From: Limisalsivibrio acetivorans | Lineage (GTDB): Bacteria > Chrysiogenota > Deferribacteres > Deferribacterales > Geovibrionaceae | Reading direction: 5' to 3' | Length of the DNA: 64,000 nucleotides | Assembly: GCF_000421105.1 (NCBI RefSeq) | Contig: NZ_ATWF01000002.1 | Location: forward strand, 186,001 to 250,000 | Part shown: positions 1-64,000 of the stretch, piece after piece | Position numbering within the stretch: position 1 is the first letter of the stretch | Layout: every line of letters starts with the position of its first letter | The notes under the pieces: model-generated | The model's database searches: none | What the model saw: only the letters and a program-made list of their open reading frames with translations | Told to the model about the DNA's origin: nothing | Position numbers and translations under genes: made by a program

Positions 1-229
1 GGAATTCACGTCCGTAAAAGCTTCGTCTGCCTATGACATAGGCGAGGGGAACCCCCCTCTCAAGCTCGGCTATGAGAGGTTCCGGATCCGAGGTAGAGCG
101 GAACTTCTCATCCATATGGGAGAGGAGTTTGTCGTAGGGTATTCCTGTAAGATAGGACAAAAAGTCCAGAGCATCACTCCGGTTCGGCAGAAGATGTTTT
201 ATATCATGCAGAAACCGGGCGTTTGTCAA
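1..229 (-). CDS. prmC: PrmC/HemK release-factor glutamine methyltransferase, N-terminal part (cut by window edge)
   Basis: PrmC methylates the glutamine of the GGQ motif of release factors. Only about 76 residues are in the window, and the gene runs off the left edge. The reading frame opens with a TTG whose complement lies at 227-229 and overlaps the prfA stop by one-frame-shifted bases, a typical coupled junction. The translated part contains a short helical N-domain and the family hallmark 'RGVPLAYVIGRRSFYGREF', which leads into the SAM-binding domain that is missing here. The position directly behind prfA is the usual one in many bacteria. The TTG start is inferred: an ATG nearby is closed at once by a stop in frame. 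Confidence 0.85.
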   Translation of the reverse strand, partial: MTNARFLHDIKHLLPNRSDALDFLSYLTGIPYDKLLSHMDEKFRSTSDPEPLIAELERGVPLAYVIGRRSFYGREF

Positions 230-1293
230 AGCCCGGCCTCTTGGAGCCTCTCCGCCTGATCGTAGGAGTATATAGCACTGAGAAGCTCTTCTATGTAGCC
301 CTCCATGAACCTGTCCAGGTTATGGGTGGTCATGTTTATCCGGTGATCTGTGACCCTGTTCTGGGGGAAGTTGTATGTCCTTATCCGTTCACTTCTATCA
401 CCCGAGCCGACCTGTAACTTCCGGTTCTGGGCTTCCTCCTCCTGCTTCTTGCGGATCTCCATCTCGAGGAGCTTTGATTTCATAAGCTTCATAGCCTTCT
501 CACGGTTCTTGATCTGGCTGCGCTCATCCTGACAGGTTACAACGATACCCGTGGGCTCATGGGTCATCCGCACTGCGGAATCGGTGGTGTTTACGTGCTG
601 TCCACCTGCACCGCTGGCACGGTATACGTCCACACGCACATCGTTGGGGTCGAATTCGAACTCCACATCGTCAGCCTCGGGGAGTACCGCAACGGTGATG
701 GCGGAGGTATGTATCCTTCCACCGGATTCGGTTTCTGGAATTCTCTGGACACGGTGGCCGCCACCCTCAAACTTGAGGTAGCTGTAAGCCCCCTTACCCT
801 TGATAAGCACAACCACTTCCTTATACCCGCCGACACCGGTCTCGTTCATCTCGACAACCTCGGTCTTCCACTTCTTCATCTCAGCAAAGCGGGTGTACAT
901 CCGCAGCATATCCGCAACGAAGAGCGACGCCTCATCACCGCCTGTACCGGCTCTTATCTCAAGGTAGATATTCTTCTCATCGTAGGGATCCTTCTTAAGC
1001 AGGAGTACCTTCATCTCCTCCTCAAGCTCCTCAAGCCGCTCCTTTCCCTCTTCAAGCTCCATCTGGGCGAGCTCCTTAAGCTCGGCATCATCGGAGTCAA
1101 GGATACTCTTAGCCTCGTCTATGGAGGCGTTTACCTCTTTATACTCGCCGAACTTCTCCACAACGGGTCGAAGCTCCGCATGCTCCTTGGCAACCTGACG
1201 AAACAGGTTCTGGTCGGAGATAACATCGGGATCGCTCACCTTTTCTGTGAGTTCCTCGTATTTTTTTGCTACTTCTTCAAGCTTTTCGTACAT
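226..1293 (-). CDS. prfA: Peptide chain release factor 1
   Basis: RF1 recognises UAA/UAG in the ribosomal A site and triggers peptide release. The 355-residue length is normal for the family. Visible motifs are the catalytic GGQ ('SGAGGQHVN', near residue 230), whose glutamine is the PrmC substrate, and the PxT-type stop-codon recognition tripeptide ('RIPETES'), which marks RF1 and not RF2 (RF2 carries SPF). The N-terminal third is rich in charged helix, as in domain 1 of RFs. It is followed directly by prmC and preceded by a DUF1385 gene, a common arrangement (rho-rpmE-DUF1385-prfA-prmC). Confidence 0.97.
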   Translation of the reverse strand: MYEKLEEVAKKYEELTEKVSDPDVISDQNLFRQVAKEHAELRPVVEKFGEYKEVNASIDEAKSILDSDDAELKELAQMELEEGKERLEELEEEMKVLLLKKDPYDEKNIYLEIRAGTGGDEASLFVADMLRMYTRFAEMKKWKTEVVEMNETGVGGYKEVVVLIKGKGAYSYLKFEGGGHRVQRIPETESGGRIHTSAITVAVLPEADDVEFEFDPNDVRVDVYRASGAGGQHVNTTDSAVRMTHEPTGIVVTCQDERSQIKNREKAMKLMKSKLLEMEIRKKQEEEAQNRKLQVGSGDRSERIRTYNFPQNRVTDHRINMTTHNLDRFMEGYIEELLSAIYSYDQAERLQEAGL

Positions 1294-1319
1294 TCCGTTT
1301 CCTTCTCAAAATAATTCGA

Positions 1320-2219
1320 TCAAACAACCTCTATCCCCTCTTCGGGAAGCTCTTTGCCGAGGGCTGCTCTGATGGAGATGAGGGCTACCTCAAGCTGTTT
1401 GTCATCGGGCTCCCTTGTGGTGATCTTCTGTACCCAAAGGCCGGGGGTTATCAAGATCTTCAACAGGGGGTGGTTGCAGTGTCTGCCGCTGAATTTGAGT
1501 ATTTCGTATGATATTCCGGCGATGAGGGGGATGAAAACGATCCTCGCACCGAACTTGATTACAAAATGGGCATCGTTGGGGATGAAGGAGAATACGAAGA
1601 TGCACACAAGCATTACGATAATGATAAAGCTGGTTCCGCATCTGGGGTGGAGCCTCGGGTTCTTGCGGGCGTTCTCCACCGTAAGCTCCTCACCCTTCTC
1701 GAAGGTGTATATCGCCATATGTTCGGCGCCGTGGTACTGGAAAACCCGTTTAATATCGCTCATGAATGATATGATCCAGACGTAGAGCACAAAGAAGATC
1801 ACCCGTATAACGCCGTCCACAGCGTTGTATAGGAGGCTTGATGTCTCAATGGCCGGGACAACATGCTTGAAAAGATCCGTTATCTGCAGTGGGAGGTAAA
1901 CAAAGAGAAGAAGCCCGAGACCGAGCCCCATCACCATACTTATGAAAAGTCCGAACTTGCTGACCTGTTCCTCACCCTCACCGGAGGAATGATATGCTGA
2001 GAAGTTGAGTGCCCTAATACCAAGAATAAGGGCATCATAAAGGGCTATGAGCCCACGGAGTACAGGTTTTTTAAGGAGCTTGTTTCTGTCGAGCTTGATA
2101 TCATCACGCTTGAGGATGATGCTGTCATCCTGCCTGCGAACAGCTACCACAAGGCTGCTGGGTGCTCTCATCATAACGCCTTCAATAACAGCCTGCCCGC
2201 CTATATCTATCTTAGCCAT
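1320..2219 (-). CDS. DUF1385 family membrane protein (YqhQ-like)
   Basis: A 299-residue protein of the DUF1385 family. It opens with 'KIDIGGQAVIEGVMMRAP', the strongly conserved family start, and contains 'YHGAEHMAIYTFEKGEELT' and 'HPRCGTSFIIIV', which carry the conserved His, Glu and Cys residues. Several hydrophobic segments (about residues 95-115, 135-155 and 200-245) indicate an inner-membrane protein. The biochemical function is not established; some databases call it a predicted metal-dependent enzyme. The location between rpmE/thyX and prfA is typical for this family. The TTG/GTG alternatives were not needed because the ATG fits the conserved N-terminus. Confidence 0.85.
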   Translation of the reverse strand: MAKIDIGGQAVIEGVMMRAPSSLVVAVRRQDDSIILKRDDIKLDRNKLLKKPVLRGLIALYDALILGIRALNFSAYHSSGEGEEQVSKFGLFISMVMGLGLGLLLFVYLPLQITDLFKHVVPAIETSSLLYNAVDGVIRVIFFVLYVWIISFMSDIKRVFQYHGAEHMAIYTFEKGEELTVENARKNPRLHPRCGTSFIIIVMLVCIFVFSFIPNDAHFVIKFGARIVFIPLIAGISYEILKFSGRHCNHPLLKILITPGLWVQKITTREPDDKQLEVALISIRAALGKELPEEGIEVV

Positions 2220-2357
2220 CTATTTCTACCTCGTAATCTTCGATTTACCTGAAATGCAGGAGCAAGCTCATGGGCTGCACAGCCGTATTGTTCCTCCGTT
2301 TTTTCGGGTTCAGGATAATATATACTTTTCGGGAGATATTTAAAGACAAAAGAGAAA

Positions 2358-3104
2358 CTACTTCTCTGGAGAAAGGTTCCTGTATTTTTCCCTGATCTCA
2401 GATGCACGTCCGCAGGTAAACTTCCCTTCGGGGCATTTTCCCCTGACGCATCCCGGTCCGGCACCGCTAAAGATGGAGGGTGCCTCTTTGATACACTCTA
2501 TGAGCATAAGCTCGCTCATCCTGCGTATCTCCCACTGGGCCCTTTCACAGCATCGTACAGAGAAGAAATGCAGAAGCTCACGGCAGTTCATCGTTACGAT
2601 TATCTTCGTTTCGCATGCGTTGGGGAGCACATAGCGTGCATCCTCGGCGGGGACCCCTCTCTCTGCGAGGGTGTCGTAAACATCTCCGATCCTTTTCATA
2701 AGATCGGTGTACAGACCAGTAAGTTCATTATCTTCGGCGATAGTATCGGGAAGAACGAACTGGAAACCGTCGCCGTGTTTAACGTAGCGCTGGGATTTCT
2801 GGGAAAAGCTTGCGATGCGGTGACGTACAAGCTGATGGGTGAGCGCTCTGGATACACCCTCAATACCGAAGGTAAAAGAGACATGCTCCAGAACAGAATG
2901 GTGTCCGATGCTAACAATCTTCTCTATGAAGGATTTCTGCTCGGAGGAAGAGACCTTTTCGAACAGATTTTCAATGTCAGCATCAGAATAGCAAAGCTTC
3001 GCCGCAAGAGCCGCCATAAGCTCACCCTCGGACGAACGGTTAAGCAGGCGGACGTTTAATGCCGCCTGCTTATCAGCATGGGAATCCTTCTCGAACCCTG
3101 CCAC
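2358..3104 (-). CDS. thyX: Flavin-dependent thymidylate synthase ThyX
   Basis: ThyX makes dTMP from dUMP using methylene-tetrahydrofolate, FAD and NADPH, replacing ThyA. The family signature RHRxxSxxxxSxR is present exactly at about residues 94-106 (RHRIASFSQKSQR). Another conserved block is 'IGHHSVLEHVSFTF' near residues 66-80. The 248-residue length is usual. The open frame begins at a GTG (3102-3104); no good Shine-Dalgarno sequence precedes it, so the first 15 or so residues are uncertain. The C-terminus has several cysteines (GCVRGKCPEGKFTC), which may bind a metal; this is an inference. It is 11 bases downstream of rpmE and probably cotranscribed with it. Confidence 0.95.
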   Translation of the reverse strand: MAGFEKDSHADKQAALNVRLLNRSSEGELMAALAAKLCYSDADIENLFEKVSSSEQKSFIEKIVSIGHHSVLEHVSFTFGIEGVSRALTHQLVRHRIASFSQKSQRYVKHGDGFQFVLPDTIAEDNELTGLYTDLMKRIGDVYDTLAERGVPAEDARYVLPNACETKIIVTMNCRELLHFFSVRCCERAQWEIRRMSELMLIECIKEAPSIFSGAGPGCVRGKCPEGKFTCGRASEIREKYRNLSPEK

Positions 3105-3115
3105 TGAAAACCAGC

Positions 3116-3337
3116 TTAGCCTTTCTTATCAGCCTGCTTGCCGTATTTTCTCATGAACTTCTCCACACGTCCGGCAGTGTCGATAAACTTCTGCTTTCCT
3201 GTGAAGAAGGGGTGGCATGCGGAGCATATAGCTACGGTGGCCTTCTCCTGCTCTACTGTGGAGCGGGTGTGTATCTCATTGCCGCAGGCACACTTGAATG
3301 TTACTTCTTCGTACTGGGGATGAATATCTTTTTTCAT
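3116..3337 (-). CDS. rpmE: 50S ribosomal protein L31 (zinc-binding C+ type)
   Basis: A 73-residue L31. It begins '[19 protein letters not shown]' and continues with '[14 protein letters not shown]', the canonical L31 core. The four cysteines (two in CAC, two in CSAC) identify the zinc-binding C+ paralogue as opposed to the zinc-free C- form used under zinc starvation. The C-terminus is lysine rich, as expected for an rRNA-binding protein. It follows rho in the same direction, a frequent pairing. Confidence 0.95.
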
Positions 3338-3432
3338 AGTTGTGATACCTCTCTAAAGTCAAGGGAAGAGTTTATATCATAAGCCCTGCGCTAATGCAAG
3401 GTAAACCTCGATAAAAAGCTCGACCGGGTTAT

Positions 3433-3461
3433 ATGATTGTGCCCAGCCGTTTTTTCGTCAA
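3433..3461 (-). promoter_or_regulatory. Possible sigma-70 promoter upstream of rpmE
   Basis: On the minus strand TTGACG (3456-3461) is followed after 17 bases by AATCAT (3433-3438). The -35 matches consensus at five of six positions, the -10 at four. It lies in the 196-base gap between rho and rpmE, so it could give rpmE-thyX a start independent of rho. The same gap (around 3480-3520) holds a bulged hairpin (GCAAC-GCC / GGC-GTTGC) without a T-run. Weak evidence from pattern only. Confidence 0.3.
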
Positions 3462-3533
3462 GGGGGAGCTTCCCTAATATGTACTGCAACGCCCTACTAT
3501 AAAGGCTGTTGCGGGGATTTTATACGTCAGGTC

Positions 3534-4784
3534 CTACTTATTCATAGACTCAAGGAAACCGATATTGTTCTTCGTTCCCTTCATCCTGTCGAGGAGGAAT
3601 TCCATAGCGTCCACAGTATTCATGTTGCTGAGGAAGCGGCGGAGGATCCAAACCTTGTTCAGCTCCTCTTTGGTGAAGAGGAGTTCCTCTCTTCTGGTTC
3701 CGGAGCGGTTTATGTCGATTGCGGGGAATATACGCTTCTCAACCAGCCTGCGGTCGAGGTGAAGCTCCATATTGCCCGTACCCTTGAATTCCTCGTAGAT
3801 AACCTCGTCCATACGGGAACCTGTCTCCACAAGGCCGGTGGCGATGATGGTAAGACTGCCGCCTTCTTCCACGTTTCTCGCCGCACCGAAGAATCGCTTC
3901 GGCTTATGCAGAGCGTTAGAATCCACACCACCGGAAAGTACCTTTCCACTGGGGGGTTCGATGGAGTTATACGCCCTGGCAAGCCTTGTGATAGAGTCCA
4001 GCAGGATGCAGACGTCACGTCCATGCTCCACAAGACGCTTCGCCTTGTTCATAACCATCTCGGAAACCTGAACGTGTCTGTATGCGGGCTCGTCGAAGGT
4101 TGAGCTGATAACCTCACCATCAACGGAACGGGACATATCCGTAACCTCTTCGGGACGCTCATCAATAAGAAGGATTATCATGTAAACTTCGGGATGGTTC
4201 TCGGTGATGCTGTTTGCGATGGATTTAAGAAGCATTGTTTTACCCGTTTTAGGGGGTGCAACAATCAGACCCCTCTGCCCCTTACCGACAGGAGATATAA
4301 GGTTCATAACCCTTGTGTCGTAATGGGTGGGGAATGCTTCGAGACTAAGCCTCTCCTCGGGGAAGAGGGGGGTGAGGTTTTCGAAGAGGATCCTCTGTCT
4401 AGAGGGGTCCTCGAAGTTCACCTTCTCCACCTTGAGAAGTGCGAAATATTTTTCATTATCCTTGGGGGGCCTGATCTCCCCCGCTATGGTATCTCCGTTT
4501 CTCAGACCGAACTTGCGTATCTGGGCGGGTGAGACGTATATATCGTCGGGACCGGGGAGATAGTTGTAGTCTGTGGAGCGAAGAAAACCGAATCCGTCCG
4601 GAAGGACCTCAAGGACACCCTGGCCGTAGATATGGCCGTTTCTGGCACTGGTTGCCTTAAGGATTTCAAACATAAGCTCCTGCTTAAGAAGGCTTCCGGA
4701 GTTCTCAATCTCAACCGAGTTTGCAATAGCAACCAAGTCCTCGATCGATTTTTTCTTCAAGTCGTTCAGGTTCACGTTTTTCAC
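3534..4784 (-). CDS. rho: Transcription termination factor Rho
   Basis: Rho is the hexameric RNA-dependent ATPase that ends transcription at unstructured C-rich RNA. The 416 residues hold the N-terminal helical domain (1-50), the cold-shock-like RNA-binding domain (about 53-125, with '[15 protein letters not shown]'), a Walker A motif ('[10 protein letters not shown]', about 178), the Walker B region ('[15 protein letters not shown]') and the C-terminal R-loop region ('[13 protein letters not shown]'). The length is near E. coli Rho, with no large insertion. The ATG start matches the family N-terminus '[13 protein letters not shown]'. Confidence 0.97.
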
Positions 4785-4803
4785 CTCATAAGATCATGTA
4801 CGG

Positions 4804-4980
4804 CTAACGATTGCTTTGGATATACTCCATGGAAGAGAAATAGTAATAGCTGTCAATCGATGTAACCTGTATTTTTTTGTTATAGATTTTCCTGTTTTTT
4901 CGTCTAGGTGTGAGTACAAACAAAATCCCAAATGCGAGAACGCTCATCTTAACAGCATCGGATAAATAATCCGGCGCCAT
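4804..4980 (-). CDS. Predicted 58-residue single-pass membrane protein upstream of rho
   Basis: An open frame too short for most gene callers sits between the 6S-like RNA and rho. Reading ATG at 4978-4980 to TAG at 4804-4806 gives a peptide starting MAPDYLSDAVKMSVLAFGIL, then a hydrophobic stretch (about residues 12-25), then a strongly basic patch (PRRKNRKIYNKK), then a Tyr/Ser-rich tail. That is the layout of a small bitopic membrane protein with the tail kept inside by the positive charges. No strong Shine-Dalgarno is visible (only GAAG about 9 bases upstream), and no homologue is recognised. An internal ATG (codon 12) is an alternative start. Function unknown. Confidence 0.45.
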   Translation of the reverse strand: MAPDYLSDAVKMSVLAFGILFVLTPRRKNRKIYNKKIQVTSIDSYYYFSSMEYIQSNR

Positions 4981-5021
4981 GCCGCAACTTCGTATGATTA
5001 ATTATCATGAAAACAAAATTA

Positions 5022-5179
5022 AGAGCGCGCCCAAGCGCATCTTCCAACCTGCTGAGACCCTGAACCCGGTTCTCCGATCAATAACGGATAAGAATAAACA
5101 GGTTCTAGTCCGTATTCGGGAGTATTTTTGAGCTTCTTTATAGGGAAACAGCGATACGCACCGCCGAGGTGCGCCTTGG
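5022..5179 (-). ncRNA. ssrS: Probable 6S RNA (SsrS)
   Basis: 6S RNA binds the housekeeping RNA polymerase holoenzyme by mimicking an open promoter. The minus-strand transcript expected from the promoter at 5185-5213 would be about 155 nt. Its ends pair to a long closing stem: CCCAAGGCGCACC near the 5' end with GATGCGCTTGGG near the 3' end, with one or two bulges. The 3' half contains GAACCGGGTTCAGGGTCTCAGC (5057-5078), very similar to the conserved GAACCAAGGGTTCAAGGGTTACAGCC segment of E. coli 6S RNA. Between the arms is a purine/AU-rich middle suited to the central bubble. A frame reads across the region but shows no protein-like features. Exact ends are estimates; similarity is from memory of the E. 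coli sequence. Confidence 0.7.
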
Positions 5180-5184
5180 GTGAA

Positions 5185-5213
5185 AGTTTATCGCTACACC
5201 TGTGGTATGTCAA
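5185..5213 (-). promoter_or_regulatory. Strong sigma-70 promoter of the 6S-like RNA
   Basis: Minus strand: perfect TTGACA (complement of 5208-5213), a 17-base spacer (5191-5207), then TAAACT (5185-5190). The -35 is consensus and the -10 matches four of six. This is the best sigma-70 promoter in the window. The expected start is near 5178-5179, exactly where the closing stem of the structured RNA begins. Confidence 0.75.
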
Positions 5214-5297
5214 GTGTTTTTTAATGCACTCTCCGGGGCGTTTCCGGCAGTTAGAGGGTCTATCAGACCTTAATTTGTTCACTATTACAAAACACAC

Positions 5298-6104
5298 CTA
5301 TAGCTCGATATCCCTTCCGATGACGGAGTGGATAATCTCCCTCGCCGTCTCTTCTATGGATTTATTCGTTGTGTCAATAATATGCCACCTTCTGTTCTTT
5401 CTGATTAACTCGTATACAAACTCCACCTCATCGAAGATCTTCTTCATATCGGTGTATGAACTATTCGTTCGGTAATGCCTGAGCCTCGCCGTACGAACCT
5501 TCTGTAGAACCTCGGGATCCATTATAAGGCAGACAACCTTGTTCTGATCCACCCGGAAGACCTCTTCGGGTATGGGGATCTCCTTCACAAGGGGAATGTT
5601 AACCACACGGAATCCCTGCTGGGCAAGGAAGAAGGAGGTGGGGGTTTTTGATGTCCTTGATAGACCGAGGATTATTATATCCGCCTCGTCGAGCCCTGTG
5701 GTTATCTTGCCGTCATCGTGGCTGAGGGTGTACTCGAGGGCATCGATACGGCGGAAGTATTTCTCATCCACCTTTCTGAGACGACCGGGGCTTTCGCTCG
5801 GGGTCTTCTCAAGGAAGGTTTTAAGTTTATTAATGGGGGGGCCCAGAATATCGAAGTGGAGTATCTCATTCTCGTGACAGAATTCGTGGATCGTCTTGCG
5901 GAACTCCGCCATAACGGTGGTGAAGGCGACAAAACCGTTGTCCAGTTTGGCATGCTCAAGGATAACCTTAAGCTTATCGATGGAGTCCACATTGGAGTAT
6001 ATGGTGAACTTCACATCGGGTTCGTCAAACTGCAAAAGCGCCGCCCTCATTATGTTCATCGCACTCTGACCCGTTCCGTCAGATACGATATATATCCTCT
6101 TCAC
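5298..6104 (-). CDS. ppsR: PEP synthase / pyruvate phosphate dikinase regulatory protein (DUF299)
   Basis: This bifunctional ADP-dependent kinase/Pi-dependent pyrophosphorylase inactivates and reactivates PEP synthase or pyruvate phosphate dikinase, controlling pyruvate-to-PEP flux. The 268 residues begin with the family start 'IYIVSDGTGQSA' and carry the P-loop-like 'GLSRTSKTPTSFFLAQQG' at about residues 147-164 and the conserved 'GFRVVNIPLV'. Length is typical. It is 3 bases from ligA and lies at the end of a minus-strand run, just upstream of the 6S-like RNA. The target enzyme is not in the window, so which of the two it controls is unknown. Confidence 0.9.
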   Translation of the reverse strand: MKRIYIVSDGTGQSAMNIMRAALLQFDEPDVKFTIYSNVDSIDKLKVILEHAKLDNGFVAFTTVMAEFRKTIHEFCHENEILHFDILGPPINKLKTFLEKTPSESPGRLRKVDEKYFRRIDALEYTLSHDDGKITTGLDEADIIILGLSRTSKTPTSFFLAQQGFRVVNIPLVKEIPIPEEVFRVDQNKVVCLIMDPEVLQKVRTARLRHYRTNSSYTDMKKIFDEVEFVYELIRKNRRWHIIDTTNKSIEETAREIIHSVIGRDIEL

Positions 6105-6107
6105 GTT

Positions 6108-9250
<3,143 letters not shown>

Positions 9251-9258
9251 ATATTCAC

Positions 9259-9888
9259 CTAAAACTGTATCAGCATTACACCGGAGGCGATGGGGAGTAT
9301 GGTTGAATCCTCCGGCTTTTCTGTTTTAACTTCTTCTAGGAACTGTATAAGTTCGTCGCACCCCTGACGGTATTTCTCAGGGATCTCCGATCTCTCCATG
9401 GCTGGATAGCCGAACAGGAGGACATCATCAAAGATAACAATCCCCCCGGGGTTTATGCGCTTCTTAATAAGGTTCCAGATGTGGCTGTACTTCCTTTTAA
9501 CGGTGTCTACAAAGACAAGGTCGAAAGTCTCTCCGTTCTGTTCCAGATACTCGGGGGCGGACATGCAGAAGAACTCTATATCGCTCCCAAGCTCTGTGGA
9601 GAGCGCCTTTGCAACGGTTACACGGTTGCAGTTGAAGTCTATTCCGGTGATTCTGGCTCCGGGTGAGCCCCGGTAAAGATAGTTTGTGGATGCGCCTATT
9701 CCGCAGCCGAGATCCAGTATCCGCTCTGCACCGGACAGCTTGGAGAGTATGCAAAGCAGCTCACCGACCTCCGGTTCAACGGATGGAACACCGTGCTTTT
9801 CGGCGTAATCGTGGATATCCTTGAGCTTTCCCCTATGAAAAGAGGCAAGGAAGCGGTCAATATTAGGGTCTGTAATCGCAGGGTACAT
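9259..9888 (-). CDS. SAM-dependent O-methyltransferase (family 3 type)
   Basis: A 209-residue class I methyltransferase. The SAM-binding motif I is 'ILDLGCGIGASTNYLY' (about residues 58-73), followed by the acidic motif II 'ITGIDFNCNRVTVAK'. Motif 'FDLVFVDTVKRKY' is like the metal-binding region of caffeoyl-CoA/catechol-type O-methyltransferases, and 'GGIVIFDDVLLFG' is also typical. A likely homologue group is YrrM/TrmR, which methylates 5-hydroxyuridine in tRNA. That would fit the neighbouring U32 protein, since TrhP makes the hydroxyuridine that TrmR methylates; this link is inference. It begins 5 bases after the motE-like gene. Confidence 0.8.
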   Translation of the reverse strand: MYPAITDPNIDRFLASFHRGKLKDIHDYAEKHGVPSVEPEVGELLCILSKLSGAERILDLGCGIGASTNYLYRGSPGARITGIDFNCNRVTVAKALSTELGSDIEFFCMSAPEYLEQNGETFDLVFVDTVKRKYSHIWNLIKKRINPGGIVIFDDVLLFGYPAMERSEIPEKYRQGCDELIQFLEEVKTEKPEDSTILPIASGVMLIQF

Positions 9889-9893
9889 GCAGT

Positions 9894-10394
9894 CTACTGC
9901 TCCTGGCTGTCAATCAGCTGGAGTTTCTCCGGAGCAAGCCTTTCACTAAGCTTAGAGGCATACTGCGGGGCCTGCTTGCCCAGCTCGGACATGATCTTAC
10001 CGGCAAAAAGAGGCTGGATGCGGATCATAAGCTGAACGGACTTATCAAGCTCCATATTGGATATGATGGCGGCGGCGGATTTCGCCTTTGTGGAAGCGTA
10101 AACCTTTGCCAGTGTGTCCAGATTCTCATCCTCAACCTTCTTGATATCCTCAAGGCGGCTTGTAACTGTCTGCTTTATCTTATTAAGCTCGTTCTCTTTA
10201 TTGAGAAGCTCCTCCTCAAGGGCTCTGAGCCGTTTCTCCTTCTCATCGAGCTTTGCCGCACGCTGGTTAAGCTCCATCTCCCTCTGCTCCAGCTTGTTGG
10301 CGAGAGCCTGTATATCAACGATACTCTGGGGGTCTGCGGCATAAACATTTATCGATGCGAGCAAAAGGGCAAACAATAAAACCAGCCTACTCAT
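9894..10394 (-). CDS. motE: MotE-like flagellar periplasmic protein
   Basis: A 166-residue protein with an N-terminal signal peptide or anchor (first ~20 residues, cleavage near 'VYA-AD'), a long coiled coil (about 30-90, 'KLEQREMELNQRAAKLDEKEKRLRALEEE') and a C-terminal helical domain ('VYASTKAKSAAAIISNMELDKSVQLMIRIQPLFAGKIMSEL') resembling the MgtE-N/FliG-like fold. This combination, right behind fliJ, is typical of MotE, a chaperone/partner of motor stators in alpha- and epsilon-type flagellar clusters. Overlap of 8 bases with fliJ. Assignment is by architecture and position. Confidence 0.7.
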   Translation of the reverse strand: MSRLVLLFALLLASINVYAADPQSIVDIQALANKLEQREMELNQRAAKLDEKEKRLRALEEELLNKENELNKIKQTVTSRLEDIKKVEDENLDTLAKVYASTKAKSAAAIISNMELDKSVQLMIRIQPLFAGKIMSELGKQAPQYASKLSERLAPEKLQLIDSQEQ

Positions 10395-10827
10395 CGTTCA
10401 TCCTCTGCCTGCTGACCATAAGGTCATCTATCATCTTCATCTCCTCTTTATTAAGGTAGTCGATGTATTCTTTATCATGTTTTTCCTTCAGTTTCAGCAT
10501 AACTTTATGATCGTTCATCGACTGAACAACCTTAGCCTTCTGCTTCTCCACGGCACGTTCAGCATCCCTGAGCGTTCTTTCCAGATTCCGCCTATGGTAC
10601 TGAAGCTTGCGAAGGAAATCATCGTACATCTTTATGAAGGGGAACTCCCCCCTCTGCTTTACACCCTCCAGCTCCGACATCTTCTCAAGAATGGTGCGGT
10701 TCATACCCTCAAGCTGTTCCTGAACACTCCGCTGTTTCGCCCGCAGTTCGGAGAGCTTGCTTTTTTCAAGGTCAACTATCCTCTCCCTGTGTTCCAGAAC
10801 CTTCTGGAGCTTGAATTCCCTTTTCAT
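10387..10827 (-). CDS. fliJ: Flagellar export protein FliJ
   Basis: FliJ is the coiled-coil stalk of the flagellar export ATPase. The 146-residue protein begins 'FKLQKVLEHRERIVDLEKSKL', the usual FliJ start, and is almost wholly predicted coiled coil with high Lys/Glu/Arg content. It is one base downstream of fliI and overlaps the motE-like gene, so it is translationally coupled on both sides. Confidence 0.85.
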   Translation of the reverse strand: MKREFKLQKVLEHRERIVDLEKSKLSELRAKQRSVQEQLEGMNRTILEKMSELEGVKQRGEFPFIKMYDDFLRKLQYHRRNLERTLRDAERAVEKQKAKVVQSMNDHKVMLKLKEKHDKEYIDYLNKEEMKMIDDLMVSRQRMNDE

Positions 10828-10828
10828 A

Positions 10829-12133
10829 TTACTCCGCCACTATGGAGTTCAGGATGTTGCGGGTATCTTCGTATTTATATGATTCATTCATCCCCTGACG
10901 GAGAAAGTTATTGATCTTGTCGATCTTGGCTATCGCCTCATCGATCTTCGGGTTGCTCCCCTTAACGTATGCACCGATGTTGATGAGATCCTCCGCCTCA
11001 CGATAGGATGAGAGCAGGTCACGGAACCTCCCCGCTCTGGCGAAATCCTCATCGGGGATAACCTCTTTCATGAGTCGGCTGGCACTGCGGAGCACATCCA
11101 CCGCAGGGTAGTGGTTCTTTGCGGCGAGATCCCTGTCCAGAACAACGTGGCCGTCGATAATGGAACGTACGGAGTCTGCGATGGGATCGTTCATATCGTC
11201 CCCCTCGACAAGGACAGTATAGAGCCCCGTTACAGCACCCTTCCCCTTCTTAGTACCCGCCCGCTCAAGGAGCTTCGGCAGGAGTGCAAAGACGGAGGGG
11301 GTATAACCTTTCGAGGCGGGGGGTTCCCCCACTGTGAGGCCTATCTCCCTTTGGGCCATGGCAAATCGTGTTACAGAGTCCATCATGAACATAACGTTCT
11401 GCCCCTTATCACGGAAATATTCCGCAACGGCTGTGGCGGCGAAGGCTCCCAGCTTTCTGACAAGGGCGGACTGGTCACTGGTGGCCACGATAACCACGCT
11501 GCGCTTGAGCCCCTCCTCTCCAAGGTCACGCTCCACGAACTCCCGAACCTCTCTGCCACGCTCTCCGATTAGGGCTATGACGTTCACATCCGCTTCGGTG
11601 TTCCTTGCGATCATGCCGAGAAGCACTGATTTACCCACACCGGAACCTGCGAAGATCCCCACCCTCTGGCCGCTCCCCATGGTTATAAGGGAATCGATGG
11701 ACTTGATCCCAGAGGATATTACATCCTTGATGATCTCCCTGTCCAGCGGCTGTGGTGGTGTGTTGTAGACGTTTACTAGTTCATAGTCACGGATAGGACC
11801 TTTACCGTCGATGGGGTTGCCGAGGCCGTCCAGAATGCGACCCAGCATGTTTTCGGATACCTTTACGGTGTTGCCGGAGGCGGTGTTGTAAACACGGCTC
11901 CCCGGTGCGATACCCTCGCTTTCGCCGTAGGGCATGAGTAGTACACGATCGTCACGGAAACCGATGATCTCCGCAAGAACGGTCCCCCCCGTTCCCTCGA
12001 TGGCGCATCTCGTGCCGATACCGAGGAGGGGTCCGCTCGCTTCTATGGTGAGTCCGACAATCTTTGTTACCTTGCCGGAGATAATCACATCTTCGGATTT
12101 ACTGATCCTGTTCAGACGAGTTAAGTTCTTCAT
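10829..12133 (-). CDS. fliI: Flagellum-specific export ATPase FliI
   Basis: FliI is the F1-beta-like hexameric ATPase of the type III flagellar export gate. The 434 residues include the N-terminal beta-barrel, Walker A 'GIFAGSGVGKSVLLGMIA' (about 165-180), 'IALIGERGREVREFVE', Walker B 'NVMFMMDSVTRFAMAQREIGL' and 'GEPPASKGYTPSVFALLPKLLERAG'. Its start overlaps the end of fliH by 35 bases in another frame, an unusually long but plausible coupling. The ATG is preceded by AAGCGG. Confidence 0.95.
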   Translation of the reverse strand: MKNLTRLNRISKSEDVIISGKVTKIVGLTIEASGPLLGIGTRCAIEGTGGTVLAEIIGFRDDRVLLMPYGESEGIAPGSRVYNTASGNTVKVSENMLGRILDGLGNPIDGKGPIRDYELVNVYNTPPQPLDREIIKDVISSGIKSIDSLITMGSGQRVGIFAGSGVGKSVLLGMIARNTEADVNVIALIGERGREVREFVERDLGEEGLKRSVVIVATSDQSALVRKLGAFAATAVAEYFRDKGQNVMFMMDSVTRFAMAQREIGLTVGEPPASKGYTPSVFALLPKLLERAGTKKGKGAVTGLYTVLVEGDDMNDPIADSVRSIIDGHVVLDRDLAAKNHYPAVDVLRSASRLMKEVIPDEDFARAGRFRDLLSSYREAEDLINIGAYVKGSNPKIDEAIAKIDKINNFLRQGMNESYKYEDTRNILNSIVAE

Positions 12134-13028
12134 ATATCCGCTTTTCGAAGTTTTCGAGCATGGTCTCTATGGTATAGTCCATCTCGCCAATATTTGTTGA
12201 TATACGCACCCCACCCTGCTCCACAGAGGGGTCAGCCTCTGAATCAAAGGCGGGGAGCTCTGAGCGCACCGCTTCAAGATCCTCCGGGTTGACTTTGAAA
12301 ACCACGTTCTCAAGATCGCTCAGCTTATCAAGGGTTTTCCTTATGACAGATACAGCCAGTTTATCGTTCGCCTTACGCTCAAAGCCGATAAGCTCCTTAA
12401 CGAAGCCCACTATCATATCGGGAAGAACCGAATCCAGCTCCTCAACGGCATCGGCGAAAACCTTGGCCTGTTCGCCAACCTCGCTGTAGCAGGATTTCAG
12501 CATATCTATATAGTCCTTCTTCTGCTTCTCATATTCACGCTGGGCACTGCCGGAGGCCTCATCGTAACCCTTACGGTGCCCCTCATCGAAGCCCTTTTTG
12601 TATTCCGCTTCAAGGAGTTTCTTAAGCTCCTCCTCATCCATGGCGGGCTTCTCCTCTTCTTCGGGCTCCTCGCCCTCCGAGCCCTCCTCCACCATCGGCT
12701 TAAAGCCGTCATCACTCTGGGGCTTCTTCGGTGCGTTCTGCTTCTGCTCAGCCTCCGCTTTCTCCTCTTCCAGCTTCTGCTTCTCAAGCTCCATTATCCG
12801 TTCACGCACTGAATCCTGACCGGTGCCTCCTATGACGGTGGAGGCTCCTTTGGCAACCTCATCATCAAAACTGTTGAGGCTGAACGTATCCTCACCGGCG
12901 GAATACCCTCCGGTTCCGAACGTCTCCAGCTCGTAGCGTTTTTCACCACGCTCCACATCGCCGTAGTTCTCTATCTCAAGATAACGGAATTTTTTGTCTT
13001 CGGATTTATAGATCTTCTTTTTAGACAT
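12099..13028 (-). CDS. fliH: Flagellar assembly protein FliH
   Basis: FliH regulates FliI and docks it to the C-ring. The 309-residue protein has a variable N-terminus, a very acidic Glu/Lys-rich central part (about 90-135) and a conserved 'YKKGFDEGHRKGYDEAS' region, the glycine-spaced (GxxxG-like) helix typical of FliH (about 140-160). The C-terminal part matches the FliH/V-ATPase-E-like domain. Slightly longer than E. coli FliH (228) because of the N-terminal acidic extension. Between fliG and fliI, as usual. Confidence 0.85.
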   Translation of the reverse strand: MSKKKIYKSEDKKFRYLEIENYGDVERGEKRYELETFGTGGYSAGEDTFSLNSFDDEVAKGASTVIGGTGQDSVRERIMELEKQKLEEEKAEAEQKQNAPKKPQSDDGFKPMVEEGSEGEEPEEEEKPAMDEEELKKLLEAEYKKGFDEGHRKGYDEASGSAQREYEKQKKDYIDMLKSCYSEVGEQAKVFADAVEELDSVLPDMIVGFVKELIGFERKANDKLAVSVIRKTLDKLSDLENVVFKVNPEDLEAVRSELPAFDSEADPSVEQGGVRISTNIGEMDYTIETMLENFEKRIYEELNSSEQDQ

Positions 13029-13075
13029 AGGCTTTCACGATTAAACGACAGGGATAAGGGGAACGCTCAAAGAGC

Positions 13076-14080
13076 TTATACGTACTGATCCTCTTCTCCG
13101 CCGCCGATGTTGATAACCCCCTCTTCGTCAAGCTCACGGACGATGGCGACGATCTCATGCTGCGCCTTCTCCACCTCTTTGAGCTTGATGGGGCCCATAT
13201 AGTCCATCTCCTCCTTCATTGTCTCAACGGCACGCTTTGACATGTTTCGGAAGAAACGCTCCTTGGTTTCATCATCCGCACCCTTAAGGGCGAGGGTGAG
13301 CACCTTTTTATCGGCTTTTTTGAGGATTTCCTGTATGGCGATATCGTTAAGCTCCTTGATATCATCGAATACGAACATCATATCCCTGATGGCCGCTACG
13401 AGCTCGGGAGCTTCCTTCTCAAGCTTTTCGAGTGTTACCTTGCTTGTGCTTCTATCCATACGGTTGAAGATCTCCGCAACGGACTTAACACCACCCACCT
13501 CTACGTTGTATGAGCTAAGGGATTCAAAACGCTCCTCAAGCACCCTGGAAAGGGTCTTAACAACGGAGGGGGATATATCCTGCAGGTTTGCGATTCTCAG
13601 AGTTATCTCCGCCTTCATCTCCTCGGGAAGCTGGGCGAGGGATTCCGCCGCATGGCTCGCATCCAGATGGGCGAGGATAAGGGCGATGGTCTGGGGGTGC
13701 TCGGTCTGGATAAACTTGGCGAGCTGCTTGGGGTCGATCTTCGTAAGGAACTCAAAGCCGCTCGACTGCTCGAGCATCTTTGTGAGCCTGTCGATGATCT
13801 TTCTGGCTCGTTCGGGTCCGAGGGATTTAACAAGGACAGACTTGGCGTATTCGATACCACCCTTTGCTATGAACTTCTTGGCGAGGATCATGTTGTAGAA
13901 GTCCTCAATCGCCTCGTCCATCTCCTCCGGAGGGACAACCTTGGTCATTGCTATCTCTTTGGAAAGCTCCTGCACCTCATCGTCGTCCAGAAAGGCAAAA
14001 AGTCTCGAAGAGGATTCCTCTCCGAGTGCGATCATAACCGTGGCCGCTCTTTTTATTCCCTGGGGTGTTCCAATACTCAC
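13076..14080 (-). CDS. fliG: Flagellar motor switch protein FliG
   Basis: FliG forms the rotor ring that meets the stator. The 334-residue length is standard. The N-domain ('GIKRAATVMIALGEE') binds FliF, the middle domain has the EHPQ motif ('FIQTEHPQTIALILAHL', about residues 125-140) that binds FliM, and the C-terminal torque domain has the charged helix 'MMFVFDDIKELNDIAIQEIL'. Two bases separate it from the fliF stop. Confidence 0.96.
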   Translation of the reverse strand: MSIGTPQGIKRAATVMIALGEESSSRLFAFLDDDEVQELSKEIAMTKVVPPEEMDEAIEDFYNMILAKKFIAKGGIEYAKSVLVKSLGPERARKIIDRLTKMLEQSSGFEFLTKIDPKQLAKFIQTEHPQTIALILAHLDASHAAESLAQLPEEMKAEITLRIANLQDISPSVVKTLSRVLEERFESLSSYNVEVGGVKSVAEIFNRMDRSTSKVTLEKLEKEAPELVAAIRDMMFVFDDIKELNDIAIQEILKKADKKVLTLALKGADDETKERFFRNMSKRAVETMKEEMDYMGPIKLKEVEKAQHEIVAIVRELDEEGVINIGGGEEDQYV

Positions 14081-14082
14081 TC

Positions 14083-15753
14083 TTAACCGCCCTTAAGCAT
14101 GGTTTTAATAATATTAGCAGCCCCTTCGGGGTCTTCCTCGCAGAATTCTTCTATCTTCTTAACCATAACTTTTGTTTTAACTGTCTCTACATCCATAGGT
14201 GCGCTTTCGTCAAGCTCCTGTTCAACCTCACGCTCAAGCTCTTCGAGCGTTTTGGGAAATCCTGATTCATCCTTCACGGTAACGTCAAGCCCCCCTTCGT
14301 CGTAATGGCCGCCGGAGGCAACGGTAACCGTGCCATCCTCATGGTATACGACGGTTTTGTCCATCTTCTTGAGAATCCTGCGGATAACGAGGAAATAGAA
14401 GAGGATAAGGATAATAACGGCAACGGCGTATTTCGATGCCGTACTGATAAGCTCCATGGTTTTCTCACGCTTGAGCAGAACCTGCTCCTGGCTCTCTGCC
14501 GTCGTATCGAAGGATATGTTGGAGACCTCCACCTGATCCCCTCTGTTGCTGTTGTAGCCCACTGCCATAGCCACAAGGTTGCGTATGGCGGCAAGCTCTT
14601 CTTCACCGCGGGGCTGGGTCTCTACTATCTCATTCTCGCCCTCGGTACGGGTGACCTTCTTATCATCCACAACAACTGCCACGGAGATGCGCTTGATGGT
14701 TCCATAGGCCTTCTGTTCCCTCGTGACCTTCTTGCCCACCTCGAAGTTCTGGGTCTCCTCCGCTTTTTCATACTCGGAGTTAGCATCGTTGTTCAGTACC
14801 TCAGGCTCAGCCAGATTAGATTCCACACCGGGAACCCCCTGGGGTGTCTGAGGGGAGTTTGTGCTTGTGACAGAGAGGGACTGCTGGGAGCGCAGAACAG
14901 GGTTGGGGTCGAACTCCTCAGTGGTGGATTCCCTTTTAGAGAAATCTATCTCCGCAGTAACCCGGGCAACGGCATTACCGCTTCCCACTGTTCTGCCGAG
15001 TATATCGTTAAGCTTAAGCTCTAGGGAGCGTTCAATCTTCTTCTGGTATTCGAGCTGGGTCTGGGTGAGCATCAGCGGAGAGTCTTCGGTGTCAAGGAAG
15101 TCGCTCAAAAGACGTCCGTTGGTGTCTACGATCTGAACGTTCTCATTAACAAGCCCCTTCACAGAACCTGCAACGAGGGATGCGATAGCCTTAACCTGCT
15201 CCTGACCCAGCCTGCTACCAGCGAGCTTGAGCACAACAGCGGCCTTGGCGGATTCATCCTCGGATATGAAGAGCTTGTTCTTGGGGATTGTAAGGTGCAC
15301 CCTAGCTTCTTCGATCTCGTTCAGGCTTGATATGGTTCGGGAAAGTTCACCCTGCAGAGCCCTCTGGTAGTTAACGTCCTGAAGGAACTCGGTCATTCCG
15401 TAGGATGATTTATCAAACAACTCAAAGCCCTGTCCGCCACCTTTGGGCAGACCCTCACGGGCAAGCTCAAGCCTCGTTTCGTAAACCATCTCCTGGGGAA
15501 CCTCAACGGTGGCGCCACCCTCCTTGAGCCTGTAGGGAACGTTGTTCTCCTTCAGCTTCTCCACAACGGCGGGTGCATCGTCCTCAGTCATATTCGCAAA
15601 GAGGGTTTTATAAACGGGCCTGTTCGCCCAAATGAGTAAAGCCGCAAGGGTAATGATAACGGCTCCGGCCGCCGAGCCGATACTGATCTTTTGTACAAGT
15701 GTAAGTTTGTTGAAAATGTCCCTAAACTGGGAAACTACGTCATTTAAAGCCAT
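14083..15753 (-). CDS. fliF: Flagellar MS-ring protein FliF
   Basis: FliF builds the membrane MS ring. The 556 residues have an N-terminal membrane segment (about 20-42), periplasmic ring-building motifs ('LREGLPKGG'-like 'LAREGLPKGGGQGFELFDKSSYGMTEF' region), a large central beta-collar region, a second membrane segment (about 440-462, 'YAVAVIILILFYFLVIRRIL') and the cytoplasmic FliG-binding tail. In the tail, Glu/Asp-rich sequence precedes 'FCEEDPEGAANIIKTMLKGG'. Starts 14 bases after fliE. Confidence 0.96.
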   Translation of the reverse strand: MALNDVVSQFRDIFNKLTLVQKISIGSAAGAVIITLAALLIWANRPVYKTLFANMTEDDAPAVVEKLKENNVPYRLKEGGATVEVPQEMVYETRLELAREGLPKGGGQGFELFDKSSYGMTEFLQDVNYQRALQGELSRTISSLNEIEEARVHLTIPKNKLFISEDESAKAAVVLKLAGSRLGQEQVKAIASLVAGSVKGLVNENVQIVDTNGRLLSDFLDTEDSPLMLTQTQLEYQKKIERSLELKLNDILGRTVGSGNAVARVTAEIDFSKRESTTEEFDPNPVLRSQQSLSVTSTNSPQTPQGVPGVESNLAEPEVLNNDANSEYEKAEETQNFEVGKKVTREQKAYGTIKRISVAVVVDDKKVTRTEGENEIVETQPRGEEELAAIRNLVAMAVGYNSNRGDQVEVSNISFDTTAESQEQVLLKREKTMELISTASKYAVAVIILILFYFLVIRRILKKMDKTVVYHEDGTVTVASGGHYDEGGLDVTVKDESGFPKTLEELEREVEQELDESAPMDVETVKTKVMVKKIEEFCEEDPEGAANIIKTMLKGG

Positions 15754-15767
15754 TTAACCCCGGATTA

Positions 15768-16076
15768 CTACAGTTGTGTTCTCATTACCTCTTGGTAGGC
15801 CTCAAGAATCTTATTCCTGACCTCAAGCATGAGTTTAAGGGAAACATCCGCTTTCTGCAGGGCGATCATGGTGGAGTGGATATCGTTCGTCTCACCATTG
15901 AGAACACTCTGCACAGCCTCATCAGCTTCAACCTGGGCGCTATTCACGTCCTGAAGTGCGTTCTTGAGCAGATCGGAGAAATCAACGTCGGTAGTTTTTT
16001 CCGCATTGCCCTGTTTGGACGCACCCTCATCCAGCTTATTCGGAAGCAGGAAGTTGATATTATTGATGTCGGCCAT
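15768..16076 (-). CDS. fliE: Flagellar hook-basal body protein FliE
   Basis: FliE links the MS ring to the rod. I start at the ATG at 16074-16076 (102 residues) because it is preceded by AAGGGAGACACTT, a good Shine-Dalgarno spacing. An open frame extends 13 codons further upstream but has no ribosome site. The C-terminal half ('DVNSAQVEADEAVQSVLNGE ... VSLKLMLEVRNKILEAYQEVMRTQL') is the canonical FliE helix pair ending in the conserved M-R-T-Q. Confidence 0.92.
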   Translation of the reverse strand: MADINNINFLLPNKLDEGASKQGNAEKTTDVDFSDLLKNALQDVNSAQVEADEAVQSVLNGETNDIHSTMIALQKADVSLKLMLEVRNKILEAYQEVMRTQL

Positions 16077-16203
16077 AAGTGTCTCCCTTATGAAAATATA
16101 TAGTAAACCGGGCACATTTTACAACTGATAATTATACGCCGGGGCGGGTAATTTTTTCATCCCCCGCCTGTGGAAGCTCACGGCGGAATAATTATTTCAA
16201 GCC
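16077..16203 (-). promoter_or_regulatory. Spacer between flgC and fliE with a hairpin and a TATAAT box
   Basis: This 127-base gap is larger than the other gaps of the flagellar cluster. On the minus strand it carries GGCGGG...CCCGCC (16143-16148 with 16163-16168), followed closely by TATAAT (16131 region), then the fliE ribosome site. It could attenuate read-through or restart transcription; no -35 box is clear. Confidence 0.3.
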
Positions 16204-16608
16204 TTAGGCTCTTCCTATCTCAAGGGCACGGAGGGCGAGCTGTTTGGATGTGTTGAGCACTGTGGTATTCGCCTCATAACTCCTTGACGCCTCAAGCATA
16301 TTGACCATTTCCTCAATGGGATTCACATTGGGGTAGGCCACATAACCCTCTTCATTTGCATCGGGGTGTTCCGGTTCGTACTTGAGAACCGGGGGCTTGT
16401 CGCTCTCGATAACCTTCTGCACCCTTACACCGCCGGCGAGCTCCCCTTCCATAACCTGTTCGAAAACAACATCCTTTCTTTTGTAGGGGCCGCCGTCTTC
16501 GGTTCTTGTGGTCTGGGCGTTTGCGAGGTTTGAGGAGATGGAACCTATCCTTATCCTCTGGGCTGAGAGACCGGTTGCCGAAACATCCATTATACTCATA
16601 AAGCTCAT
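16204..16608 (-). CDS. flgC: Flagellar basal-body rod protein FlgC
   Basis: FlgC is a proximal rod subunit. The 134-residue protein has the rod-family N-terminal motif 'ATGLSAQRIRIGSISSNLANAQTT' and the C-terminal 'NVNPIEEMVNMLEASRSYEANTTVLNTSKQLALRALEIGR', both diagnostic. It is 8 bases after flgB. Confidence 0.96.
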   Translation of the reverse strand: MSFMSIMDVSATGLSAQRIRIGSISSNLANAQTTRTEDGGPYKRKDVVFEQVMEGELAGGVRVQKVIESDKPPVLKYEPEHPDANEEGYVAYPNVNPIEEMVNMLEASRSYEANTTVLNTSKQLALRALEIGRA

Positions 16609-16616
16609 AATCTATC

Positions 16617-17024
16617 CTACCTTCCCTGTATTGCAGACTTCATTTTGGTGAACCCGTGGGATGAAAGGAGGCTCAGCTCCTGATAGCGCACGGTATTCTG
16701 TGCAAGTTCGCTCATCTCGTAATCGAGGTTTACGTCGTTGCCGTCGTTACGGAGCGAAGGGTTATTCTGCTTTCTTATGAAGGAGGAGGGGTCCATAATC
16801 TCATCCTTCGGGGGGAGGTGCATGTCATCGGTTCTGGATAAGGGCAATTTTTTCCCTTCACCCATATATTCGGCCATAGCCTCTCCAAACTCAAGCTTAC
16901 CCGCCTTATAGCCGGGTGTGTCCACATTGGCTATATTCTCCGCTATCACGCCGTTCTTGGCGGATGCGGTGTCCATGGCATAGCCGATTGAGTCTGTGTG
17001 GATTGCGTTGAAGATTCCCTGCAT
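16617..17024 (-). CDS. flgB: Flagellar basal-body rod protein FlgB
   Basis: FlgB is the first proximal rod subunit. The 135 residues show 'KNGVIAENIANVDTPGYKAGKLEFGEAM' (N-terminal rod motif with the NxANxxTPGY box) and the C-terminal 'VNLDYEMSELAQNTVRYQELS'. First gene of the structural cluster; ribosome site AAAGAGGTGCAGTT precedes the ATG, and a sigma-54-like promoter lies just upstream. Confidence 0.96.
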   Translation of the reverse strand: MQGIFNAIHTDSIGYAMDTASAKNGVIAENIANVDTPGYKAGKLEFGEAMAEYMGEGKKLPLSRTDDMHLPPKDEIMDPSSFIRKQNNPSLRNDGNDVNLDYEMSELAQNTVRYQELSLLSSHGFTKMKSAIQGR

Positions 17025-17055
17025 AACTGCACCTCTTTATTCTTGGGTGAATAAT

Positions 17056-17073
17056 AACAAAAGAGATGCCAAA
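17056..17073 (-). promoter_or_regulatory. Sigma-54-type promoter before flgB
   Basis: Minus strand reads TTTGGCATCTCTTTTGTT. Against the consensus TGGCAC-N5-TTGC this keeps the -24 GG and the 5-base spacing, and has one change (TTGT for TTGC) at -12. The expected start would be about 22 bases upstream of the flgB ATG. The gene immediately upstream is an NtrC-type sigma-54 activator, which supports the call. Confidence 0.6.
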
Positions 17074-17092
17074 CAGATGGGGGAAAAAATGC

Positions 17093-18550
17093 TCAGTCTG
17101 AGTAGTGTCCGCTCTGGCGGTATTCGTTGAGCTTGTTCCGCAGGGTGCGGACTGTGATACCGAGGATTTCGGCGGCTTTTGTGCGATTGCCCCCTACATC
17201 CTCGAGGGTTTTGAGGATAAGCTCCCGCTCCATCTCGGCGATGGTGCTCCCAACATTAAGCCCAGATCCGTTACGGGGCTCCTCTTCACCATTAGGCTGT
17301 TCCTGAGGGGGGGAATAGTCGCCGCCGCTTTCGCCGCTCTTTGCCGCCGGAGCCTCAGGCACATAGTCGTCCCCCTCCAGTAAAAACTGCTTAACGGTGA
17401 TGCCGTGGAGGAAAAGGTCACGCTCGGTTATGATATTCTCACGGCAGAGGACAACGGCACGCTCTATGGTGTGCTCCAGTTCACGTACGTTGCCGGGCCA
17501 CTCGTAATCTATGAGCGCCTTAAGCGCCTTCTCGCCGAGACTGCATTTCCCTTTGCGGTTGATCTCAGCGTACTTCTCCACAAAGAACTCGGCCAGTTCC
17601 TGAACATCCTCCCTGCGATCCCTCAAAGGGGGGAGCTCAATACTGATAACATTCAGGCGGTAGTAGAGATCCTCACGGAAGTTCCCCTCCTCCACCTCCT
17701 TCTTAAGCTCACGGTTGGTGGTGGCGAGAATACGGACATCGATCTTAACGGGTCTTGTGGAGCCGAGACGTTCCACCTCACGCTCCTGTAGAACACGAAG
17801 GAGCTTCGCCTGCAGGTGCATGGGAACCTCCCCTATCTCATCAAGGAGTATGGTTCCCCCTTCGGCCAGCTCAAACTTTCCAGGCTTCCGGTTCACAGCA
17901 CCGGTGAACGCCCCCTTCTCATAACCGAAAAGCTCACTCTCCATGAGATTCTCCGGGATAGCTGCACAGTTCACCGCAACAAACGCTCCGCCGGCTCTGC
18001 GGCTGTTTTCATGGATAAAACGGGCGAAAACCTCTTTACCCGTACCGGATTCACCGGTTATGAGCACAGTAGCCTCGCTCTCCGCCACATCCTTCGCCAA
18101 AGCAAAAAGCCTCGCCATGAAGGCGCTTCGGAATACGGCACGGTTCTTCTTCCTCCCCTTGGGACCGGTTTTCTCGTTCAGCTCAAAGGTTCTGCGGACA
18201 AGTTCCTCGATAACCTCCGGCGAGAAAGGTTTAAGTATATAGTCGAAGGCTCCGAGCTTAAGTGCATCTACAGCGTTGCCCACGGTTCCGTAGGCTGTTA
18301 TGAAGCATACCGGAGTCTCAAGACCGGAGGATTTGATCATATTGAACATTGAAAGCCCGTCTATCTCGGGCATTCGCATATCGCTGATGATAAGGTCATA
18401 GGGGATGCGGGATGCCTTCTGGAAGCCGTCACGCCCATTTTCGGCGGTATCTGTCTGCACACCCATACGGGCTACGGTCTCCCGCAGAGCCTCACGCATG
18501 TTGTCATCGTCATCTACAATCAATACCCTTCTGTTCTCTGTTTCCGACAT
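17093..18550 (-). CDS. flrC: Sigma-54-dependent response regulator (FlrC/NtrC type)
   Basis: A 485-residue activator. Residues about 8-122 form a receiver domain with Asp57 as likely phosphate acceptor ('LIISDMRMPEIDG'). Residues 145-375 form the AAA+ domain with Walker A 'GESGTGKEVFARFIHENS', the sigma-54-contacting GAFTGA loop and 'GGTILLDEIGEVP'. The C-terminus has a Fis-type helix-turn-helix ('GGNRTKAAEILGITVRTLRNKLNEY'). Position between a soluble kinase gene and the flgB promoter makes it the probable flagellar class III activator. The linker between AAA+ and HTH is rich in Pro/Gly/Ser/Glu. Confidence 0.88.
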   Translation of the reverse strand: MSETENRRVLIVDDDDNMREALRETVARMGVQTDTAENGRDGFQKASRIPYDLIISDMRMPEIDGLSMFNMIKSSGLETPVCFITAYGTVGNAVDALKLGAFDYILKPFSPEVIEELVRRTFELNEKTGPKGRKKNRAVFRSAFMARLFALAKDVAESEATVLITGESGTGKEVFARFIHENSRRAGGAFVAVNCAAIPENLMESELFGYEKGAFTGAVNRKPGKFELAEGGTILLDEIGEVPMHLQAKLLRVLQEREVERLGSTRPVKIDVRILATTNRELKKEVEEGNFREDLYYRLNVISIELPPLRDRREDVQELAEFFVEKYAEINRKGKCSLGEKALKALIDYEWPGNVRELEHTIERAVVLCRENIITERDLFLHGITVKQFLLEGDDYVPEAPAAKSGESGGDYSPPQEQPNGEEEPRNGSGLNVGSTIAEMERELILKTLEDVGGNRTKAAEILGITVRTLRNKLNEYRQSGHYSD

Positions 18551-18552
18551 CG

Positions 18553-19707
18553 TTATCCCGTTCGTGGAACAGTCACACGGAAGGCCGTGTAGGTCTCGCC
18601 GTCACTGTCCGCCTCAATATTGCCGCCATGGGCCTTAACTATCTTATACACAATAGCAAGCCCAAGCCCTGTACCCTTTGCCTTGGTGGTCTGGAAGGGC
18701 ATGAAAAGCTTGCCCGCCATGTCCGAATCTATCCCGCACCCGTTGTCTGTAACCGTTAACAGGGTCATACCATCCTCCTCGGAGGATTCCATGGTTATCT
18801 CACCACCCTTGGAGACAGCCTCCACGGCGTTGTGCAGGATATTCATAACCACCTGCTTAAACAGCTCCTCATCGCAGGTGATAACATCGTCCTCACCTAT
18901 GCGGTTTTTAAAATGAACATCCTTGTCCCGCATAAGGTGCTGTAGGTAAAGTATAACATCATCCACAATATCGGCAACGTAAACTGTCTTCATGTCCAGC
19001 TGGATCTCTTTGGTAAAGAGGAGGATGTTGCTGATGATGGAGTTTATGGTTCTGACACCCTTGATTATGGAGTGGGTAAGCCTCTTCTTGTCGCTGTCAC
19101 CCTCAAGATCACGACCGAGGAGCGATGCAAAAAGCTCTATACTTCCCAGAGGGTTGCGGATGTCATGGGCAATATTGGCAGCCATCTCACCCATCAGCTT
19201 CAGCTTCTCATCACGCTGACGTTCTACCTCCATATTCTTAAGCTCGCTTATGTCGTCGATAACATACACAAAGCCGGAGAGCTCCCCCGCCGAGAGTGCA
19301 CCAGAGCTTATCTTAAGCCAGACACCCTTCTCGGGTTGCAGTTCGTAGAGCCCTTCCCCCTCAACACTTCTGAGCATTTCGATAAAATCTTCCCTGGTGA
19401 AACGTTCCAGCATCGATTCCGCCTCGCTGTTCATCATGATAGGCTCATGCTCCGAATCAAGGGCGATGATCGAGCTTCGGGAGTTCATGAGGATACCCTC
19501 AAGCATGTTGCTCAGCTCGGAAAGGCGGCGGTTCTTCTCCTCCACCTCTTCCCGGAGCTTGCGGGCCTCCTCCTGTATAAGCTCGTAGGACTCCTCCAGC
19601 TTGGAGGTGGCGGAGGTGAAGGATTCCATCAGCAGTTTAAGATCTTCTATACGGGCGTTCTCTGCTGATTTGCTCCCCTCTACTGGCTGTTCAGGCTTTT
19701 CCGCCAT
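18553..19707 (-). CDS. flrB: Soluble PAS histidine kinase (FlrB type)
   Basis: A 384-residue kinase with no membrane segment. It has a coiled-coil N-terminus (about 20-70), a PAS domain (about 70-155, 'LEGILMNSRSSIIALDSEHEPIMMNSEAE'), an H-box with His181 ('MAANIAHDIRNPLGSIELF') and a catalytic domain with N-box 'QVVMNILHNAVEAVSKGG' and G-boxes 'DNGCGID' and 'GTGLGLAIVYKIVKAHGG'. It lies 2 bases from the flrC-like gene, so it is its probable cognate kinase. The start overlaps the end of the TPR gene by 28 bases. The IS30 insertion upstream in that gene may therefore affect its expression. Confidence 0.87.
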   Translation of the reverse strand: MAEKPEQPVEGSKSAENARIEDLKLLMESFTSATSKLEESYELIQEEARKLREEVEEKNRRLSELSNMLEGILMNSRSSIIALDSEHEPIMMNSEAESMLERFTREDFIEMLRSVEGEGLYELQPEKGVWLKISSGALSAGELSGFVYVIDDISELKNMEVERQRDEKLKLMGEMAANIAHDIRNPLGSIELFASLLGRDLEGDSDKKRLTHSIIKGVRTINSIISNILLFTKEIQLDMKTVYVADIVDDVILYLQHLMRDKDVHFKNRIGEDDVITCDEELFKQVVMNILHNAVEAVSKGGEITMESSEEDGMTLLTVTDNGCGIDSDMAGKLFMPFQTTKAKGTGLGLAIVYKIVKAHGGNIEADSDGETYTAFRVTVPRTG

Positions 19708-20015
19708 TCTATCTCCTCCAGCTCGCTCCTTGCGGCACTTGCGTATATCGAATCGGGCATGCTCTCAAGAAGCTCCATATAGTTTTTAACCGCCTTCTCG
19801 CTCTGACCGAGCTGAAGATGGGACTTACCCTTATAGTAAAGCCCCTCTGCACGCTTATCGTCTCTGGGCATATGCTTAACCAGAAACTGATCCAGAGTAT
19901 CGATGGCGAGGCGGTAGTTGTTCTTCTTATAGTACAGTATACCAATATCAAGGTAAACCTCGTCGTGGCCGTCGAAGCGCTTAGCCTGATCCTGCTCAAT
20001 GTCCCCTGGATTCAA
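19680..20015 (-). pseudogene. C-terminal fragment of a TPR protein split by IS30
   Basis: About 110 codons in the same frame as the N-terminal fragment at 21035-23377. It reads (L)NPGDIEQDQAKRFDGHDEVYL and then two tetratricopeptide units ('DIGILYYKKNNYRLAIDTLDQFL', 'GLYYKGKSHLQLGQSEKAVKNYMELL'). Removing the element rejoins '...DIYQDLN' with 'PGDIEQD...' in frame and predicts an intact protein of about 878 residues. The fragment could still be translated from a TTG at 20013-20015, but without a signal peptide it would not reach the periplasm. The stop lies inside the flrB-like gene. Confidence 0.85.
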
Positions 20016-20029
20016 TAATTAAGTGCAAC
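20011..20029 (+). repeat. Left terminal inverted repeat of the IS30-family element
   Basis: TTCAATAATTAAGTGCAAC pairs with the reverse complement of 21053-21071 at 15 of 19 positions, with AAGTGCAAC perfect. The outermost bases are ambiguous because ATTCA flanks both ends (20010-20014 and 21071-21075) and may be target duplication. Confidence 0.75.
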
Positions 20030-21070
20030 TTTTAAGTAGTGGTCAAAAGAGGTCAGGTGCGTTAGCATCGTAGCTCTTTAACCACCACGTCAAAGGAGCA
20101 CCGAATGAAGAACTATACACACCTGACCCGTGAACAAAGGTACCAGATTTATGTGCTGAGGAAAACCGGACATTCTCAGACGGACATAGCTGATTTGCTT
20201 AAAGTACATAAATCTACCATCAGCCGAGAGTTACGCAGAAACACAGGAGGTCGTGGTTATCGCCCAAAGCAAGCTCATCGCAAAGCTATTGAACGAAGAA
20301 TGGACAAGGTCCCAAGACGGATTGCACAAACTGAATGGTATTTTGTTGAACGTCTTCTGCTTGAAGACTGGAGCCCTGAGCAGGTGAGCAATTGGCTAAA
20401 TCAAAATTATGGAATAAACGTAAGTCATGAGCGTATCTACCAGCACATTCTTGAAGATAAAAGTCATGGTGGAACACTTTATACTCACCTGCGTTGCCGA
20501 AGAAAACGCAGGAAGCGATATGGTGTTTATGAACGCAGAGGAGAGATACATGGCAAGTTAAGCATTGAGCAGCGTCCAAGTATTGTAGAAGAGAAAGCGA
20601 GATTCGGAGACTGGGAAGTGGATACAGTTATAGGAAAAGGGAACAAGCAGGCGATTGTTTCTCTTATTGAGCGGAAGTCTTATCTGACACTTATACGCAA
20701 GGTAGAAAGAAAGACTGCTGTACTGGTGACAAAAGCGGTTATAGAAATGTTGAAACCGATATCACACCTAGTCCATACAATCACTTCCGATAACGGGAAA
20801 GAGTTTGCAGGACATGCCGAAATATCTGAGATACTAGGGGCTGAATTCTACTTTGCTCATCCATATGCTTCGTGGGAACGCGGAATAAACGAAAATACAA
20901 ACGGACTCATTAGGCAGTATGTACCAAAGAGTAGGATGCTTGAAAGTGTTGATGATATAGAGATTCAGAATATTATGCAGAAACTAAACAACAGACCAAG
21001 AAAAGCAACTGGATATAAAACTCCTAACCAGATACTATTCTCTATAGACCCCGTTGCACTTGCTAGTTGA
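20015..21070 (+). mobile_element. IS30-family insertion sequence (about 1.06 kb)
   Basis: One transposase gene is flanked by 19-base imperfect inverted repeats, and the whole element is flanked by ATTCA on both sides, a possible 2-5 bp target duplication. Length and layout fit IS30 (about 1.05-1.25 kb). It lies in the opposite direction to the flagellar/TPR run and splits a TPR gene cleanly in frame, with both fragments undecayed, which suggests a recent insertion. Coordinates assume a 5-bp duplication. Confidence 0.9.
20105..21070 (+). CDS. IS30-family transposase
   Basis: A 321-residue DDE transposase. The N-terminus 'YTHLTREQRYQIYVLRKTGHSQTDIADLLKVHKSTISREL' is the IS30 helix-turn-helix, and a second DNA-binding region follows. 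The catalytic triad is visible as Asp173 (GDWEVDTVIG), Asp229 (TSDNGKEF) and Glu263 (INENTNGLIRQYVPK), the DD(33)E spacing of the family. A ribosome site AAAGGAGCACCGA precedes the ATG. The gene ends inside the right inverted repeat. Codon use is more AT-rich than its neighbours, as expected for a transferred element. Appears intact and so probably active. Confidence 0.95.
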   Translation: MKNYTHLTREQRYQIYVLRKTGHSQTDIADLLKVHKSTISRELRRNTGGRGYRPKQAHRKAIERRMDKVPRRIAQTEWYFVERLLLEDWSPEQVSNWLNQNYGINVSHERIYQHILEDKSHGGTLYTHLRCRRKRRKRYGVYERRGEIHGKLSIEQRPSIVEEKARFGDWEVDTVIGKGNKQAIVSLIERKSYLTLIRKVERKTAVLVTKAVIEMLKPISHLVHTITSDNGKEFAGHAEISEILGAEFYFAHPYASWERGINENTNGLIRQYVPKSRMLESVDDIEIQNIMQKLNNRPRKATGYKTPNQILFSIDPVALAS

Positions 21071-23377
21071 ATTCAGGTCCTGATATATATCAAGGAGAAC
21101 CATCTCCCGCTTGTTGTCGTCAAAGATGTTCTTCGTTATGTCAAACTTAAGTTTTTCTGCAAGCATAGGGTCCTTGGTGTATCTGTCAAGAACCGCTATC
21201 GCCTTGTCCACATCCTGCTTTTCGAGCTCGTCCACGATGAACATAAAGGTCTCTCTGTCCAGTCCGTTTACATCGAAATCGATCCCACCCCGTCCAAGCA
21301 GTAGGTTGGTGAGCTTATAAACCGGGTTGTCCGTATATTCTATGGTATCCATAATCTGCGCGGACTTCTCCGGAAGGGTCAGCTTATAGAGGGAGAATGC
21401 GGCATACGCCTTGAGCTTATCCTGAAACTGCTGATCCTCGGAACCGTTGATCATACCTGAATTATCATCATAGAATCGTATAACATCCAGATACCTTTTA
21501 TCATCAAAGCTCCCCTTCATGATTGTAAAAAGCGACTCCTCGTATATATCCCGCACCTCTTCCTGATGCTCACCCTCCTCCACATGGACGAAATACTGCT
21601 TTGCGGAGAGCTGGGCAAGCTCGAGCTGGCCGTTCTGGAGGTATCTGTCAGAGAGGGCGTAGTAGGCTTCATCCAGCAGAGAATTCCAGATGGCGGGTTC
21701 GTAGATCCTCTCGGTATTTGCGTAGAAGTTCTCCACATCGGAGATAACCTTATTGAACTCCCCGCCGTCCAGCTTTGCCCTGGTACGTATATACTTTATC
21801 TGCTGGAGGATTCTTTCCGCATCCTCACGATAGTCCGAATCGGGAAACTCCTCCAGAAGTGCGTTTATATACTGTTCGGAGACGTTATCCTTCCCTTCCT
21901 CATACGCTCTCTCAGCCTGCTTCAGCCTGATGAGCTGTTTTATATCAAAGACCTCCTCCATCAGCGGGGAGGAGTAATTGAGCCTGGCGAAATCATCTAT
22001 GGCAGAAAGGGTTTTGTCGTAATCCCCTTCGTTATAGTATGCCTTTATCATCACAAGCTCCGCCTGTGACTTAACCTCAAAGTCTTCACTTTTGAGGGCG
22101 TTGTCCAGAAACTTCTGCCAGTCCGCCGGAGATTTCTCCGTAAGATGGTTATCCGCATATTTTATGGAGGCAAGCAGCCCTCCCGTTTTCTCGGGGTACA
22201 GATCTCTAGCTCTCACAAGAAGACTGTCGGCGGCATCCTGATTGCCGAGTTCCTCATTCATCTCCGCCGCACGGTACATGGCAAGGTCTGCATGCTCGCT
22301 GGAGGGGAAAAGCTCAAACACCTTACTGTACGCCCTCAGGGCATCCTGGTTCTCACCTTTCTCCTTAAACACCTCTCCCATACTGTAGATTATCTCCGGA
22401 CTAAGGTCGGTAAAGTCGGTATTCTCGCCTCTGAATTCCTGAAAATTCAGGAAAGCGTTCTCGCTGTCTCCCCGCTTGGACTGGAGCATACCGATGGTGG
22501 CGTCCTGCACCCGCTTCGCCTCGGGGAACCTGCGCACATAGTTTTCCCTAGCCTCTATGGCCCTGTCGTACTGGCCGAGCTGTTCATATATCTCCGCAAT
22601 CCTTCGGTAGGCAAGCTTCTGCATCTCCTCGTCCCGCACAAGCTTAATTATATTCTCATAGCCGAAGATGGCTTCGTAATACATCCCCGCCCTCTCCTTA
22701 GACTCCGCAGAACGCATAAGGGCATCACGAAAGCGGTAGGAATCGGGGTACATCTCTATGAAGTCATCGAAGATCTTTGCCGCTGTAACGTAATTCTTAT
22801 AGGATTCTTCCCCCTTATGGAAATACGCCATGCCCATCCTGTATAACGCTTCCTGCCTGTAATACTCGCTGGGCTGGTTGGAAAGGAACCCCTCAAGCTG
22901 AACGATGGCCTCGTCAAAATTTCTGGAGGCGATAAGCTCGTCCACCCTTCCAAGGGAACGCTCCGATTCTTCATCCTCTATGATCTCACCACCCTTTCGG
23001 ATGATAGGACTCTCGATACCGTAGCCCAGCTTGATATCATCCAGCTCCCTCTTCTTGGAGGAGACGAGCTTAACGTTTGCCCCTTCGGTGGTGAAGACGA
23101 AATCGGTTCCCTGGGCGAAATATACCGTGATGCTCTGCTCGCCCGATTCTATCCTTTTTATGAAAGGGTCGTTGAGTGAACCTGTGAAGTCCGCCGCCAG
23201 AGGGTCTTTGAACTGTATCGTAATGGTGTTATTGTCCTTGGATACACCATCTACCTCTGCTGCTATATCGCTTATAACTAGCTCTGTGAAAAACTGATTC
23301 TGCCGGAGGTAAATATCCTCGGCAAACAGCAGAGCGGGCAGAAAGAAGAGCGGGATAAGGATGCGGATCAGTTTCAT
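21035..23377 (-). pseudogene. N-terminal 769 codons of a large periplasmic TPR protein, disrupted by IS30
   Basis: Starts with a clear signal peptide (MKLIRILIPLFFLPALLFAED). A beta-rich N-domain follows ('TIQFKDPLAADFTGSLNDPFI', AMIN-like; tentative), then many TPR/YbgF-like units from about residue 150 ('FDEAIVQLEGFLSNQPSEYYRQEALYRMGMAYFHKGEESY', 'AYSKVFELFPSSEHADLAMYRAAEMNEELGN'). The frame continues 11 codons into the IS and stops. The original gene ended at 19680, overlapping the flrB-like gene. Located upstream of the flagellar regulators, so a role in flagellar or envelope assembly is possible but unproven. No Shine-Dalgarno precedes the ATG; TATAAT lies only three bases upstream of it. 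Confidence 0.85.
21053..21071 (-). repeat. Right terminal inverted repeat of the IS30-family element
   Basis: Minus strand TTCAACTAGCAAGTGCAAC, matching the left end at 15 of 19 bases. It contains the last codons of the transposase gene. Confidence 0.75.
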
Positions 23378-23505
23378 TGTATTATAGTATTAAACCACAG
23401 GCGTGCCGATGGCAATGTTAAATTCTCCAAGCTCTTTGTGAGCAATCAATATCGCTTGAAACTACCCTGAACACGTGGTAATTTAAAACCAACTATGGAG
23501 GGACT

Positions 23506-24393
23506 ATGGCACTCGATCACGGCATCCTGCTTGAAACAGGTACAAACGAATTTGAGATAGTTGAATTTATCGTGCGTGCCGAGAAGGATCACCACTTCGG
23601 CATAAACGTTGCCAAAGTGCGGGAAGTTATCCGTTTTCCGGAGATAGTCAAGGTTCCGGACGCTCACCCGTCGGTGATAGGAACCGCAAATATCCGGCAA
23701 AAGCTCGTACCCATTATCGATCTCGGTAACTGGCTTGAGATGAAATACGAGGATGACTACGAACAGAAAAAGATAATCGTCACCTACTTCAACCATCAAT
23801 ACAACGGCTTTATGGTTGATGAGGTTGTCCGTATTCACAGAATCACCTGGGCGGATATTAAAGATTACTCATCTATGACCGATTTCAGTCTGGTAGAGAC
23901 TGTGCTCGGCGTTGTTGATATCGGCGGCAATCTCATTCAGCTGCTGGACTTTGAAAAGATCGTTGCGGAGCTTAACCCTGAAACAGCACTTAAGGAAATG
24001 GAGATAGACTATTCCCGCTTTGAAGACAGGGCGGAGAAAACGGTTTACCTCGCAGAGGATTCTCAGGTTATCAGACGCTTTCTGCACTCCAACCTTGAGA
24101 ACGCAGGCTATCAGGTTAAATCCTTCGAAAACGGCAAGCTGCTCCTGAATGAGTTTAACACCAAGGTCCCCGATATCGTAATAACAGACCTGGAAATGCC
24201 CGTTGCGGACGGAGCATATGTTGTGCGGACCCTGCGTGAGAATGCACAGCTGATAGACCTCCCGATCCTTGTCTTCTCCTCACTCGCAAGCGAGGAGAAC
24301 GAGAGAAAGGTTATGGCCATCGGTGCTAACATGTTCGTGGGCAAGCCGGACACAGACATACTAATCGGTAGTATAGACAGATATCTGCTTTAA
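23506..24393 (+). CDS. cheV: Chemotaxis coupling protein CheV (CheW-receiver)
   Basis: CheV couples chemoreceptors to CheA and dampens signalling when phosphorylated. The 295-residue protein has a CheW domain (about 15-155, 'FGINVAKVREVIRFPEIVKVPDAHPSVIGTANIRQ') and a receiver domain (about 178-295, 'VYLAEDSQVIRRFL', Asp228 in 'DIVITDLEMPVADG', Lys in 'FVGKPDTD'). All receiver active-site residues are present. A good ribosome site (ATGGAGGGACT) sets the ATG. Divergent from the TPR/flagellar run and first of a plus-strand trio with the CpoB-like and LysM genes. Confidence 0.93.
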   Translation: MALDHGILLETGTNEFEIVEFIVRAEKDHHFGINVAKVREVIRFPEIVKVPDAHPSVIGTANIRQKLVPIIDLGNWLEMKYEDDYEQKKIIVTYFNHQYNGFMVDEVVRIHRITWADIKDYSSMTDFSLVETVLGVVDIGGNLIQLLDFEKIVAELNPETALKEMEIDYSRFEDRAEKTVYLAEDSQVIRRFLHSNLENAGYQVKSFENGKLLLNEFNTKVPDIVITDLEMPVADGAYVVRTLRENAQLIDLPILVFSSLASEENERKVMAIGANMFVGKPDTDILIGSIDRYLL

Positions 24394-24402
24394 GGAGTTT
24401 TT

Positions 24403-25161
24403 ATGAAGAAGATTGCAATCTTTTCCATGCTTACAGTTTTTCTTTTTGGATGTACAAACGACAACGAAGTTATCAAACAGAGCCTCAACAACATCAAGGA
24501 CGAAATGGTCAACATGCAGTCCGAAATGGCGGAGATGAAGATCACCGTTGAGGAGGTTAACTCTAAAACCCAGGCCAATACCGAGAATATCAACGCAAAC
24601 TCTAACGCCCTTGCGGAGATCCGCTCCGAAACCAACTACCTCAGCAATGAGATCGCCCTTATGAAAGAGGCGGCCAAAGAGCGTGAGGCTATGATGGAAA
24701 AGCAGGAAAGCGAAACCATGGATATGGGTGAGCAGAACGCAGAGGATGAGATAATCATCATAGAGGACAACTTCACCGACAAGTCAAGCCTCTACAGCTA
24801 CGCATACGAGCTCTACAAGAATGGACAATACGCCGAGAGTACAGCAAAATTCAACGAGTTCCTCGCCAAGTATCCCTCCGATGAACTCTCCGACAACGCT
24901 GTATACTGGCTTGGTGAGATACAGTACGCCCTTAAGGACTACGAGGCGGCCATCAGCAACTTCCAGAGGCTCGCTTCTGAGTACCCCCAGGGTAATAAGG
25001 TACCCGACGGTCTTGTGAAGATGGGATACTCCTACGGCAACATCGGTCAGATGGATAAAGCCAGGGAGACTATGAAAAGAGTAGTAAACCAGTATCCCGG
25101 AACCAGGGCATATAACCTTGCCCGCAAGAAGCTTGAAGCTTGGGGAGTTTCTGTTGAATAA
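24403..25161 (+). CDS. ybgF: CpoB/YbgF-like TPR lipoprotein
   Basis: A 252-residue predicted lipoprotein. The signal ends in a lipobox (LFGC, Cys near residue 18), then comes a long coiled coil (about 22-90, heptad-rich) and three TPR units in the C-terminal half ('LYSYAYELYKNGQYAESTAKFNEFLAKYP', 'AVYWLGEIQYALKDYEAAISNFQRLASEYPQG', 'LVKMGYSYGNIGQMDKARETMKRVVNQYPGT'). This is the layout of CpoB/YbgF, which coordinates cell-wall synthesis with Tol-Pal. CpoB itself is periplasmic in E. coli; lipoprotein versions are common elsewhere. No tol or pal gene is in the window. 9 bases after cheV. Confidence 0.8.
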   Translation: MKKIAIFSMLTVFLFGCTNDNEVIKQSLNNIKDEMVNMQSEMAEMKITVEEVNSKTQANTENINANSNALAEIRSETNYLSNEIALMKEAAKEREAMMEKQESETMDMGEQNAEDEIIIIEDNFTDKSSLYSYAYELYKNGQYAESTAKFNEFLAKYPSDELSDNAVYWLGEIQYALKDYEAAISNFQRLASEYPQGNKVPDGLVKMGYSYGNIGQMDKARETMKRVVNQYPGTRAYNLARKKLEAWGVSVE

Positions 25162-26155
25162 GAAACTTTTATGTGTTCTCTGCGCCGGAGGGCTGCTTGC
25201 CGCATCTGCGGCGGCGGCCGAGACGGTGCACAAGGTCAAGAAGGGGGATACCCTTTGGGATATCTCCAGACATTACTACGGAGACAACTTCCAGTGGCCC
25301 ATGATCTGGAAGGATAATGTCATCATTAACGATCCGGACCTTATCTACCCCGGGCAGCAGTTCAATGTTCCGGGCTTTTTAGACGATGCAGAAACCATCC
25401 GCAAGGATGATTCAGGCCTTATCAGAATCAGCGCTCCCGAAAACCGCAAACCCATGGATACCGACCCCCTCGAATCGGAAAAGCTTATCAATGCAAATGC
25501 ACGGAACTCCATGGAAACCATATTCCTCAACGATATCGAGGTCGTCAGGGATAACGAACCTTCGGCAAACATCCTAAACGTTGAAGGGGAGAAGAGCTTT
25601 GCCACGACAAGGGATCGCATAACCATAAATCAAGGCTCCGGTGAAGGGCTCAATCTGGGCGATACTGTTGTACTCTACCAGAAACTCAGCACCCTTGAAA
25701 AAGAAAGAGCAGTATATCGGATAGTAGGATACGCAGAGGTTAGCGAGGTAAGGGCTGAAACCAGCGATGCAATTATCTACAAATCCTTCAACTCAATCCA
25801 GAAAGGATACTTTGCAGAGAAAGGTAACCGTCCCGACCTCCGATCTCCCAAGGTTTTCCGCAAGGCTGACACAGATATCGATGGAGAGATCGTATACATA
25901 CCCGACAGCCACCGCAACACAGCCCAGGGCTACAGAGTCATTGTAAATGTGGGAAGCGTTGAGCGTGCAAAGCAGGGTGACAAGGTTTCCATATACAGAG
26001 AAACCGAAGAAAACGGTCGCACAAGAAAGGATTATATCGGCGAAGGCCAGCTTATTCTTGTGGGCGAGGAATACTCCACAGCGATAATCGTCACAAGCCT
26101 TGTTGAGATACATAAAGGGGACAGCGTAAACCTTACGGATATAGCTGTTTACTGA
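25154..26155 (+). CDS. LysM-domain periplasmic protein
   Basis: A 333-residue secreted protein. I start at the TTG at 25154-25156, preceded by GGGGAG at good spacing, because that places a signal peptide (NKKLLCVLCAGGLLAASAAAAET) at the N-terminus. An upstream ATG at 25118 would add 12 residues with no ribosome site. The start overlaps the previous gene's end. A LysM domain (about residues 25-75, 'VHKVKKGDTLWDISRHYYG...PDLIYPGQQFNVP') should bind peptidoglycan. The rest is beta-rich with 'ITINQGSGEGLNLGDTVVLYQ' and 'RVIVNVGSVERAKQGDKVSIYRE' repeats of unknown function. Confidence 0.82.
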   Translation: MNKKLLCVLCAGGLLAASAAAAETVHKVKKGDTLWDISRHYYGDNFQWPMIWKDNVIINDPDLIYPGQQFNVPGFLDDAETIRKDDSGLIRISAPENRKPMDTDPLESEKLINANARNSMETIFLNDIEVVRDNEPSANILNVEGEKSFATTRDRITINQGSGEGLNLGDTVVLYQKLSTLEKERAVYRIVGYAEVSEVRAETSDAIIYKSFNSIQKGYFAEKGNRPDLRSPKVFRKADTDIDGEIVYIPDSHRNTAQGYRVIVNVGSVERAKQGDKVSIYRETEENGRTRKDYIGEGQLILVGEEYSTAIIVTSLVEIHKGDSVNLTDIAVY

Positions 26156-26186
26156 TACCTAACAGTTTTTCAGTATCCTTCCTTTG

Positions 26187-26210
26187 AAAAGCTCCCCCCG
26201 AGGGGCTTTC
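26187..26210 (+). terminator. Likely intrinsic terminator after the LysM gene
   Basis: AAAAGCTCCCCCCGAGGGGCTTTC: CCCC pairs with GGGG and AG with CT, with a small internal mismatch and a short T-run. It lies 30 bases after the stop of the LysM gene. Confidence 0.5.
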
Positions 26211-26248
26211 TTCATCTGATTTAGCTCCACTTTGAAGCATCCTTTTTC

Positions 26249-26277
26249 TTGACTAAACCAATCTATTTCATTAATAT
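26249..26277 (+). promoter_or_regulatory. Likely sigma-70 promoter of the liv operon
   Basis: TTGACT (26249-26254), a 17-base spacer, then TAATAT (26272-26277). It is followed by a leader of about 100 bases that includes the hairpin AGCCG-ATCATA-CGGCT (26297-26312) before the livJ ribosome site. Confidence 0.55.
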
Positions 26278-26384
26278 TCTTGATTACTTGACCGGAATAG
26301 CCGATCATACGGCTCTTGCCCTCACATCCAAGTTAATTCGGGCATATTGTATTTGTACGGCAAAACATCTTATGGAGAGAGAAT

Positions 26385-27575
26385 ATGAGAAAACTTCTGT
26401 CTTTTCTGCTCGTTGCAGTTGCGGCTGTTTTTATAATGACAGCATGCAGCCAGCAGTCCGAAGAACCCGCACAGGAAGAAACCACACAGGAAACAACTCA
26501 GGAAGAAACACAGGAAGCCGAAGCCAGCACAGAGCCTATTAAGATAGGTGTTGCAGGACCCCATTCAGGTGACCTCGCTTCCTACGGAATCCCCACAGCT
26601 AATGCTGTTAAGCTCTACGTCGATGAGATCAACAGCAACGGCGGTGTGAACGGAAGACAAATCGAACTCGTCGTTGAAGACGATGTCTGCAAGCCCGAGG
26701 TTGCTGCCAACACAGCCGCCAAGCTTGTATCCGAAGAGGTTGTTGCTGTAGTAGGACACATCTGCTCCGGTGCTACAAAGGCTGCACTCGGCATGTACAA
26801 GGACGCTCAGATCCCTGTTATGTCCCCCTCTGCAACAAATCCCGCTCTCACTAAAAGCGGCGACTATCCTAACTTCTTCCGTACAATCGCACCCGATGAT
26901 TCACAGGCAAGGCTCCAGGTTGACTTCGCCCTCGACAAGCTCGGTCTTAAAAAGCTCGCCGTTATCCACGACAAGGGTGACTACGGTAAAGGTCTTGCAG
27001 AATTCGCAAAGAGCTTCATTGAGCAGGCAGAAGGTGCTGAGGTTGTTCTCTATGAAGGTGTAACCCCCGGTGCTGTGGACTACTCCGCAGTTGTTCAAAA
27101 GGTTAAGCAGTCCGAAGCGGACGGCGTTATCTTTGGTGGATATCACCCCGAGGCCTCCAAGATCGTTACCGTTATGAAGAAGAAGAAGCTTGAGATCCCC
27201 TTCATCTCCGATGACGGTGTTAAGGACGAAACCTTCATCAAGGTTGCAGGCGATTTCGCAGAAGGCGTTTACGCCACAGGCCCCAAGGATGTTGAGTCCA
27301 ACCCCCTTTCCCAGAAAGCTATCAACGCACACGTTGAGAAATACGGCGAAAAGCCCGGTGCTTTCTATCTTAACGGTTACTCTGCCATCATCGCTTTCAT
27401 CAACGCCATCGATGTTGCAGACTCCACAGAGTATGACGCTATCGTAAACGCACTCACCACCGAGTACGTTGAAACTCCCGTGGGCAACATCTCCTTCGAC
27501 AAGAAGGGTGATGCCATCGGCGTGGGCTTCTCTGTTTACCAAGTGCAGAACGGTGAATACGTAGAGCTCCAGTAA
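26385..27575 (+). CDS. livJ: Branched-chain amino-acid ABC transporter, substrate-binding lipoprotein
   Basis: A 396-residue type I periplasmic binding protein. The signal ends in a lipobox (IMTAC, Cys near residue 21). It is followed by an acidic Glu/Thr-rich linker (SQQSEEPAQEETTQETTQEE) and then the Leu/Ile/Val-binding fold ('IKIGVAGPHSGDLASYGIPTANAVKLYVDEINSNGGVNGRQIELVVEDDVCKPE'). Codon use is strongly biased towards what look like preferred codons (GTT, AAG, CTC), indicating high expression. First gene of the liv cluster; a hairpin follows its stop. Ligand could be Leu/Ile/Val or another small molecule. Confidence 0.92.
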   Translation: MRKLLSFLLVAVAAVFIMTACSQQSEEPAQEETTQETTQEETQEAEASTEPIKIGVAGPHSGDLASYGIPTANAVKLYVDEINSNGGVNGRQIELVVEDDVCKPEVAANTAAKLVSEEVVAVVGHICSGATKAALGMYKDAQIPVMSPSATNPALTKSGDYPNFFRTIAPDDSQARLQVDFALDKLGLKKLAVIHDKGDYGKGLAEFAKSFIEQAEGAEVVLYEGVTPGAVDYSAVVQKVKQSEADGVIFGGYHPEASKIVTVMKKKKLEIPFISDDGVKDETFIKVAGDFAEGVYATGPKDVESNPLSQKAINAHVEKYGEKPGAFYLNGYSAIIAFINAIDVADSTEYDAIVNALTTEYVETPVGNISFDKKGDAIGVGFSVYQVQNGEYVELQ

Positions 27576-27603
27576 ATCACTATAATAAAACAGTTATTCA
27601 AGA

Positions 27604-27627
27604 AGGGGTGCAAAAGCACCCCTTTTT
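27604..27627 (+). terminator. Intrinsic terminator/attenuator between livJ and livH
   Basis: AGGGGTGC-AAAA-GCACCCCTTTTT: 8 perfect base pairs, 4-base loop, T-run. Placed inside the operon, it should let the binding protein be made in excess of the permease, a known arrangement for ABC importers. Confidence 0.85.
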
Positions 27628-27670
27628 CCATTTTAATAGACTAAATTTTTGACAGGAGCAGTCACGGAAA

Positions 27671-28573
27671 ATGGAATATTTTATCGAGCTATTCTTGGGG
27701 GGCCTCACAAGGGGAAGCATCTACGCCCTTATCGCCCTCGGATACACAATGGTGTACGGCATCATTCAGCTTATCAACTTCGCCCACGGCGAGATATACA
27801 TGATAGGCGCTTTCACGGCACTCATCGTAGCCAGCGTGCTCACAATACTGGGGCTTAACGGAATCGCCATCCTTATCCTTGCGGGCATTATCGCTGTAAT
27901 ATACTCCGCCGCATACGGATTCACGATGGAAAAGATCGCATACAGACCCCTGAGAAGCGCACCAAGGCTTTCACCCCTTATAAGTGCCATCGGTATGTCT
28001 ATCTTCCTCCAGAACTACGTACTTCTCGCACAGACATCCGACTTTCTCCCATTCCCTGCACTCATCCCCGAGTTCGGGTTTATGGAGCCGGTATCGCATA
28101 TAGTCAGCTCTGCAGAGCTTGTGATAATCCTCACAACGGCCTCCGTAATGGTTCTGCTTACGCTGTTTATCAAATACACCAGAATGGGCAAAGCGATGAG
28201 AGCGACATCTCAGGATAAGAAGATGGCAAGGCTCATCGGTATCGATGTGGACAAGGTTATCTCTCTCACCTTCATCATCGGTTCCTCACTCGCCGCCCTC
28301 GGCGGTGTTCTCATCGCTTCGCACATTGGACAGATAAACTTCTACATCGGATTCATCGCCGGAATTAAAGCCTTCACAGCGGCAGTTCTCGGCGGTATCG
28401 GGAGTATCCCCGGTGCGGTTCTGGGTGCTCTCATCCTCGGATGGACCGAAAGCTTCGCCACAGGATACGTTTCCAGTGACTACGAAGATGTTTTCGCATT
28501 CTCTCTGCTGGTCTTCATCCTGATATTCAGACCCGCCGGAATCCTGGGCAAGTCAGAAACTCAGAAGGTGTAA
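27671..28573 (+). CDS. livH: Branched-chain amino-acid ABC transporter permease LivH
   Basis: A 300-residue inner-membrane permease with about eight hydrophobic segments. The start 'MEYFIELFLGGLTRGSIYALIALGYTMVYGIIQLINFAHGEIYMIGAF' is the LivH signature. The coupling segment 'ATSQDKKMARLIGIDVDKVISLTFIIGSSLAALGGVL' and C-terminal 'GGIGSIPGAVLGALILGWTES' match the family. 3 bases precede livM. Confidence 0.93.
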   Translation: MEYFIELFLGGLTRGSIYALIALGYTMVYGIIQLINFAHGEIYMIGAFTALIVASVLTILGLNGIAILILAGIIAVIYSAAYGFTMEKIAYRPLRSAPRLSPLISAIGMSIFLQNYVLLAQTSDFLPFPALIPEFGFMEPVSHIVSSAELVIILTTASVMVLLTLFIKYTRMGKAMRATSQDKKMARLIGIDVDKVISLTFIIGSSLAALGGVLIASHIGQINFYIGFIAGIKAFTAAVLGGIGSIPGAVLGALILGWTESFATGYVSSDYEDVFAFSLLVFILIFRPAGILGKSETQKV

Positions 28574-28576
28574 CCA

Positions 28577-29809
28577 ATGAATGGCATATTTAACGAAATA
28601 AAGCGATCGGCCCTTGTGGCAGTATGGTTTATGTTCCTCACATTCCCCATACTAGTCATCAAGGTAAACACCATCGAAAACACTATCATATGGCGCTGGA
28701 GCAACCTTATATACGTAGCCGTGGGCACCTTCTTCGGCTCATGGCTCTGGAGATGGATGGAGCATAAGAAAACCCATACGAGTGAGCGTAACGTTCGTGA
28801 ACGGCTCAAGATGGGCGTCCAGAACATGCTGGTGGACAACAAGAAAATACTTCTACCTATCATCGGACTGGTAACAGCCTTCTGTATAGTCTTCCCCATG
28901 GTCTTCAACTCCTATCAGGTTAGCATCCTTACCACAGCACTTATGTATATAGTTCTCGGCCTCGGCCTCAACATTGTTGTGGGGCTTGCAGGCCTGCTCG
29001 ACCTCGGCTATGTGGCATTCTACGCCGTGGGCGCATACAGCTACGCACTGCTGAACATGCACTTCGGCATATCATTCTGGATCGCTCTGCCCATCGGAGC
29101 GGCCCTTGCGATGCTCTTTGGAATAATCCTCGGTTTCCCCGTTCTCAGACTCAGGGGTGACTATCTCGCCATCGTAACCCTCGGTTTCGGTGAGATCATC
29201 CGCCTTGTCCTTGAGAACTGGAACGACTTTTCCCAGGGACCAAGCGGTGTTGCAGGCATTCCGAGACCCCAGATATGGGGTGTGGAGATGGACCTCGGTC
29301 AAGCAACGATATTCCTATACTACCTTGTGCTTGTGCTCGTTGTGGTAACCATATTCTCCGTCAACAGACTGCAGAACTCACGAATAGGCCGTGCATGGCT
29401 CGCCCTGCGTGAGGATGAGATCGCCTGCCAGGCAATGGGTATCGACAAAACTAAGACAAAGCTCACCGCATTCGCCCTCGGCGCAACATGGGCGGGTATC
29501 ATGGGCGTTGTATTTGCGGCTAAGACCACCTTTATCAACCCCGCAAGCTTCACATTCCTCGAATCGGCCATTATCCTTTCTGTGGTTGTTCTAGGCGGTA
29601 TGGGCTCTATCCTCGGGGTTATCCTCGGTGCGCTTATCCTTATCCTTCTCCCCGAGTATCTCAGGGCGTTCTCCGAGTTCCGTATGCTTATATTCGGAGG
29701 CTCTATGGTGCTTATGATGGTATTTAGACCCCAAGGTCTTATCAGTAACGTGAGAAGGAAATATCTGTTCCATAAAGAGAATCTTTCGGAGGTTGAGATA
29801 CATGAGTGA
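28577..29809 (+). CDS. livM: Branched-chain amino-acid ABC transporter permease LivM
   Basis: A 410-residue permease partner of LivH. The family core 'YIVLGLGLNIVVGLAGLLDLGYVAFYAVGAYSYALL' begins near residue 128. The coupling region 'RIGRAWLALREDEIACQAMGI' and 'GGMGSILGVILGALILILLPEYLR' are canonical. It has an N-terminal extension of roughly 100 residues with two extra hydrophobic segments before the core, also seen in some LivM proteins. Its end overlaps livG by 8 bases. Confidence 0.92.
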   Translation: MNGIFNEIKRSALVAVWFMFLTFPILVIKVNTIENTIIWRWSNLIYVAVGTFFGSWLWRWMEHKKTHTSERNVRERLKMGVQNMLVDNKKILLPIIGLVTAFCIVFPMVFNSYQVSILTTALMYIVLGLGLNIVVGLAGLLDLGYVAFYAVGAYSYALLNMHFGISFWIALPIGAALAMLFGIILGFPVLRLRGDYLAIVTLGFGEIIRLVLENWNDFSQGPSGVAGIPRPQIWGVEMDLGQATIFLYYLVLVLVVVTIFSVNRLQNSRIGRAWLALREDEIACQAMGIDKTKTKLTAFALGATWAGIMGVVFAAKTTFINPASFTFLESAIILSVVVLGGMGSILGVILGALILILLPEYLRAFSEFRMLIFGGSMVLMMVFRPQGLISNVRRKYLFHKENLSEVEIHE

Positions 29810-30605
29810 TTCAACAGCTAGCCTCCCCGTACTAGAGGTTAAGGGTCTTACAATGGATTTCGGCGGTCTTCGTGCCGTTGACCATGTGGATCTTGACATA
29901 TACAACGGCGAGATCGTCGCCCTAATCGGCCCCAATGGTGCCGGAAAAACAACATTCTTCAACTGTATCACAGGGATCTACAAGCCCACCGAAGGGGATA
30001 TCATTGTACATTCCAAGTTCGGAGAAAAGCGTGTAAACGGTCTTAAGCCAAACCACGTAACCGAGCTTGGCCTTGCACGAACCTTCCAGAACATCAGGCT
30101 TTTCCCCAACATGTCCGTTCTTGAGAACGTGATGATAGGAAGGCACTGCCGAACAAAGGCAAAGGTTATGGGTGCTCTTTTACGAGATAAAAGAACCCGC
30201 GTGGAGGAGACCCAGGCGGCGGCTGTGAGCTTTAACATCCTTGAGAAAGTGGGTCTCTCCCATCTGGAAAACGAGCTCGCCAGCAACCTATCCTACGGTA
30301 ACCAGCGTAAGCTCGAGATCGCAAGAGCCCTTGCAACGGAGCCTGTTCTCCTTCTTCTGGACGAACCTGCGGCGGGAATGAACCCATACGAAACCGAAGA
30401 GCTCACCGAGCTCATTAAGAAGATCGCCACGGAGATGAAGATCTCCATACTCCTCATCGAGCATGATATGAAGCTCGTTATGAAGATCTCAGAGAGGATA
30501 TACGTTATGGATCACGGCCAGCGCATCGCAGCCGGTTCACCCAATGAGATCAAAGAGGACCCCACTGTAATCAAGGCGTATCTTGGCGAGGAAGTCGATG
30601 CTTGA
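29802..30605 (+). CDS. livG: Branched-chain amino-acid ABC transporter ATP-binding protein LivG
   Basis: A 267-residue ATPase. I use the ATG at 29802 (GGAGG 9 bases upstream), overlapping the livM stop; a TTG three codons earlier is less likely. Visible are Walker A 'GPNGAGKTTFFNCITG', signature 'LSYGNQRKLEIARALATEP', Walker B 'LLLLDEPAAGMNP' and switch His in 'LLIEHDMKLVM'. The LivG-specific 'GLARTFQNIRLFPNMSVLENVMIGRH' is present. Confidence 0.94.
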   Translation: MSDSTASLPVLEVKGLTMDFGGLRAVDHVDLDIYNGEIVALIGPNGAGKTTFFNCITGIYKPTEGDIIVHSKFGEKRVNGLKPNHVTELGLARTFQNIRLFPNMSVLENVMIGRHCRTKAKVMGALLRDKRTRVEETQAAAVSFNILEKVGLSHLENELASNLSYGNQRKLEIARALATEPVLLLLDEPAAGMNPYETEELTELIKKIATEMKISILLIEHDMKLVMKISERIYVMDHGQRIAAGSPNEIKEDPTVIKAYLGEEVDA

Positions 30606-31305
30606 AGTTAACGGTATTAGTACATACTACGGAAATATACAGGCACTGCACGATGTCTCTCTCAAGGTTGACGAGGGGGAGATCATCACCCTCATCGGTG
30701 CAAACGGTGCCGGAAAAACAACCACCCTGCTCTCCATTAGCGGTATTACACAGCCGAAGCATGGGGAGATACTTTTCAGAGGGGAACCGGTACACAGAGC
30801 AAAGCCGGAAAGGCTTGTTAAGGACGGCCTGGTGCAGGTTCCGGAAGGAAGACACATATTCCCCTATCTAACAGTGGCAGAAAACCTTGATCTTGGCGCT
30901 TTCCTGCGTAAGGATAAGGATAGGATACGTAAGGACCTTGAGCACGTTTACGACCTATTCCCCCGTCTTGCAGAAAGAAGGCACCAGCAAGGGGGTACGC
31001 TAAGCGGAGGCGAACAGCAGATGCTCGCCATCTCAAGGGCCCTTATGGCAAGGCCAAAGCTTCTGCTTCTGGATGAACCGTCTCTCGGTCTCGCACCTAT
31101 CATTGTTCAGCAGATCTTCGAGATCATCGAAAAGCTGAACAAGGAGGACGGCATGACCATATTCCTCGTGGAGCAGAATGCAAACCTCGCCCTCAAGATA
31201 GCCCACAGGGGCTACGTTATGGAAACGGGCAGGATAACCCTCGAGGACAAGGCAGAAAAGCTCCTCTCAAATGAGGATGTGCGTAAGGCATATCTGGGGA
31301 TTTAA
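30598..31305 (+). CDS. livF: Branched-chain amino-acid ABC transporter ATP-binding protein LivF
   Basis: A 235-residue ATPase partner of LivG. The ATG at 30598 is preceded by GGCGAGG and overlaps the livG stop by 8 bases, the same junction type as livM/livG. Motifs: Walker A 'GANGAGKTTTLLSISG', LivF-specific 'GLVQVPEGRHIFPYLTVAENLDLGAF', signature 'LSGGEQQMLAISRALM', Walker B 'LLLLDEPSLGLAPI'. Confidence 0.94.
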   Translation: MLEVNGISTYYGNIQALHDVSLKVDEGEIITLIGANGAGKTTTLLSISGITQPKHGEILFRGEPVHRAKPERLVKDGLVQVPEGRHIFPYLTVAENLDLGAFLRKDKDRIRKDLEHVYDLFPRLAERRHQQGGTLSGGEQQMLAISRALMARPKLLLLDEPSLGLAPIIVQQIFEIIEKLNKEDGMTIFLVEQNANLALKIAHRGYVMETGRITLEDKAEKLLSNEDVRKAYLGI

Positions 31306-31634
31306 TGAAGTATTTCAACAGTATCGAATCCCTTCCCGAGAAAAGAATCGGCGAAGGGCTTTATGCTCGCTTTCTTCATCTGGATAACATGACCATCTCC
31401 TTCTGGAGGATCGAAGCGGGTACGGCTCTGCTCAAGCACAGCCATCCACACGAACAAACCACCAAGCTCCTCTCCGGCGAGTTTATCATGAGCGTCGGCG
31501 GACAGGAGAAACAGCTCAGCGTTGACGACAGTGTTATTATACCTGCAAACGTTGAGCACGGCGGAAGCGCACTCAGCGACTGTATGCTGATGGACGTCTT
31601 CACCCCCGTTAGGGAAGACTATAAAGAGCTTTAG
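31305..31634 (+). CDS. Small cupin-domain protein
   Basis: A 109-residue single cupin. Cupin motif 1 is 'KHSHPHEQTTKLLSGEF' (two His, Glu as possible metal ligands), motif 2 'IIPANVEHGGSALSD' with the third His. The start codon overlaps the livF stop by one base, so it belongs to the liv operon. A role in sensing or processing the transported compound is possible, but the substrate is unknown. Confidence 0.8.
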   Translation: MKYFNSIESLPEKRIGEGLYARFLHLDNMTISFWRIEAGTALLKHSHPHEQTTKLLSGEFIMSVGGQEKQLSVDDSVIIPANVEHGGSALSDCMLMDVFTPVREDYKEL

Positions 31635-31664
31635 ACCTTTAGGCCTTTCGCCGATAAGCCTTAT

Positions 31665-32444
31665 ATGAAAACATTTATCAGGGCGGTTCTTGCCGCCCTT
31701 ATTCTAATCACCCTCTCAGCCTGCACTACCTCTGTGAGCTACCGTGTAAATGTGCCCATAGAGTTCGATGGCGGCGGCTCAAACGAGCTAGATATACCCA
31801 TAGAAAACATGAAGTACTCCGTTCAGGTGGGGGCGTTCTCCGTTCAGGGAAATGCCGTAAACTTCGCCGATTCACTGGAACGAAGCGGCATCGATGCCTA
31901 TTTCTTCCTCCACGATTCCGGGCTCTACAAGGTCCGATTTGGAAACTACTCCTCCTATGATGCCGCAAGAAGCCATGCAGAAAGGCTGAACAGACAGGGT
32001 AAGATTGACGATTTCTTCATTGTCCGCCCCGAAGATTACGCCGTTAACGAAAAGGATACCCCGGACAGAGGGAATATCCGGGATAAGATCGTCCGCACAG
32101 CCCATAGATACATCGGCGTACCGTACCAGTGGGGTGGAACAAACCCGAACACAGGCTTCGACTGCTCCGGCCTCACCATGGTTGTCTATAAATACAACGG
32201 CCTCAACCTCCCCAGAACATCAAGGGAACAATACAAAACTGGCCGCTACGTCAAAAGAAACAATCTGCGAAAAGGTGACCTCGTCTTCTTTGCCACCGGC
32301 GGCGGAAACAGGGTATCCCACGTCGGGATATATATTGGCTCAAACAAGTTTATCCACGCACCAAGCAGGGGTAAGAAGGTTCGGATAGAATCGATTAACT
32401 CCTACTGGCAGAGGAGATATGTGGGGGCAAAAAGCTACCTCTAG
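31665..32444 (+). CDS. SPOR-NlpC/P60 lipoprotein (cell-wall hydrolase)
   Basis: A 259-residue predicted lipoprotein. Signal with lipobox (LSAC, Cys20), a SPOR domain (about 48-122, 'YSVQVGAFSVQGNAVNFADSL') that binds denuded septal glycan, and an NlpC/P60 peptidase domain (about 138-258). The catalytic residues are visible: Cys167 ('FDCSGLTMVVY'), His219 ('SHVGIYIG') and His231 ('FIHAPS'). Such proteins cleave D-Glu-diaminopimelate peptide bonds. The SPOR-plus-NlpC pairing suggests septum-directed hydrolysis (inference). 30 bases after the cupin gene; ends convergently with the TauE gene, overlapping by 4 bases. Confidence 0.88.
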   Translation: MKTFIRAVLAALILITLSACTTSVSYRVNVPIEFDGGGSNELDIPIENMKYSVQVGAFSVQGNAVNFADSLERSGIDAYFFLHDSGLYKVRFGNYSSYDAARSHAERLNRQGKIDDFFIVRPEDYAVNEKDTPDRGNIRDKIVRTAHRYIGVPYQWGGTNPNTGFDCSGLTMVVYKYNGLNLPRTSREQYKTGRYVKRNNLRKGDLVFFATGGGNRVSHVGIYIGSNKFIHAPSRGKKVRIESINSYWQRRYVGAKSYL

Positions 32445-33172
32445 ATAATCAGCCTAAAAGCGGCAAATACCAGAAACACACCCACAAACAAACGGAAAAG
32501 ACCTTCACTCATACGACCAAACAGCTTTCCCCCCAGCCATGTACCGAGAGGCACAAAGGGGAGTGCGGCCAGAGAGTACACAAACAATCTCAAATCAAGA
32601 AGCCCGGCAGCCGTATAGGAGAGAACCTGTATGAATGCACCGGGTATGAATATGATAACCACCATGCGCCTGAGATAGGCTCTTGAGAGTCTCGAGCCGA
32701 AATGCCAAAACAACAGTGGCAGGCTTATCCCCACAAGCCCCGTACATGCACCAGCACCCATAGATACGGCAATATCCCTTCCGTCTGCACGCTCCGGCGG
32801 TTTTCCGTCACCCCTGGGTTTCAGCCCGCCGGTAACAAACCACAACGACATCAATATGAATACAGTACCGAGTAAGATCTCAAACAAACGCTTATCCAGC
32901 ACCTTCAGCATACCTGCGCCTATGGCCGTTCCAGCCAGTACGGAGAAAACCACGGGAAGAGTGTACGCACGGGAAAGGCTTATGTCATCGGACTTGTACA
33001 TGATAAGCCCTGCAAAGAGGCTGAGGATAGAGGAAAGCACAACGGCATCCTTCGCATCCAGAGCAAGGGTGGAGAGGGATACAACGACTGTGCCTAGACC
33101 TGTGCCTGTTATCCCCTTTACCAGCGCCGAAAGAAAACCTGTAAGGATCATGATGATGATTGTGTAAGTCAT
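32441..33172 (-). CDS. TauE/SafE-family (DUF81) membrane permease
   Basis: A 243-residue inner-membrane protein with about eight hydrophobic segments. The paired family motifs are visible: 'GFLSALVKGITGTGLGTVVVSLSTL' near the N-terminus and 'GACTGLVGISLPLLFWHFGS' in the second half. Members export sulfite, sulfoacetate or similar anions, but many are uncharacterised, and the substrate cannot be read here. It borders the repeat-rich stretch on its 5' side. Confidence 0.82.
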   Translation of the reverse strand: MTYTIIIMILTGFLSALVKGITGTGLGTVVVSLSTLALDAKDAVVLSSILSLFAGLIMYKSDDISLSRAYTLPVVFSVLAGTAIGAGMLKVLDKRLFEILLGTVFILMSLWFVTGGLKPRGDGKPPERADGRDIAVSMGAGACTGLVGISLPLLFWHFGSRLSRAYLRRMVVIIFIPGAFIQVLSYTAAGLLDLRLFVYSLAALPFVPLGTWLGGKLFGRMSEGLFRLFVGVFLVFAAFRLII

Positions 33173-33217
33173 GGTTCATGATGATTGCACTATCCGCTGA
33201 AATAAGCAAGGGTGGTA

Positions 33218-33258
33218 GATGGTTAAGGGGAAGGTTTCCCCTTGGGATCCCCTTGTGA
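33218..33258. repeat. Palindromic AAGGGGAA/TTCCCCTT unit
   Basis: AAGGGGAA-GGT-TTCCCCTT forms a perfect 8-bp stem and is followed by GGGATCCCC, itself near-palindromic. It is the leftmost of several G/C-run hairpins in the gene-free stretch 33173-34409. Confidence 0.6.
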
Positions 33259-33278
33259 ATCATCGTTGCTTCATTTTT

Positions 33279-33490
33279 AAGATGGGTTTTTAAGGGGGTT
33301 CTAGGGGGAAAGTTTTCCCTAAAAATTTCCCCTAGTCTTTTACTTTACATAATCACTAATTATTTATTTTCGTGCTGAAGCACGAAAATACAAATTTAGT
33401 GACTAATTTCTAATAGAAGTATGAAAGCAAAAAAAACGCAGGGAACTTTTTAGGGAACAAAGTTCCCCGCACCCCTCAAAAACCCATCTT
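33279..33490. repeat. Large imperfect inverted repeat (about 210 bp)
   Basis: Two copies of one unit face each other. The left arm (33279-33334), read on the minus strand, resembles the right arm (33440-33490): both contain TTTTTAGGGAA, a C-run, then AAAAACCCATCTT. At the centre, 33353-33376 and 33379-33402 match at 21 of 24 positions as an inverted repeat around a GA spacer. Each arm contains its own smaller hairpin, for example GGGAACTTT...AAAGTTCCC at 33441-33467. Confidence 0.75.
33371..33414 (+). repeat. 44-bp direct repeat, copy 1
   Basis: CGTGCTGAAGCACG followed by an AAAATACAAATTTAGTGAC-type segment to TTCTAAT. It matches copy 2 at 33957-34000 at 42 of 44 positions. The two differences lie in the loop of the CGTGCT/AGCACG hairpin (GA versus TT), so the stem is conserved. 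Confidence 0.9.
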
Positions 33491-33856
33491 GAAGAAAATA
33501 TTAAGCTTGAGATATAACAAGCTTTCATCTACGAAAGCCTAATGAGTAGCAACCTTCATCGTCAGAATTGAATCAAGTTGGCTCCAGCGTTTACACTCAA
33601 GAGAAAACAACGAGAGACGTGAAGAGGTTTTCCAGTTAGATGGCTACTAATAGCCCATAACCAGTTTTGTCACAAACGCTCTTAATCTTCCCCGAATGTT
33701 TTACAGCCGAATGAGCTCTTTTGTAACCGCCCGGAAGTTTTGGCCGCACATGATAGGAGAGTGAACCCTGAGTATTGAATACTGGAATGTATGAAATGCG
33801 ATTAAACTCCTCAGCATCAGCAAAACTTCAGGTGGAAAAAGAGCGAAATTAGGGCA

Positions 33857-33903
33857 CCCCCATCAGCAGGTGATTTATGAACATAAATCACCTGCCATGG
33901 GGG
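33857..33903. repeat. Long perfect two-part hairpin
   Basis: Inner stem GCAGGTGATTTAT / ATAAATCACCTGC (13 bp, loop GAAC, 33866-33895) inside an outer stem CCCCCAT / ATGGGGG (33857-33863 with 33897-33903). That is 20 bp of pairing with a small internal bulge and no T-run after it, so it is not a standard terminator. Confidence 0.85.
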
Positions 33904-33930
33904 CTGGAAAACCCTGAGGGAATAGTTTTG

Positions 33931-33971
33931 CTTACTTTTGTGAACCAAAAGTAAGTCGTGCTTTAGCACGA
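33931..33971. repeat. Two adjacent perfect hairpins at the start of direct repeat copy 2
   Basis: CTTACTTTTG-TGAAC-CAAAAGTAAG (33931-33955, 10 bp) is followed immediately by TCGTGCT-TT-AGCACGA (33956-33971, 7 bp). Confidence 0.8.
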
Positions 33972-34000
33972 AAATACAAATTTAGTGACTAATTTCTAAT
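33957..34000 (+). repeat. 44-bp direct repeat, copy 2
   Basis: Second copy of the 33371-33414 repeat, 42 of 44 identical. As in copy 1, it is followed about 30 bases later by a hairpin containing CTTTTTAAGGAACAAA (34024-34057, AAGGGGTG...CACCCCTT) and then ACCCCTCAAAAAC, so the wider unit is about 120 bp. Confidence 0.9.
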
Positions 34001-34087
34001 ATTAGCATGTATACTAGAGACTTAAGGGGTGCTTTTTAAGGAACAAACCACCCCTTAACAACCCCTCAAAAACTCCTTTATCTATCT

Positions 34088-34313
34088 GAATAATTTCCCA
34101 TCCATGGAAATTATTCTGCTGTTTGAAGGAAGTAACTTCCTTCTCACTTACGCAAATCACACATTTGAGGTTGATACACAACTGGCTTCCAGGGATGGAA
34201 GCCTCTGAAGTGAAGAATATGGAGCTACGCTTCATATTCTGTAACGGAAGTAAGCGGAGCGAAGGCTTTGCCAAGCGAAGCGGCAGGGAAATTCTCAGGA
34301 TGATGAATTTCCC
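34088..34313. repeat. Tandem array of perfect hairpins
   Basis: Five different perfect or near-perfect stems lie in 226 bases. They are GAATAATTTCC/GGAAATTATTC (34088-34116), GAAGGAAG/CTTCCTTC (34125-34143), GGCTTCCA/TGGAAGCC (34184-34203), AGAATATGGAG/CTTCATATTCT (34214-34240, one G-T pair) and GGGAAATTC/GAATTTCCC (34286-34313). A frame on the minus strand (34014-34274) crosses the array but looks like a by-product. No promoter or T-run was seen. Confidence 0.75.
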
Positions 34314-34409
34314 AGATTATTATAGATAAAATTGGTAGCATTTATATAATATTTTGTATTAAGATTTATAAACATCTGCCGATAGTTTGATTGGAGGATT
34401 ATATCGGAT

Positions 34410-35111
34410 ATGCTACTTGAAGCCATAAACGCATCGCTCACAGGCCGCATTACTCCCGCCGGGAGTACATCGTCCACTGCCCGCCCAAAACCTGTTGAAC
34501 CGATTCAACAGCCCACAAGGGACACAGGGCAGTCTATTGGTGATCGTGTGTCTATATCTCCTGAAGCGAGGAGTATTCAGGCAGCAAAGAAGTCTGAAAA
34601 CAGTGAATTCTCCACCTACGACAAAAGCGGAAGATCATCCGCCGGAGCAAATCAGGAGCTGACCCAAGAGGAACAGCAGAAGGTAGACGAGCTTAAGAAG
34701 CGTGATCAGGAAGTCCGCACCCATGAGATGCAGCACAAAACCGCCGGAGCACCATACACCAGCGGGCCCACCTACGAATACGAGAATGGGCCGGACGGCA
34801 AGCGTTACGCAGTGGGCGGTTCCGTTGATATAGACACATCTGAGATTGAGGGTGACCCACAGGCAACCATCGAAAAGGCGCAGAAGATTAAAGCCGCCGC
34901 CACAGCTCCTGCAGAGCCATCATCCGAGGACAGAGCCGTAGCCGCAGAGGCGAGCGCCATGGAGATGCGTGCCAAGCAGGATCTCCAGAAGGAGCAAACC
35001 GAGAACACAGAAGAAAACTCAAAGACTGGACAGACCAAATCCGGATTCGCACAATACGCCAAAGCGGCCTACGCTGGCACAATGGCGGCATCCCTCAACA
35101 TATCCGCCTAG
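34410..35111 (+). CDS. SprA-related putative metalloprotease (PF12118 type)
   Basis: A 233-residue protein. The N-terminal 80 residues are low complexity (Pro/Thr/Ser). The C-terminal half has the family core 'RDQEVRTHEMQHKTAGAPYTSGPTYEYENGPDGKRYAVGGSVDID' and 'GDPQATIEKAQKIKAAATAPAEPSSEDRAVAAEASAMEMRA'. HEMQH is a zincin-like HExxH motif, which underlies the putative metalloprotease name; activity is not shown for the family as far as I know. GGAGG lies 12 bases before the ATG. No secretion signal seen. The stop overlaps the convergent AEC gene. Confidence 0.78.
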   Translation: MLLEAINASLTGRITPAGSTSSTARPKPVEPIQQPTRDTGQSIGDRVSISPEARSIQAAKKSENSEFSTYDKSGRSSAGANQELTQEEQQKVDELKKRDQEVRTHEMQHKTAGAPYTSGPTYEYENGPDGKRYAVGGSVDIDTSEIEGDPQATIEKAQKIKAAATAPAEPSSEDRAVAAEASAMEMRAKQDLQKEQTENTEENSKTGQTKSGFAQYAKAAYAGTMAASLNISA

Positions 35112-36052
35112 CTTGTAAACCAGATAGCAAACCTTACCCATAACGGTACAGTGACAATACTAACCAGTGTTGTGCCCAGAACAACCTTCACGGCGATGTG
35201 CGCTCTACCCGTGAAATAGCGTGTAACAGCGATATTCAGCATACCCGCAGGCATGGCGGACTGAACCGCTATGATAATCTTTAGCCCCGGGTCTTCAACA
35301 ATATACCTTGCCGCAAGAAGGAATATTACAGACAGAACAAACATTCGCAGAACAACAGAACCCGTTATTATCCGCAGGCTCTTCCCCTGACCAAAGGAAG
35401 GGAGTGCCTCGCCGAGGGCGAGTCCGCTTATGAAAAGCCCCACAGGGATTGCAATGGAGGCGAAGAAACCGGTGGCGGCGTCAAGGATGTAAGGCTCCCA
35501 TCCATCACTCCATAGGGCGTTGATAAAAAGGGAGACAATGATCATCTGCAGAGGAGGGCTCTTGAGGATCTTCCATGCATCTGAGGCTGGTGTTCCAGTG
35601 AGGATCATGACGCCGAGGGACCAGTACGCCGCATCGATACCCGTGTTAAAGACCAGAAGCTGACCAACTGCCTCGCTCCCATAGAGGGATGCGATGATGG
35701 GGATAGTGAAGAAGCCGAAGTTATATACGCCCAGGGAGAAGGAATAGGCCCTCCTATCCACAGTATCCTTTATGCCGAGCACAGGGGCGGCGAACCATGC
35801 GACAACGAATCCCAGGGCTATGGTGGCAAACCCCCACAGAGGAAGAAAGGCCGCATCTGCAACGTTCTCCAGCTTTACATTACCCACAACAAAATTGAAT
35901 ATGAGGCAAGGTATAAGGAATCTTATCAACAGTTTAAGAAGGAAGTCCTCAGGCTTTCGCCCCACCCAGCCCTTCAGGCGCATAAAAACACCGGCACCTG
36001 CAATGGCGAAATACGGAACTGTTATCAGAAATATATCAAGGTAGGAGGGCAT
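35108..36052 (-). CDS. AEC-family (auxin efflux carrier type) transporter
   Basis: A 314-residue inner-membrane protein with ten or so hydrophobic segments in two halves. Start taken at the ATG at 36050-36052 (GGGAAG upstream); a GTG two codons earlier is possible. Typical sequences are 'FAIAGAGVFMRLKGWV', 'LLIRFLIPCLIFNFVVGN', 'FSLGVYNFGFFTIPIIASLYG' (N-terminal half) and 'AIPVGLFISGLALGEAL', 'SAMPAGMLNIAVTRY' (C-terminal half). Bacterial members carry malate, malonate or unknown substrates; which applies here is unclear. Confidence 0.82.
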   Translation of the reverse strand: MPSYLDIFLITVPYFAIAGAGVFMRLKGWVGRKPEDFLLKLLIRFLIPCLIFNFVVGNVKLENVADAAFLPLWGFATIALGFVVAWFAAPVLGIKDTVDRRAYSFSLGVYNFGFFTIPIIASLYGSEAVGQLLVFNTGIDAAYWSLGVMILTGTPASDAWKILKSPPLQMIIVSLFINALWSDGWEPYILDAATGFFASIAIPVGLFISGLALGEALPSFGQGKSLRIITGSVVLRMFVLSVIFLLAARYIVEDPGLKIIIAVQSAMPAGMLNIAVTRYFTGRAHIAVKVVLGTTLVSIVTVPLWVRFAIWFTS

Positions 36053-36074
36053 TAACACTTCCCGTCAGGCAGTG

Positions 36075-36803
36075 TCATGAAATTCCTAGAAGCGTGGCCG
36101 CCCGCTGGGCGCTGAGATCCATATGTAGTTTTTGAGCCTGCACACCGAGTTGGAAGCGGGTTGTTTCTGAGGCGAGATTGCTTATCTCCTCTGCAAGGTT
36201 AACGCCGGCTAGCCGCTCGTTTGCCTTTGCAAGGTTTATCCCCGCCTGACGCAGTCCGTCTATCTCAGATTCTAGGGCGTTAATCTTCGTTCCGCCGTTA
36301 ACTCGGGCGGAGTTCAGCTTACCCAGTGCGTTGTCTATCTTAATGAGAGCATTGGGATCCGAAAGATTAAAGTCATCAAGGCCGAGACCTTCGGCATCAG
36401 CATCGCCGGCGACGCTGTGACCGTTGAAATCCATATCTCCGGCGGTGTCATCAATGACTGATTTAAGCATGTTTGCCTGGTCAACCAGCATCTTCCTGTC
36501 GCTTTCATTGAGAATGGGGTTTTTATATTGGATGGCAAGCTCACGCAGTCTGTAGAGCGTTCCGCCGATATTCTCAAGGACCCCTTCCCTCGTCTGAAGG
36601 TAGCTGATGGCGTCCTGGGCGTTTCTCGCCTTTATAAAATTCTCGTTATACTGGGCACTGAGGCGTGAGGACACACCTATATCCGCAGGGCTTTCCCCTG
36701 TAGTCAGCCGGTTTCCGGAGGTTATCTTCTCCAGAGTGTCCCCTATCTTGCTGTAGGATCTGTTTATGCTGACCGAAAGACCAGCTGAAACGGGATCCAT
36801 CAT
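36075..36803 (-). CDS. Short flagellin-like protein
   Basis: A 242-residue protein with flagellin terminal domains only. The N-terminal part 'LSVSINRSYSKIGDTLEKITSGNRLTTGESPADIGVSSRLSAQYNENFIKARNAQDAISYLQTREGVLENI' follows the flagellin D0/D1 pattern (SG.R......A). The C-terminal part 'NLASETTRFQLGVQAQKLHMDLSAQRAATLLGIS' resembles the D0 C-helix but ends differently from the usual ...NVLSLL. There is essentially no variable outer domain. It stands away from other flagellar genes and may be a minor filament or junction component. AGAGGGG precedes the start, and ATG ATG allows either of two starts. Confidence 0.7.
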   Translation of the reverse strand: MMDPVSAGLSVSINRSYSKIGDTLEKITSGNRLTTGESPADIGVSSRLSAQYNENFIKARNAQDAISYLQTREGVLENIGGTLYRLRELAIQYKNPILNESDRKMLVDQANMLKSVIDDTAGDMDFNGHSVAGDADAEGLGLDDFNLSDPNALIKIDNALGKLNSARVNGGTKINALESEIDGLRQAGINLAKANERLAGVNLAEEISNLASETTRFQLGVQAQKLHMDLSAQRAATLLGIS

Positions 36804-36864
36804 CTCACAACACCCCTCTTTGCAGTAACGTCTATCTATATAATACTCTGCAATCCCCTGCTGA

Positions 36865-37365
36865 TCAAGGTTTTGTTGATTCTATCGGAAACGTTACATC
36901 CCCATCCGGCAGTTCATCTTCGCCGAAAACTCTTATCCCGGCTGAGCTGAGAAGGGAGGCTGCAACGCCCATGCCGGAGCATTTAATCCCCGAGAAACTA
37001 CCATCATATATAAGTCTGCATCCACAGGAGGGGCTACCCTGCTTAAGAAGTGCGGTTTCAATGCCATGTTCCCTGCATCTCTCAAGGGCGAGGCGTGCAC
37101 CTTTGATAAAGTTTTCAGTAAAATCTTCACCATCGGCGGAACGGACTATGGCTACACCGGAAAGAACAGCTCCGCCTCCACCGCCTCCACAGATCTCAGC
37201 GGGCTTCCTGGGTGTGGGGAGTCCTCCCTCAACCTCCGGACAGAAGGGCATGACGCGCTCCTCCTCGATCCATCTGTCGATAACGGCAGACCCAAGAAGG
37301 TTGTTCCCTCCGTTATAGCGGACATTCTCGCCCAGCAGGCAAGAGCTTACCAAAATCTTCCTCAA
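36865..37365 (-). CDS. DUF523 family protein
   Basis: A 166-residue DUF523 protein. It starts 'ILVSSCLLGENVRYNGGNN' and contains 'PFCPEVEGGLPTPRKPAEI' and 'ALLKQGSPSCGCRLIYDGSFSG', with the conserved cysteines of the family. A glycine run (GGGGGG, near residue 62) sits in a variable loop. No function is known. Overlaps the C_GCAxxG_C_C gene by 4 bases, so the two are cotranscribed. Confidence 0.82.
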   Translation of the reverse strand: MRKILVSSCLLGENVRYNGGNNLLGSAVIDRWIEEERVMPFCPEVEGGLPTPRKPAEICGGGGGGAVLSGVAIVRSADGEDFTENFIKGARLALERCREHGIETALLKQGSPSCGCRLIYDGSFSGIKCSGMGVAASLLSSAGIRVFGEDELPDGDVTFPIESTKP

Positions 37366-37799
37366 AGGATTTCCTCAAGGATATTCACCGCAGAGCGAAC
37401 AAATCCGCTGCACTTTATCCTGAGAACACCCGATTCCACAGCCTCTGTCCTGGCTTTTTCATCGGTCATATCAAACCCTACAAGATCGGAGCAGACAAGG
37501 CATCCGTTCATTTCCTCAAAGCGCTCTGTGAATCTCTGGACGAGTTCGTAGCATTTCGCCTTCGCCTCTGCATCATCAGCTTGTATGCGTCCCTCTTTGA
37601 GCCCGATAACCATAACACCGCCGTTGTATGCACCGCAGGTGTTCCCCTGTGCAGCGACTCCGCCGCCGAAGGGTGTTGCTATTCGAAGCGCATTCAGCTC
37701 ATCAAGGCCGTATTCTTCACAGAATACCGTTAGTACAGCCTGGGCACAGTTGAAGCCCTCCATAAAGACTTTAACAGCCCTTTCCTCTCTCTCACTCAT
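37362..37799 (-). CDS. C_GCAxxG_C_C family redox-type protein
   Basis: A 145-residue member of the C_GCAxxG_C_C family. The pattern is visible: 'GFNCAQAVLTVFCEEYGL', 'FGGGVAAQGNTCGAYNGGVMVIGL', then 'CLVCSDLVGF' and 'RIKCSGFVRSAV'. Members are thought to carry redox-active or metal-bound cysteines and often lie near transporters or oxidoreductases. Start at the ATG at 37797-37799 (GGAGGAG upstream); a GTG two codons earlier is too close to the ribosome site. Confidence 0.8.
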   Translation of the reverse strand: MSEREERAVKVFMEGFNCAQAVLTVFCEEYGLDELNALRIATPFGGGVAAQGNTCGAYNGGVMVIGLKEGRIQADDAEAKAKCYELVQRFTERFEEMNGCLVCSDLVGFDMTDEKARTEAVESGVLRIKCSGFVRSAVNILEEIL

Positions 37800-37943
37800 A
37801 ATCACTCCTCCTTCTAGTGAGGATTATATCCCTTTCAGCAGTTATTTACAATGACGAGAAGATAGATTCCGAGAAATGTTGACATAAGAGGTTAAACAGT
37901 TAATTATTATGAGTATACATGCAAACTACCGTGGAGAATGCGG

Positions 37944-38642
37944 ATGAAGATACTGATAGCGGAAGACAACCCGGTCAACCAAATGGTGACCAAAAAGATT
38001 ATAGAGAAGCTCGGTGCGGAGGCAAGCATTGCCGGAAACGGTGTAGAGGCTGTGAAAATGGCCGCCGGCACCAGCTTTGATCTGATCCTTATGGATATAA
38101 ATATGCCCGAGATGAGCGGCATAGAAGCAACACTTGCTCTGAGAGGTAGAGGGTATGACAGGCCCATTTATGCAATGACCGGAGATTCCGGCGAAGAAGC
38201 CGAGCAGGAGCTGGAAAGCGCAGGGATTGACGGATTCCTGAGCAAGCCTGTAAACCTGAAAAAACTTGAGGAGACCATTATGAAGTATTCTAACAATAAC
38301 CAGGAATTCGATGATCCTGAGAAGAGTATAGAGCATGTTATGACCCAGCTCGGGCTTGACAGGGATACGATACAGGAGCTTATGGGCGAGTTTATAAAGG
38401 ACAGCATGAAGCATCTTGTGCCCCTGAAAACCGCAGTTGATTCCGGCAACCTGAATGTGACAGCCACCGAAGCACACTATATCAAGGGTGCCGCCCGCAA
38501 TATGGGCGTAAACATAATTGCTGAGAGTGCGGAAAGGCTGGAAAAAACAGCCAAGAGCGAGATGGACGAGAATTACGCAGCCCTTTATGAAGACCTTGAA
38601 ATTAAGCTGAAAGGGCTTCGGGATAAGGTTGAAAACGGTTAA
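37944..38642 (+). CDS. Receiver-Hpt phosphorelay protein
   Basis: A 232-residue protein. The receiver domain (1-118) has Asp51 ('LILMDINMPEMSGIEA') and the lysine in 'FLSKPVN'. A histidine phosphotransfer domain (about 130-228) has His178 in 'EAHYIKGAARNMG'. I use the second ATG (37944), spaced 7 bases from GGAG; an ATG two codons earlier is too close. There is no kinase or output domain, so it should act as a relay intermediate. Convergent with, and overlapping by 4 bases, the multi-PAS kinase, its possible partner. Confidence 0.85.
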   Translation: MKILIAEDNPVNQMVTKKIIEKLGAEASIAGNGVEAVKMAAGTSFDLILMDINMPEMSGIEATLALRGRGYDRPIYAMTGDSGEEAEQELESAGIDGFLSKPVNLKKLEETIMKYSNNNQEFDDPEKSIEHVMTQLGLDRDTIQELMGEFIKDSMKHLVPLKTAVDSGNLNVTATEAHYIKGAARNMGVNIIAESAERLEKTAKSEMDENYAALYEDLEIKLKGLRDKVENG

Positions 38643-41600
38643 CCCGTACTGCTGAAGTCGATGACGAAAACGGCCCCCTCATCCTCATTGCGGAGGGTGA
38701 GCTTCCCATTCATATTTTCCTCGATAATGGTTTTTGACATACTGAGACCTATGCCCGTCCCATTGTTCCCTTTATTGGAGACATAGGGTTCAAAAACTTT
38801 TTCGATAATATCTGCCGGAACCCCTCCCCCGTTATCAGCCACTTCAAGGCGGTTTACATTCTCATCCGATACGAACCTGAATTCGATAACGCCGTGGAAT
38901 ACGCCGCCTCCGGCCTTCCTCGCAGCTATGGCATCCTTTGCGTTTGAGATAAGGTTGAGTATAACCTGCTTAAACTCGTTTATCTGCCCCACAACACTGA
39001 GATCATTATCCCCTGTTACTCTGGTTTCTATCCCCGCCTGCTCAAGCTGGGGCTTAAGAAGCTTTATAACATCGGAAACGGCTTCATGTACATCGAAGCT
39101 CTTAAGCTCCTTGCCGGGCTTAAAGAAGTTCCGGAAGTCGTCCATAGTCTGGTTCATAAACTCAACCTGCTTCATAATATCACCAGCAAGGCTCAACATA
39201 TCCTCTCGGTTGGGGCTGTCTTCATCAACAAGCTCAGGCATGAACTGAGCGATAAGATAAACGGCGTTAAGCGGCTGTTTCCACTGATGGGCGATAACAC
39301 TTATCATCTCACCCATACTTGCCATCTTTGACTGCTGGATAAGCATCTGCTCCTGCTTCTCCTGTTTCTCCTCCAGCTCTTTATGCACAGTTATATCCTG
39401 AACCGTGGTAACGATAACCTCTTCGCCGTCCGTCATCATTATCTTCGCCAGGGTTGCATTGACAATAATCTGGTTGCCGTCCCGCCTAAGACATGTCCAA
39501 GTGGAGGGGAAGCTGTCAATCAAACCGTCTGCAAACTGGGAATAGAGCAGAACACACTGCTCTCTGAGGGACTGAGGGAGCACTATGGAGAAATGCCTCC
39601 CCTTGAGCTCCTTCTTTGTATAACCGAAGATACTGCAGTAGCTGTCATTCATGGTTATAAACCTGCCGCTCGGCTCTATGAGGCAGATACCGATGGCTGC
39701 GGAGGAGAAGGCGGCTTCCATAATATTATCGCTCCTCTCCTTTTCGCTCTGTAGATTTTTTATCTGGCGCATATCACGAAGAGTAGTTATCGCTGCCTTC
39801 CGTCCATCCAGCTCCACAAGGTTCGAGGTAAGCTGGGCATCCACGACGCTCCCATCCCTGGCCCTCAGCTTCGCATTGAAAAGAATGTGCTCCCCTTCGA
39901 ATATCTCCTTTGCATACTCCTTTATCTTCGGTATCTCGGACTCAATATGGAAATCCTTCGGGCTCATGTTTAAAAGTTCCTCACGTGAATAGCCGAACAT
40001 GGAACAAACCCTGTCATTGACTTCTGTGAAAGTGCTTGGGATACCGTTTTCGTCAAAGTAGTGGACGATAAGCCCTTCATTGATGGAATTAAAAAGGAAC
40101 TCATATTTAAGCTCACTCTGCAACCTGTGCTTAACCTCTTCCTCTGCCATGGCGGAAAGCTCTTCATTCATAGATCTTAACGTCCTTTCCAGCTCCTTCT
40201 GATCGCTAATATCCACACCGATACAGACAAACCCCTCAAGAATTCCCGAGCTGTTCTCAACCCCTACCCTCACAAAGCGGTACTCACGCTCTCTACCGTT
40301 AATATCTACACTGCACTCCCATTCATGATAATCCCGACCCGCAAGCTCTCTGGAGCAAACCGAGGTGTCCATACCAAGCCTTTGGGCAAAGTGAACACCT
40401 TTAAGCCCGCCTGTATCTTCAGGGAGCTCCGCAGCGGACTTAGCCGAACTGTTGGCAAATATGATGTTATCTTTTATGTCCGTATAGATCATCAGGAGGG
40501 GAGTATTATCCATAATCGTTTTCAGAAGGCGAGACTGGGTGTTAAGCCTCTCCTCCATAATCTTTTTCTCATGAATGTCGGTTACGATGGAAAAAAGATA
40601 CTTCTCACCGCCAATATCCACAGGGCTCGAATGAACCTCTACATTCCTCAGCTCTCCTTCTGCAAGCCTGTGGGTGAATTCGAAGGTATTAAGTTTATTG
40701 TCGAGGGCATTCGCCATAACGAGCATAACGTTCCCTTCAGAACAGTTAATATCGCTGATATTCATGTTTCTCAGCTCTTTAAGAGAATAACCGTAGTATT
40801 CAGCTGCGGCTGAATTTGCATCAAATACTTCGCCGGTAAAAGGATTAATGAGGAGCATGACGGCGCTGTGCCCATAAAACAGATTGCGAAAATGCCGCTC
40901 ACTCTCGGCTATTGTCTCGAAGCGTTCCTCCTCGCCTGTTATATCCGTAAATGAAACAGCCGTTAAATCATCCTCGCCATAGAAATCGGCGATATCGATG
41001 AGAAATACCCGTTCCTCGCCGCTACGGGAGTCTTTCATAACAGCCTTGCTCTCCCTGCCCATCTCCTTGTTCTGGATTACCTTGTTCGTCCATTCCCGAA
41101 GATTGTTTCCATGGATATAGCCCTCCTTTTCAAGAAAGAACTCGCAGATGCAGTCATGTTCGCTTTTAAAGGTTTCCTCATCATCATAGCCCAGGAATTC
41201 GAGCACGCGCCTGTTACAGCTGAGCATCTCTGCTCCGTCAGTAACAGTAACCATATTCGGCTGCATATCAAGCATCCGGAACTTTATCTTCTGTTCGGCT
41301 CGAAGCCTCCTCAGCGTTCTGCTTCGGTCATACACCAGATAAATGGTGATTAAGAGCATACCTGCTGTAAAGATAATAACCAGGATAGTTTTCTTGTGGG
41401 ATCTTTCATGGGCAACCAGGGAGTCTGTACTATTGCGAACCAGCTCTTCCCAAACCACAATCTCTGCATTTTCAAGACAGTTGGAGGAATAATCCGTAAG
41501 ATCAAAGAAACGACGCCTGGTATCAGTTGTATATACAAGGTTTTTGTCATTCAGCCGATTTTCAAGCTCTGCTATACTGTTCTTCAGTATATCAACACAT

Positions 41601-41878
41601 TCAAAATCGCTTGTGCCTGCAAGGTTCAGATAACCCAAAGCCCTTCCCAGCTTATTGATGGCGGTATCGAGATAGTAGCTCCGGGGGTTTGAGAGACCGC
41701 TTTCATAAAATGAATAAGACTCGCCGATAAGTGACTTAGCATAAAGAAGATACCTGCTTTCCTCCTTCGTGTTAAAATCCACAGCATGCAAGTTTATATA
41801 TTGGGAATTGATCCTTAAAAGGATTAGGGCAAGAACAGCAAAAAGAAGTGCAACAGGTAAGATTCTTCGCAGCTTCAC
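38639..41878 (-). CDS. Membrane sensor histidine kinase with five predicted PAS domains
   Basis: A 1079-residue kinase. One membrane segment lies at about 5-23, a helical periplasmic sensor at about 24-162 and a second membrane segment at about 163-184. Then come five PAS-like regions (roughly 200-320, 325-440, 445-560, 590-705, 715-835), each with a recognisable 'GY..EEL' or similar core, for example 'CSIFGYTKKELKGRHF'. The kinase core has His864 in 'VIAHQWKQPLNAV', the HQWKQPLN type, then an N-box 'QVILNLISNAKDAI' and G-box 'GNNGTGIGLSMSKTIIEE'. No receiver or Hpt is attached. PAS boundaries are estimates; ligands are unknown. Confidence 0.88.
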   Translation of the reverse strand: MKLRRILPVALLFAVLALILLRINSQYINLHAVDFNTKEESRYLLYAKSLIGESYSFYESGLSNPRSYYLDTAINKLGRALGYLNLAGTSDFECVDILKNSIAELENRLNDKNLVYTTDTRRRFFDLTDYSSNCLENAEIVVWEELVRNSTDSLVAHERSHKKTILVIIFTAGMLLITIYLVYDRSRTLRRLRAEQKIKFRMLDMQPNMVTVTDGAEMLSCNRRVLEFLGYDDEETFKSEHDCICEFFLEKEGYIHGNNLREWTNKVIQNKEMGRESKAVMKDSRSGEERVFLIDIADFYGEDDLTAVSFTDITGEEERFETIAESERHFRNLFYGHSAVMLLINPFTGEVFDANSAAAEYYGYSLKELRNMNISDINCSEGNVMLVMANALDNKLNTFEFTHRLAEGELRNVEVHSSPVDIGGEKYLFSIVTDIHEKKIMEERLNTQSRLLKTIMDNTPLLMIYTDIKDNIIFANSSAKSAAELPEDTGGLKGVHFAQRLGMDTSVCSRELAGRDYHEWECSVDINGREREYRFVRVGVENSSGILEGFVCIGVDISDQKELERTLRSMNEELSAMAEEEVKHRLQSELKYEFLFNSINEGLIVHYFDENGIPSTFTEVNDRVCSMFGYSREELLNMSPKDFHIESEIPKIKEYAKEIFEGEHILFNAKLRARDGSVVDAQLTSNLVELDGRKAAITTLRDMRQIKNLQSEKERSDNIMEAAFSSAAIGICLIEPSGRFITMNDSYCSIFGYTKKELKGRHFSIVLPQSLREQCVLLYSQFADGLIDSFPSTWTCLRRDGNQIIVNATLAKIMMTDGEEVIVTTVQDITVHKELEEKQEKQEQMLIQQSKMASMGEMISVIAHQWKQPLNAVYLIAQFMPELVDEDSPNREDMLSLAGDIMKQVEFMNQTMDDFRNFFKPGKELKSFDVHEAVSDVIKLLKPQLEQAGIETRVTGDNDLSVVGQINEFKQVILNLISNAKDAIAARKAGGGVFHGVIEFRFVSDENVNRLEVADNGGGVPADIIEKVFEPYVSNKGNNGTGIGLSMSKTIIEENMNGKLTLRNEDEGAVFVIDFSSTG

Positions 41879-42027
41879 AATACACCCTTGGTATGAATCA
41901 TCACTTAATGAGTTACGATAGAGTAAGTCTTTACATAAATACTATTACATATAGGAGAGCTTTTCAATATCAGTAATAGAGGAAAACCTTTAATCAGTAG
42001 CAGTTATGATTTAGCGGAGGAATCTGG

Positions 42028-42867
42028 TCAAAATTTGATTATTCTGCGATGGAGAGAGGAAAAAAGGCCTGCGGTTATGCCAAACAGATCGGCTGTTCCT
42101 CCCATTGTCAGATTGATTGCCTTAAACTTTTCATTCATATCAATAAGTTCGTTGAATGGTACATCGCCCCTTTCCAGGAGTGCCCCTAGCCTGAAGCCGG
42201 AGTTTCTTAGGGTGGTGAGCCCCTCGATACCGCATCTTTTCACAGCGGTACTGTCCTCGGTTACACTCATCAGCTTAGCCAAACAGTGGAATGCGGCCAA
42301 GGGGTAGTTGTCAGTTTCCTCGTATACGCTGAACATAACGGGTAGAGCTTTATCTAAAACCGTGGGAAGACCGTTTAGGCACTCCCCCCTGATACCCCCT
42401 ATTCCAGCCTCCTTCCTCACAGCTGCCCCGCAGGAACCGGGCTCACGCTCATCCTTAAAAAGTGATGCAGAGGCCTCGGCGCATCTTTCTGACAGTTCAC
42501 AAAGGGAAGGGATACCGGAACATCTGGAATAAGCATCCGTCAGAAGCCCCATGAGGAAGATAAAGCCCTTGTGGGTATTCGTTCCAAGGAGGCTCATCAT
42601 CCGCTCCTCCGCCCTTATTCCCGCCTGAACCATATCATCAAGGCTTTTCGCCGATACGAGTTCTGCCCTGTACTCCTCAAGGAGACAAATGGAGCGAGAC
42701 ATATTCACAAGGTTGAGATCCTCATGGGAACCGGAATCGAGCAGATCCACTAGCCCCGGCTTCGGGGTAAGATAAAGCTCGGTCCTCGCACCTTGAACTA
42801 TGTGTGCAAGAAAACTGCTAAGCTGTTCTTTATGCGATTCTTTCGGCTCTTTTATTAAGGAGTTCAA
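42028..42867 (-). CDS. citG: Triphosphoribosyl-dephospho-CoA synthase CitG
   Basis: CitG makes the precursor of the citrate lyase prosthetic group from ATP and dephospho-CoA. The 279-residue protein has the diagnostic 'LTPKPGLVDLLDSGSHEDLN' (about 33-50) and 'LGTNTHKGFIFLMGLL' (about 92-107). I start at the TTG at 42865-42867 because GGAGG lies 6 bases before it; the first ATG in frame (42888) lacks a ribosome site. Either start overlaps the end of citX. Last gene of the operon. Confidence 0.9.
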   Translation of the reverse strand: MNSLIKEPKESHKEQLSSFLAHIVQGARTELYLTPKPGLVDLLDSGSHEDLNLVNMSRSICLLEEYRAELVSAKSLDDMVQAGIRAEERMMSLLGTNTHKGFIFLMGLLTDAYSRCSGIPSLCELSERCAEASASLFKDEREPGSCGAAVRKEAGIGGIRGECLNGLPTVLDKALPVMFSVYEETDNYPLAAFHCLAKLMSVTEDSTAVKRCGIEGLTTLRNSGFRLGALLERGDVPFNELIDMNEKFKAINLTMGGTADLFGITAGLFSSLHRRIIKF

Positions 42868-43375
42868 GGGCAGCCTCCGCAACCTCATCTATACTGTGCC
42901 TCTTCAGCCGCATGCACTCTTTGGCGGGCTCACTGCATACAAGACACCTTCGCTCCGGCTTTGCAACGGCGCTCCTGCTCACTATGCCGTCGCTGGTGTA
43001 TATATCTATATCCAGAAGCCTGTGCTCTGCGATAGATTCCTCAATGAACATCATGCTGTTCTTGGCCCCATATGGGTCGCCGAAGCCCGAGTAAACCTTG
43101 AACGGCCCCAGCGCATCCTCCATGGAGCAATCCTTCTTAAGCCCCACAGGGAGGGACTCCACCAAAGCCGCCCCGTTTTTTGCCAGCTCCGCCGCACCCG
43201 GTGGCATCTTCACCACACCGGGGATATTCATGGAGAGCGTTACTATAAACGCCCTCCCCTCACGGGCTGGCCTCCCTGCAAAACGTTCAAGGGAGTTGCG
43301 CAGGCACATGTCTATACGTTTCTGCCTGTCATCACGACAGGCGAGGATGCTATTCCTTAACCCGTCGTACTGCAT
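42830..43375 (-). CDS. citX: Apo-citrate lyase phosphoribosyl-dephospho-CoA transferase CitX
   Basis: CitX attaches the prosthetic group to the acyl carrier subunit CitD. The 181 residues carry the family signature 'HRLLDIDIYTSDGIVSRSAV' followed by 'PERRCLVCSEPAKECMRLKRHS' near the C-terminus. Overlaps citF by 26 bases and citG at the other end, so it is translationally coupled. The ribosome site GGAAG is 9 bases before the ATG. Confidence 0.9.
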   Translation of the reverse strand: MQYDGLRNSILACRDDRQKRIDMCLRNSLERFAGRPAREGRAFIVTLSMNIPGVVKMPPGAAELAKNGAALVESLPVGLKKDCSMEDALGPFKVYSGFGDPYGAKNSMMFIEESIAEHRLLDIDIYTSDGIVSRSAVAKPERRCLVCSEPAKECMRLKRHSIDEVAEAALELLNKRAERIA

Positions 43376-44888
43376 CTATGATACTTCCATCTCTGTATTC
43401 AATAACTGCGGCCACATCGTCCTCGAACTCCAGCGGTCTGGGAACGCCTGTTATAGCCTGTATCTCATTCTTTAGCTGAACGATATCCTTAACGGGGAAA
43501 CGTCTCTTCTCAAGCTCACGCCTCAGTTCCGCCTGACGCTCGTTCACAGCTATACCCCGCTCGGTGATGATAACATCAACGGTTTCTCCAGGTGTGGTAA
43601 CGGTGGTGACACTGTCCGTAACTATGGGAAGCCTTCCTCTAATGGAGGGAGCTGTAATAATGGATAGCTTTGCGCCGCTGGCCGTGTCGCTGTGTCCGCC
43701 GGTGTTATGCAGAAGGTAGCCGCTCGATTCGGTGTTCACGTTCACGTTGAAGTCAACATCCACCTCGGTTGCACCGAGGATAACAGCATCGAGCCTGTCC
43801 ACAACGCATCCAGCGTTAAAGGGGTTCGCATACATATCCGCACTCATCTCGATATGGTTTATGTTGCGCCCTATGGAATCCACAGCCTTCAGGTCGAAGC
43901 ACTGTACATCGAAGAGGGTTTCGAATATCCCCTCCTCCAGCATATCAACGAAGTATCCTGTTATGCCGCCGGAGCCGAAGCTCCCCTTTATGTCATCATT
44001 CTTCATAATTCTGCGAACATTCTCCGCAACGGCAAGTGATATGCCGCCGCTTCCGGTCTGGAAACTGAAACCGTCTTTGATAAGTCCAGAAGCTTCGATA
44101 ACCCCTGCGGCGTATTTCGCAATCTGCAAACCAACAGGGTCGGTGGTCACTCTCGTTGTGGTGGATACGATCTTTGATGGATCGCCGAGGGTATCCACAA
44201 CAACAACGTGGTCCACCTCGGTCTCTGCGATGCTGATAGGGTGACAAGGATACGGGACGAGGTTATCGGTAACTGCGATTACCTTGTCCGCATATAGTGC
44301 ATCGGTATGGGCATAACCAAGGCTTCCGCAAGCGGAAGGTCCGTGGTATCCGTTCATGTTGCCGAATTCGTCGCATGAGGGTGCGCCTATGAAGGCAACA
44401 TCTATCTTTATCTCCCGGTTCATAACCGCTCTGGCACGTCCGCCGTGGGTACGAACCACAACGGGTGAATCTATCTCCCCCTTGGAGAGTGCCTCACCTA
44501 TTGGTCCATTCACACCGCACTCGAAACCCGTTATCACACCCTCTTTTATGTAGGGTATCAGACCTGCATGCACAGGGTGGATGGAGCTTGAGGCTATCTT
44601 GATGTCTTTTATACCGAGGGAGGCTATCTCCTCCACCACCTGCATGAGAACATGGTCGCCGTTACGCAGATGGTGGTGGGTGGCGATGGTCATTCCGTCC
44701 TTAAGGCCGGAGGCCTCCACAGCCTCCCGGATCGAGCTGAGCATCTTGTTGGGTCTGCCGTAGGAGTATCTCAGCTTTCTGGTGGCTCTGTCTCCGCTGG
44801 GGATAACCTTGCCAACACCCTGAAAGGGTATGCTCTTCCTTCCCGCAAAATTCTCCGGTATATATCTTCCAAGCGAGTTCTTTATCAT
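43350..44888 (-). CDS. citF: Citrate lyase alpha subunit (citrate:acetyl-ACP transferase)
   Basis: CitF moves citrate onto the carrier as citryl-ACP, releasing acetate. The 512-residue length is normal. Family sequences are 'PFQGVGKVIPSGDRATRKLRYSYG', 'IATHHHLRNGDHVLMQVVEE', 'GPSACGSLGYAHTDALYADKVIAVTDNLVPYPCHPISI' and 'VITERGIAVNERQAELR'. The start overlaps the citE stop by 4 bases. Subunit of the cytoplasmic CitDEF complex. Confidence 0.96.
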   Translation of the reverse strand: MIKNSLGRYIPENFAGRKSIPFQGVGKVIPSGDRATRKLRYSYGRPNKMLSSIREAVEASGLKDGMTIATHHHLRNGDHVLMQVVEEIASLGIKDIKIASSSIHPVHAGLIPYIKEGVITGFECGVNGPIGEALSKGEIDSPVVVRTHGGRARAVMNREIKIDVAFIGAPSCDEFGNMNGYHGPSACGSLGYAHTDALYADKVIAVTDNLVPYPCHPISIAETEVDHVVVVDTLGDPSKIVSTTTRVTTDPVGLQIAKYAAGVIEASGLIKDGFSFQTGSGGISLAVAENVRRIMKNDDIKGSFGSGGITGYFVDMLEEGIFETLFDVQCFDLKAVDSIGRNINHIEMSADMYANPFNAGCVVDRLDAVILGATEVDVDFNVNVNTESSGYLLHNTGGHSDTASGAKLSIITAPSIRGRLPIVTDSVTTVTTPGETVDVIITERGIAVNERQAELRRELEKRRFPVKDIVQLKNEIQAITGVPRPLEFEDDVAAVIEYRDGSIIDAVRRVKE

Positions 44889-45817
44889 GATTCACCCAAT
44901 TCGCCGTAAACAACGTTCTCGTCCGGCTCTTCGTCCACAAGCCCGAGGGCGTAGGCGGTCTTGACCACACGCAGGGCACGCTTAACCACGGGGGCATCGA
45001 TCATCTTGCCGCCAAGGGCGATAACGCCGGTACCCATCTCCCTCGCCTTCTCTATGGCATCGATAACCTGCAGTGCGTAATCGATCTCCTCCTGCTTAGG
45101 AGCAAATACGGAGTGTACAACCTCTATCTGTCTCGGGTTTACAAGGGATTTGCCTGTGAAACCGAGGCTCTTGATCAGCTCACACTCGTTAGTGAAGCTC
45201 TCCATATCCGCAACATCGGTGAAGACTGTATCCACAGCCTGTATGCCAGCCGCCTTGGCCGCCCATACCACTCTCGTCCTTGCGTGGAATAGCTCCTCAC
45301 CAGTTTTTGTTCTATCGATCTCAAGGCTCGCCGTATAGTCCTCCGCACCGAAGGCGAGAGCCACAATACGGCTGGACGCCCTTGCTGTTCTAATACAATT
45401 GATAACACCCTGGGCGTTCTCAATGGAGGGGAGTATCCTGAAGGTCTCCAGCTCGAATCCCAATTCCTCCTCAAACTCTGTGAGCACGGTATCCAGCTTC
45501 TCAACGATCTCCGGCGTGTCCGCCTTGGGCAGGCGTATCCCGTCCGGCTTTGCAGGCAGAACCGCCGCAAGGTCATCGTACCACCACTTCGTATCAAGAC
45601 CGTTTATCCGGATGAAGATCTCCACATTGCGCTCTTTGAAGGTGTCCAGAAAGGAGCGTACAAGGTTCCTCGCCGCATCCTTCTCATTTACGGGAACTGC
45701 ATCCTCAAGGTCGATAATCACAGCATCGGACTGGAATATCGGTATATTCTGGAGCATGGAGGGCATGTTCCCCGGTACGTACAGGAGCGACCTGCGTACA
45801 TTCATCTCTTTGCTCAT
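44885..45817 (-). CDS. citE: Citrate lyase beta subunit (citryl-ACP lyase)
   Basis: CitE splits citryl-ACP to oxaloacetate and acetyl-ACP. The 310-residue protein has the HpcH/HpaI TIM-barrel features 'RRSLLYVPGNMPSMLQ', 'DAVIIDLEDAVPVNEKDAAR', 'FIRINGLDTKWWYDDL' and 'ALAFGAEDYTASLEI', with Glu and Asp metal ligands. Overlaps the upstream PPC gene by 4 bases. Confidence 0.96.
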   Translation of the reverse strand: MSKEMNVRRSLLYVPGNMPSMLQNIPIFQSDAVIIDLEDAVPVNEKDAARNLVRSFLDTFKERNVEIFIRINGLDTKWWYDDLAAVLPAKPDGIRLPKADTPEIVEKLDTVLTEFEEELGFELETFRILPSIENAQGVINCIRTARASSRIVALAFGAEDYTASLEIDRTKTGEELFHARTRVVWAAKAAGIQAVDTVFTDVADMESFTNECELIKSLGFTGKSLVNPRQIEVVHSVFAPKQEEIDYALQVIDAIEKAREMGTGVIALGGKMIDAPVVKRALRVVKTAYALGLVDEEPDENVVYGELGES

Positions 45818-46290
45818 TCCTCCGCCTCCGATATAAATATTGTTGAAACACCGCCGGACTGGGAATGATGCCTCTCTATACCCTTAACTATGATCTCGGC
45901 GATGATAATCTCGCATGTGGCGAATACGTTGCAGTCGAAGAGGTGTCCCCCCACAACCTCGCCGGAGGACTTTGCCCCGATGATGTGCAGGTGGGTATCT
46001 ATAAGCCCCTCCTCATCGGGGAAGATGTTCCCCTCAAGGCCGAGGAGCTCAAGGGGCCCCTCTATCTCATGGGCGGTGGTTCTGGGTCTGGTGATGGGGA
46101 GCTTCGCCCCCGTCTTTATACCCCGGAAGCGGACATCCTTAACGGAGCCCACTGCGGATACGATGGATGCGTTGCTCAGGTTTACCTCGCTAGCAAACTG
46201 GAGCAGATGATCACGCAGGTTCTCCCCCGGGCTTATCTTCAGGACGAAACGACGCCCCTGGGTGTATTCCTTATACCAGTGTCCATGCAT
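45814..46290 (-). CDS. PPC-domain (DUF296) protein inside the citrate lyase operon
   Basis: A 158-residue protein made of one PPC (plants and prokaryotes conserved, DUF296) domain. It shows 'RRFVLKISPGENLRDHLLQFASEVNLSNASIVSAVGSV', 'GNIFPDEEGLIDTHLHIIGAKSSGEVVGGHLFDC' and 'EIIIAEI'. The three histidines in DTHLH...GGHL match the metal-binding site seen in bacterial and archaeal PPC structures. No AT-hook, so it is not a plant-type DNA binder. It sits 1 base after citD and overlaps citE by 4 bases, fully inside the operon. It is not part of the citrate lyase sets I know. Function unknown; regulator or metabolite/metal binder are guesses. Confidence 0.85.
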   Translation of the reverse strand: MHGHWYKEYTQGRRFVLKISPGENLRDHLLQFASEVNLSNASIVSAVGSVKDVRFRGIKTGAKLPITRPRTTAHEIEGPLELLGLEGNIFPDEEGLIDTHLHIIGAKSSGEVVGGHLFDCNVFATCEIIIAEIIVKGIERHHSQSGGVSTIFISEAEE

Positions 46291-46291
46291 A

Positions 46292-46558
46292 TCAGTCCTC
46301 CAGCCCTGCCCGCTGTACTGCGGAGCTGAGCCTCGCCTTTATGGCATAATCAAGGGCTCCCCTGTCCGCAATGCGAATGTATCCTTCGCTTACGTCATTG
46401 GCGGCGAGCTCCTCCTCAACGGCGGCTCTAATAAGATGCTCAAACTGTTTCGCCACGGTTGATTCCACCTCTATCTCAAGGGAATCCGAGGGCTCCACAA
46501 ATACCATAAGGTCGCTGGACTGCATTGTTCCGGCCTGGGCCGGTGATTTGATCCTCAT
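46292..46558 (-). CDS. citD: Citrate lyase acyl carrier protein (gamma subunit)
   Basis: CitD carries the phosphoribosyl-dephospho-CoA group. The 88-residue protein starts 'MRIKSPAQAGTMQSSDLMVFVEP', where the serine of 'GTMQSSD' is the usual attachment site, and ends with 'GALDYAIKARLSSAVQRAG', typical of the family. 33 bases after citC. Confidence 0.94.
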   Translation of the reverse strand: MRIKSPAQAGTMQSSDLMVFVEPSDSLEIEVESTVAKQFEHLIRAAVEEELAANDVSEGYIRIADRGALDYAIKARLSSAVQRAGLED

Positions 46559-46591
46559 CTTGCCAGACTCCTTCTATATGTCTATCAAGGC

Positions 46592-47617
46592 CTAGTGCCT
46601 TGTCTTTCTCTCTTTAAGTCGCTGAACCACCTTGAAGCCTGCCTCCGAAGACAGGAATTTCCATGTGGATGCAGGTACAAGCTCCTTCGCTCTGTCAAAG
46701 TCATTAATCCGCAGAGCCTCCCTTACTGCCGAGGCGCTCACAGCAATACCGTTCTGCTCATACCGCTCTATCTCGCAGAACTCCATGCCGTTCCTTCGCA
46801 GGGATCTACCCATCGCCTCGTTGTATGCGCATGTTACGCCGCAGTAGGGCTCGCTTCCGGCGTATCTTGTACCTATGTGGAAGAATGGGGCGATATGGCG
46901 GCAGAATATATCAAGGTCCATCTCCATCTGTATGGAGGAAGTATCCGTGCCGCTTTTCAGGAAGTATGATGGAAAGGTTATACCGCTCACCGCATAGGAG
47001 GATGCGCTCATTACGGTTACGTTGTCAAGATCCTCAGTCCCGTCCTCTACAAGCTTGAGACGTACATCAAAGGGGAAGGAGGAGGCGTCCTCCTGAACAA
47101 CGAAGATATAGAGGTGTTCACTCCTTGATGCGGCCTCTTCTATGAGCTTTCTATGCCCCATGGTGAAGGGGTTGCAGTTCATCACGATACCGCCGTTTCC
47201 CTTATCCTTGAGGGGTTTGTGCACAAGCTCACGGTGACGGTTGAGATACCTTGAAATACCCCGTCCGTACTCCATCATAACCGCCTTCTCATGCCTTGCC
47301 AGCGGATGGAAGTTCAGCCTGGAGAAGCTTACGGCATACTCGGGCTTGGTGAAGAGGAAGAAGTCACGCACGCCAGAATCGAAGCCGTCCTGAACGAGGC
47401 TTGTGGCCACATCGCCCACAGCATCGGTGCTGGAGCAGTCGGGGTGTACGGCAAACATCTTCAGGATGTTTCCAGCCCTTGCGCCTACCGCTGTGAGGCG
47501 CCGGTTCTCGAAGATACCCACAAGCCTGTCGTGGTCAGCCTCGTAGCTGAGGCCGTGGAGGCTTAGAAGTTCCTTTGCGGACTGTCTGTCGTGCTCGGCA
47601 AGAAGCTCTGTTACCAT
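46592..47617 (-). CDS. citC: Citrate lyase synthetase ([citrate (pro-3S)-lyase] ligase)
   Basis: CitC acetylates the prosthetic group with acetate and ATP to activate the lyase. The 341-residue form starts at ATG 47615-47617 (AAAGGGG at good distance); a TTG seven codons earlier lacks a site. An N-terminal acetyltransferase-like domain (about 1-130, 'TAVGARAGNILKMFAVHPD') is followed by a nucleotidyltransferase domain with 'IVMNCNPFTMGHRKLIEEAA' (TxGH motif) and 'SASAVREALRINDF'. First gene of the operon. Confidence 0.95.
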   Translation of the reverse strand: MVTELLAEHDRQSAKELLSLHGLSYEADHDRLVGIFENRRLTAVGARAGNILKMFAVHPDCSSTDAVGDVATSLVQDGFDSGVRDFFLFTKPEYAVSFSRLNFHPLARHEKAVMMEYGRGISRYLNRHRELVHKPLKDKGNGGIVMNCNPFTMGHRKLIEEAASRSEHLYIFVVQEDASSFPFDVRLKLVEDGTEDLDNVTVMSASSYAVSGITFPSYFLKSGTDTSSIQMEMDLDIFCRHIAPFFHIGTRYAGSEPYCGVTCAYNEAMGRSLRRNGMEFCEIERYEQNGIAVSASAVREALRINDFDRAKELVPASTWKFLSSEAGFKVVQRLKERKTRH

Positions 47618-47925
47618 CGTGCACCCCTTTCGGTTCAAACATAGGGGCTTGAACCTATAAATAGAACATATTCCAAAGATTTTGGCACTTCCATAGAAAC
47701 TTAAAACGGATCCCGCTTAAAACAGATTTCTATTTACAAAATCGTGTTTATTTATCTGATATTAAGGATTTTTCGTAAAGAATCGAGAGCGTTTAGGTCA
47801 AAAAAAAAGTGCTATGAAGGGAATCTGGTTCACAATTATGTTTTCAAATACCTGTTGTACAAAGGGCTTTTCAGCTTGCTTTTTAATCCGGAATGCAAAT
47901 TTACATAATTAATTAAGGAGAAACG
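47618..47925. other. Upstream region of the citrate lyase operon
   Basis: About 300 AT-rich bases between citC and the hydrogenase operon terminator. I see no gene, no clear FNR- or CRP-like palindrome, and no CitB-type site I could defend. No citAB two-component genes flank the operon, so its regulator is not apparent here. Confidence 0.5.
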
Positions 47926-47927
47926 AG

Positions 47928-47958
47928 TAAAAACCCTCCCCGTGGCGGCGGGGAGGGT
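47928..47958 (-). terminator. Intrinsic terminator of the hydrogenase operon
   Basis: Minus strand: ACCCTCCCCG-CCGCCA-CGGGGAGGGT followed by TTTTT. Ten perfect base pairs, 6-base loop. It lies about 50 bases after the maturation-protease stop and separates the hydrogenase and citrate lyase operons. Confidence 0.92.
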
Positions 47959-48005
47959 GTCAGAAATAGAGGCCGTTCATACGGCTGTATAATGGATAGG
48001 GTCAG

Positions 48006-48485
48006 TTACTTCCTTTTCACTTCGAAACCCAGGGCTTCAACATCCCTTACCACCCTCTCGCAGACATCTGCCAAAACCGCCTGCAGTGGTTCAGTTAGTG
48101 AATCCCCGGCTTGAATACTTTGGGGAATAACGCCGTAAAGCTTTATCGATTCGGGGCATTTCCCCCTCATCTCACTAATGAGCATTACCTCCTGAAGGCC
48201 TATCTGATGGGGGCTAAGCTTTGCGGGGATCCTGTCCAGCATGATATCCTCACGCCCGTAGGTACGTATATCGCCGGGTGTGCCCTCCCCTGCGATCACA
48301 TCGATCATAAGGATATGCTCCGCCTCTTCCATCTTATATGTGGCCATAAGGCCGAGGGTTCCGGCATCGAATACCTCAACCCCTTCGGGAAACTCAAAAT
48401 TCTCCTCAAGGTAGCGCACAGCATGTACGCCAAAGCCCTCATCGGCGAGGAGGACGTTCCCCGCTCCGAATACAAGAACGTTCAT
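48006..48485 (-). CDS. hybD: NiFe-hydrogenase maturation endopeptidase (HybD/HyaD type)
   Basis: The protease removes the C-terminal tail of the large subunit once nickel is inserted. I start at ATG 48483-48485 (TAATG overlap with the large-subunit stop), giving 159 residues. An open frame runs 23 codons further upstream but only inside the previous gene. Family features: 'VLVFGAGNVLLADEGFGVHAVRYL' (Glu nickel ligand in DEGFG), 'VEVFDAGTLGLMATY' (Asp ligand), 'ILMIDVIAG' and 'LSPHQIGLQEVM' (His ligand). Confidence 0.92.
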   Translation of the reverse strand: MNVLVFGAGNVLLADEGFGVHAVRYLEENFEFPEGVEVFDAGTLGLMATYKMEEAEHILMIDVIAGEGTPGDIRTYGREDIMLDRIPAKLSPHQIGLQEVMLISEMRGKCPESIKLYGVIPQSIQAGDSLTEPLQAVLADVCERVVRDVEALGFEVKRK

Positions 48486-50167
48486 TACCTTACCTGCACC
48501 TTCACGATCTCGTTCTTTTCGGGATCGATGGTATGCACTGCACAGGCAAGGCATGGGTCGAAGGAGTGTACCGTACGGATAACCTCAAGGGGCTTGTCCG
48601 CCTCAAGGACGGGGTTGCCCACAAGGGAAGCCTCGTAAGGTCCGGGTGTTCCTTGCTCATCCCTTGGTCCTGCATTCCATGTGGAGGGAACAACCGCCTG
48701 ATAATTGAAGATCTTCTTATCACGCATAACAAGCCAGTGGCTCAGCAGACCTCTGGGAGCCTCATGGAATCCCACACCGCTGTATTCACCGTCGGGAAGC
48801 TCCGTATCGTTGGCGTAGGTTTGATCACCTGCGGCGATATTCGCCTCAAGGGCATCTATGTATTCAACGGCCTTATCCGCCATGACAACGGCTCTTGCAG
48901 CTCTGGCGTAGTGCCTTCCCATGGTGGAATGAAGGTCATCAAGGCCTATGCCGAGAGTGGATGCGGCGGAGTTCACAAGCTCCGTGACCTTCTCATCACC
49001 AGCGGCGTAGTTCACTAGTATCTGGGCAAGGGGGCCCACCTGTGCGGGTTTGCCCTCAAGGCGGGGAGCCTTAACCCATGTGTATTTGCCCTCATCATCG
49101 AACTCGCCGTAGCTGGGCTCGGTCTCACCCTTCCACGGATGAAGGGGTTCGCCGTCTTCATACCAGGCATGGGCAACAGACTCGGTGATGTTCTTTCTTA
49201 TGTAGTCATCATTCCAGCTGGCGGATTCTCTGAACGTCGAGAGATCGCCGTTCATTATGGTTCCGCCTGTCACACCGAAACTGGTGCTCTTGCCGTCCAA
49301 AGGGAAGTCGGGGGTAGCGAGGTAGTTATCCACACCCCTGCCGTACTTGAACCAGTCCTTATAAAAGGAGGCGATGGCGAGAACATCGGGATAGTATACC
49401 TCGTTTACGAACTGCTTAACCTCCATGGTGAGGCTTCTGAGGAGTGCGAGACGCTCCACGTTGAGGGTTGCTGGATTGTCCACGTTAACCGCAGTGGCAA
49501 CGCCTCCTACAACGAGGTTCTGGATATGGGGGTTCTTCGAACCGAGGATAGCCACCGCCTGTGCTGCTTTTCTCTGGTAATCGAGCGCTTTCAGGTAGTG
49601 CGCAACGGCGATGAGGTTTATCTCCGGCTCGAGGCGCATATCCTTGTGCCCCCAGTAACCGGAGGAGAAGATGCCGAGTTTACCCGTTGATACGAAGCCT
49701 TTGAGCCTCTCCTTAACGGCGGCGAACTCTGTTACAGAGTTACCCGGCCATGGCGAGAGGGACTGGGCAATGGAGGCGGCCTTTGCGGGGTCTGCCTCAA
49801 GGGCGGAGGTTATATCCACCCAGTCAAGGGCGGAGAGGTGATAGAAATGCACGATATGGTCCTGCAGAGAGTGGAGCGCAATCATAATGTTACGGATCAT
49901 CTGCGCATTCACGGGGAGCTCAACGTCCAGAGCATCCTCTACGGAGCGTATGGAGCTGATCGCATGCACCGTTGTGCAAACTCCGCAGAAACGCTGGGCG
50001 AAGACCCATGCGTCCTTGGGGTTTCTACCCTTGAGCATTGTTTCGATACCCCGCCACATCTGGCCGCTCGCCCACGCTTTACTCACGCTTCCGTTGTCCA
50101 CTTCCACATCTATTCTGAGGTGACCCTCGATCCTTGTGATGGGGTCTACTGTAATCCTTTTACCCAT
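48485..50167 (-). CDS. hybC: NiFe hydrogenase large subunit (Hyb type)
   Basis: The 560-residue catalytic subunit. Nickel ligands are visible in both motifs: the N-terminal 'RFCGVCTTVHA' (RxCGxCxxxH, about residue 60-70) and the C-terminal 'FDPCLACAVH' (DPCxxCxxH, Cys near 539/542). After that His there are 15 residues (TIDPEKNEIVKVQVR), the tail removed by the adjacent protease. The N-terminus 'KRITVDPITRIEGHLRIDVEVDNG' is canonical. Exported as a complex with the Tat-carrying small subunit. No Hyp maturation genes lie in the window. Confidence 0.96.
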   Translation of the reverse strand: MGKRITVDPITRIEGHLRIDVEVDNGSVSKAWASGQMWRGIETMLKGRNPKDAWVFAQRFCGVCTTVHAISSIRSVEDALDVELPVNAQMIRNIMIALHSLQDHIVHFYHLSALDWVDITSALEADPAKAASIAQSLSPWPGNSVTEFAAVKERLKGFVSTGKLGIFSSGYWGHKDMRLEPEINLIAVAHYLKALDYQRKAAQAVAILGSKNPHIQNLVVGGVATAVNVDNPATLNVERLALLRSLTMEVKQFVNEVYYPDVLAIASFYKDWFKYGRGVDNYLATPDFPLDGKSTSFGVTGGTIMNGDLSTFRESASWNDDYIRKNITESVAHAWYEDGEPLHPWKGETEPSYGEFDDEGKYTWVKAPRLEGKPAQVGPLAQILVNYAAGDEKVTELVNSAASTLGIGLDDLHSTMGRHYARAARAVVMADKAVEYIDALEANIAAGDQTYANDTELPDGEYSGVGFHEAPRGLLSHWLVMRDKKIFNYQAVVPSTWNAGPRDEQGTPGPYEASLVGNPVLEADKPLEVIRTVHSFDPCLACAVHTIDPEKNEIVKVQVR

Positions 50168-50195
50168 TATTCTATATCTCCTTAATGCTTAATAT

Positions 50196-51410
50196 TTATT
50201 TAACCGGACTCTCTACACCCGGGTTATGCACCTTATGGGGCTTGGGCATAATAGGGAAGAGCTTAACAAACACGATGTAGCCGAGTATCTCGAAGCTGAT
50301 AAGCCCGAGGGTGATCATGAACTCGGGGAGTGAGGGGAAATACTTCCACCCCGCACCGGGATCATATCCTATGAGATAAACGTTGAAGCGGTACCATCCC
50401 CCACCGATAACCAGCATGATAGCCGCAATGAAAACCATGCGGGGGGAGTTTCTGTACGCCCTCCAGCTGAGGATAAAAGCACCACCGGCTATGAGCAGAA
50501 GCTCACCGAGGAACATCCATGAATGGAAATCACCCGCAAAGGCATCCGCAAGGTGGCCTCTGTTGATAAGGTCATAGAACCTCACGCCGAGCCACGCCGC
50601 CGCAAGGATGGGGATTATCTTGGATAGCCCCGCTATCTCCCTTGTCTCAAGGTTTCTGCGGAATCCCACACTCGAAAGGGTGGACTCGAAGATAACCATG
50701 GAGTAGCCGATGAAGATACAGTTAATGAGGAACAGCAGAGGGAGAAGCCCCGTATGCCACAGAGGGTGCATCTTCGATTCGGCGATAATGAACATGGAGC
50801 CGAGGGATGACTGGTGCATGGTGGGGAGTGTAATACCAAGCACTACGAAGAAGATGAGAGCCTTATCAAGCCTGGGGTATATCCATCTCGCTGCCTTCTT
50901 AATGGTCATGAAACGCTTCTTCTCGGAGTAGATAAGCCGCTCAAGGAAGGCGGGGGCTATCTCGATGGCGAGAACAAGGGTGTATGTCATAACACAGAGG
51001 GCGACCTCGAAAAGAACGGAGTTCGGCTGCCAACGGTTCGGCATGAAGAACCCGTACATGTTCCAGTAACGCCCGAGATCCAGAACAACAGAAAACCCCG
51101 CAAGGGAGTATCCGAAGAGGCTTGTTACGATGGCGGAACGGATTAGGGGGTGGTACTTCATGTTGTTCATTATATATACGAGGATCGCAACGGCGTATCC
51201 TCCACAGGCAAAGGCTGTGCCTGTGGCAACGTCGTATGTGATCCATATGCCCCACGGGTAGCCGTCCGAAAGGTTTGTTACGGCACCGATTCCCTCAACG
51301 AAACGTACTCCGATATAATAGAATCCGATGATAACAACGGCGAGGAGCCCGAAGAAGGCGGGTGTGAAAATCTTCGATCTATGTACAATATATTCGTCAT
51401 GGTGTCCCAT
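50196..51410 (-). CDS. hybB: Hydrogenase membrane subunit HybB (NrfD-like)
   Basis: HybB is the integral membrane partner that passes electrons to the quinone pool. The 404-residue protein has about ten hydrophobic segments and Hyb-specific sequences 'TDGYPWGIW'-like 'NLSDGYPWGIWITYDVATGTAFACGGYAVAILVYIMN', 'HPLIRSAIVTSLFGYSLAGFSVVLDLGRYWNMYG' and 'GLTLPTMHQSSLGSMF'-like 'LGITLPTMHQSSLGSMFIIAE'. One base overlaps the hybA stop region. Confidence 0.93.
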   Translation of the reverse strand: MGHHDEYIVHRSKIFTPAFFGLLAVVIIGFYYIGVRFVEGIGAVTNLSDGYPWGIWITYDVATGTAFACGGYAVAILVYIMNNMKYHPLIRSAIVTSLFGYSLAGFSVVLDLGRYWNMYGFFMPNRWQPNSVLFEVALCVMTYTLVLAIEIAPAFLERLIYSEKKRFMTIKKAARWIYPRLDKALIFFVVLGITLPTMHQSSLGSMFIIAESKMHPLWHTGLLPLLFLINCIFIGYSMVIFESTLSSVGFRRNLETREIAGLSKIIPILAAAWLGVRFYDLINRGHLADAFAGDFHSWMFLGELLLIAGGAFILSWRAYRNSPRMVFIAAIMLVIGGGWYRFNVYLIGYDPGAGWKYFPSLPEFMITLGLISFEILGYIVFVKLFPIMPKPHKVHNPGVESPVK

Positions 51411-52303
51411 TATTCCTCATCCTCCGATCCGTCGTTCTTCTTCCTGTTTCTTATCGCCACGAATGTGAGCAGAGAGTAAAGAGCCACCGGTGCGATGAAA
51501 CCTTTGTATATGGTGTGCTGGATATTCTCGCTGAAGGCCGCATAGGAGTGGGTCTCAAGCTCAGGGAAGCCGAGCTGGGCGAAGTTCACCTTCTGAGGTG
51601 CGAGGTATATGACGTTTGTTCCGCCTATCTCATGCTCGCCGTAGATCTTCTCCTGATACTTTTCGGGCTCGGTCTCCATCCTCCGCTTCGCCTCGGCTAG
51701 GAGATCGCTCCTTTTTCCGAATATGACAGCCTCTGTGGGGCAAACCTCACAACATGCGGGGATCCCCTTCTCCTTAAGGTTTGTGAACTTGCAGAGGTCA
51801 CATTTAACGATCTTGGGAAATGCCTTGGGCCACTCAAATTTGGGGATAACGAAGGGGCAGGCTATCTGACAGTAACGGCAGCCGATGCACTTATCCTTGT
51901 CATAATACACAATCCCCCGCTCATCCTTCATCATTGCGGTTACAGGGCATGCGGAGACACATCCCGGCTTAACGCAGTGCATGCACTGGTGCTTCACATA
52001 GGACCATGTTTCCTCATCCTCTTTGTAAAGCTGGATGATGTTTCTGGTGCGGTAATCGAGCTTGCCCGGGGCATCCCACAGCCTGTCCTCATCGTTGGGT
52101 GCGGGAACAGCGTCCATGTCGTTAACCCTTTTGCATGCAGCAACGCAGGCCTTACAGCCGACGCATTTTGTGGCATCATAGAACATGCCCACATCGTTCT
52201 CACCCAGCTTTACACCTTCGGAGGCAGACGCAGTGGATGCCATAAGCGAAGCCGCTCCCAGACCTGTGAGCTTTAGAAAATCACGGCGGGAACTATTCTT
52301 CAT
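51410..52303 (-). CDS. hybA: Hydrogenase iron-sulfur subunit HybA
   Basis: HybA carries electrons between small subunit and HybB. I start at ATG 52301-52303 because it puts a Tat signal at the N-terminus ('SSRRDFLKLTGLGAASLM'); the longer open frame lies inside hybO. The 297-residue protein has four cysteine clusters: 'CVGCKACVAACKRV', 'CMHCVKPGCVSACPV', 'CIGCRYCQIACPF' and 'CDLCKFTNLKEKGIPACCEVCP'. A C-terminal hydrophobic segment anchors it in the membrane. The start overlaps the hybO stop by 11 bases. Confidence 0.92.
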   Translation of the reverse strand: MKNSSRRDFLKLTGLGAASLMASTASASEGVKLGENDVGMFYDATKCVGCKACVAACKRVNDMDAVPAPNDEDRLWDAPGKLDYRTRNIIQLYKEDEETWSYVKHQCMHCVKPGCVSACPVTAMMKDERGIVYYDKDKCIGCRYCQIACPFVIPKFEWPKAFPKIVKCDLCKFTNLKEKGIPACCEVCPTEAVIFGKRSDLLAEAKRRMETEPEKYQEKIYGEHEIGGTNVIYLAPQKVNFAQLGFPELETHSYAAFSENIQHTIYKGFIAPVALYSLLTFVAIRNRKKNDGSEDEE

Positions 52304-53417
52304 CTTCAAGCTCCTTATTGCGTTTGTCCGCATCCTCAAGGTTGTTGGGGAGCTTCTTTGCAACCATGGCGCTGGCACCGAGTGCCGCTCCGGCAACTCC
52401 TCCGATAACCGCTGTGGTCACAGGATCTGCACCCTTCTTTTCACCGTTGTCGAGGGTGTCGGGGTAGTGGTCCGGGGGTGTGGGATTATGTATCTGGACT
52501 TTGTCGAATATGCTCATATGGAAGGCTAGATCCGGCTCGGTACAGCCTATGCAGGGGTGTCCTACGGATATGGGCCAAACGTTAACATCGTTGAACTTCA
52601 GTGTCATGCAGTTTGCAAATGTAGCAGGACCCTTACAACCAAGCTTGTAGAGGCAGTAACCTTCGGAATGGTTCTCGTCGCCGAACTTCTCAGCAAAACG
52701 TCCCGCATCGAAATGGGGGCGGCGCTCACAGTGTTCATGGATCTTACGTCCGTAGGCAAACATCGGCCTGTTCATTTTATCAAGCTCGGGGAGCCTGTTG
52801 AATGTGAGCAGATTGAGGATTGTGGAAAGGAGGTTATAAGGGCTTGGGGGGCATCCGGGGATGTTTATCACAGCCCTGTCCTTCAATACATCAGAAGCGG
52901 GAACGGCTTGCGTGGGGTTAGGATCCGCAGCTGCAACTCCGCCGAAGGAGGCGCATGTCCCTATACTTATGATATGGGCCGCATGCTCGGCGACCTCCTC
53001 CAGACTGTCCTTGGCGGTTTTTCCAGCTACCTTGCAGTATATGCCGTTGTCCTTGAGGGGAACGGCGCCCTCTACAATGAGTATATATTTACCGGCATAC
53101 TCCTCCATGGTTTTGTGGAGAGCCTCTTCTGCCTGATGGCCGGAGCCGGCCATAAGCGTTTCGTGGTAATCGAGGGAGATCATATCGAGTATGAGCGTTG
53201 CCACATCGGGGTGGCTGGCACGGATGAGCGATTCGGAACATCCTGTACATTCCTGAAAATGTAGCCATATAACCGGAGGACGGGAATCGGATTCGGCGGC
53301 TTCTGCCACCTGGGCCGTCATTGTAAAATCAAGCCCCATCATCGCTGTTGCGGCTGTAACTGTCTTAAGAAAGCTCCGGCGTGATATGCCGGCAAAAAAA
53401 AAGCCGTTCTCTAACAT
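52293..53417 (-). CDS. hybO: NiFe hydrogenase small subunit HybO
   Basis: The small subunit supplies three iron-sulfur clusters and the Tat signal for the heterodimer. I start at ATG 53415-53417 (AGAGG upstream), which gives the Tat motif 'GISRRSFLKTVTAATAMMG' near residues 10-28. Cluster ligands: 'LHFQECTGCSESLIR' (proximal), 'SIGTCASFGG', 'NIPGCPPSPYNLL', 'HEHCERR', 'YCLYKLGCKGPATFANC' and 'HPCIGCTEPD'. A C-terminal hydrophobic helix follows ('VIGGVAGAALGASAMV'). First gene of the operon. Confidence 0.95.
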   Translation of the reverse strand: MLENGFFFAGISRRSFLKTVTAATAMMGLDFTMTAQVAEAAESDSRPPVIWLHFQECTGCSESLIRASHPDVATLILDMISLDYHETLMAGSGHQAEEALHKTMEEYAGKYILIVEGAVPLKDNGIYCKVAGKTAKDSLEEVAEHAAHIISIGTCASFGGVAAADPNPTQAVPASDVLKDRAVINIPGCPPSPYNLLSTILNLLTFNRLPELDKMNRPMFAYGRKIHEHCERRPHFDAGRFAEKFGDENHSEGYCLYKLGCKGPATFANCMTLKFNDVNVWPISVGHPCIGCTEPDLAFHMSIFDKVQIHNPTPPDHYPDTLDNGEKKGADPVTTAVIGGVAGAALGASAMVAKKLPNNLEDADKRNKELEDEE

Positions 53418-54264
53418 ATGTATACCTCTGATATAATTACGCCCGCATTTGGGCATAGTGCCATTGCGGATACGCTTTTACGTAACCTTTTCTATTACCG
53501 CTGTTTGCACTCTGATGCCGAAATGAGAGTAAAGCCCGCGGGCGGCTTTAAACCTGACCTTCTATCAATAAAGCGGCATTAAATGCCGTAAGGAGAGCCT
53601 AACTACATTTTATAAAAGCGTTATCATAGTCTGGCCTAACTTGTTACGAGCATCTGCTTTTATTTATACTTAAATAAAGACAGTGTTTAACTTTTATAGT
53701 GCCAACACAAACACCATGACAACGCAAGATAGTGGTCAGACGGACTGACTGAATACTGTATACAATTTAAATATTGCATAAAATTTTTCATGTCAAGGTT
53801 AAAATATACCCTACACACCGGGTATACTTACTCCGAAAACAGAACTGTTTTCAGCATTATTTTATATTCCGAAGAAGGCTATAAAATTCACCGATGTATC
53901 TGGAGGCTCATTTATTGGTCGAAAATATTTAACACAGGGCTTTTTTGAACGCAAGATTTATTTATAACAGCATTACTATGGATAATTTCCGGTTAATCTA
54001 CTCGTATACATATACTTTTGAGTTTGTAACTTTTGTTCACCATGGTGCCAACATTGTTTAAATTTTCATCATATTTATGTAGCGTGCCACTGTCTCAGAT
54101 CACATTCCTGCATCCATGTAGCTGTATATTACTTTGATATTTAGATATTTTAGCACTATCATATCGCACTTATCCTATAACATCATCTTATTACCGTATC
54201 AGAGAGATTGTTTTAGAATGTTGTGCTAAATGGCTGTAATAGGTGAGTTTTTCTTCATGTAAAT
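53418..54264. other. 850-base gene-free AT-rich stretch upstream of the hydrogenase operon
   Basis: No gene recognised on either strand. It contains hairpins AAAGCC...GGCTTT (53531-53549) and CGGCAT-TAA-ATGCCG (53574-53588) in the hybO leader, a TTGACA (minus, 53791-53796) with only a poor -10 behind it, and three separate TGGCAC half-sites on the minus strand (near 53697, 54043 and 54087). Probably the regulatory region of the hydrogenase operon. Confidence 0.5.
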
Positions 54265-54308
54265 AAAAAAAAATCCGTGCAGACATGGGTTTCTTCATGC
54301 CCGCACGG
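54265..54308 (-). terminator. Intrinsic terminator after the TorD/Dms operon
   Basis: Minus strand: CCGTGC-GGG...CCC...GCACGG followed by ATTTTTTTTT. Outer stem 6 bp, inner 3 bp with internal loop, then a strong T-run. Lies about 125 bases after the chaperone gene. Confidence 0.85.
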
Positions 54309-54434
54309 AAATTCGATTACCGGCGCTTTGGAGTATTCTTGTTTATTTATCCGGTATGATCACTGTATGTCACCTACAGGGGTTCGTGACTTTACACCGG
54401 TTTTATTGAAGAGGATGCCTCTTCCTCAGATAAC

Positions 54435-55085
54435 TTAGCCTAATATTTCTCTGCTCTCCTTCAGGGCTCCCTCAAGAAGCTTGCCAGCTCCTTTATAGAA
54501 GTCCGTTGTGGAGTTTGTTGTCACCTGTTCTACAAAATTGCCCGACCAGACCAGCAGATGCTCATCCAGAAAAGACTTGAGAACCTCGACATACTCTGAA
54601 GGGTCTTCACCCTTGTCTACAGCTTCGGTGTACTGCATGCAGAGGAAGTTTACAAATGCGCACTCGTATGCGACATGATCGTCGGGCTCTTTATGAAGGT
54701 TATGGATCTTTAGTCCGTATTTTTTATAGTAACCCCTTACATCAAGGGTAGCCTTACCGAACATTGTGCCGTCTCTTTCAAGGTATACCGATTCCCAGGG
54801 GGCGGCATAGAGATGTCCGGGGCCTATGAAAAGCTTGTTGAAATTATGTCTGATAGCCTCGTAGCTCTCTTTGTTTTCTATGGAGGATTTTATAAGGGCA
54901 ACGCCCTCATTTGATTCCTCGCTCTCCATAAGAGGCCACTCGTCAAACAGCTCTGCGGAACCGGCGAGTTCTTCTATGAACTCTTCTTCCGGCAGTTCGC
55001 TGAAAAGTTTATACATAAAGCTGAAGGCAACGGACATCCTAATCATATCCGTGTACATTTCAGTCTGTTTTTTTGACCCTGTCAT
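54435..55085 (-). CDS. TorD/DmsD-family molybdoenzyme chaperone
   Basis: TorD-family proteins hold the catalytic subunit and its Tat signal until the molybdenum cofactor is inserted. The 216-residue all-helical protein has 'FNKLFIGPGHLYAAPWESVYLERDGTMFGKATLDVRGYYKKYGL' and 'EPDDHVAYECAFVNFLC', the two conserved blocks. I start at ATG 55083-55085 (GGGAG upstream), not the ATG seven codons earlier. Separated from the dmsB-like gene by a strong hairpin. It may serve either or both reductases in the window. Confidence 0.85.
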   Translation of the reverse strand: MTGSKKQTEMYTDMIRMSVAFSFMYKLFSELPEEEFIEELAGSAELFDEWPLMESEESNEGVALIKSSIENKESYEAIRHNFNKLFIGPGHLYAAPWESVYLERDGTMFGKATLDVRGYYKKYGLKIHNLHKEPDDHVAYECAFVNFLCMQYTEAVDKGEDPSEYVEVLKSFLDEHLLVWSGNFVEQVTTNSTTDFYKGAGKLLEGALKESREILG

Positions 55086-55108
55086 ATATTTGTCTCCCGA
55101 AAGCATAT

Positions 55109-55143
55109 AAAACAGCCGCAGGGGACACGCTCCCCTGCGGCTG
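55109..55143 (-). terminator. Strong hairpin between the dmsB-like and torD-like genes
   Basis: CAGCCGCAGGGG / CCCCTGCGGCTG, 12 perfect pairs with a 7-base loop, followed on the minus strand by TTTT. It is a partial terminator or an RNA-stabilising stem that should reduce chaperone output relative to the enzyme. Confidence 0.8.
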
Positions 55144-55154
55144 AATCTAAATTA

Positions 55155-55769
55155 TTAAAGAACCTCTTCGGGGTTCACATGCTCGAATCCCTTACCGGAA
55201 TCGCTGTGGAGCTTGTAAACCACATTAGGCTCAGTTGTGGAGGGGAATGCTGCAGTTGCCTGAACATTTCCGTACTTCGCCTTGAGGTTTTCGATGGTAT
55301 CGAAATCAAGAGCTCTTGAGGGACATGCCTTAACGCATGAGGGTGAAGGAGTTCCTGATTCTGTTTTTTCGTCCGTACACATGATGCACTTCTTCATGTT
55401 CTTGCTCTCATAGTCGTACGTGGGTGCGCTGTAGGGGCATGAATTCTTGCATGCGAAGCATGAGATACACTTGGATGTATCCATAACAACCACGCCGTCG
55501 CTCTCTCTTATGGAGTAAACGGAGGCGGGGCATGCGTTGAGGCATGCGGGGTTATCGCACTGGTTGCACGCCATGGAGACATAGAAGGTGAATACGTCGT
55601 TGGTGAATCCACCGTAAGCATCGGTTCCCCATCCGCCGCCGGCAAACTCATAAACCTTACGGAACATTTCACCGTCCGCTAGATTCTGTCTGTCCTTACA
55701 GGCATTCATACAGGCCTTGCAGCCTGTGCAATGCTGTGTATCGATGTAAAATCCGTATTGAGTACTCAT
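55155..55769 (-). CDS. dmsB: DmsB-like four-cluster ferredoxin subunit
   Basis: A 204-residue electron-transfer subunit with cysteine groups 'CTGCKACMNACKDRQ', 'CNQCDNPACLNACPA', 'CISCFACKNSCPY' and 'CIMCTDEKTESGTPSPSCVKACP', enough for four [4Fe-4S] clusters as in DmsB. No signal peptide, so it should be exported with the Tat-carrying catalytic subunit. 14 bases after the dmsA-like gene. There is no DmsC-type anchor gene beside it. Confidence 0.9.
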   Translation of the reverse strand: MSTQYGFYIDTQHCTGCKACMNACKDRQNLADGEMFRKVYEFAGGGWGTDAYGGFTNDVFTFYVSMACNQCDNPACLNACPASVYSIRESDGVVVMDTSKCISCFACKNSCPYSAPTYDYESKNMKKCIMCTDEKTESGTPSPSCVKACPSRALDFDTIENLKAKYGNVQATAAFPSTTEPNVVYKLHSDSGKGFEHVNPEEVL

Positions 55770-55783
55770 TATATCCCTCCAGA

Positions 55784-58474
55784 TTATCCGATTTTCTTAA
55801 CGTTTGCGAGAATACTGTGCTGGCAGTTACCTTTAGACACGGGGCCGGGTCTAAGGCTGGTGAGTGCGTTTACGCAGCCGCCATAGTCCAGCACATCCTT
55901 GCTTCCGATCTTGGAAGAATCGTATCCTTCGGAGTGCTCCAGGTTGTTGTTAAACCACTTTCCTTCGGGGTTGTACCATGCACCCTGAGGAATAGAGATA
56001 ACACCGGGCATGATCCTGGAGGTTACCTTTGCAGGAATGCGAACCCTTCCGAGCTCGTTGTAAACCTCAATAAGATCGCCGTGCTTAATGCCGAGATCAG
56101 CCGCATCCTTGGTATTCACCCATGCAGTCTGGGGGCTGGCTTCCCTGTTCCATGAGCAGTTCTGATAAGTAGAGTGGGTTCTCTGCTTAAAGTGGTGCCC
56201 GATGATCTGGAAGGGGTATGTGCTTCTCGCGGGGTCGCCGTAGCCTCTGTATGCATCATAGTACTGGGGCAGAGGAGTGATCTGGTCGAGACCGTCATCA
56301 TACTCTGCGGGGAACTGCCACTGATGGCTGAGGTTGTACAGACGCTTACTGAAGATCTCAAACTTTCCAGAGGGGGTTGATACACTGTTGTTCTGAGGAT
56401 CTTCAACGAAGGACTTATATGCAACGCTGGGTGTTGCCGAGGCGTCGTACTTCTTAACGAGTCCCTGAGCGTGGGCTTTCTCATAGGTGTCAAGGCCGTT
56501 GGCCGCTGTGAAAACACCCTGATCGCCGTAAGACTCAAGGCCCTTGTTGAAGAGATACTCAAGCCACTCGTCCTGGGTTTTGCCTTCTGTATATTCCTGC
56601 TCAATGCCGAGCTTCGCTGCGATCTTGCTCATCATCTCATAGATGGTGATGCACTCGAAGGGGGGCTCAACTGCCTTGTTCTGGAATACGAGTGAGGCTG
56701 TGTTACCACCGCTGTTGCCGGAGACGTCGTTCTGCTCCCAGTTTGTACAGTCGGGGAGGAGATAGTCTGCAACCATTGCGGAGGGTGTGAAGTAGTTATC
56801 GATGTTTACGATGCACTCACATTTAGTATCGTCTTTATAGATCTCAAGCATCTTGTTGATATCACCGTGCTGGTTAAGCATACAGTTACCGGCGTAGTTC
56901 CAGATGAACTTGATGGGATTCTTAAGAGCCTCATCGGGACTGTCGAAGCCTCTAACACCCCAGGTTCTGCCTGTCATAACAGTATGGTCTACAATGGCCT
57001 GATACCAAGTGTAGTTTGAGATCTGCTGCTTAACATCGTTACCGGGGAATGTGCTGGACCATCCGGGGAAGCTGAGTCCTACGGATGCTGCGCCCTCTCT
57101 TGCAGAGGAACCGCCGCCGGTGATACCGATGTTCTTTGTAAGTATGGTCATAAGACCGATGGCTCTGGTGTTGTTTCCACCGAGGGAGTGACGCTGGGGT
57201 CCCCATCCCTGAATAACCATAGCGGGGGATTCTTCCATGAGCCTCTTGGCAAAGCTCTTAATGAGGCTTACGGAAACACCGGTAACAGCTGCAGCCCATT
57301 CGGGTGTCTTAGCTGTGCCGTCGGGTCCGTCGCCAAGGATATATGCTTTGTATGAGCTGTTTACGGGAACTGCAGGCTCTGTACCGTCGCTGTCTCCCCA
57401 GTTGGGGTCGTATGCGGGGGGGAAGTAACCTTCGCCAACTTCCTTGATACCTGACATGGAAGCTTCATCCCAGCCCACTGCACGCTCAGCAAGCCATGCT
57501 TCGTCCACAAGGCCTTCCTGATAGAGGTAGTATGCCATACCGGCAACGAGTGCGGAGTCTGTACCGGGACGAACGGGTACCCAGTCAGCATCCAGAGCAA
57601 CTGCCGTATCTGTGTAATGGGGGTCTACCACTACTACCTTGAGGTTGGGGTTTTGCTCCTTAGCCTTCTGAAGGTGGTATGTGAAGTGGCGTCCAGCACC
57701 CATACGGGTATTGGCAGGGTTGTTACCCCAGAGAACCACAAGGTTTGAGTTCACTGCATCTGTGATAGTGTTGTTGCTCCATGAGGAGCCCTCAATGAGA
57801 CAGAGTGCCGCTGTTATCTGTGAAGTTGAATAGTCGGAATAGTGCTGAAGCCATCCGCCCCAAAGGTTATGAAGCCTTGCAATGGGGGATGCCGCAGGGG
57901 GCCATGAATCGGAGAACTTCGCATCGATAGTACCCGTAGCATACTGAATATAGAAGGCATCGGGACCATAGTTTGACTTAACTTCCTGCATCTTTGCGGA
58001 GATTTCGTTTATCGCCTGCTCCCATGATATCCTCTCGTACTTGCCTTCACCTCTAATGGATCCTGCAACACGCTTCATGGGGTATTTAAGTCTATCAGGG
58101 TGATAGATACGCTGGCGGACAGAGCGTCCTCTCACACATGAGCGGAACTGATAGTTTGTACCATACTCGCCGTACTCATCGGGGCTGTCGCTGTCGGTTT
58201 CCACACGAACAACAACTCCGTCCTTAACATAAAGCTTAAGGGGGCAGTTACTTCCGCAGTTAACGTTACAGCCATTCCAAACAGCCTTATCGTACTCGAA
58301 TGTTTCCTGCGGTGCTACTCCGCCGCCTGTGCTGCCGCCGTCATCATCATCGTCGCTTCCGAATGCACCGCAACCCACTGATGCTGCTGCACCAAGCATT
58401 GCGCTCCATTTCATGAATGAACGTCTTGAGATCTGAAGGGCGTTTTTAATCTTGTCCTTCTCAGACACTGTCAT
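55784..58474 (-). CDS. dmsA: DmsA-like molybdopterin oxidoreductase catalytic subunit
   Basis: An 896-residue DMSO-reductase-family enzyme. Tat signal with 'ISRRSFMKWSAMLGAAASVGCG' (residues ~15-36); the Cys could also suggest lipidation. An Asp/Gly-rich linker follows, then an N-terminal [4Fe-4S] site 'CNVNCGSNCPLKLYV...FRSCVRGRS'. 'GWLQHYSDYSTSQITAAL' contains the probable Mo-ligating Ser (compare GDYSSAQI of E. coli DmsA). Later cofactor-binding blocks include 'LVVLWGNNPANTRMGAGR', 'QGWGPQRHSLGGNNTRAI' and 'LLPDCTNWEQNDV'. Most likely substrate: DMSO or another S-/N-oxide; selenate or similar cannot be excluded. Confidence 0.88.
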   Translation of the reverse strand: MTVSEKDKIKNALQISRRSFMKWSAMLGAAASVGCGAFGSDDDDDGGSTGGGVAPQETFEYDKAVWNGCNVNCGSNCPLKLYVKDGVVVRVETDSDSPDEYGEYGTNYQFRSCVRGRSVRQRIYHPDRLKYPMKRVAGSIRGEGKYERISWEQAINEISAKMQEVKSNYGPDAFYIQYATGTIDAKFSDSWPPAASPIARLHNLWGGWLQHYSDYSTSQITAALCLIEGSSWSNNTITDAVNSNLVVLWGNNPANTRMGAGRHFTYHLQKAKEQNPNLKVVVVDPHYTDTAVALDADWVPVRPGTDSALVAGMAYYLYQEGLVDEAWLAERAVGWDEASMSGIKEVGEGYFPPAYDPNWGDSDGTEPAVPVNSSYKAYILGDGPDGTAKTPEWAAAVTGVSVSLIKSFAKRLMEESPAMVIQGWGPQRHSLGGNNTRAIGLMTILTKNIGITGGGSSAREGAASVGLSFPGWSSTFPGNDVKQQISNYTWYQAIVDHTVMTGRTWGVRGFDSPDEALKNPIKFIWNYAGNCMLNQHGDINKMLEIYKDDTKCECIVNIDNYFTPSAMVADYLLPDCTNWEQNDVSGNSGGNTASLVFQNKAVEPPFECITIYEMMSKIAAKLGIEQEYTEGKTQDEWLEYLFNKGLESYGDQGVFTAANGLDTYEKAHAQGLVKKYDASATPSVAYKSFVEDPQNNSVSTPSGKFEIFSKRLYNLSHQWQFPAEYDDGLDQITPLPQYYDAYRGYGDPARSTYPFQIIGHHFKQRTHSTYQNCSWNREASPQTAWVNTKDAADLGIKHGDLIEVYNELGRVRIPAKVTSRIMPGVISIPQGAWYNPEGKWFNNNLEHSEGYDSSKIGSKDVLDYGGCVNALTSLRPGPVSKGNCQHSILANVKKIG

Positions 58475-58991
58475 GCTACACCTCCAAAGCGTATAGTCGT
58501 CTATAAACTCTTATTCAGCCGAAAGAATAAAAAAGATAGCCTTCGGCTTCATCCCTGCCCCAGTTAATATGTCCTTCTGCGGTTCATTATATACCGAAGA
58601 ACGGACCTATAAGCTCTGTGGACTTCCGGGGTTTTTCCTGCTTGCGCTGTTTTGTTATAAATATATGATGTCAAAGTTTTTTTACCTTGAGCAAGGAGAG
58701 TTCGGCGGATTGCTGAATAAATAAAACCGGTCATCTTAGTCTCCCATCCCGGCTGAATACCCTGATATATTTGGATGGTATCCTATCCGGCGATGGTTGT
58801 AAGTTAACACTGTTCAAGTAAAGAGAAGGTAAAGAGGGTGTAAAAAAATACGACTTTTTATACTTGTTTTTTCTGGATTAATAACGTGTTACGAGGGCAC
58901 GTTGTGTGTAATAGGACTCATTATCCTCTAATAGTGAACTCCTACACAGTATTCATATATAAGCATAAATAAAGTATACATAAACAGTCCG
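58475..58991. other. 517-base intergenic region upstream of the dmsA-like gene
   Basis: AT-rich, no gene found. On the minus strand a TTGACA (near 58668) has no matching -10 at 16-18 bases. An inverted repeat TATAG-ACGAC-CTATA-like element lies around 58490-58503, just upstream of the dmsA ribosome site. A hairpin AACGTG...CACGTT (58881-58901) could end the cytochrome transcript, but has no T-run. Confidence 0.4.
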
Positions 58992-59507
58992 CTACTCCTT
59001 ATTAAGGATTATATACCTGTAAAGCGAGTCGATCTCATGGGGGCTAAGCCCCGCATGTGACTGCATAGATGTAAGAATACCGTACCACTGCCTTTTAGAA
59101 TATCTGCCAAGCGAAACCGCACGATGGCATGAGCCGCATTTTTCGTAATAAAGATCCTCATACTGCATCGTTGCATCCTGAAAAGTGCTCGACAGATCGG
59201 CCTTTTTGATGGTTCCGTAAACAGCAACACGTATAAAACCGTTCCTCACTTCACCTGTGGGTGAGAAGGAGGAGTAATCCATTATCCTGCCGTTAACGAT
59301 CTCCTCGGAGGGAGAGGCGTACAGGGTCGGTTCACCTTTTTTAACCCAGCTTTTTACAGCACCGTTTTCGTATACCGCACCAAACCGGATGAATGCAACC
59401 TCATTGCCAGCAACATACATCACAGTATCCCTTCTCACATAGTTTCGAACACCCGCAACGGCTGTAACGGAAATAAGAACTATCAGAACCAAAAGCCCCC
59501 TTTTCAT
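58992..59507 (-). CDS. Monoheme c-type cytochrome resembling the C-terminal domain of TorC
   Basis: A 171-residue protein with an N-terminal signal/anchor helix (about 4-20), a beta-rich middle part and one CxxCH heme site ('YEKCGSCHRAV', about residue 125). The end 'KRQWYGILTSMQSHAGLSPHEIDSLYRYI' resembles the heme-proximal tail of the TorC C-terminal domain, which contacts TorA. The tetraheme NapC-like part of TorC is absent. The start overlaps the torA-like stop by 4 bases, so the two products should work together: electrons from this heme to the reductase (inference). Confidence 0.75.
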   Translation of the reverse strand: MKRGLLVLIVLISVTAVAGVRNYVRRDTVMYVAGNEVAFIRFGAVYENGAVKSWVKKGEPTLYASPSEEIVNGRIMDYSSFSPTGEVRNGFIRVAVYGTIKKADLSSTFQDATMQYEDLYYEKCGSCHRAVSLGRYSKRQWYGILTSMQSHAGLSPHEIDSLYRYIILNKE

Positions 59508-61888
59508 CTCTCCTCCCCCTTATTACCTGGAGTACGAACCACAGGAGGGTCGTAGGCATCATGAGCATTCGGTTTTTCCCTAAGCTTCCTGATATTTACA
59601 AGAGTACTGTTGGCAGCGCAAGCCTGGGAAAGATTGGAGCTGGGAACCGAAGTGGTGAGAACGTTTACATCACCGGAAAGGCACCTTGATTTAATCACAC
59701 CAGGCTTCTCCGGAGCAAACCACGCTCCCTCATCCACACGAATCACCCTCTCTCTGACGCTATCTGTGATCATGACACCACAAACTATCGAGCCCCGCTC
59801 GTTGTAAATCTCAACCAGATCACCATTGTCTACCCCAAGCTCCTTAGCATCCAGGGGATTTATACTCATAGGCTCACGATTGTCAATCTTGTATCTATTT
59901 CTTATTGATAGGTTATCCATCTGGGAATGAAGCCTGTACTTCGGGTGTATGGACATAAGATGAAAGGGATACTCCTTCGCCTTTTCCGAACCGAGCCATT
60001 CATCGGGCGCATACCATTTGGCGTGACCCGCACAGTCGTCGTAGCCGAAACTTGCTATCTTCTCTGAAAAAATCTCGATCTTTCCGGAGGCTGTATAAAG
60101 CGGGCTTCTCTGGGGATCCTCCCTGAAGTCCTCGAACCTTATAAAATTCTTGCGCTCCTCCGGTATCTCAAACTCAACGTACCCTTTATTCCAGAATTCC
60201 TCGAAGGATGTATCCTTAACTGTGCTTGTGAAGCTCCAGCGGATCCAGTCCATCTGGGTTCTTCCCTTGGTGAACTTGTCACGAAAGCCCAGCCGGTCGG
60301 AAAGCTCAGTAAGGATCCAGTAATCATCCATAGCCTCATGCTGTCTTTTCATGAGCTTTTTCATCGCATAGATATACTTAACATTCTTGTCAAAGGTTAT
60401 ATCGTTCCTTTCGAAGGTTGTTGTGGCAGGAAGTACTATATCAGAATATTTGGCGGAAGAGGTCCACATAATTTCATGGGCGACGATGGTATCAACACGT
60501 CTGAGCCCTTCGAGAAGCTCATTAATATTCTGATGATGGGTAAGGACATTGGCTCCCATGGAATAGATCATCCGCACATCGGGGTAGGTTATGCGGCTCC
60601 CGTTGAACTTGATTGTTCTGCCCGGATTGTTCAGCATCTCACCGACCCGGGAAGCGGGTATCGCCTTCTGAACCGGGTTTCGCCCCTGGGATACACTTCT
60701 GGGAATCGGATGCCCCGTTGAGGGTATACCCCTCTTGCCAAACTGGAATCCTCCCCCCGGCTCACCTATCTGCCCGAGCATGCATGCAAGGTTCACAAGC
60801 ATCCAATGGAACTGCTCACCGTACTGGGAACGCTGGGGTCCGTAGTGGCTCCGCAAAAGGGTTTTATTATTAGAGAAGAGTCTGGCAAGTTCACGTATCT
60901 TTCCCGCACTGATACCGCATATCTCCGCAGCCCATTCCGGTGTTTTCTCCGCCTCGCCGTTCTTTCCCATCAGGTATTCTTCAAAATGATCGAAGCCAAC
61001 CGTGTATCTCTCTATGAAGCCACGATCGTATAAACCTTTACGGTAAAGCTCGTTGCATATACCCAGCATCAGGGCTGTATCCGTATTCGGACGAACAGAT
61101 ATCCATTCTGCGCCAACCTCTTTGGCGGTTTCGGTATATACAGGATCTATGCAGATAAAACGCTTGCCAGCCTCCTTTAGCCTTTTGAGCCACCTGTCAT
61201 AGCAGTCATTGGGAACGGCATAGTCTATGCGGAATGTCTTTGCCGGGTCAGCACCCCAGAGGACAATTATATCCGTGTCTTTCAGGATAACCTCGTGGGA
61301 TGTCTGGGTATGGTATAGCTCAATACTGCCGAGAATGTAGGGCATGAGATGGGTTGCCGCACCTGCGGAATAGTCTCCTATGGTGTCTGTGAATCCGCCG
61401 AAGAGACCGAGAAAACGCCCCTGAAGCATATCCGGCCTGCCGATAACACCCGGATGAGCCCAGCCTGCGAAGGATGTACGGAATATAGATTCGCTTCCAT
61501 ATTCCTTCTTAACACCCTTCAGCTTCTCCGCAACCAGATCGAGTGCGGTTTTCCAGTCTACCCGGATAAACTCCTCCGAGCCTCTGAGGTAGTTATTACC
61601 CGTTCCGTCAAGATAGCTTTTGCGAACACATGGATAACGCACACGCCCCGGAGAGTAAGCATACTCCACAAGGCTTTCGAGCATTTCTGTGGGGGGGAAC
61701 ACATCCTTGAAAGGCTCAACACTACGAAAGACCCCACCCTCGGTGACACCCGCAAAAGGGCCGAAGTGGGTAGCATGTATATGACGCAGGGCTTCCTCGG
61801 AGGCAAAAAGTTTCTCCGGTCCCAGCGTTCCGGCTGCTGCTGTAGCCGCTGTAAGCTTCATAAAATCTCGTCTGCTTATTCTACTCAC
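59504..61888 (-). CDS. torA: TorA/BisC-family molybdopterin reductase (probable TMAO or S-/N-oxide reductase)
   Basis: A 794-residue periplasmic reductase. Tat signal 'ISRRDFMKLTAATAAAG' at residues 4-20. The mature part starts 'HATHFGPFAGVTEGGVFRSVEPF', the TorA/DorA hallmark, and lacks the N-terminal iron-sulfur site, unlike the dmsA-like gene. The Mo-ligating Ser is probably in 'TDTIGDYSAGAATHLMPY'. Other blocks: 'DIIVLWGADPAKTF', 'RSHYGPQRSQYGEQFHWMLVNLACMLGQIGEPGGGF' and 'WTSSAKYSDIVLPATTTFERNDI'. Paired with the monoheme cytochrome and preceded by a two-component system. TMAO is the likeliest substrate, DMSO or biotin sulfoxide possible. Confidence 0.88.
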   Translation of the reverse strand: MSRISRRDFMKLTAATAAAGTLGPEKLFASEEALRHIHATHFGPFAGVTEGGVFRSVEPFKDVFPPTEMLESLVEYAYSPGRVRYPCVRKSYLDGTGNNYLRGSEEFIRVDWKTALDLVAEKLKGVKKEYGSESIFRTSFAGWAHPGVIGRPDMLQGRFLGLFGGFTDTIGDYSAGAATHLMPYILGSIELYHTQTSHEVILKDTDIIVLWGADPAKTFRIDYAVPNDCYDRWLKRLKEAGKRFICIDPVYTETAKEVGAEWISVRPNTDTALMLGICNELYRKGLYDRGFIERYTVGFDHFEEYLMGKNGEAEKTPEWAAEICGISAGKIRELARLFSNNKTLLRSHYGPQRSQYGEQFHWMLVNLACMLGQIGEPGGGFQFGKRGIPSTGHPIPRSVSQGRNPVQKAIPASRVGEMLNNPGRTIKFNGSRITYPDVRMIYSMGANVLTHHQNINELLEGLRRVDTIVAHEIMWTSSAKYSDIVLPATTTFERNDITFDKNVKYIYAMKKLMKRQHEAMDDYWILTELSDRLGFRDKFTKGRTQMDWIRWSFTSTVKDTSFEEFWNKGYVEFEIPEERKNFIRFEDFREDPQRSPLYTASGKIEIFSEKIASFGYDDCAGHAKWYAPDEWLGSEKAKEYPFHLMSIHPKYRLHSQMDNLSIRNRYKIDNREPMSINPLDAKELGVDNGDLVEIYNERGSIVCGVMITDSVRERVIRVDEGAWFAPEKPGVIKSRCLSGDVNVLTTSVPSSNLSQACAANSTLVNIRKLREKPNAHDAYDPPVVRTPGNKGEER

Positions 61889-61907
61889 TAAGAACTCCTA
61901 CATTACA

Positions 61908-61936
61908 AATAAACAAACAGCCTTATTCAGGCTGTT
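61908..61936 (-). terminator. Likely intrinsic terminator after the sensor kinase gene
   Basis: Minus strand AACAGCC-TGAATAA-GGCTGTT followed by TGTTTATTTG: 7 perfect pairs and a broken T-run, between the kinase stop (61968) and the torA-like start (61888). The torA-like operon should therefore have its own promoter or depend on read-through. Confidence 0.7.
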
Positions 61937-61967
61937 CTTATCTAACAGATTCACAGGCAAGCCAAGG

Positions 61968-63326
61968 TTAAATGCTGTTTATTTTTATAAGATCCAGCTC
62001 CTTGGCACTGCATGTACAGCGTTCTTTCTGATTAAAACAGATAACAACCTTCGTACCCTCACCCTTGCGGGAATCTATGAGGAAATGCCAGCCCATGTTG
62101 TTGCAAAGCCTTCTCACAATGGATATTCCAAACCCGAAGCCATCCGCATGATATCTACCCTTGCCGTCCCTCAGCTTCTCCAGATCAGCACGGTCTATCC
62201 CTCCACCTGTATCCTCAACACGAAGGCAGGACTCAAGGATGCGAACTCGAACCTTGCCGCTCTGGGTATATGTGAAGGCGTTACGTAAAAGGTTGGATAG
62301 AAGGATGCTCATTATCTGGGGCGCCACGGGGAGCATCTGCCTATCCTCCTCCTCTATAACCACTTCCACAGGCTTGCCCTGCAGGAGGTATTCGTGATCC
62401 TCGATAACTTCCCGGGCCACCGTTACGGTCTCTATACCGATCCCCTCTTCACTGTGCACCTCATGGCGAGAAAGCCAAAGGAATGAGGTTATGAGATGTT
62501 CCATCTTCATGGTGGAGCGCTTTATCCGCCCTATAATTCTGTTCAGCTTTTCGTCCTGAACCGCATCTGAATGCTCAAGGAGCTCTATGGCTCCCTTGAT
62601 GGTGGTGACAGGGGTTCTGAGCTCATGGGAGGCATCCCTGGCGAAGGATTTTTCACGCTCCACAGATGCCTTCATGCCGTTAATCGACTGCTCCAGAGTG
62701 CTTGCGAGGAACCCCACTTCGTCATCGGAGAATCTTGAAGACAAATTCTCCGGCAGCTCTCTGCCATCCCCCGATTGTCTCACCATTCTGGTAAGCTTAA
62801 CCACCGGGGATATAGCCTTGTGGGCTGTAATAAATCCAAGAAGAAGCCCAAAACCTATGATGGGAAGGATTACTATGATAAGGGTTCTTCTCAGCGACAT
62901 CAGTGATTCACGACCGGTGTTGAAGCGGGTGACATTGTAGAGCATATAAAACCGTTCACCATCGGGCAGGTTCTTAAGGGTCAGGTGGTAATCCTGCTTA
63001 TCGTGCTCGAGGTAGTAGTTCCCCGGAGTAGCCATGCCGTATTCCTTCTCCACCCATTCAGGAAGGAGATCATCACCGTAATATACTGTTACAAAGGGTG
63101 AAGACGGGATATTGAAGTTATATGCATTGGACACCGGGGCAACATCGGAGACGGCATGCTCACGCATATAATACTCCGCCTCAAGCTCTATCCTTTTTCG
63201 TATTGAACGTTTTTCGTTGAGATGCGTGGCAAGGATAACACCCCCCACAACCATCGAGCTGAGAAGGATACTGAATCCGATAAAAACAAGGATGATCCTT
63301 GTCCTCAGCCCGGACCGGAAAGGCAT
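61968..63326 (-). CDS. Membrane sensor histidine kinase with HAMP
   Basis: A 452-residue kinase with a membrane segment at about 10-33, a periplasmic sensor at 34-146 of unknown ligand, a second membrane segment at about 147-168 and a HAMP at about 168-222. His234 lies in 'FARDASHELRTPVTTIKGAIELL'. The catalytic domain has N-box 'LLSNLLRNAFTYT', 'VEDTGGGID' and 'GFGFGISIVRRLCNN'. The C-terminal tail has two cysteines (CTCSAK). It overlaps its response regulator by one base. It is simpler than TorS, so the partnership with the TorA-like reductase is suggested only by position. Confidence 0.88.
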   Translation of the reverse strand: MPFRSGLRTRIILVFIGFSILLSSMVVGGVILATHLNEKRSIRKRIELEAEYYMREHAVSDVAPVSNAYNFNIPSSPFVTVYYGDDLLPEWVEKEYGMATPGNYYLEHDKQDYHLTLKNLPDGERFYMLYNVTRFNTGRESLMSLRRTLIIVILPIIGFGLLLGFITAHKAISPVVKLTRMVRQSGDGRELPENLSSRFSDDEVGFLASTLEQSINGMKASVEREKSFARDASHELRTPVTTIKGAIELLEHSDAVQDEKLNRIIGRIKRSTMKMEHLITSFLWLSRHEVHSEEGIGIETVTVAREVIEDHEYLLQGKPVEVVIEEEDRQMLPVAPQIMSILLSNLLRNAFTYTQSGKVRVRILESCLRVEDTGGGIDRADLEKLRDGKGRYHADGFGFGISIVRRLCNNMGWHFLIDSRKGEGTKVVICFNQKERCTCSAKELDLIKINSI

Positions 63327-64000
63327 TAGTCCACCGCCTCAATCTTATAGCCCCGCCCCCTTATGGTTACAAGCATGTTGATACTGAAAGGCTTATCAAC
63401 CAGCTGGCGCAGAGTGTAGAAATGCACCTTGAGGGAATCGCTGTCCGGAGGTGTCTCCCCCCAGATGGCATACTCGAGATCCCCTTTGGAGACTATACCG
63501 GGGTGGGCCTCCATGAGGTTTTTAAGTATCTGGTAGCATACGGGGGGAAGGTCTATAAACTTGCCGTCACGTATCACAGTCCCTTTTCTGGGATCAAGGC
63601 TCAGACCTCCGATCTGGAATATCTCGGCAACGCTCTGCTTTGCCCTGCGCACCAGAGCCTCTATCCTTGCCTTTAGCTCTGCCAGCTCGAAGGGTTTCGG
63701 AAGATAGTCATCTGTGCCCGACTCAAAGCCCTCAAGCTTGTCGGTGAGCATCGTCCGGGCTGTGAGCATTATCACAGGTATATTCAGCCTCATCTGCCTT
63801 CGAAGTATTCGGCATACCTCAAAGCCATCAATACCGGGGAGGTTTATGTCCAGGACAACGGCATCGTATTTGTTCGCATGGGCGAACTCCACGGCGGATT
63901 CACCGTTCATGGCATAGTCCACTGACCAGTCCGCAAACTCCAGATAATCTATAACGTTCTCTGCGAGGTCAACATCATCCTCAACAAGGAGTATTCTCAT
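63326..64000 (-). CDS. OmpR/PhoB-family response regulator
   Basis: A 224-residue regulator whose ATG coincides with the window edge (63998-64000), so it looks complete. The receiver domain (1-118) has Asp51 ('AVVLDINLPGIDGFE') and Lys in 'YLPKPFEL'. The winged-helix DNA-binding domain (about 128-222) shows 'SKGDLEYAIWGETPPDSDSLKVHFYTLRQLVDKPFSINMLVTIRGRGYKIE'. Cotranscribed with the kinase; probable regulator of the downstream reductase genes (inference). Confidence 0.92.
   Translation of the reverse strand: MRILLVEDDVDLAENVIDYLEFADWSVDYAMNGESAVEFAHANKYDAVVLDINLPGIDGFEVCRILRRQMRLNIPVIMLTARTMLTDKLEGFESGTDDYLPKPFELAELKARIEALVRRAKQSVAEIFQIGGLSLDPRKGTVIRDGKFIDLPPVCYQILKNLMEAHPGIVSKGDLEYAIWGETPPDSDSLKVHFYTLRQLVDKPFSINMLVTIRGRGYKIEAVD

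Follow-up and report, generated by a model that had tools for sequence, protein, structure and literature searches.

The 64,000-nucleotide stretch of Limisalsivibrio acetivorans DNA analysed here (the window) carries a citrate lyase operon in the order citC-citD-PPC-citE-citF-citX-citG, in which a gene of the PPC/DUF296 family is placed between the genes for the acyl carrier protein and the beta subunit (Table 1). The PPC gene starts 1 base past citD and has four bases (ATGA) in common with citE, with a GGAGGA ribosome site immediately 5' of the gene and GGAGG-type sites at the locus. A complete PPC gene in this position had been reported in the initial annotation and is confirmed by open reading frame and Pfam searches, with the protein matching PF03479 (PCC/PPC) at 93.2 bits (cut-off 25) over residues 13–133, and with citC, citD, citE, citF, citX, and citG (all three subunits and the maturation genes) all above their Pfam cut-offs. 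It is the single PF03479 gene in the genome and no NCBIfam model matched its product. CitF and CitD pass the NCBIfam equivalog cut-offs, while CitE (337 bits against TIGR01588, cut-off 443), CitC, CitX, and CitG fall short, which first hinted that this operon is part of a divergent branch. CitG scores slightly higher with the model for MdcB of malonate decarboxylase (140 bits) than with the CitG model (128 bits), both below cut-off. Directly downstream of citG is a gene for a histidine kinase with several PAS domains.

Table 1. Genes of the citrate lyase operon and its downstream flank, in window coordinates
Feature	Position	Strand	Remarks
citC, citrate lyase ligase	46592..47638	minus	acetylates the prosthetic group
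citD, citrate lyase acyl carrier protein	46292..46558	minus	88 aa; prosthetic-group Ser (= Klebsiella Ser14) in AGTMQSSD
PPC/DUF296 (PF03479) gene	45814..46290	minus	158 aa, ATG start; H100/H102/H116 metal-site motif
citE, citrate lyase beta subunit	44885..45817	minus	4-base overlap with PPC
citF, citrate lyase alpha subunit	43350..44888	minus	
citX, holo-ACP synthase	42830..43375	minus	
citG, triphosphoribosyl-dephospho-CoA synthase	42028..42888	minus	
Histidine kinase	38639..41878		1079 aa

Distribution and descent of the PPC-containing operon

The order citD-PPC-citE-citF was found in 25 operon copies from 24 genomes in four phyla, with the PPC gene always between citD and citE. The recurrence across phyla that the initial annotation had proposed to look for is therefore present, and the number of copies excludes an arrangement restricted to a single strain as well as a chance insertion or strain oddity. 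Within the phylum of the window (51 genomes; the Deferribacterota, going by named contigs from its family), a close PPC was present in all ten genomes encoding a full-length CitF and in none of the 41 CitF-negative genomes; the PPCs of these ten genomes have 59–67% identity and all lie between citD and citE. In a scan of named genomes, this gene order reappeared in a Myxococcales MAG, Anaeromyxobacter oryzae, a Desulfuromonadales MAG, and a Rhodocyclaceae MAG, and further PPC genomes were identified in the phylum of the Desulfuromonadales MAG (three), the phylum of Anaeromyxobacter (one), and the family of the Rhodocyclaceae MAG (six). Spacing across the PPC operons ranges from −4 to +3 bases between citD and PPC and from −20 to +5 bases between PPC and citE (the start in genome G053 is uncertain). 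In genome G1243 (L189, L193), the citC ligase gene is absent upstream of citD and from the remaining contig sequence read.

In about 960 genomes, searched with either the PPC query or a profile, every cit-type PPC detected (at least 200 bits) lay within a cit operon, and the best PPC after the cit-type reached 104 bits and is located near genes for an aldehyde ferredoxin oxidoreductase and amino-acid-type transporters. Likewise, 72,556 plasmid records contained no PPC relative, though CitF-like sequence occurred in 91 of them. A general tendency of PPC genes to be drawn to particular catabolic genes was considered and rejected, as about 40 other PPC loci share no common neighbour; the 78 ORFs flanking these loci are distributed over 72 Pfam families, none of which occurs in more than three members, and the link to the cit genes is thus specific. 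The next closest PPCs (L129:4920-7715, L130:3406-3882, L131:3671-4183, and L133:4988-5470) occur in other organic-acid catabolic loci, with neighbouring genes for aldehyde ferredoxin oxidoreductase, aldehyde dehydrogenase, a TPP-dependent dehydrogenase, and TRAP/branched-chain-type transporters.

Phylogenetically, the CitE proteins of the PPC operons form one clade (100/100 support), as do the cit PPCs (100/100), which are separate from the 21 other PPCs in the tree, while the corresponding CitF clade consists of 18 PPC rows and one truncated row (genome G836). PPC is absent from the classical cit operons of Klebsiella, E. coli, Enterococcus, Fusobacterium, and others. CitF proteins from operons without PPC, a set including Klebsiella, E. 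coli, Enterococcus, Streptococcus, Fusobacterium, Azospirillum and Rhizobium plasmid records, seven genomes from the phylum of the Desulfuromonadales MAG, and four Myxococcota, share 40–53% identity with the window CitF, compared to approximately 67–73% for the full-length CitF of the PPC group. Judged by these sequences, the citrate lyases without PPC are other branches. The sole apparent case of PPC loss within the clade, G836 (L171:5343-7317), has a collapsed cit locus, with citC residues 1–224 joined to citF residues 72–511 and citD, PPC, and citE missing through either a deletion or an assembly collapse, and is uninformative on this point. The order within the CitF clade departs from that of the species, with a Desulfuromonadales row grouping with a Deferribacterota genome and a Rhodocyclaceae row with the Myxococcota, which probably reflects transfer of the operon between phyla, the PPC gene being retained.

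Among ten diverse operons, median pairwise identity is 75% for CitE, 72% for CitF, 67% for CitD, 59% for PPC, 50% for CitC, 42% for CitG, and 38% for CitX. The PPC value falls between those of CitD and CitC, and the protein thus evolves at a subunit-like rate, nearer to the lyase subunits than to the maturation enzymes. Approximate within-genus dN/dS values (Nei-Gojobori) for PPC are ~0.03–0.12, with 0.47 for one more distant pair. Thirty-five residues are invariant across the 25 PPC copies, including R13, K18, K59, R70, H74, E81, H100, H102, C126, E127, E132, and R140. The three-histidine metal site described in the initial annotation is intact in the window (H100, H102, and H116), but the third histidine is not universal, as two of the 25 copies (G1213 and G1243; L188:7568 and L189:7544) have glutamine in its place (GGQ for GGH). 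These two PPCs are otherwise conserved in sequence and their citDEF genes look intact, making the Gln116 forms a natural test of the need for the third histidine. In the Rhodocyclaceae MAG (G052), a 3208-bp block comprising exactly citD-PPC-citE-citF is present twice with 99.9% identity (L041:6715-9922 and L042:6715-9922); the flanks of the two copies differ and the second copy is without citC, citX, and citG. An assembly artefact is a possible, though with these differing surroundings less likely, source of the duplication.

The recurrence across phyla and the subunit-like rate uphold the earlier view of the PPC gene as a built-in part of the operon, and it is very probable that one clade of citrate lyase operons has PPC as a fixed and dedicated component. 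Our literature search found no paper joining citrate lyase with DUF296 or the PPC domain, and a citrate lyase type with a dedicated PPC component is an addition to the operon that we found described nowhere. For a textbook enzyme with a gene set that was thought complete, one branch spanning four phyla has fixed an extra protein. We know of no function for the PPC/DUF296 family in bacteria.

Fold and possible functions of the cit PPC

An AlphaFold2 model of the window PPC (mean pLDDT 92.9) has the PPC fold. When ranked by fold, seven solved PPC proteins come first (Z 16.4–19.6), followed by acetolactate decarboxylases (Z 7.8–9.2) and human PTD012 (Z 5.5), while unrelated rows reach at most 3.9. 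Acetolactate decarboxylase (PF03306), an enzyme with zinc held on three histidines, aligns with the model over about 115 residues, though the PF03306 profile gave no match to the window PPC, for which PF03479 was the only match at E up to 0.001. PTD012 (C11orf54) likewise holds zinc by three conserved histidines and hydrolyses the acetyl ester p-nitrophenyl acetate; it has been recognised since 2025 as a beta-ketogulonate decarboxylase, and its kinship to acetolactate decarboxylase is noted (PMC12435205). With these two as the next folds, the PPC fold has beta-keto-acid decarboxylases as its neighbours of known enzymatic activity. The initial annotation had suggested a role at stoichiometric level and gave as conceivable examples a metal or cofactor binder, an accessory subunit, and a protein stabilising citryl-ACP or the CoA-derived group. 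The modelled fold, together with the contrast in gene neighbourhood described below, points at least as strongly to an enzyme, whether a thioester hydrolase or a beta-keto-acid decarboxylase, as to a passive metal or cofactor binder.

Citrate lyase yields acetate and oxaloacetate, and the latter is a beta-keto acid. It appears somewhat more probable than otherwise that the cit PPC is an enzyme acting on the lyase's own product or intermediate in this one clade, either by decarboxylating oxaloacetate or by deacetylating acetyl-CitD. On the strength of the related folds, the conserved histidines, the place in the operon, and the absence of any known oxaloacetate decarboxylase gene in the neighbourhood, we rank first, as a tentative assignment, a soluble, metal-dependent oxaloacetate decarboxylase associated with the lyase and acting next to CitE. 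Under this proposal, PPC would be a small metal-dependent enzyme of the PPC/acetolactate-decarboxylase/PTD012 fold acting beside CitDEF on the direct product, converting oxaloacetate to pyruvate and, as a soluble protein, taking the place of the OadABG pump or malic-enzyme-type decarboxylase of other cit operons. In this scheme, a metal held by the histidines would polarise the 2-keto group of oxaloacetate, the clade-specific basic residues K59, R70, and H74 would hold both carboxylates, and removal of oxaloacetate would pull the reversible cleavage of citrate forward; the presence of a metal, the identity of the substrate, and any contact with the lyase complex are all inferred.

Genes for enzymes that can decarboxylate oxaloacetate, represented by OadA, OadB, malic enzyme, or FAH-type proteins, are nearby at none of 24 PPC loci compared to nine of 18 loci without PPC, a contrast that is suggestive rather than a statistic because the PPC operons form one clade and represent approximately a single evolutionary event. 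Among the loci without PPC, OadA is found in Fusobacterium, OadAB in Streptococcus equi, and Oad in Klebsiella; malic enzyme occurs in Enterococcus, Secundilactobacillus, and three genomes from the phylum of the Desulfuromonadales MAG, and the Azospirillum locus has both malic enzyme and a fumarylacetoacetate-hydrolase-family gene. Genome-wide, the OAD beta subunit is absent from 15 of 18 PPC genomes and is encoded elsewhere in the window genome, G018, and G052. The modelled likeness of PPC to acetolactate decarboxylase is one of fold only, which counts against a decarboxylase, and the two Gln116 members count against a simple enzyme. The insertion site between citD and citE would equally suit a protein acting on the CitD thioester.

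Such a protein would be the citrate lyase deacetylase (EC 3.1.2.16), for which we know of no assigned gene. As a metal-dependent thioesterase stripping acetyl from the prosthetic arm of CitD, PPC would turn the lyase off once citrate runs out and stop a futile cycle with citrate synthase, with CitC re-acetylating the arm; we regard this identification as rather unlikely. Citrate synthase is encoded in all 18 PPC genomes tested, making the futile cycle possible, in that an unregulated lyase could drain acetyl-CoA. PPC adjoins citD, and Met-Gln immediately precedes the modified Ser14 of CitD in 17 of 17 PPC operons tested and never in operons without PPC, which mostly have Leu/Val-Glu at these two positions; however, CitE and CitF likewise carry clade-specific residues, so the Met-Gln pair may reflect ancestry only. 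The activity of the same-fold PTD012 on an acetyl ester (PMC12435205) is consistent with a deacetylase, while the H116Q substitution in two members counts against it. The deacetylase itself is known biochemically from Rhodopseudomonas gelatinosa and R. palustris, according to the title of a reference in PMC11204750.

A non-catalytic subunit of CitDEF, in the form of a trimeric scaffold, an effector sensor, or a metal-citrate binder that stabilises or tunes the complex, would account for an evolutionary rate near that of the structural subunits, the tight coupling to citD and citE in all genomes, the tolerated loss of the third metal histidine, and the duplicated block in which PPC is kept with the subunits and not the maturation genes. 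This, too, we regard as rather unlikely, as H100, H102, E81, and E127 are invariant in all 25 PPCs, suggesting a working site, the fold relatives with known roles are enzymes, and classical citrate lyases function without PPC. The AT-hook is the DNA-binding part of plant AHL proteins, and the cit PPC sequence has none, consisting of a PPC domain alone. Despite the 'putative DNA-binding protein' label on PDB entries 2hx0, 3htn, and 3hwu, it is very improbable that PPC is a DNA-binding regulator of the operon, since the gene is positioned mid-operon and translationally coupled to the lyase subunits instead of being apart or divergent.

The substrates and intermediates of citrate lyase are all known, so the function of PPC is directly testable by a simple enzyme assay. 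An enzymatic role, if borne out, would to our knowledge make this the first PPC/DUF296 protein with a catalytic function, and would provide either a soluble oxaloacetate decarboxylase of a new class, linked to citrate cleavage, or the gene still missing for a deacetylase described decades ago.

Comparison with known citrate lyases and PPC proteins

The classical citCDEFXG operons of Klebsiella, E. coli, and Enterococcus have the same genes in the same order and a CitD with the modified serine, though in the Klebsiella stretch seen citX is elsewhere or absent. These operons are without PPC, and their CitF and CitE are 47–48% and 41–45% identical to those of the window, respectively. The CitD motif differs between the two types, with the classical AGTLES(S/N/G)D contrasting with AGTMQSSD in every PPC operon tested. 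Oad or malic enzyme genes are located near the Klebsiella and Enterococcus operons, while there are none in the E. coli stretch and none at the PPC operons. The deacetylase (EC 3.1.2.16) of Rhodopseudomonas (Rubrivivax) gelatinosa would have the same complex as its target, in bacteria that possess citrate synthase, its identity with PPC being hypothetical.

At 158 aa, the cit PPC is shorter than the aligned acetolactate decarboxylase and PTD012 chains (>218 aa) and does not match them in sequence. The PF03479 proteins AF0104 (2h6l) and PH0802 (2dt4) share both the fold (Z 19–20) and the HxH...GGH motif with the cit PPC, at 24–29% identity in the aligned structures. The cit PPCs differ from ordinary PPCs in forming their own clade (100/100), in their clade-specific basic residues, and in their fixed operon context.
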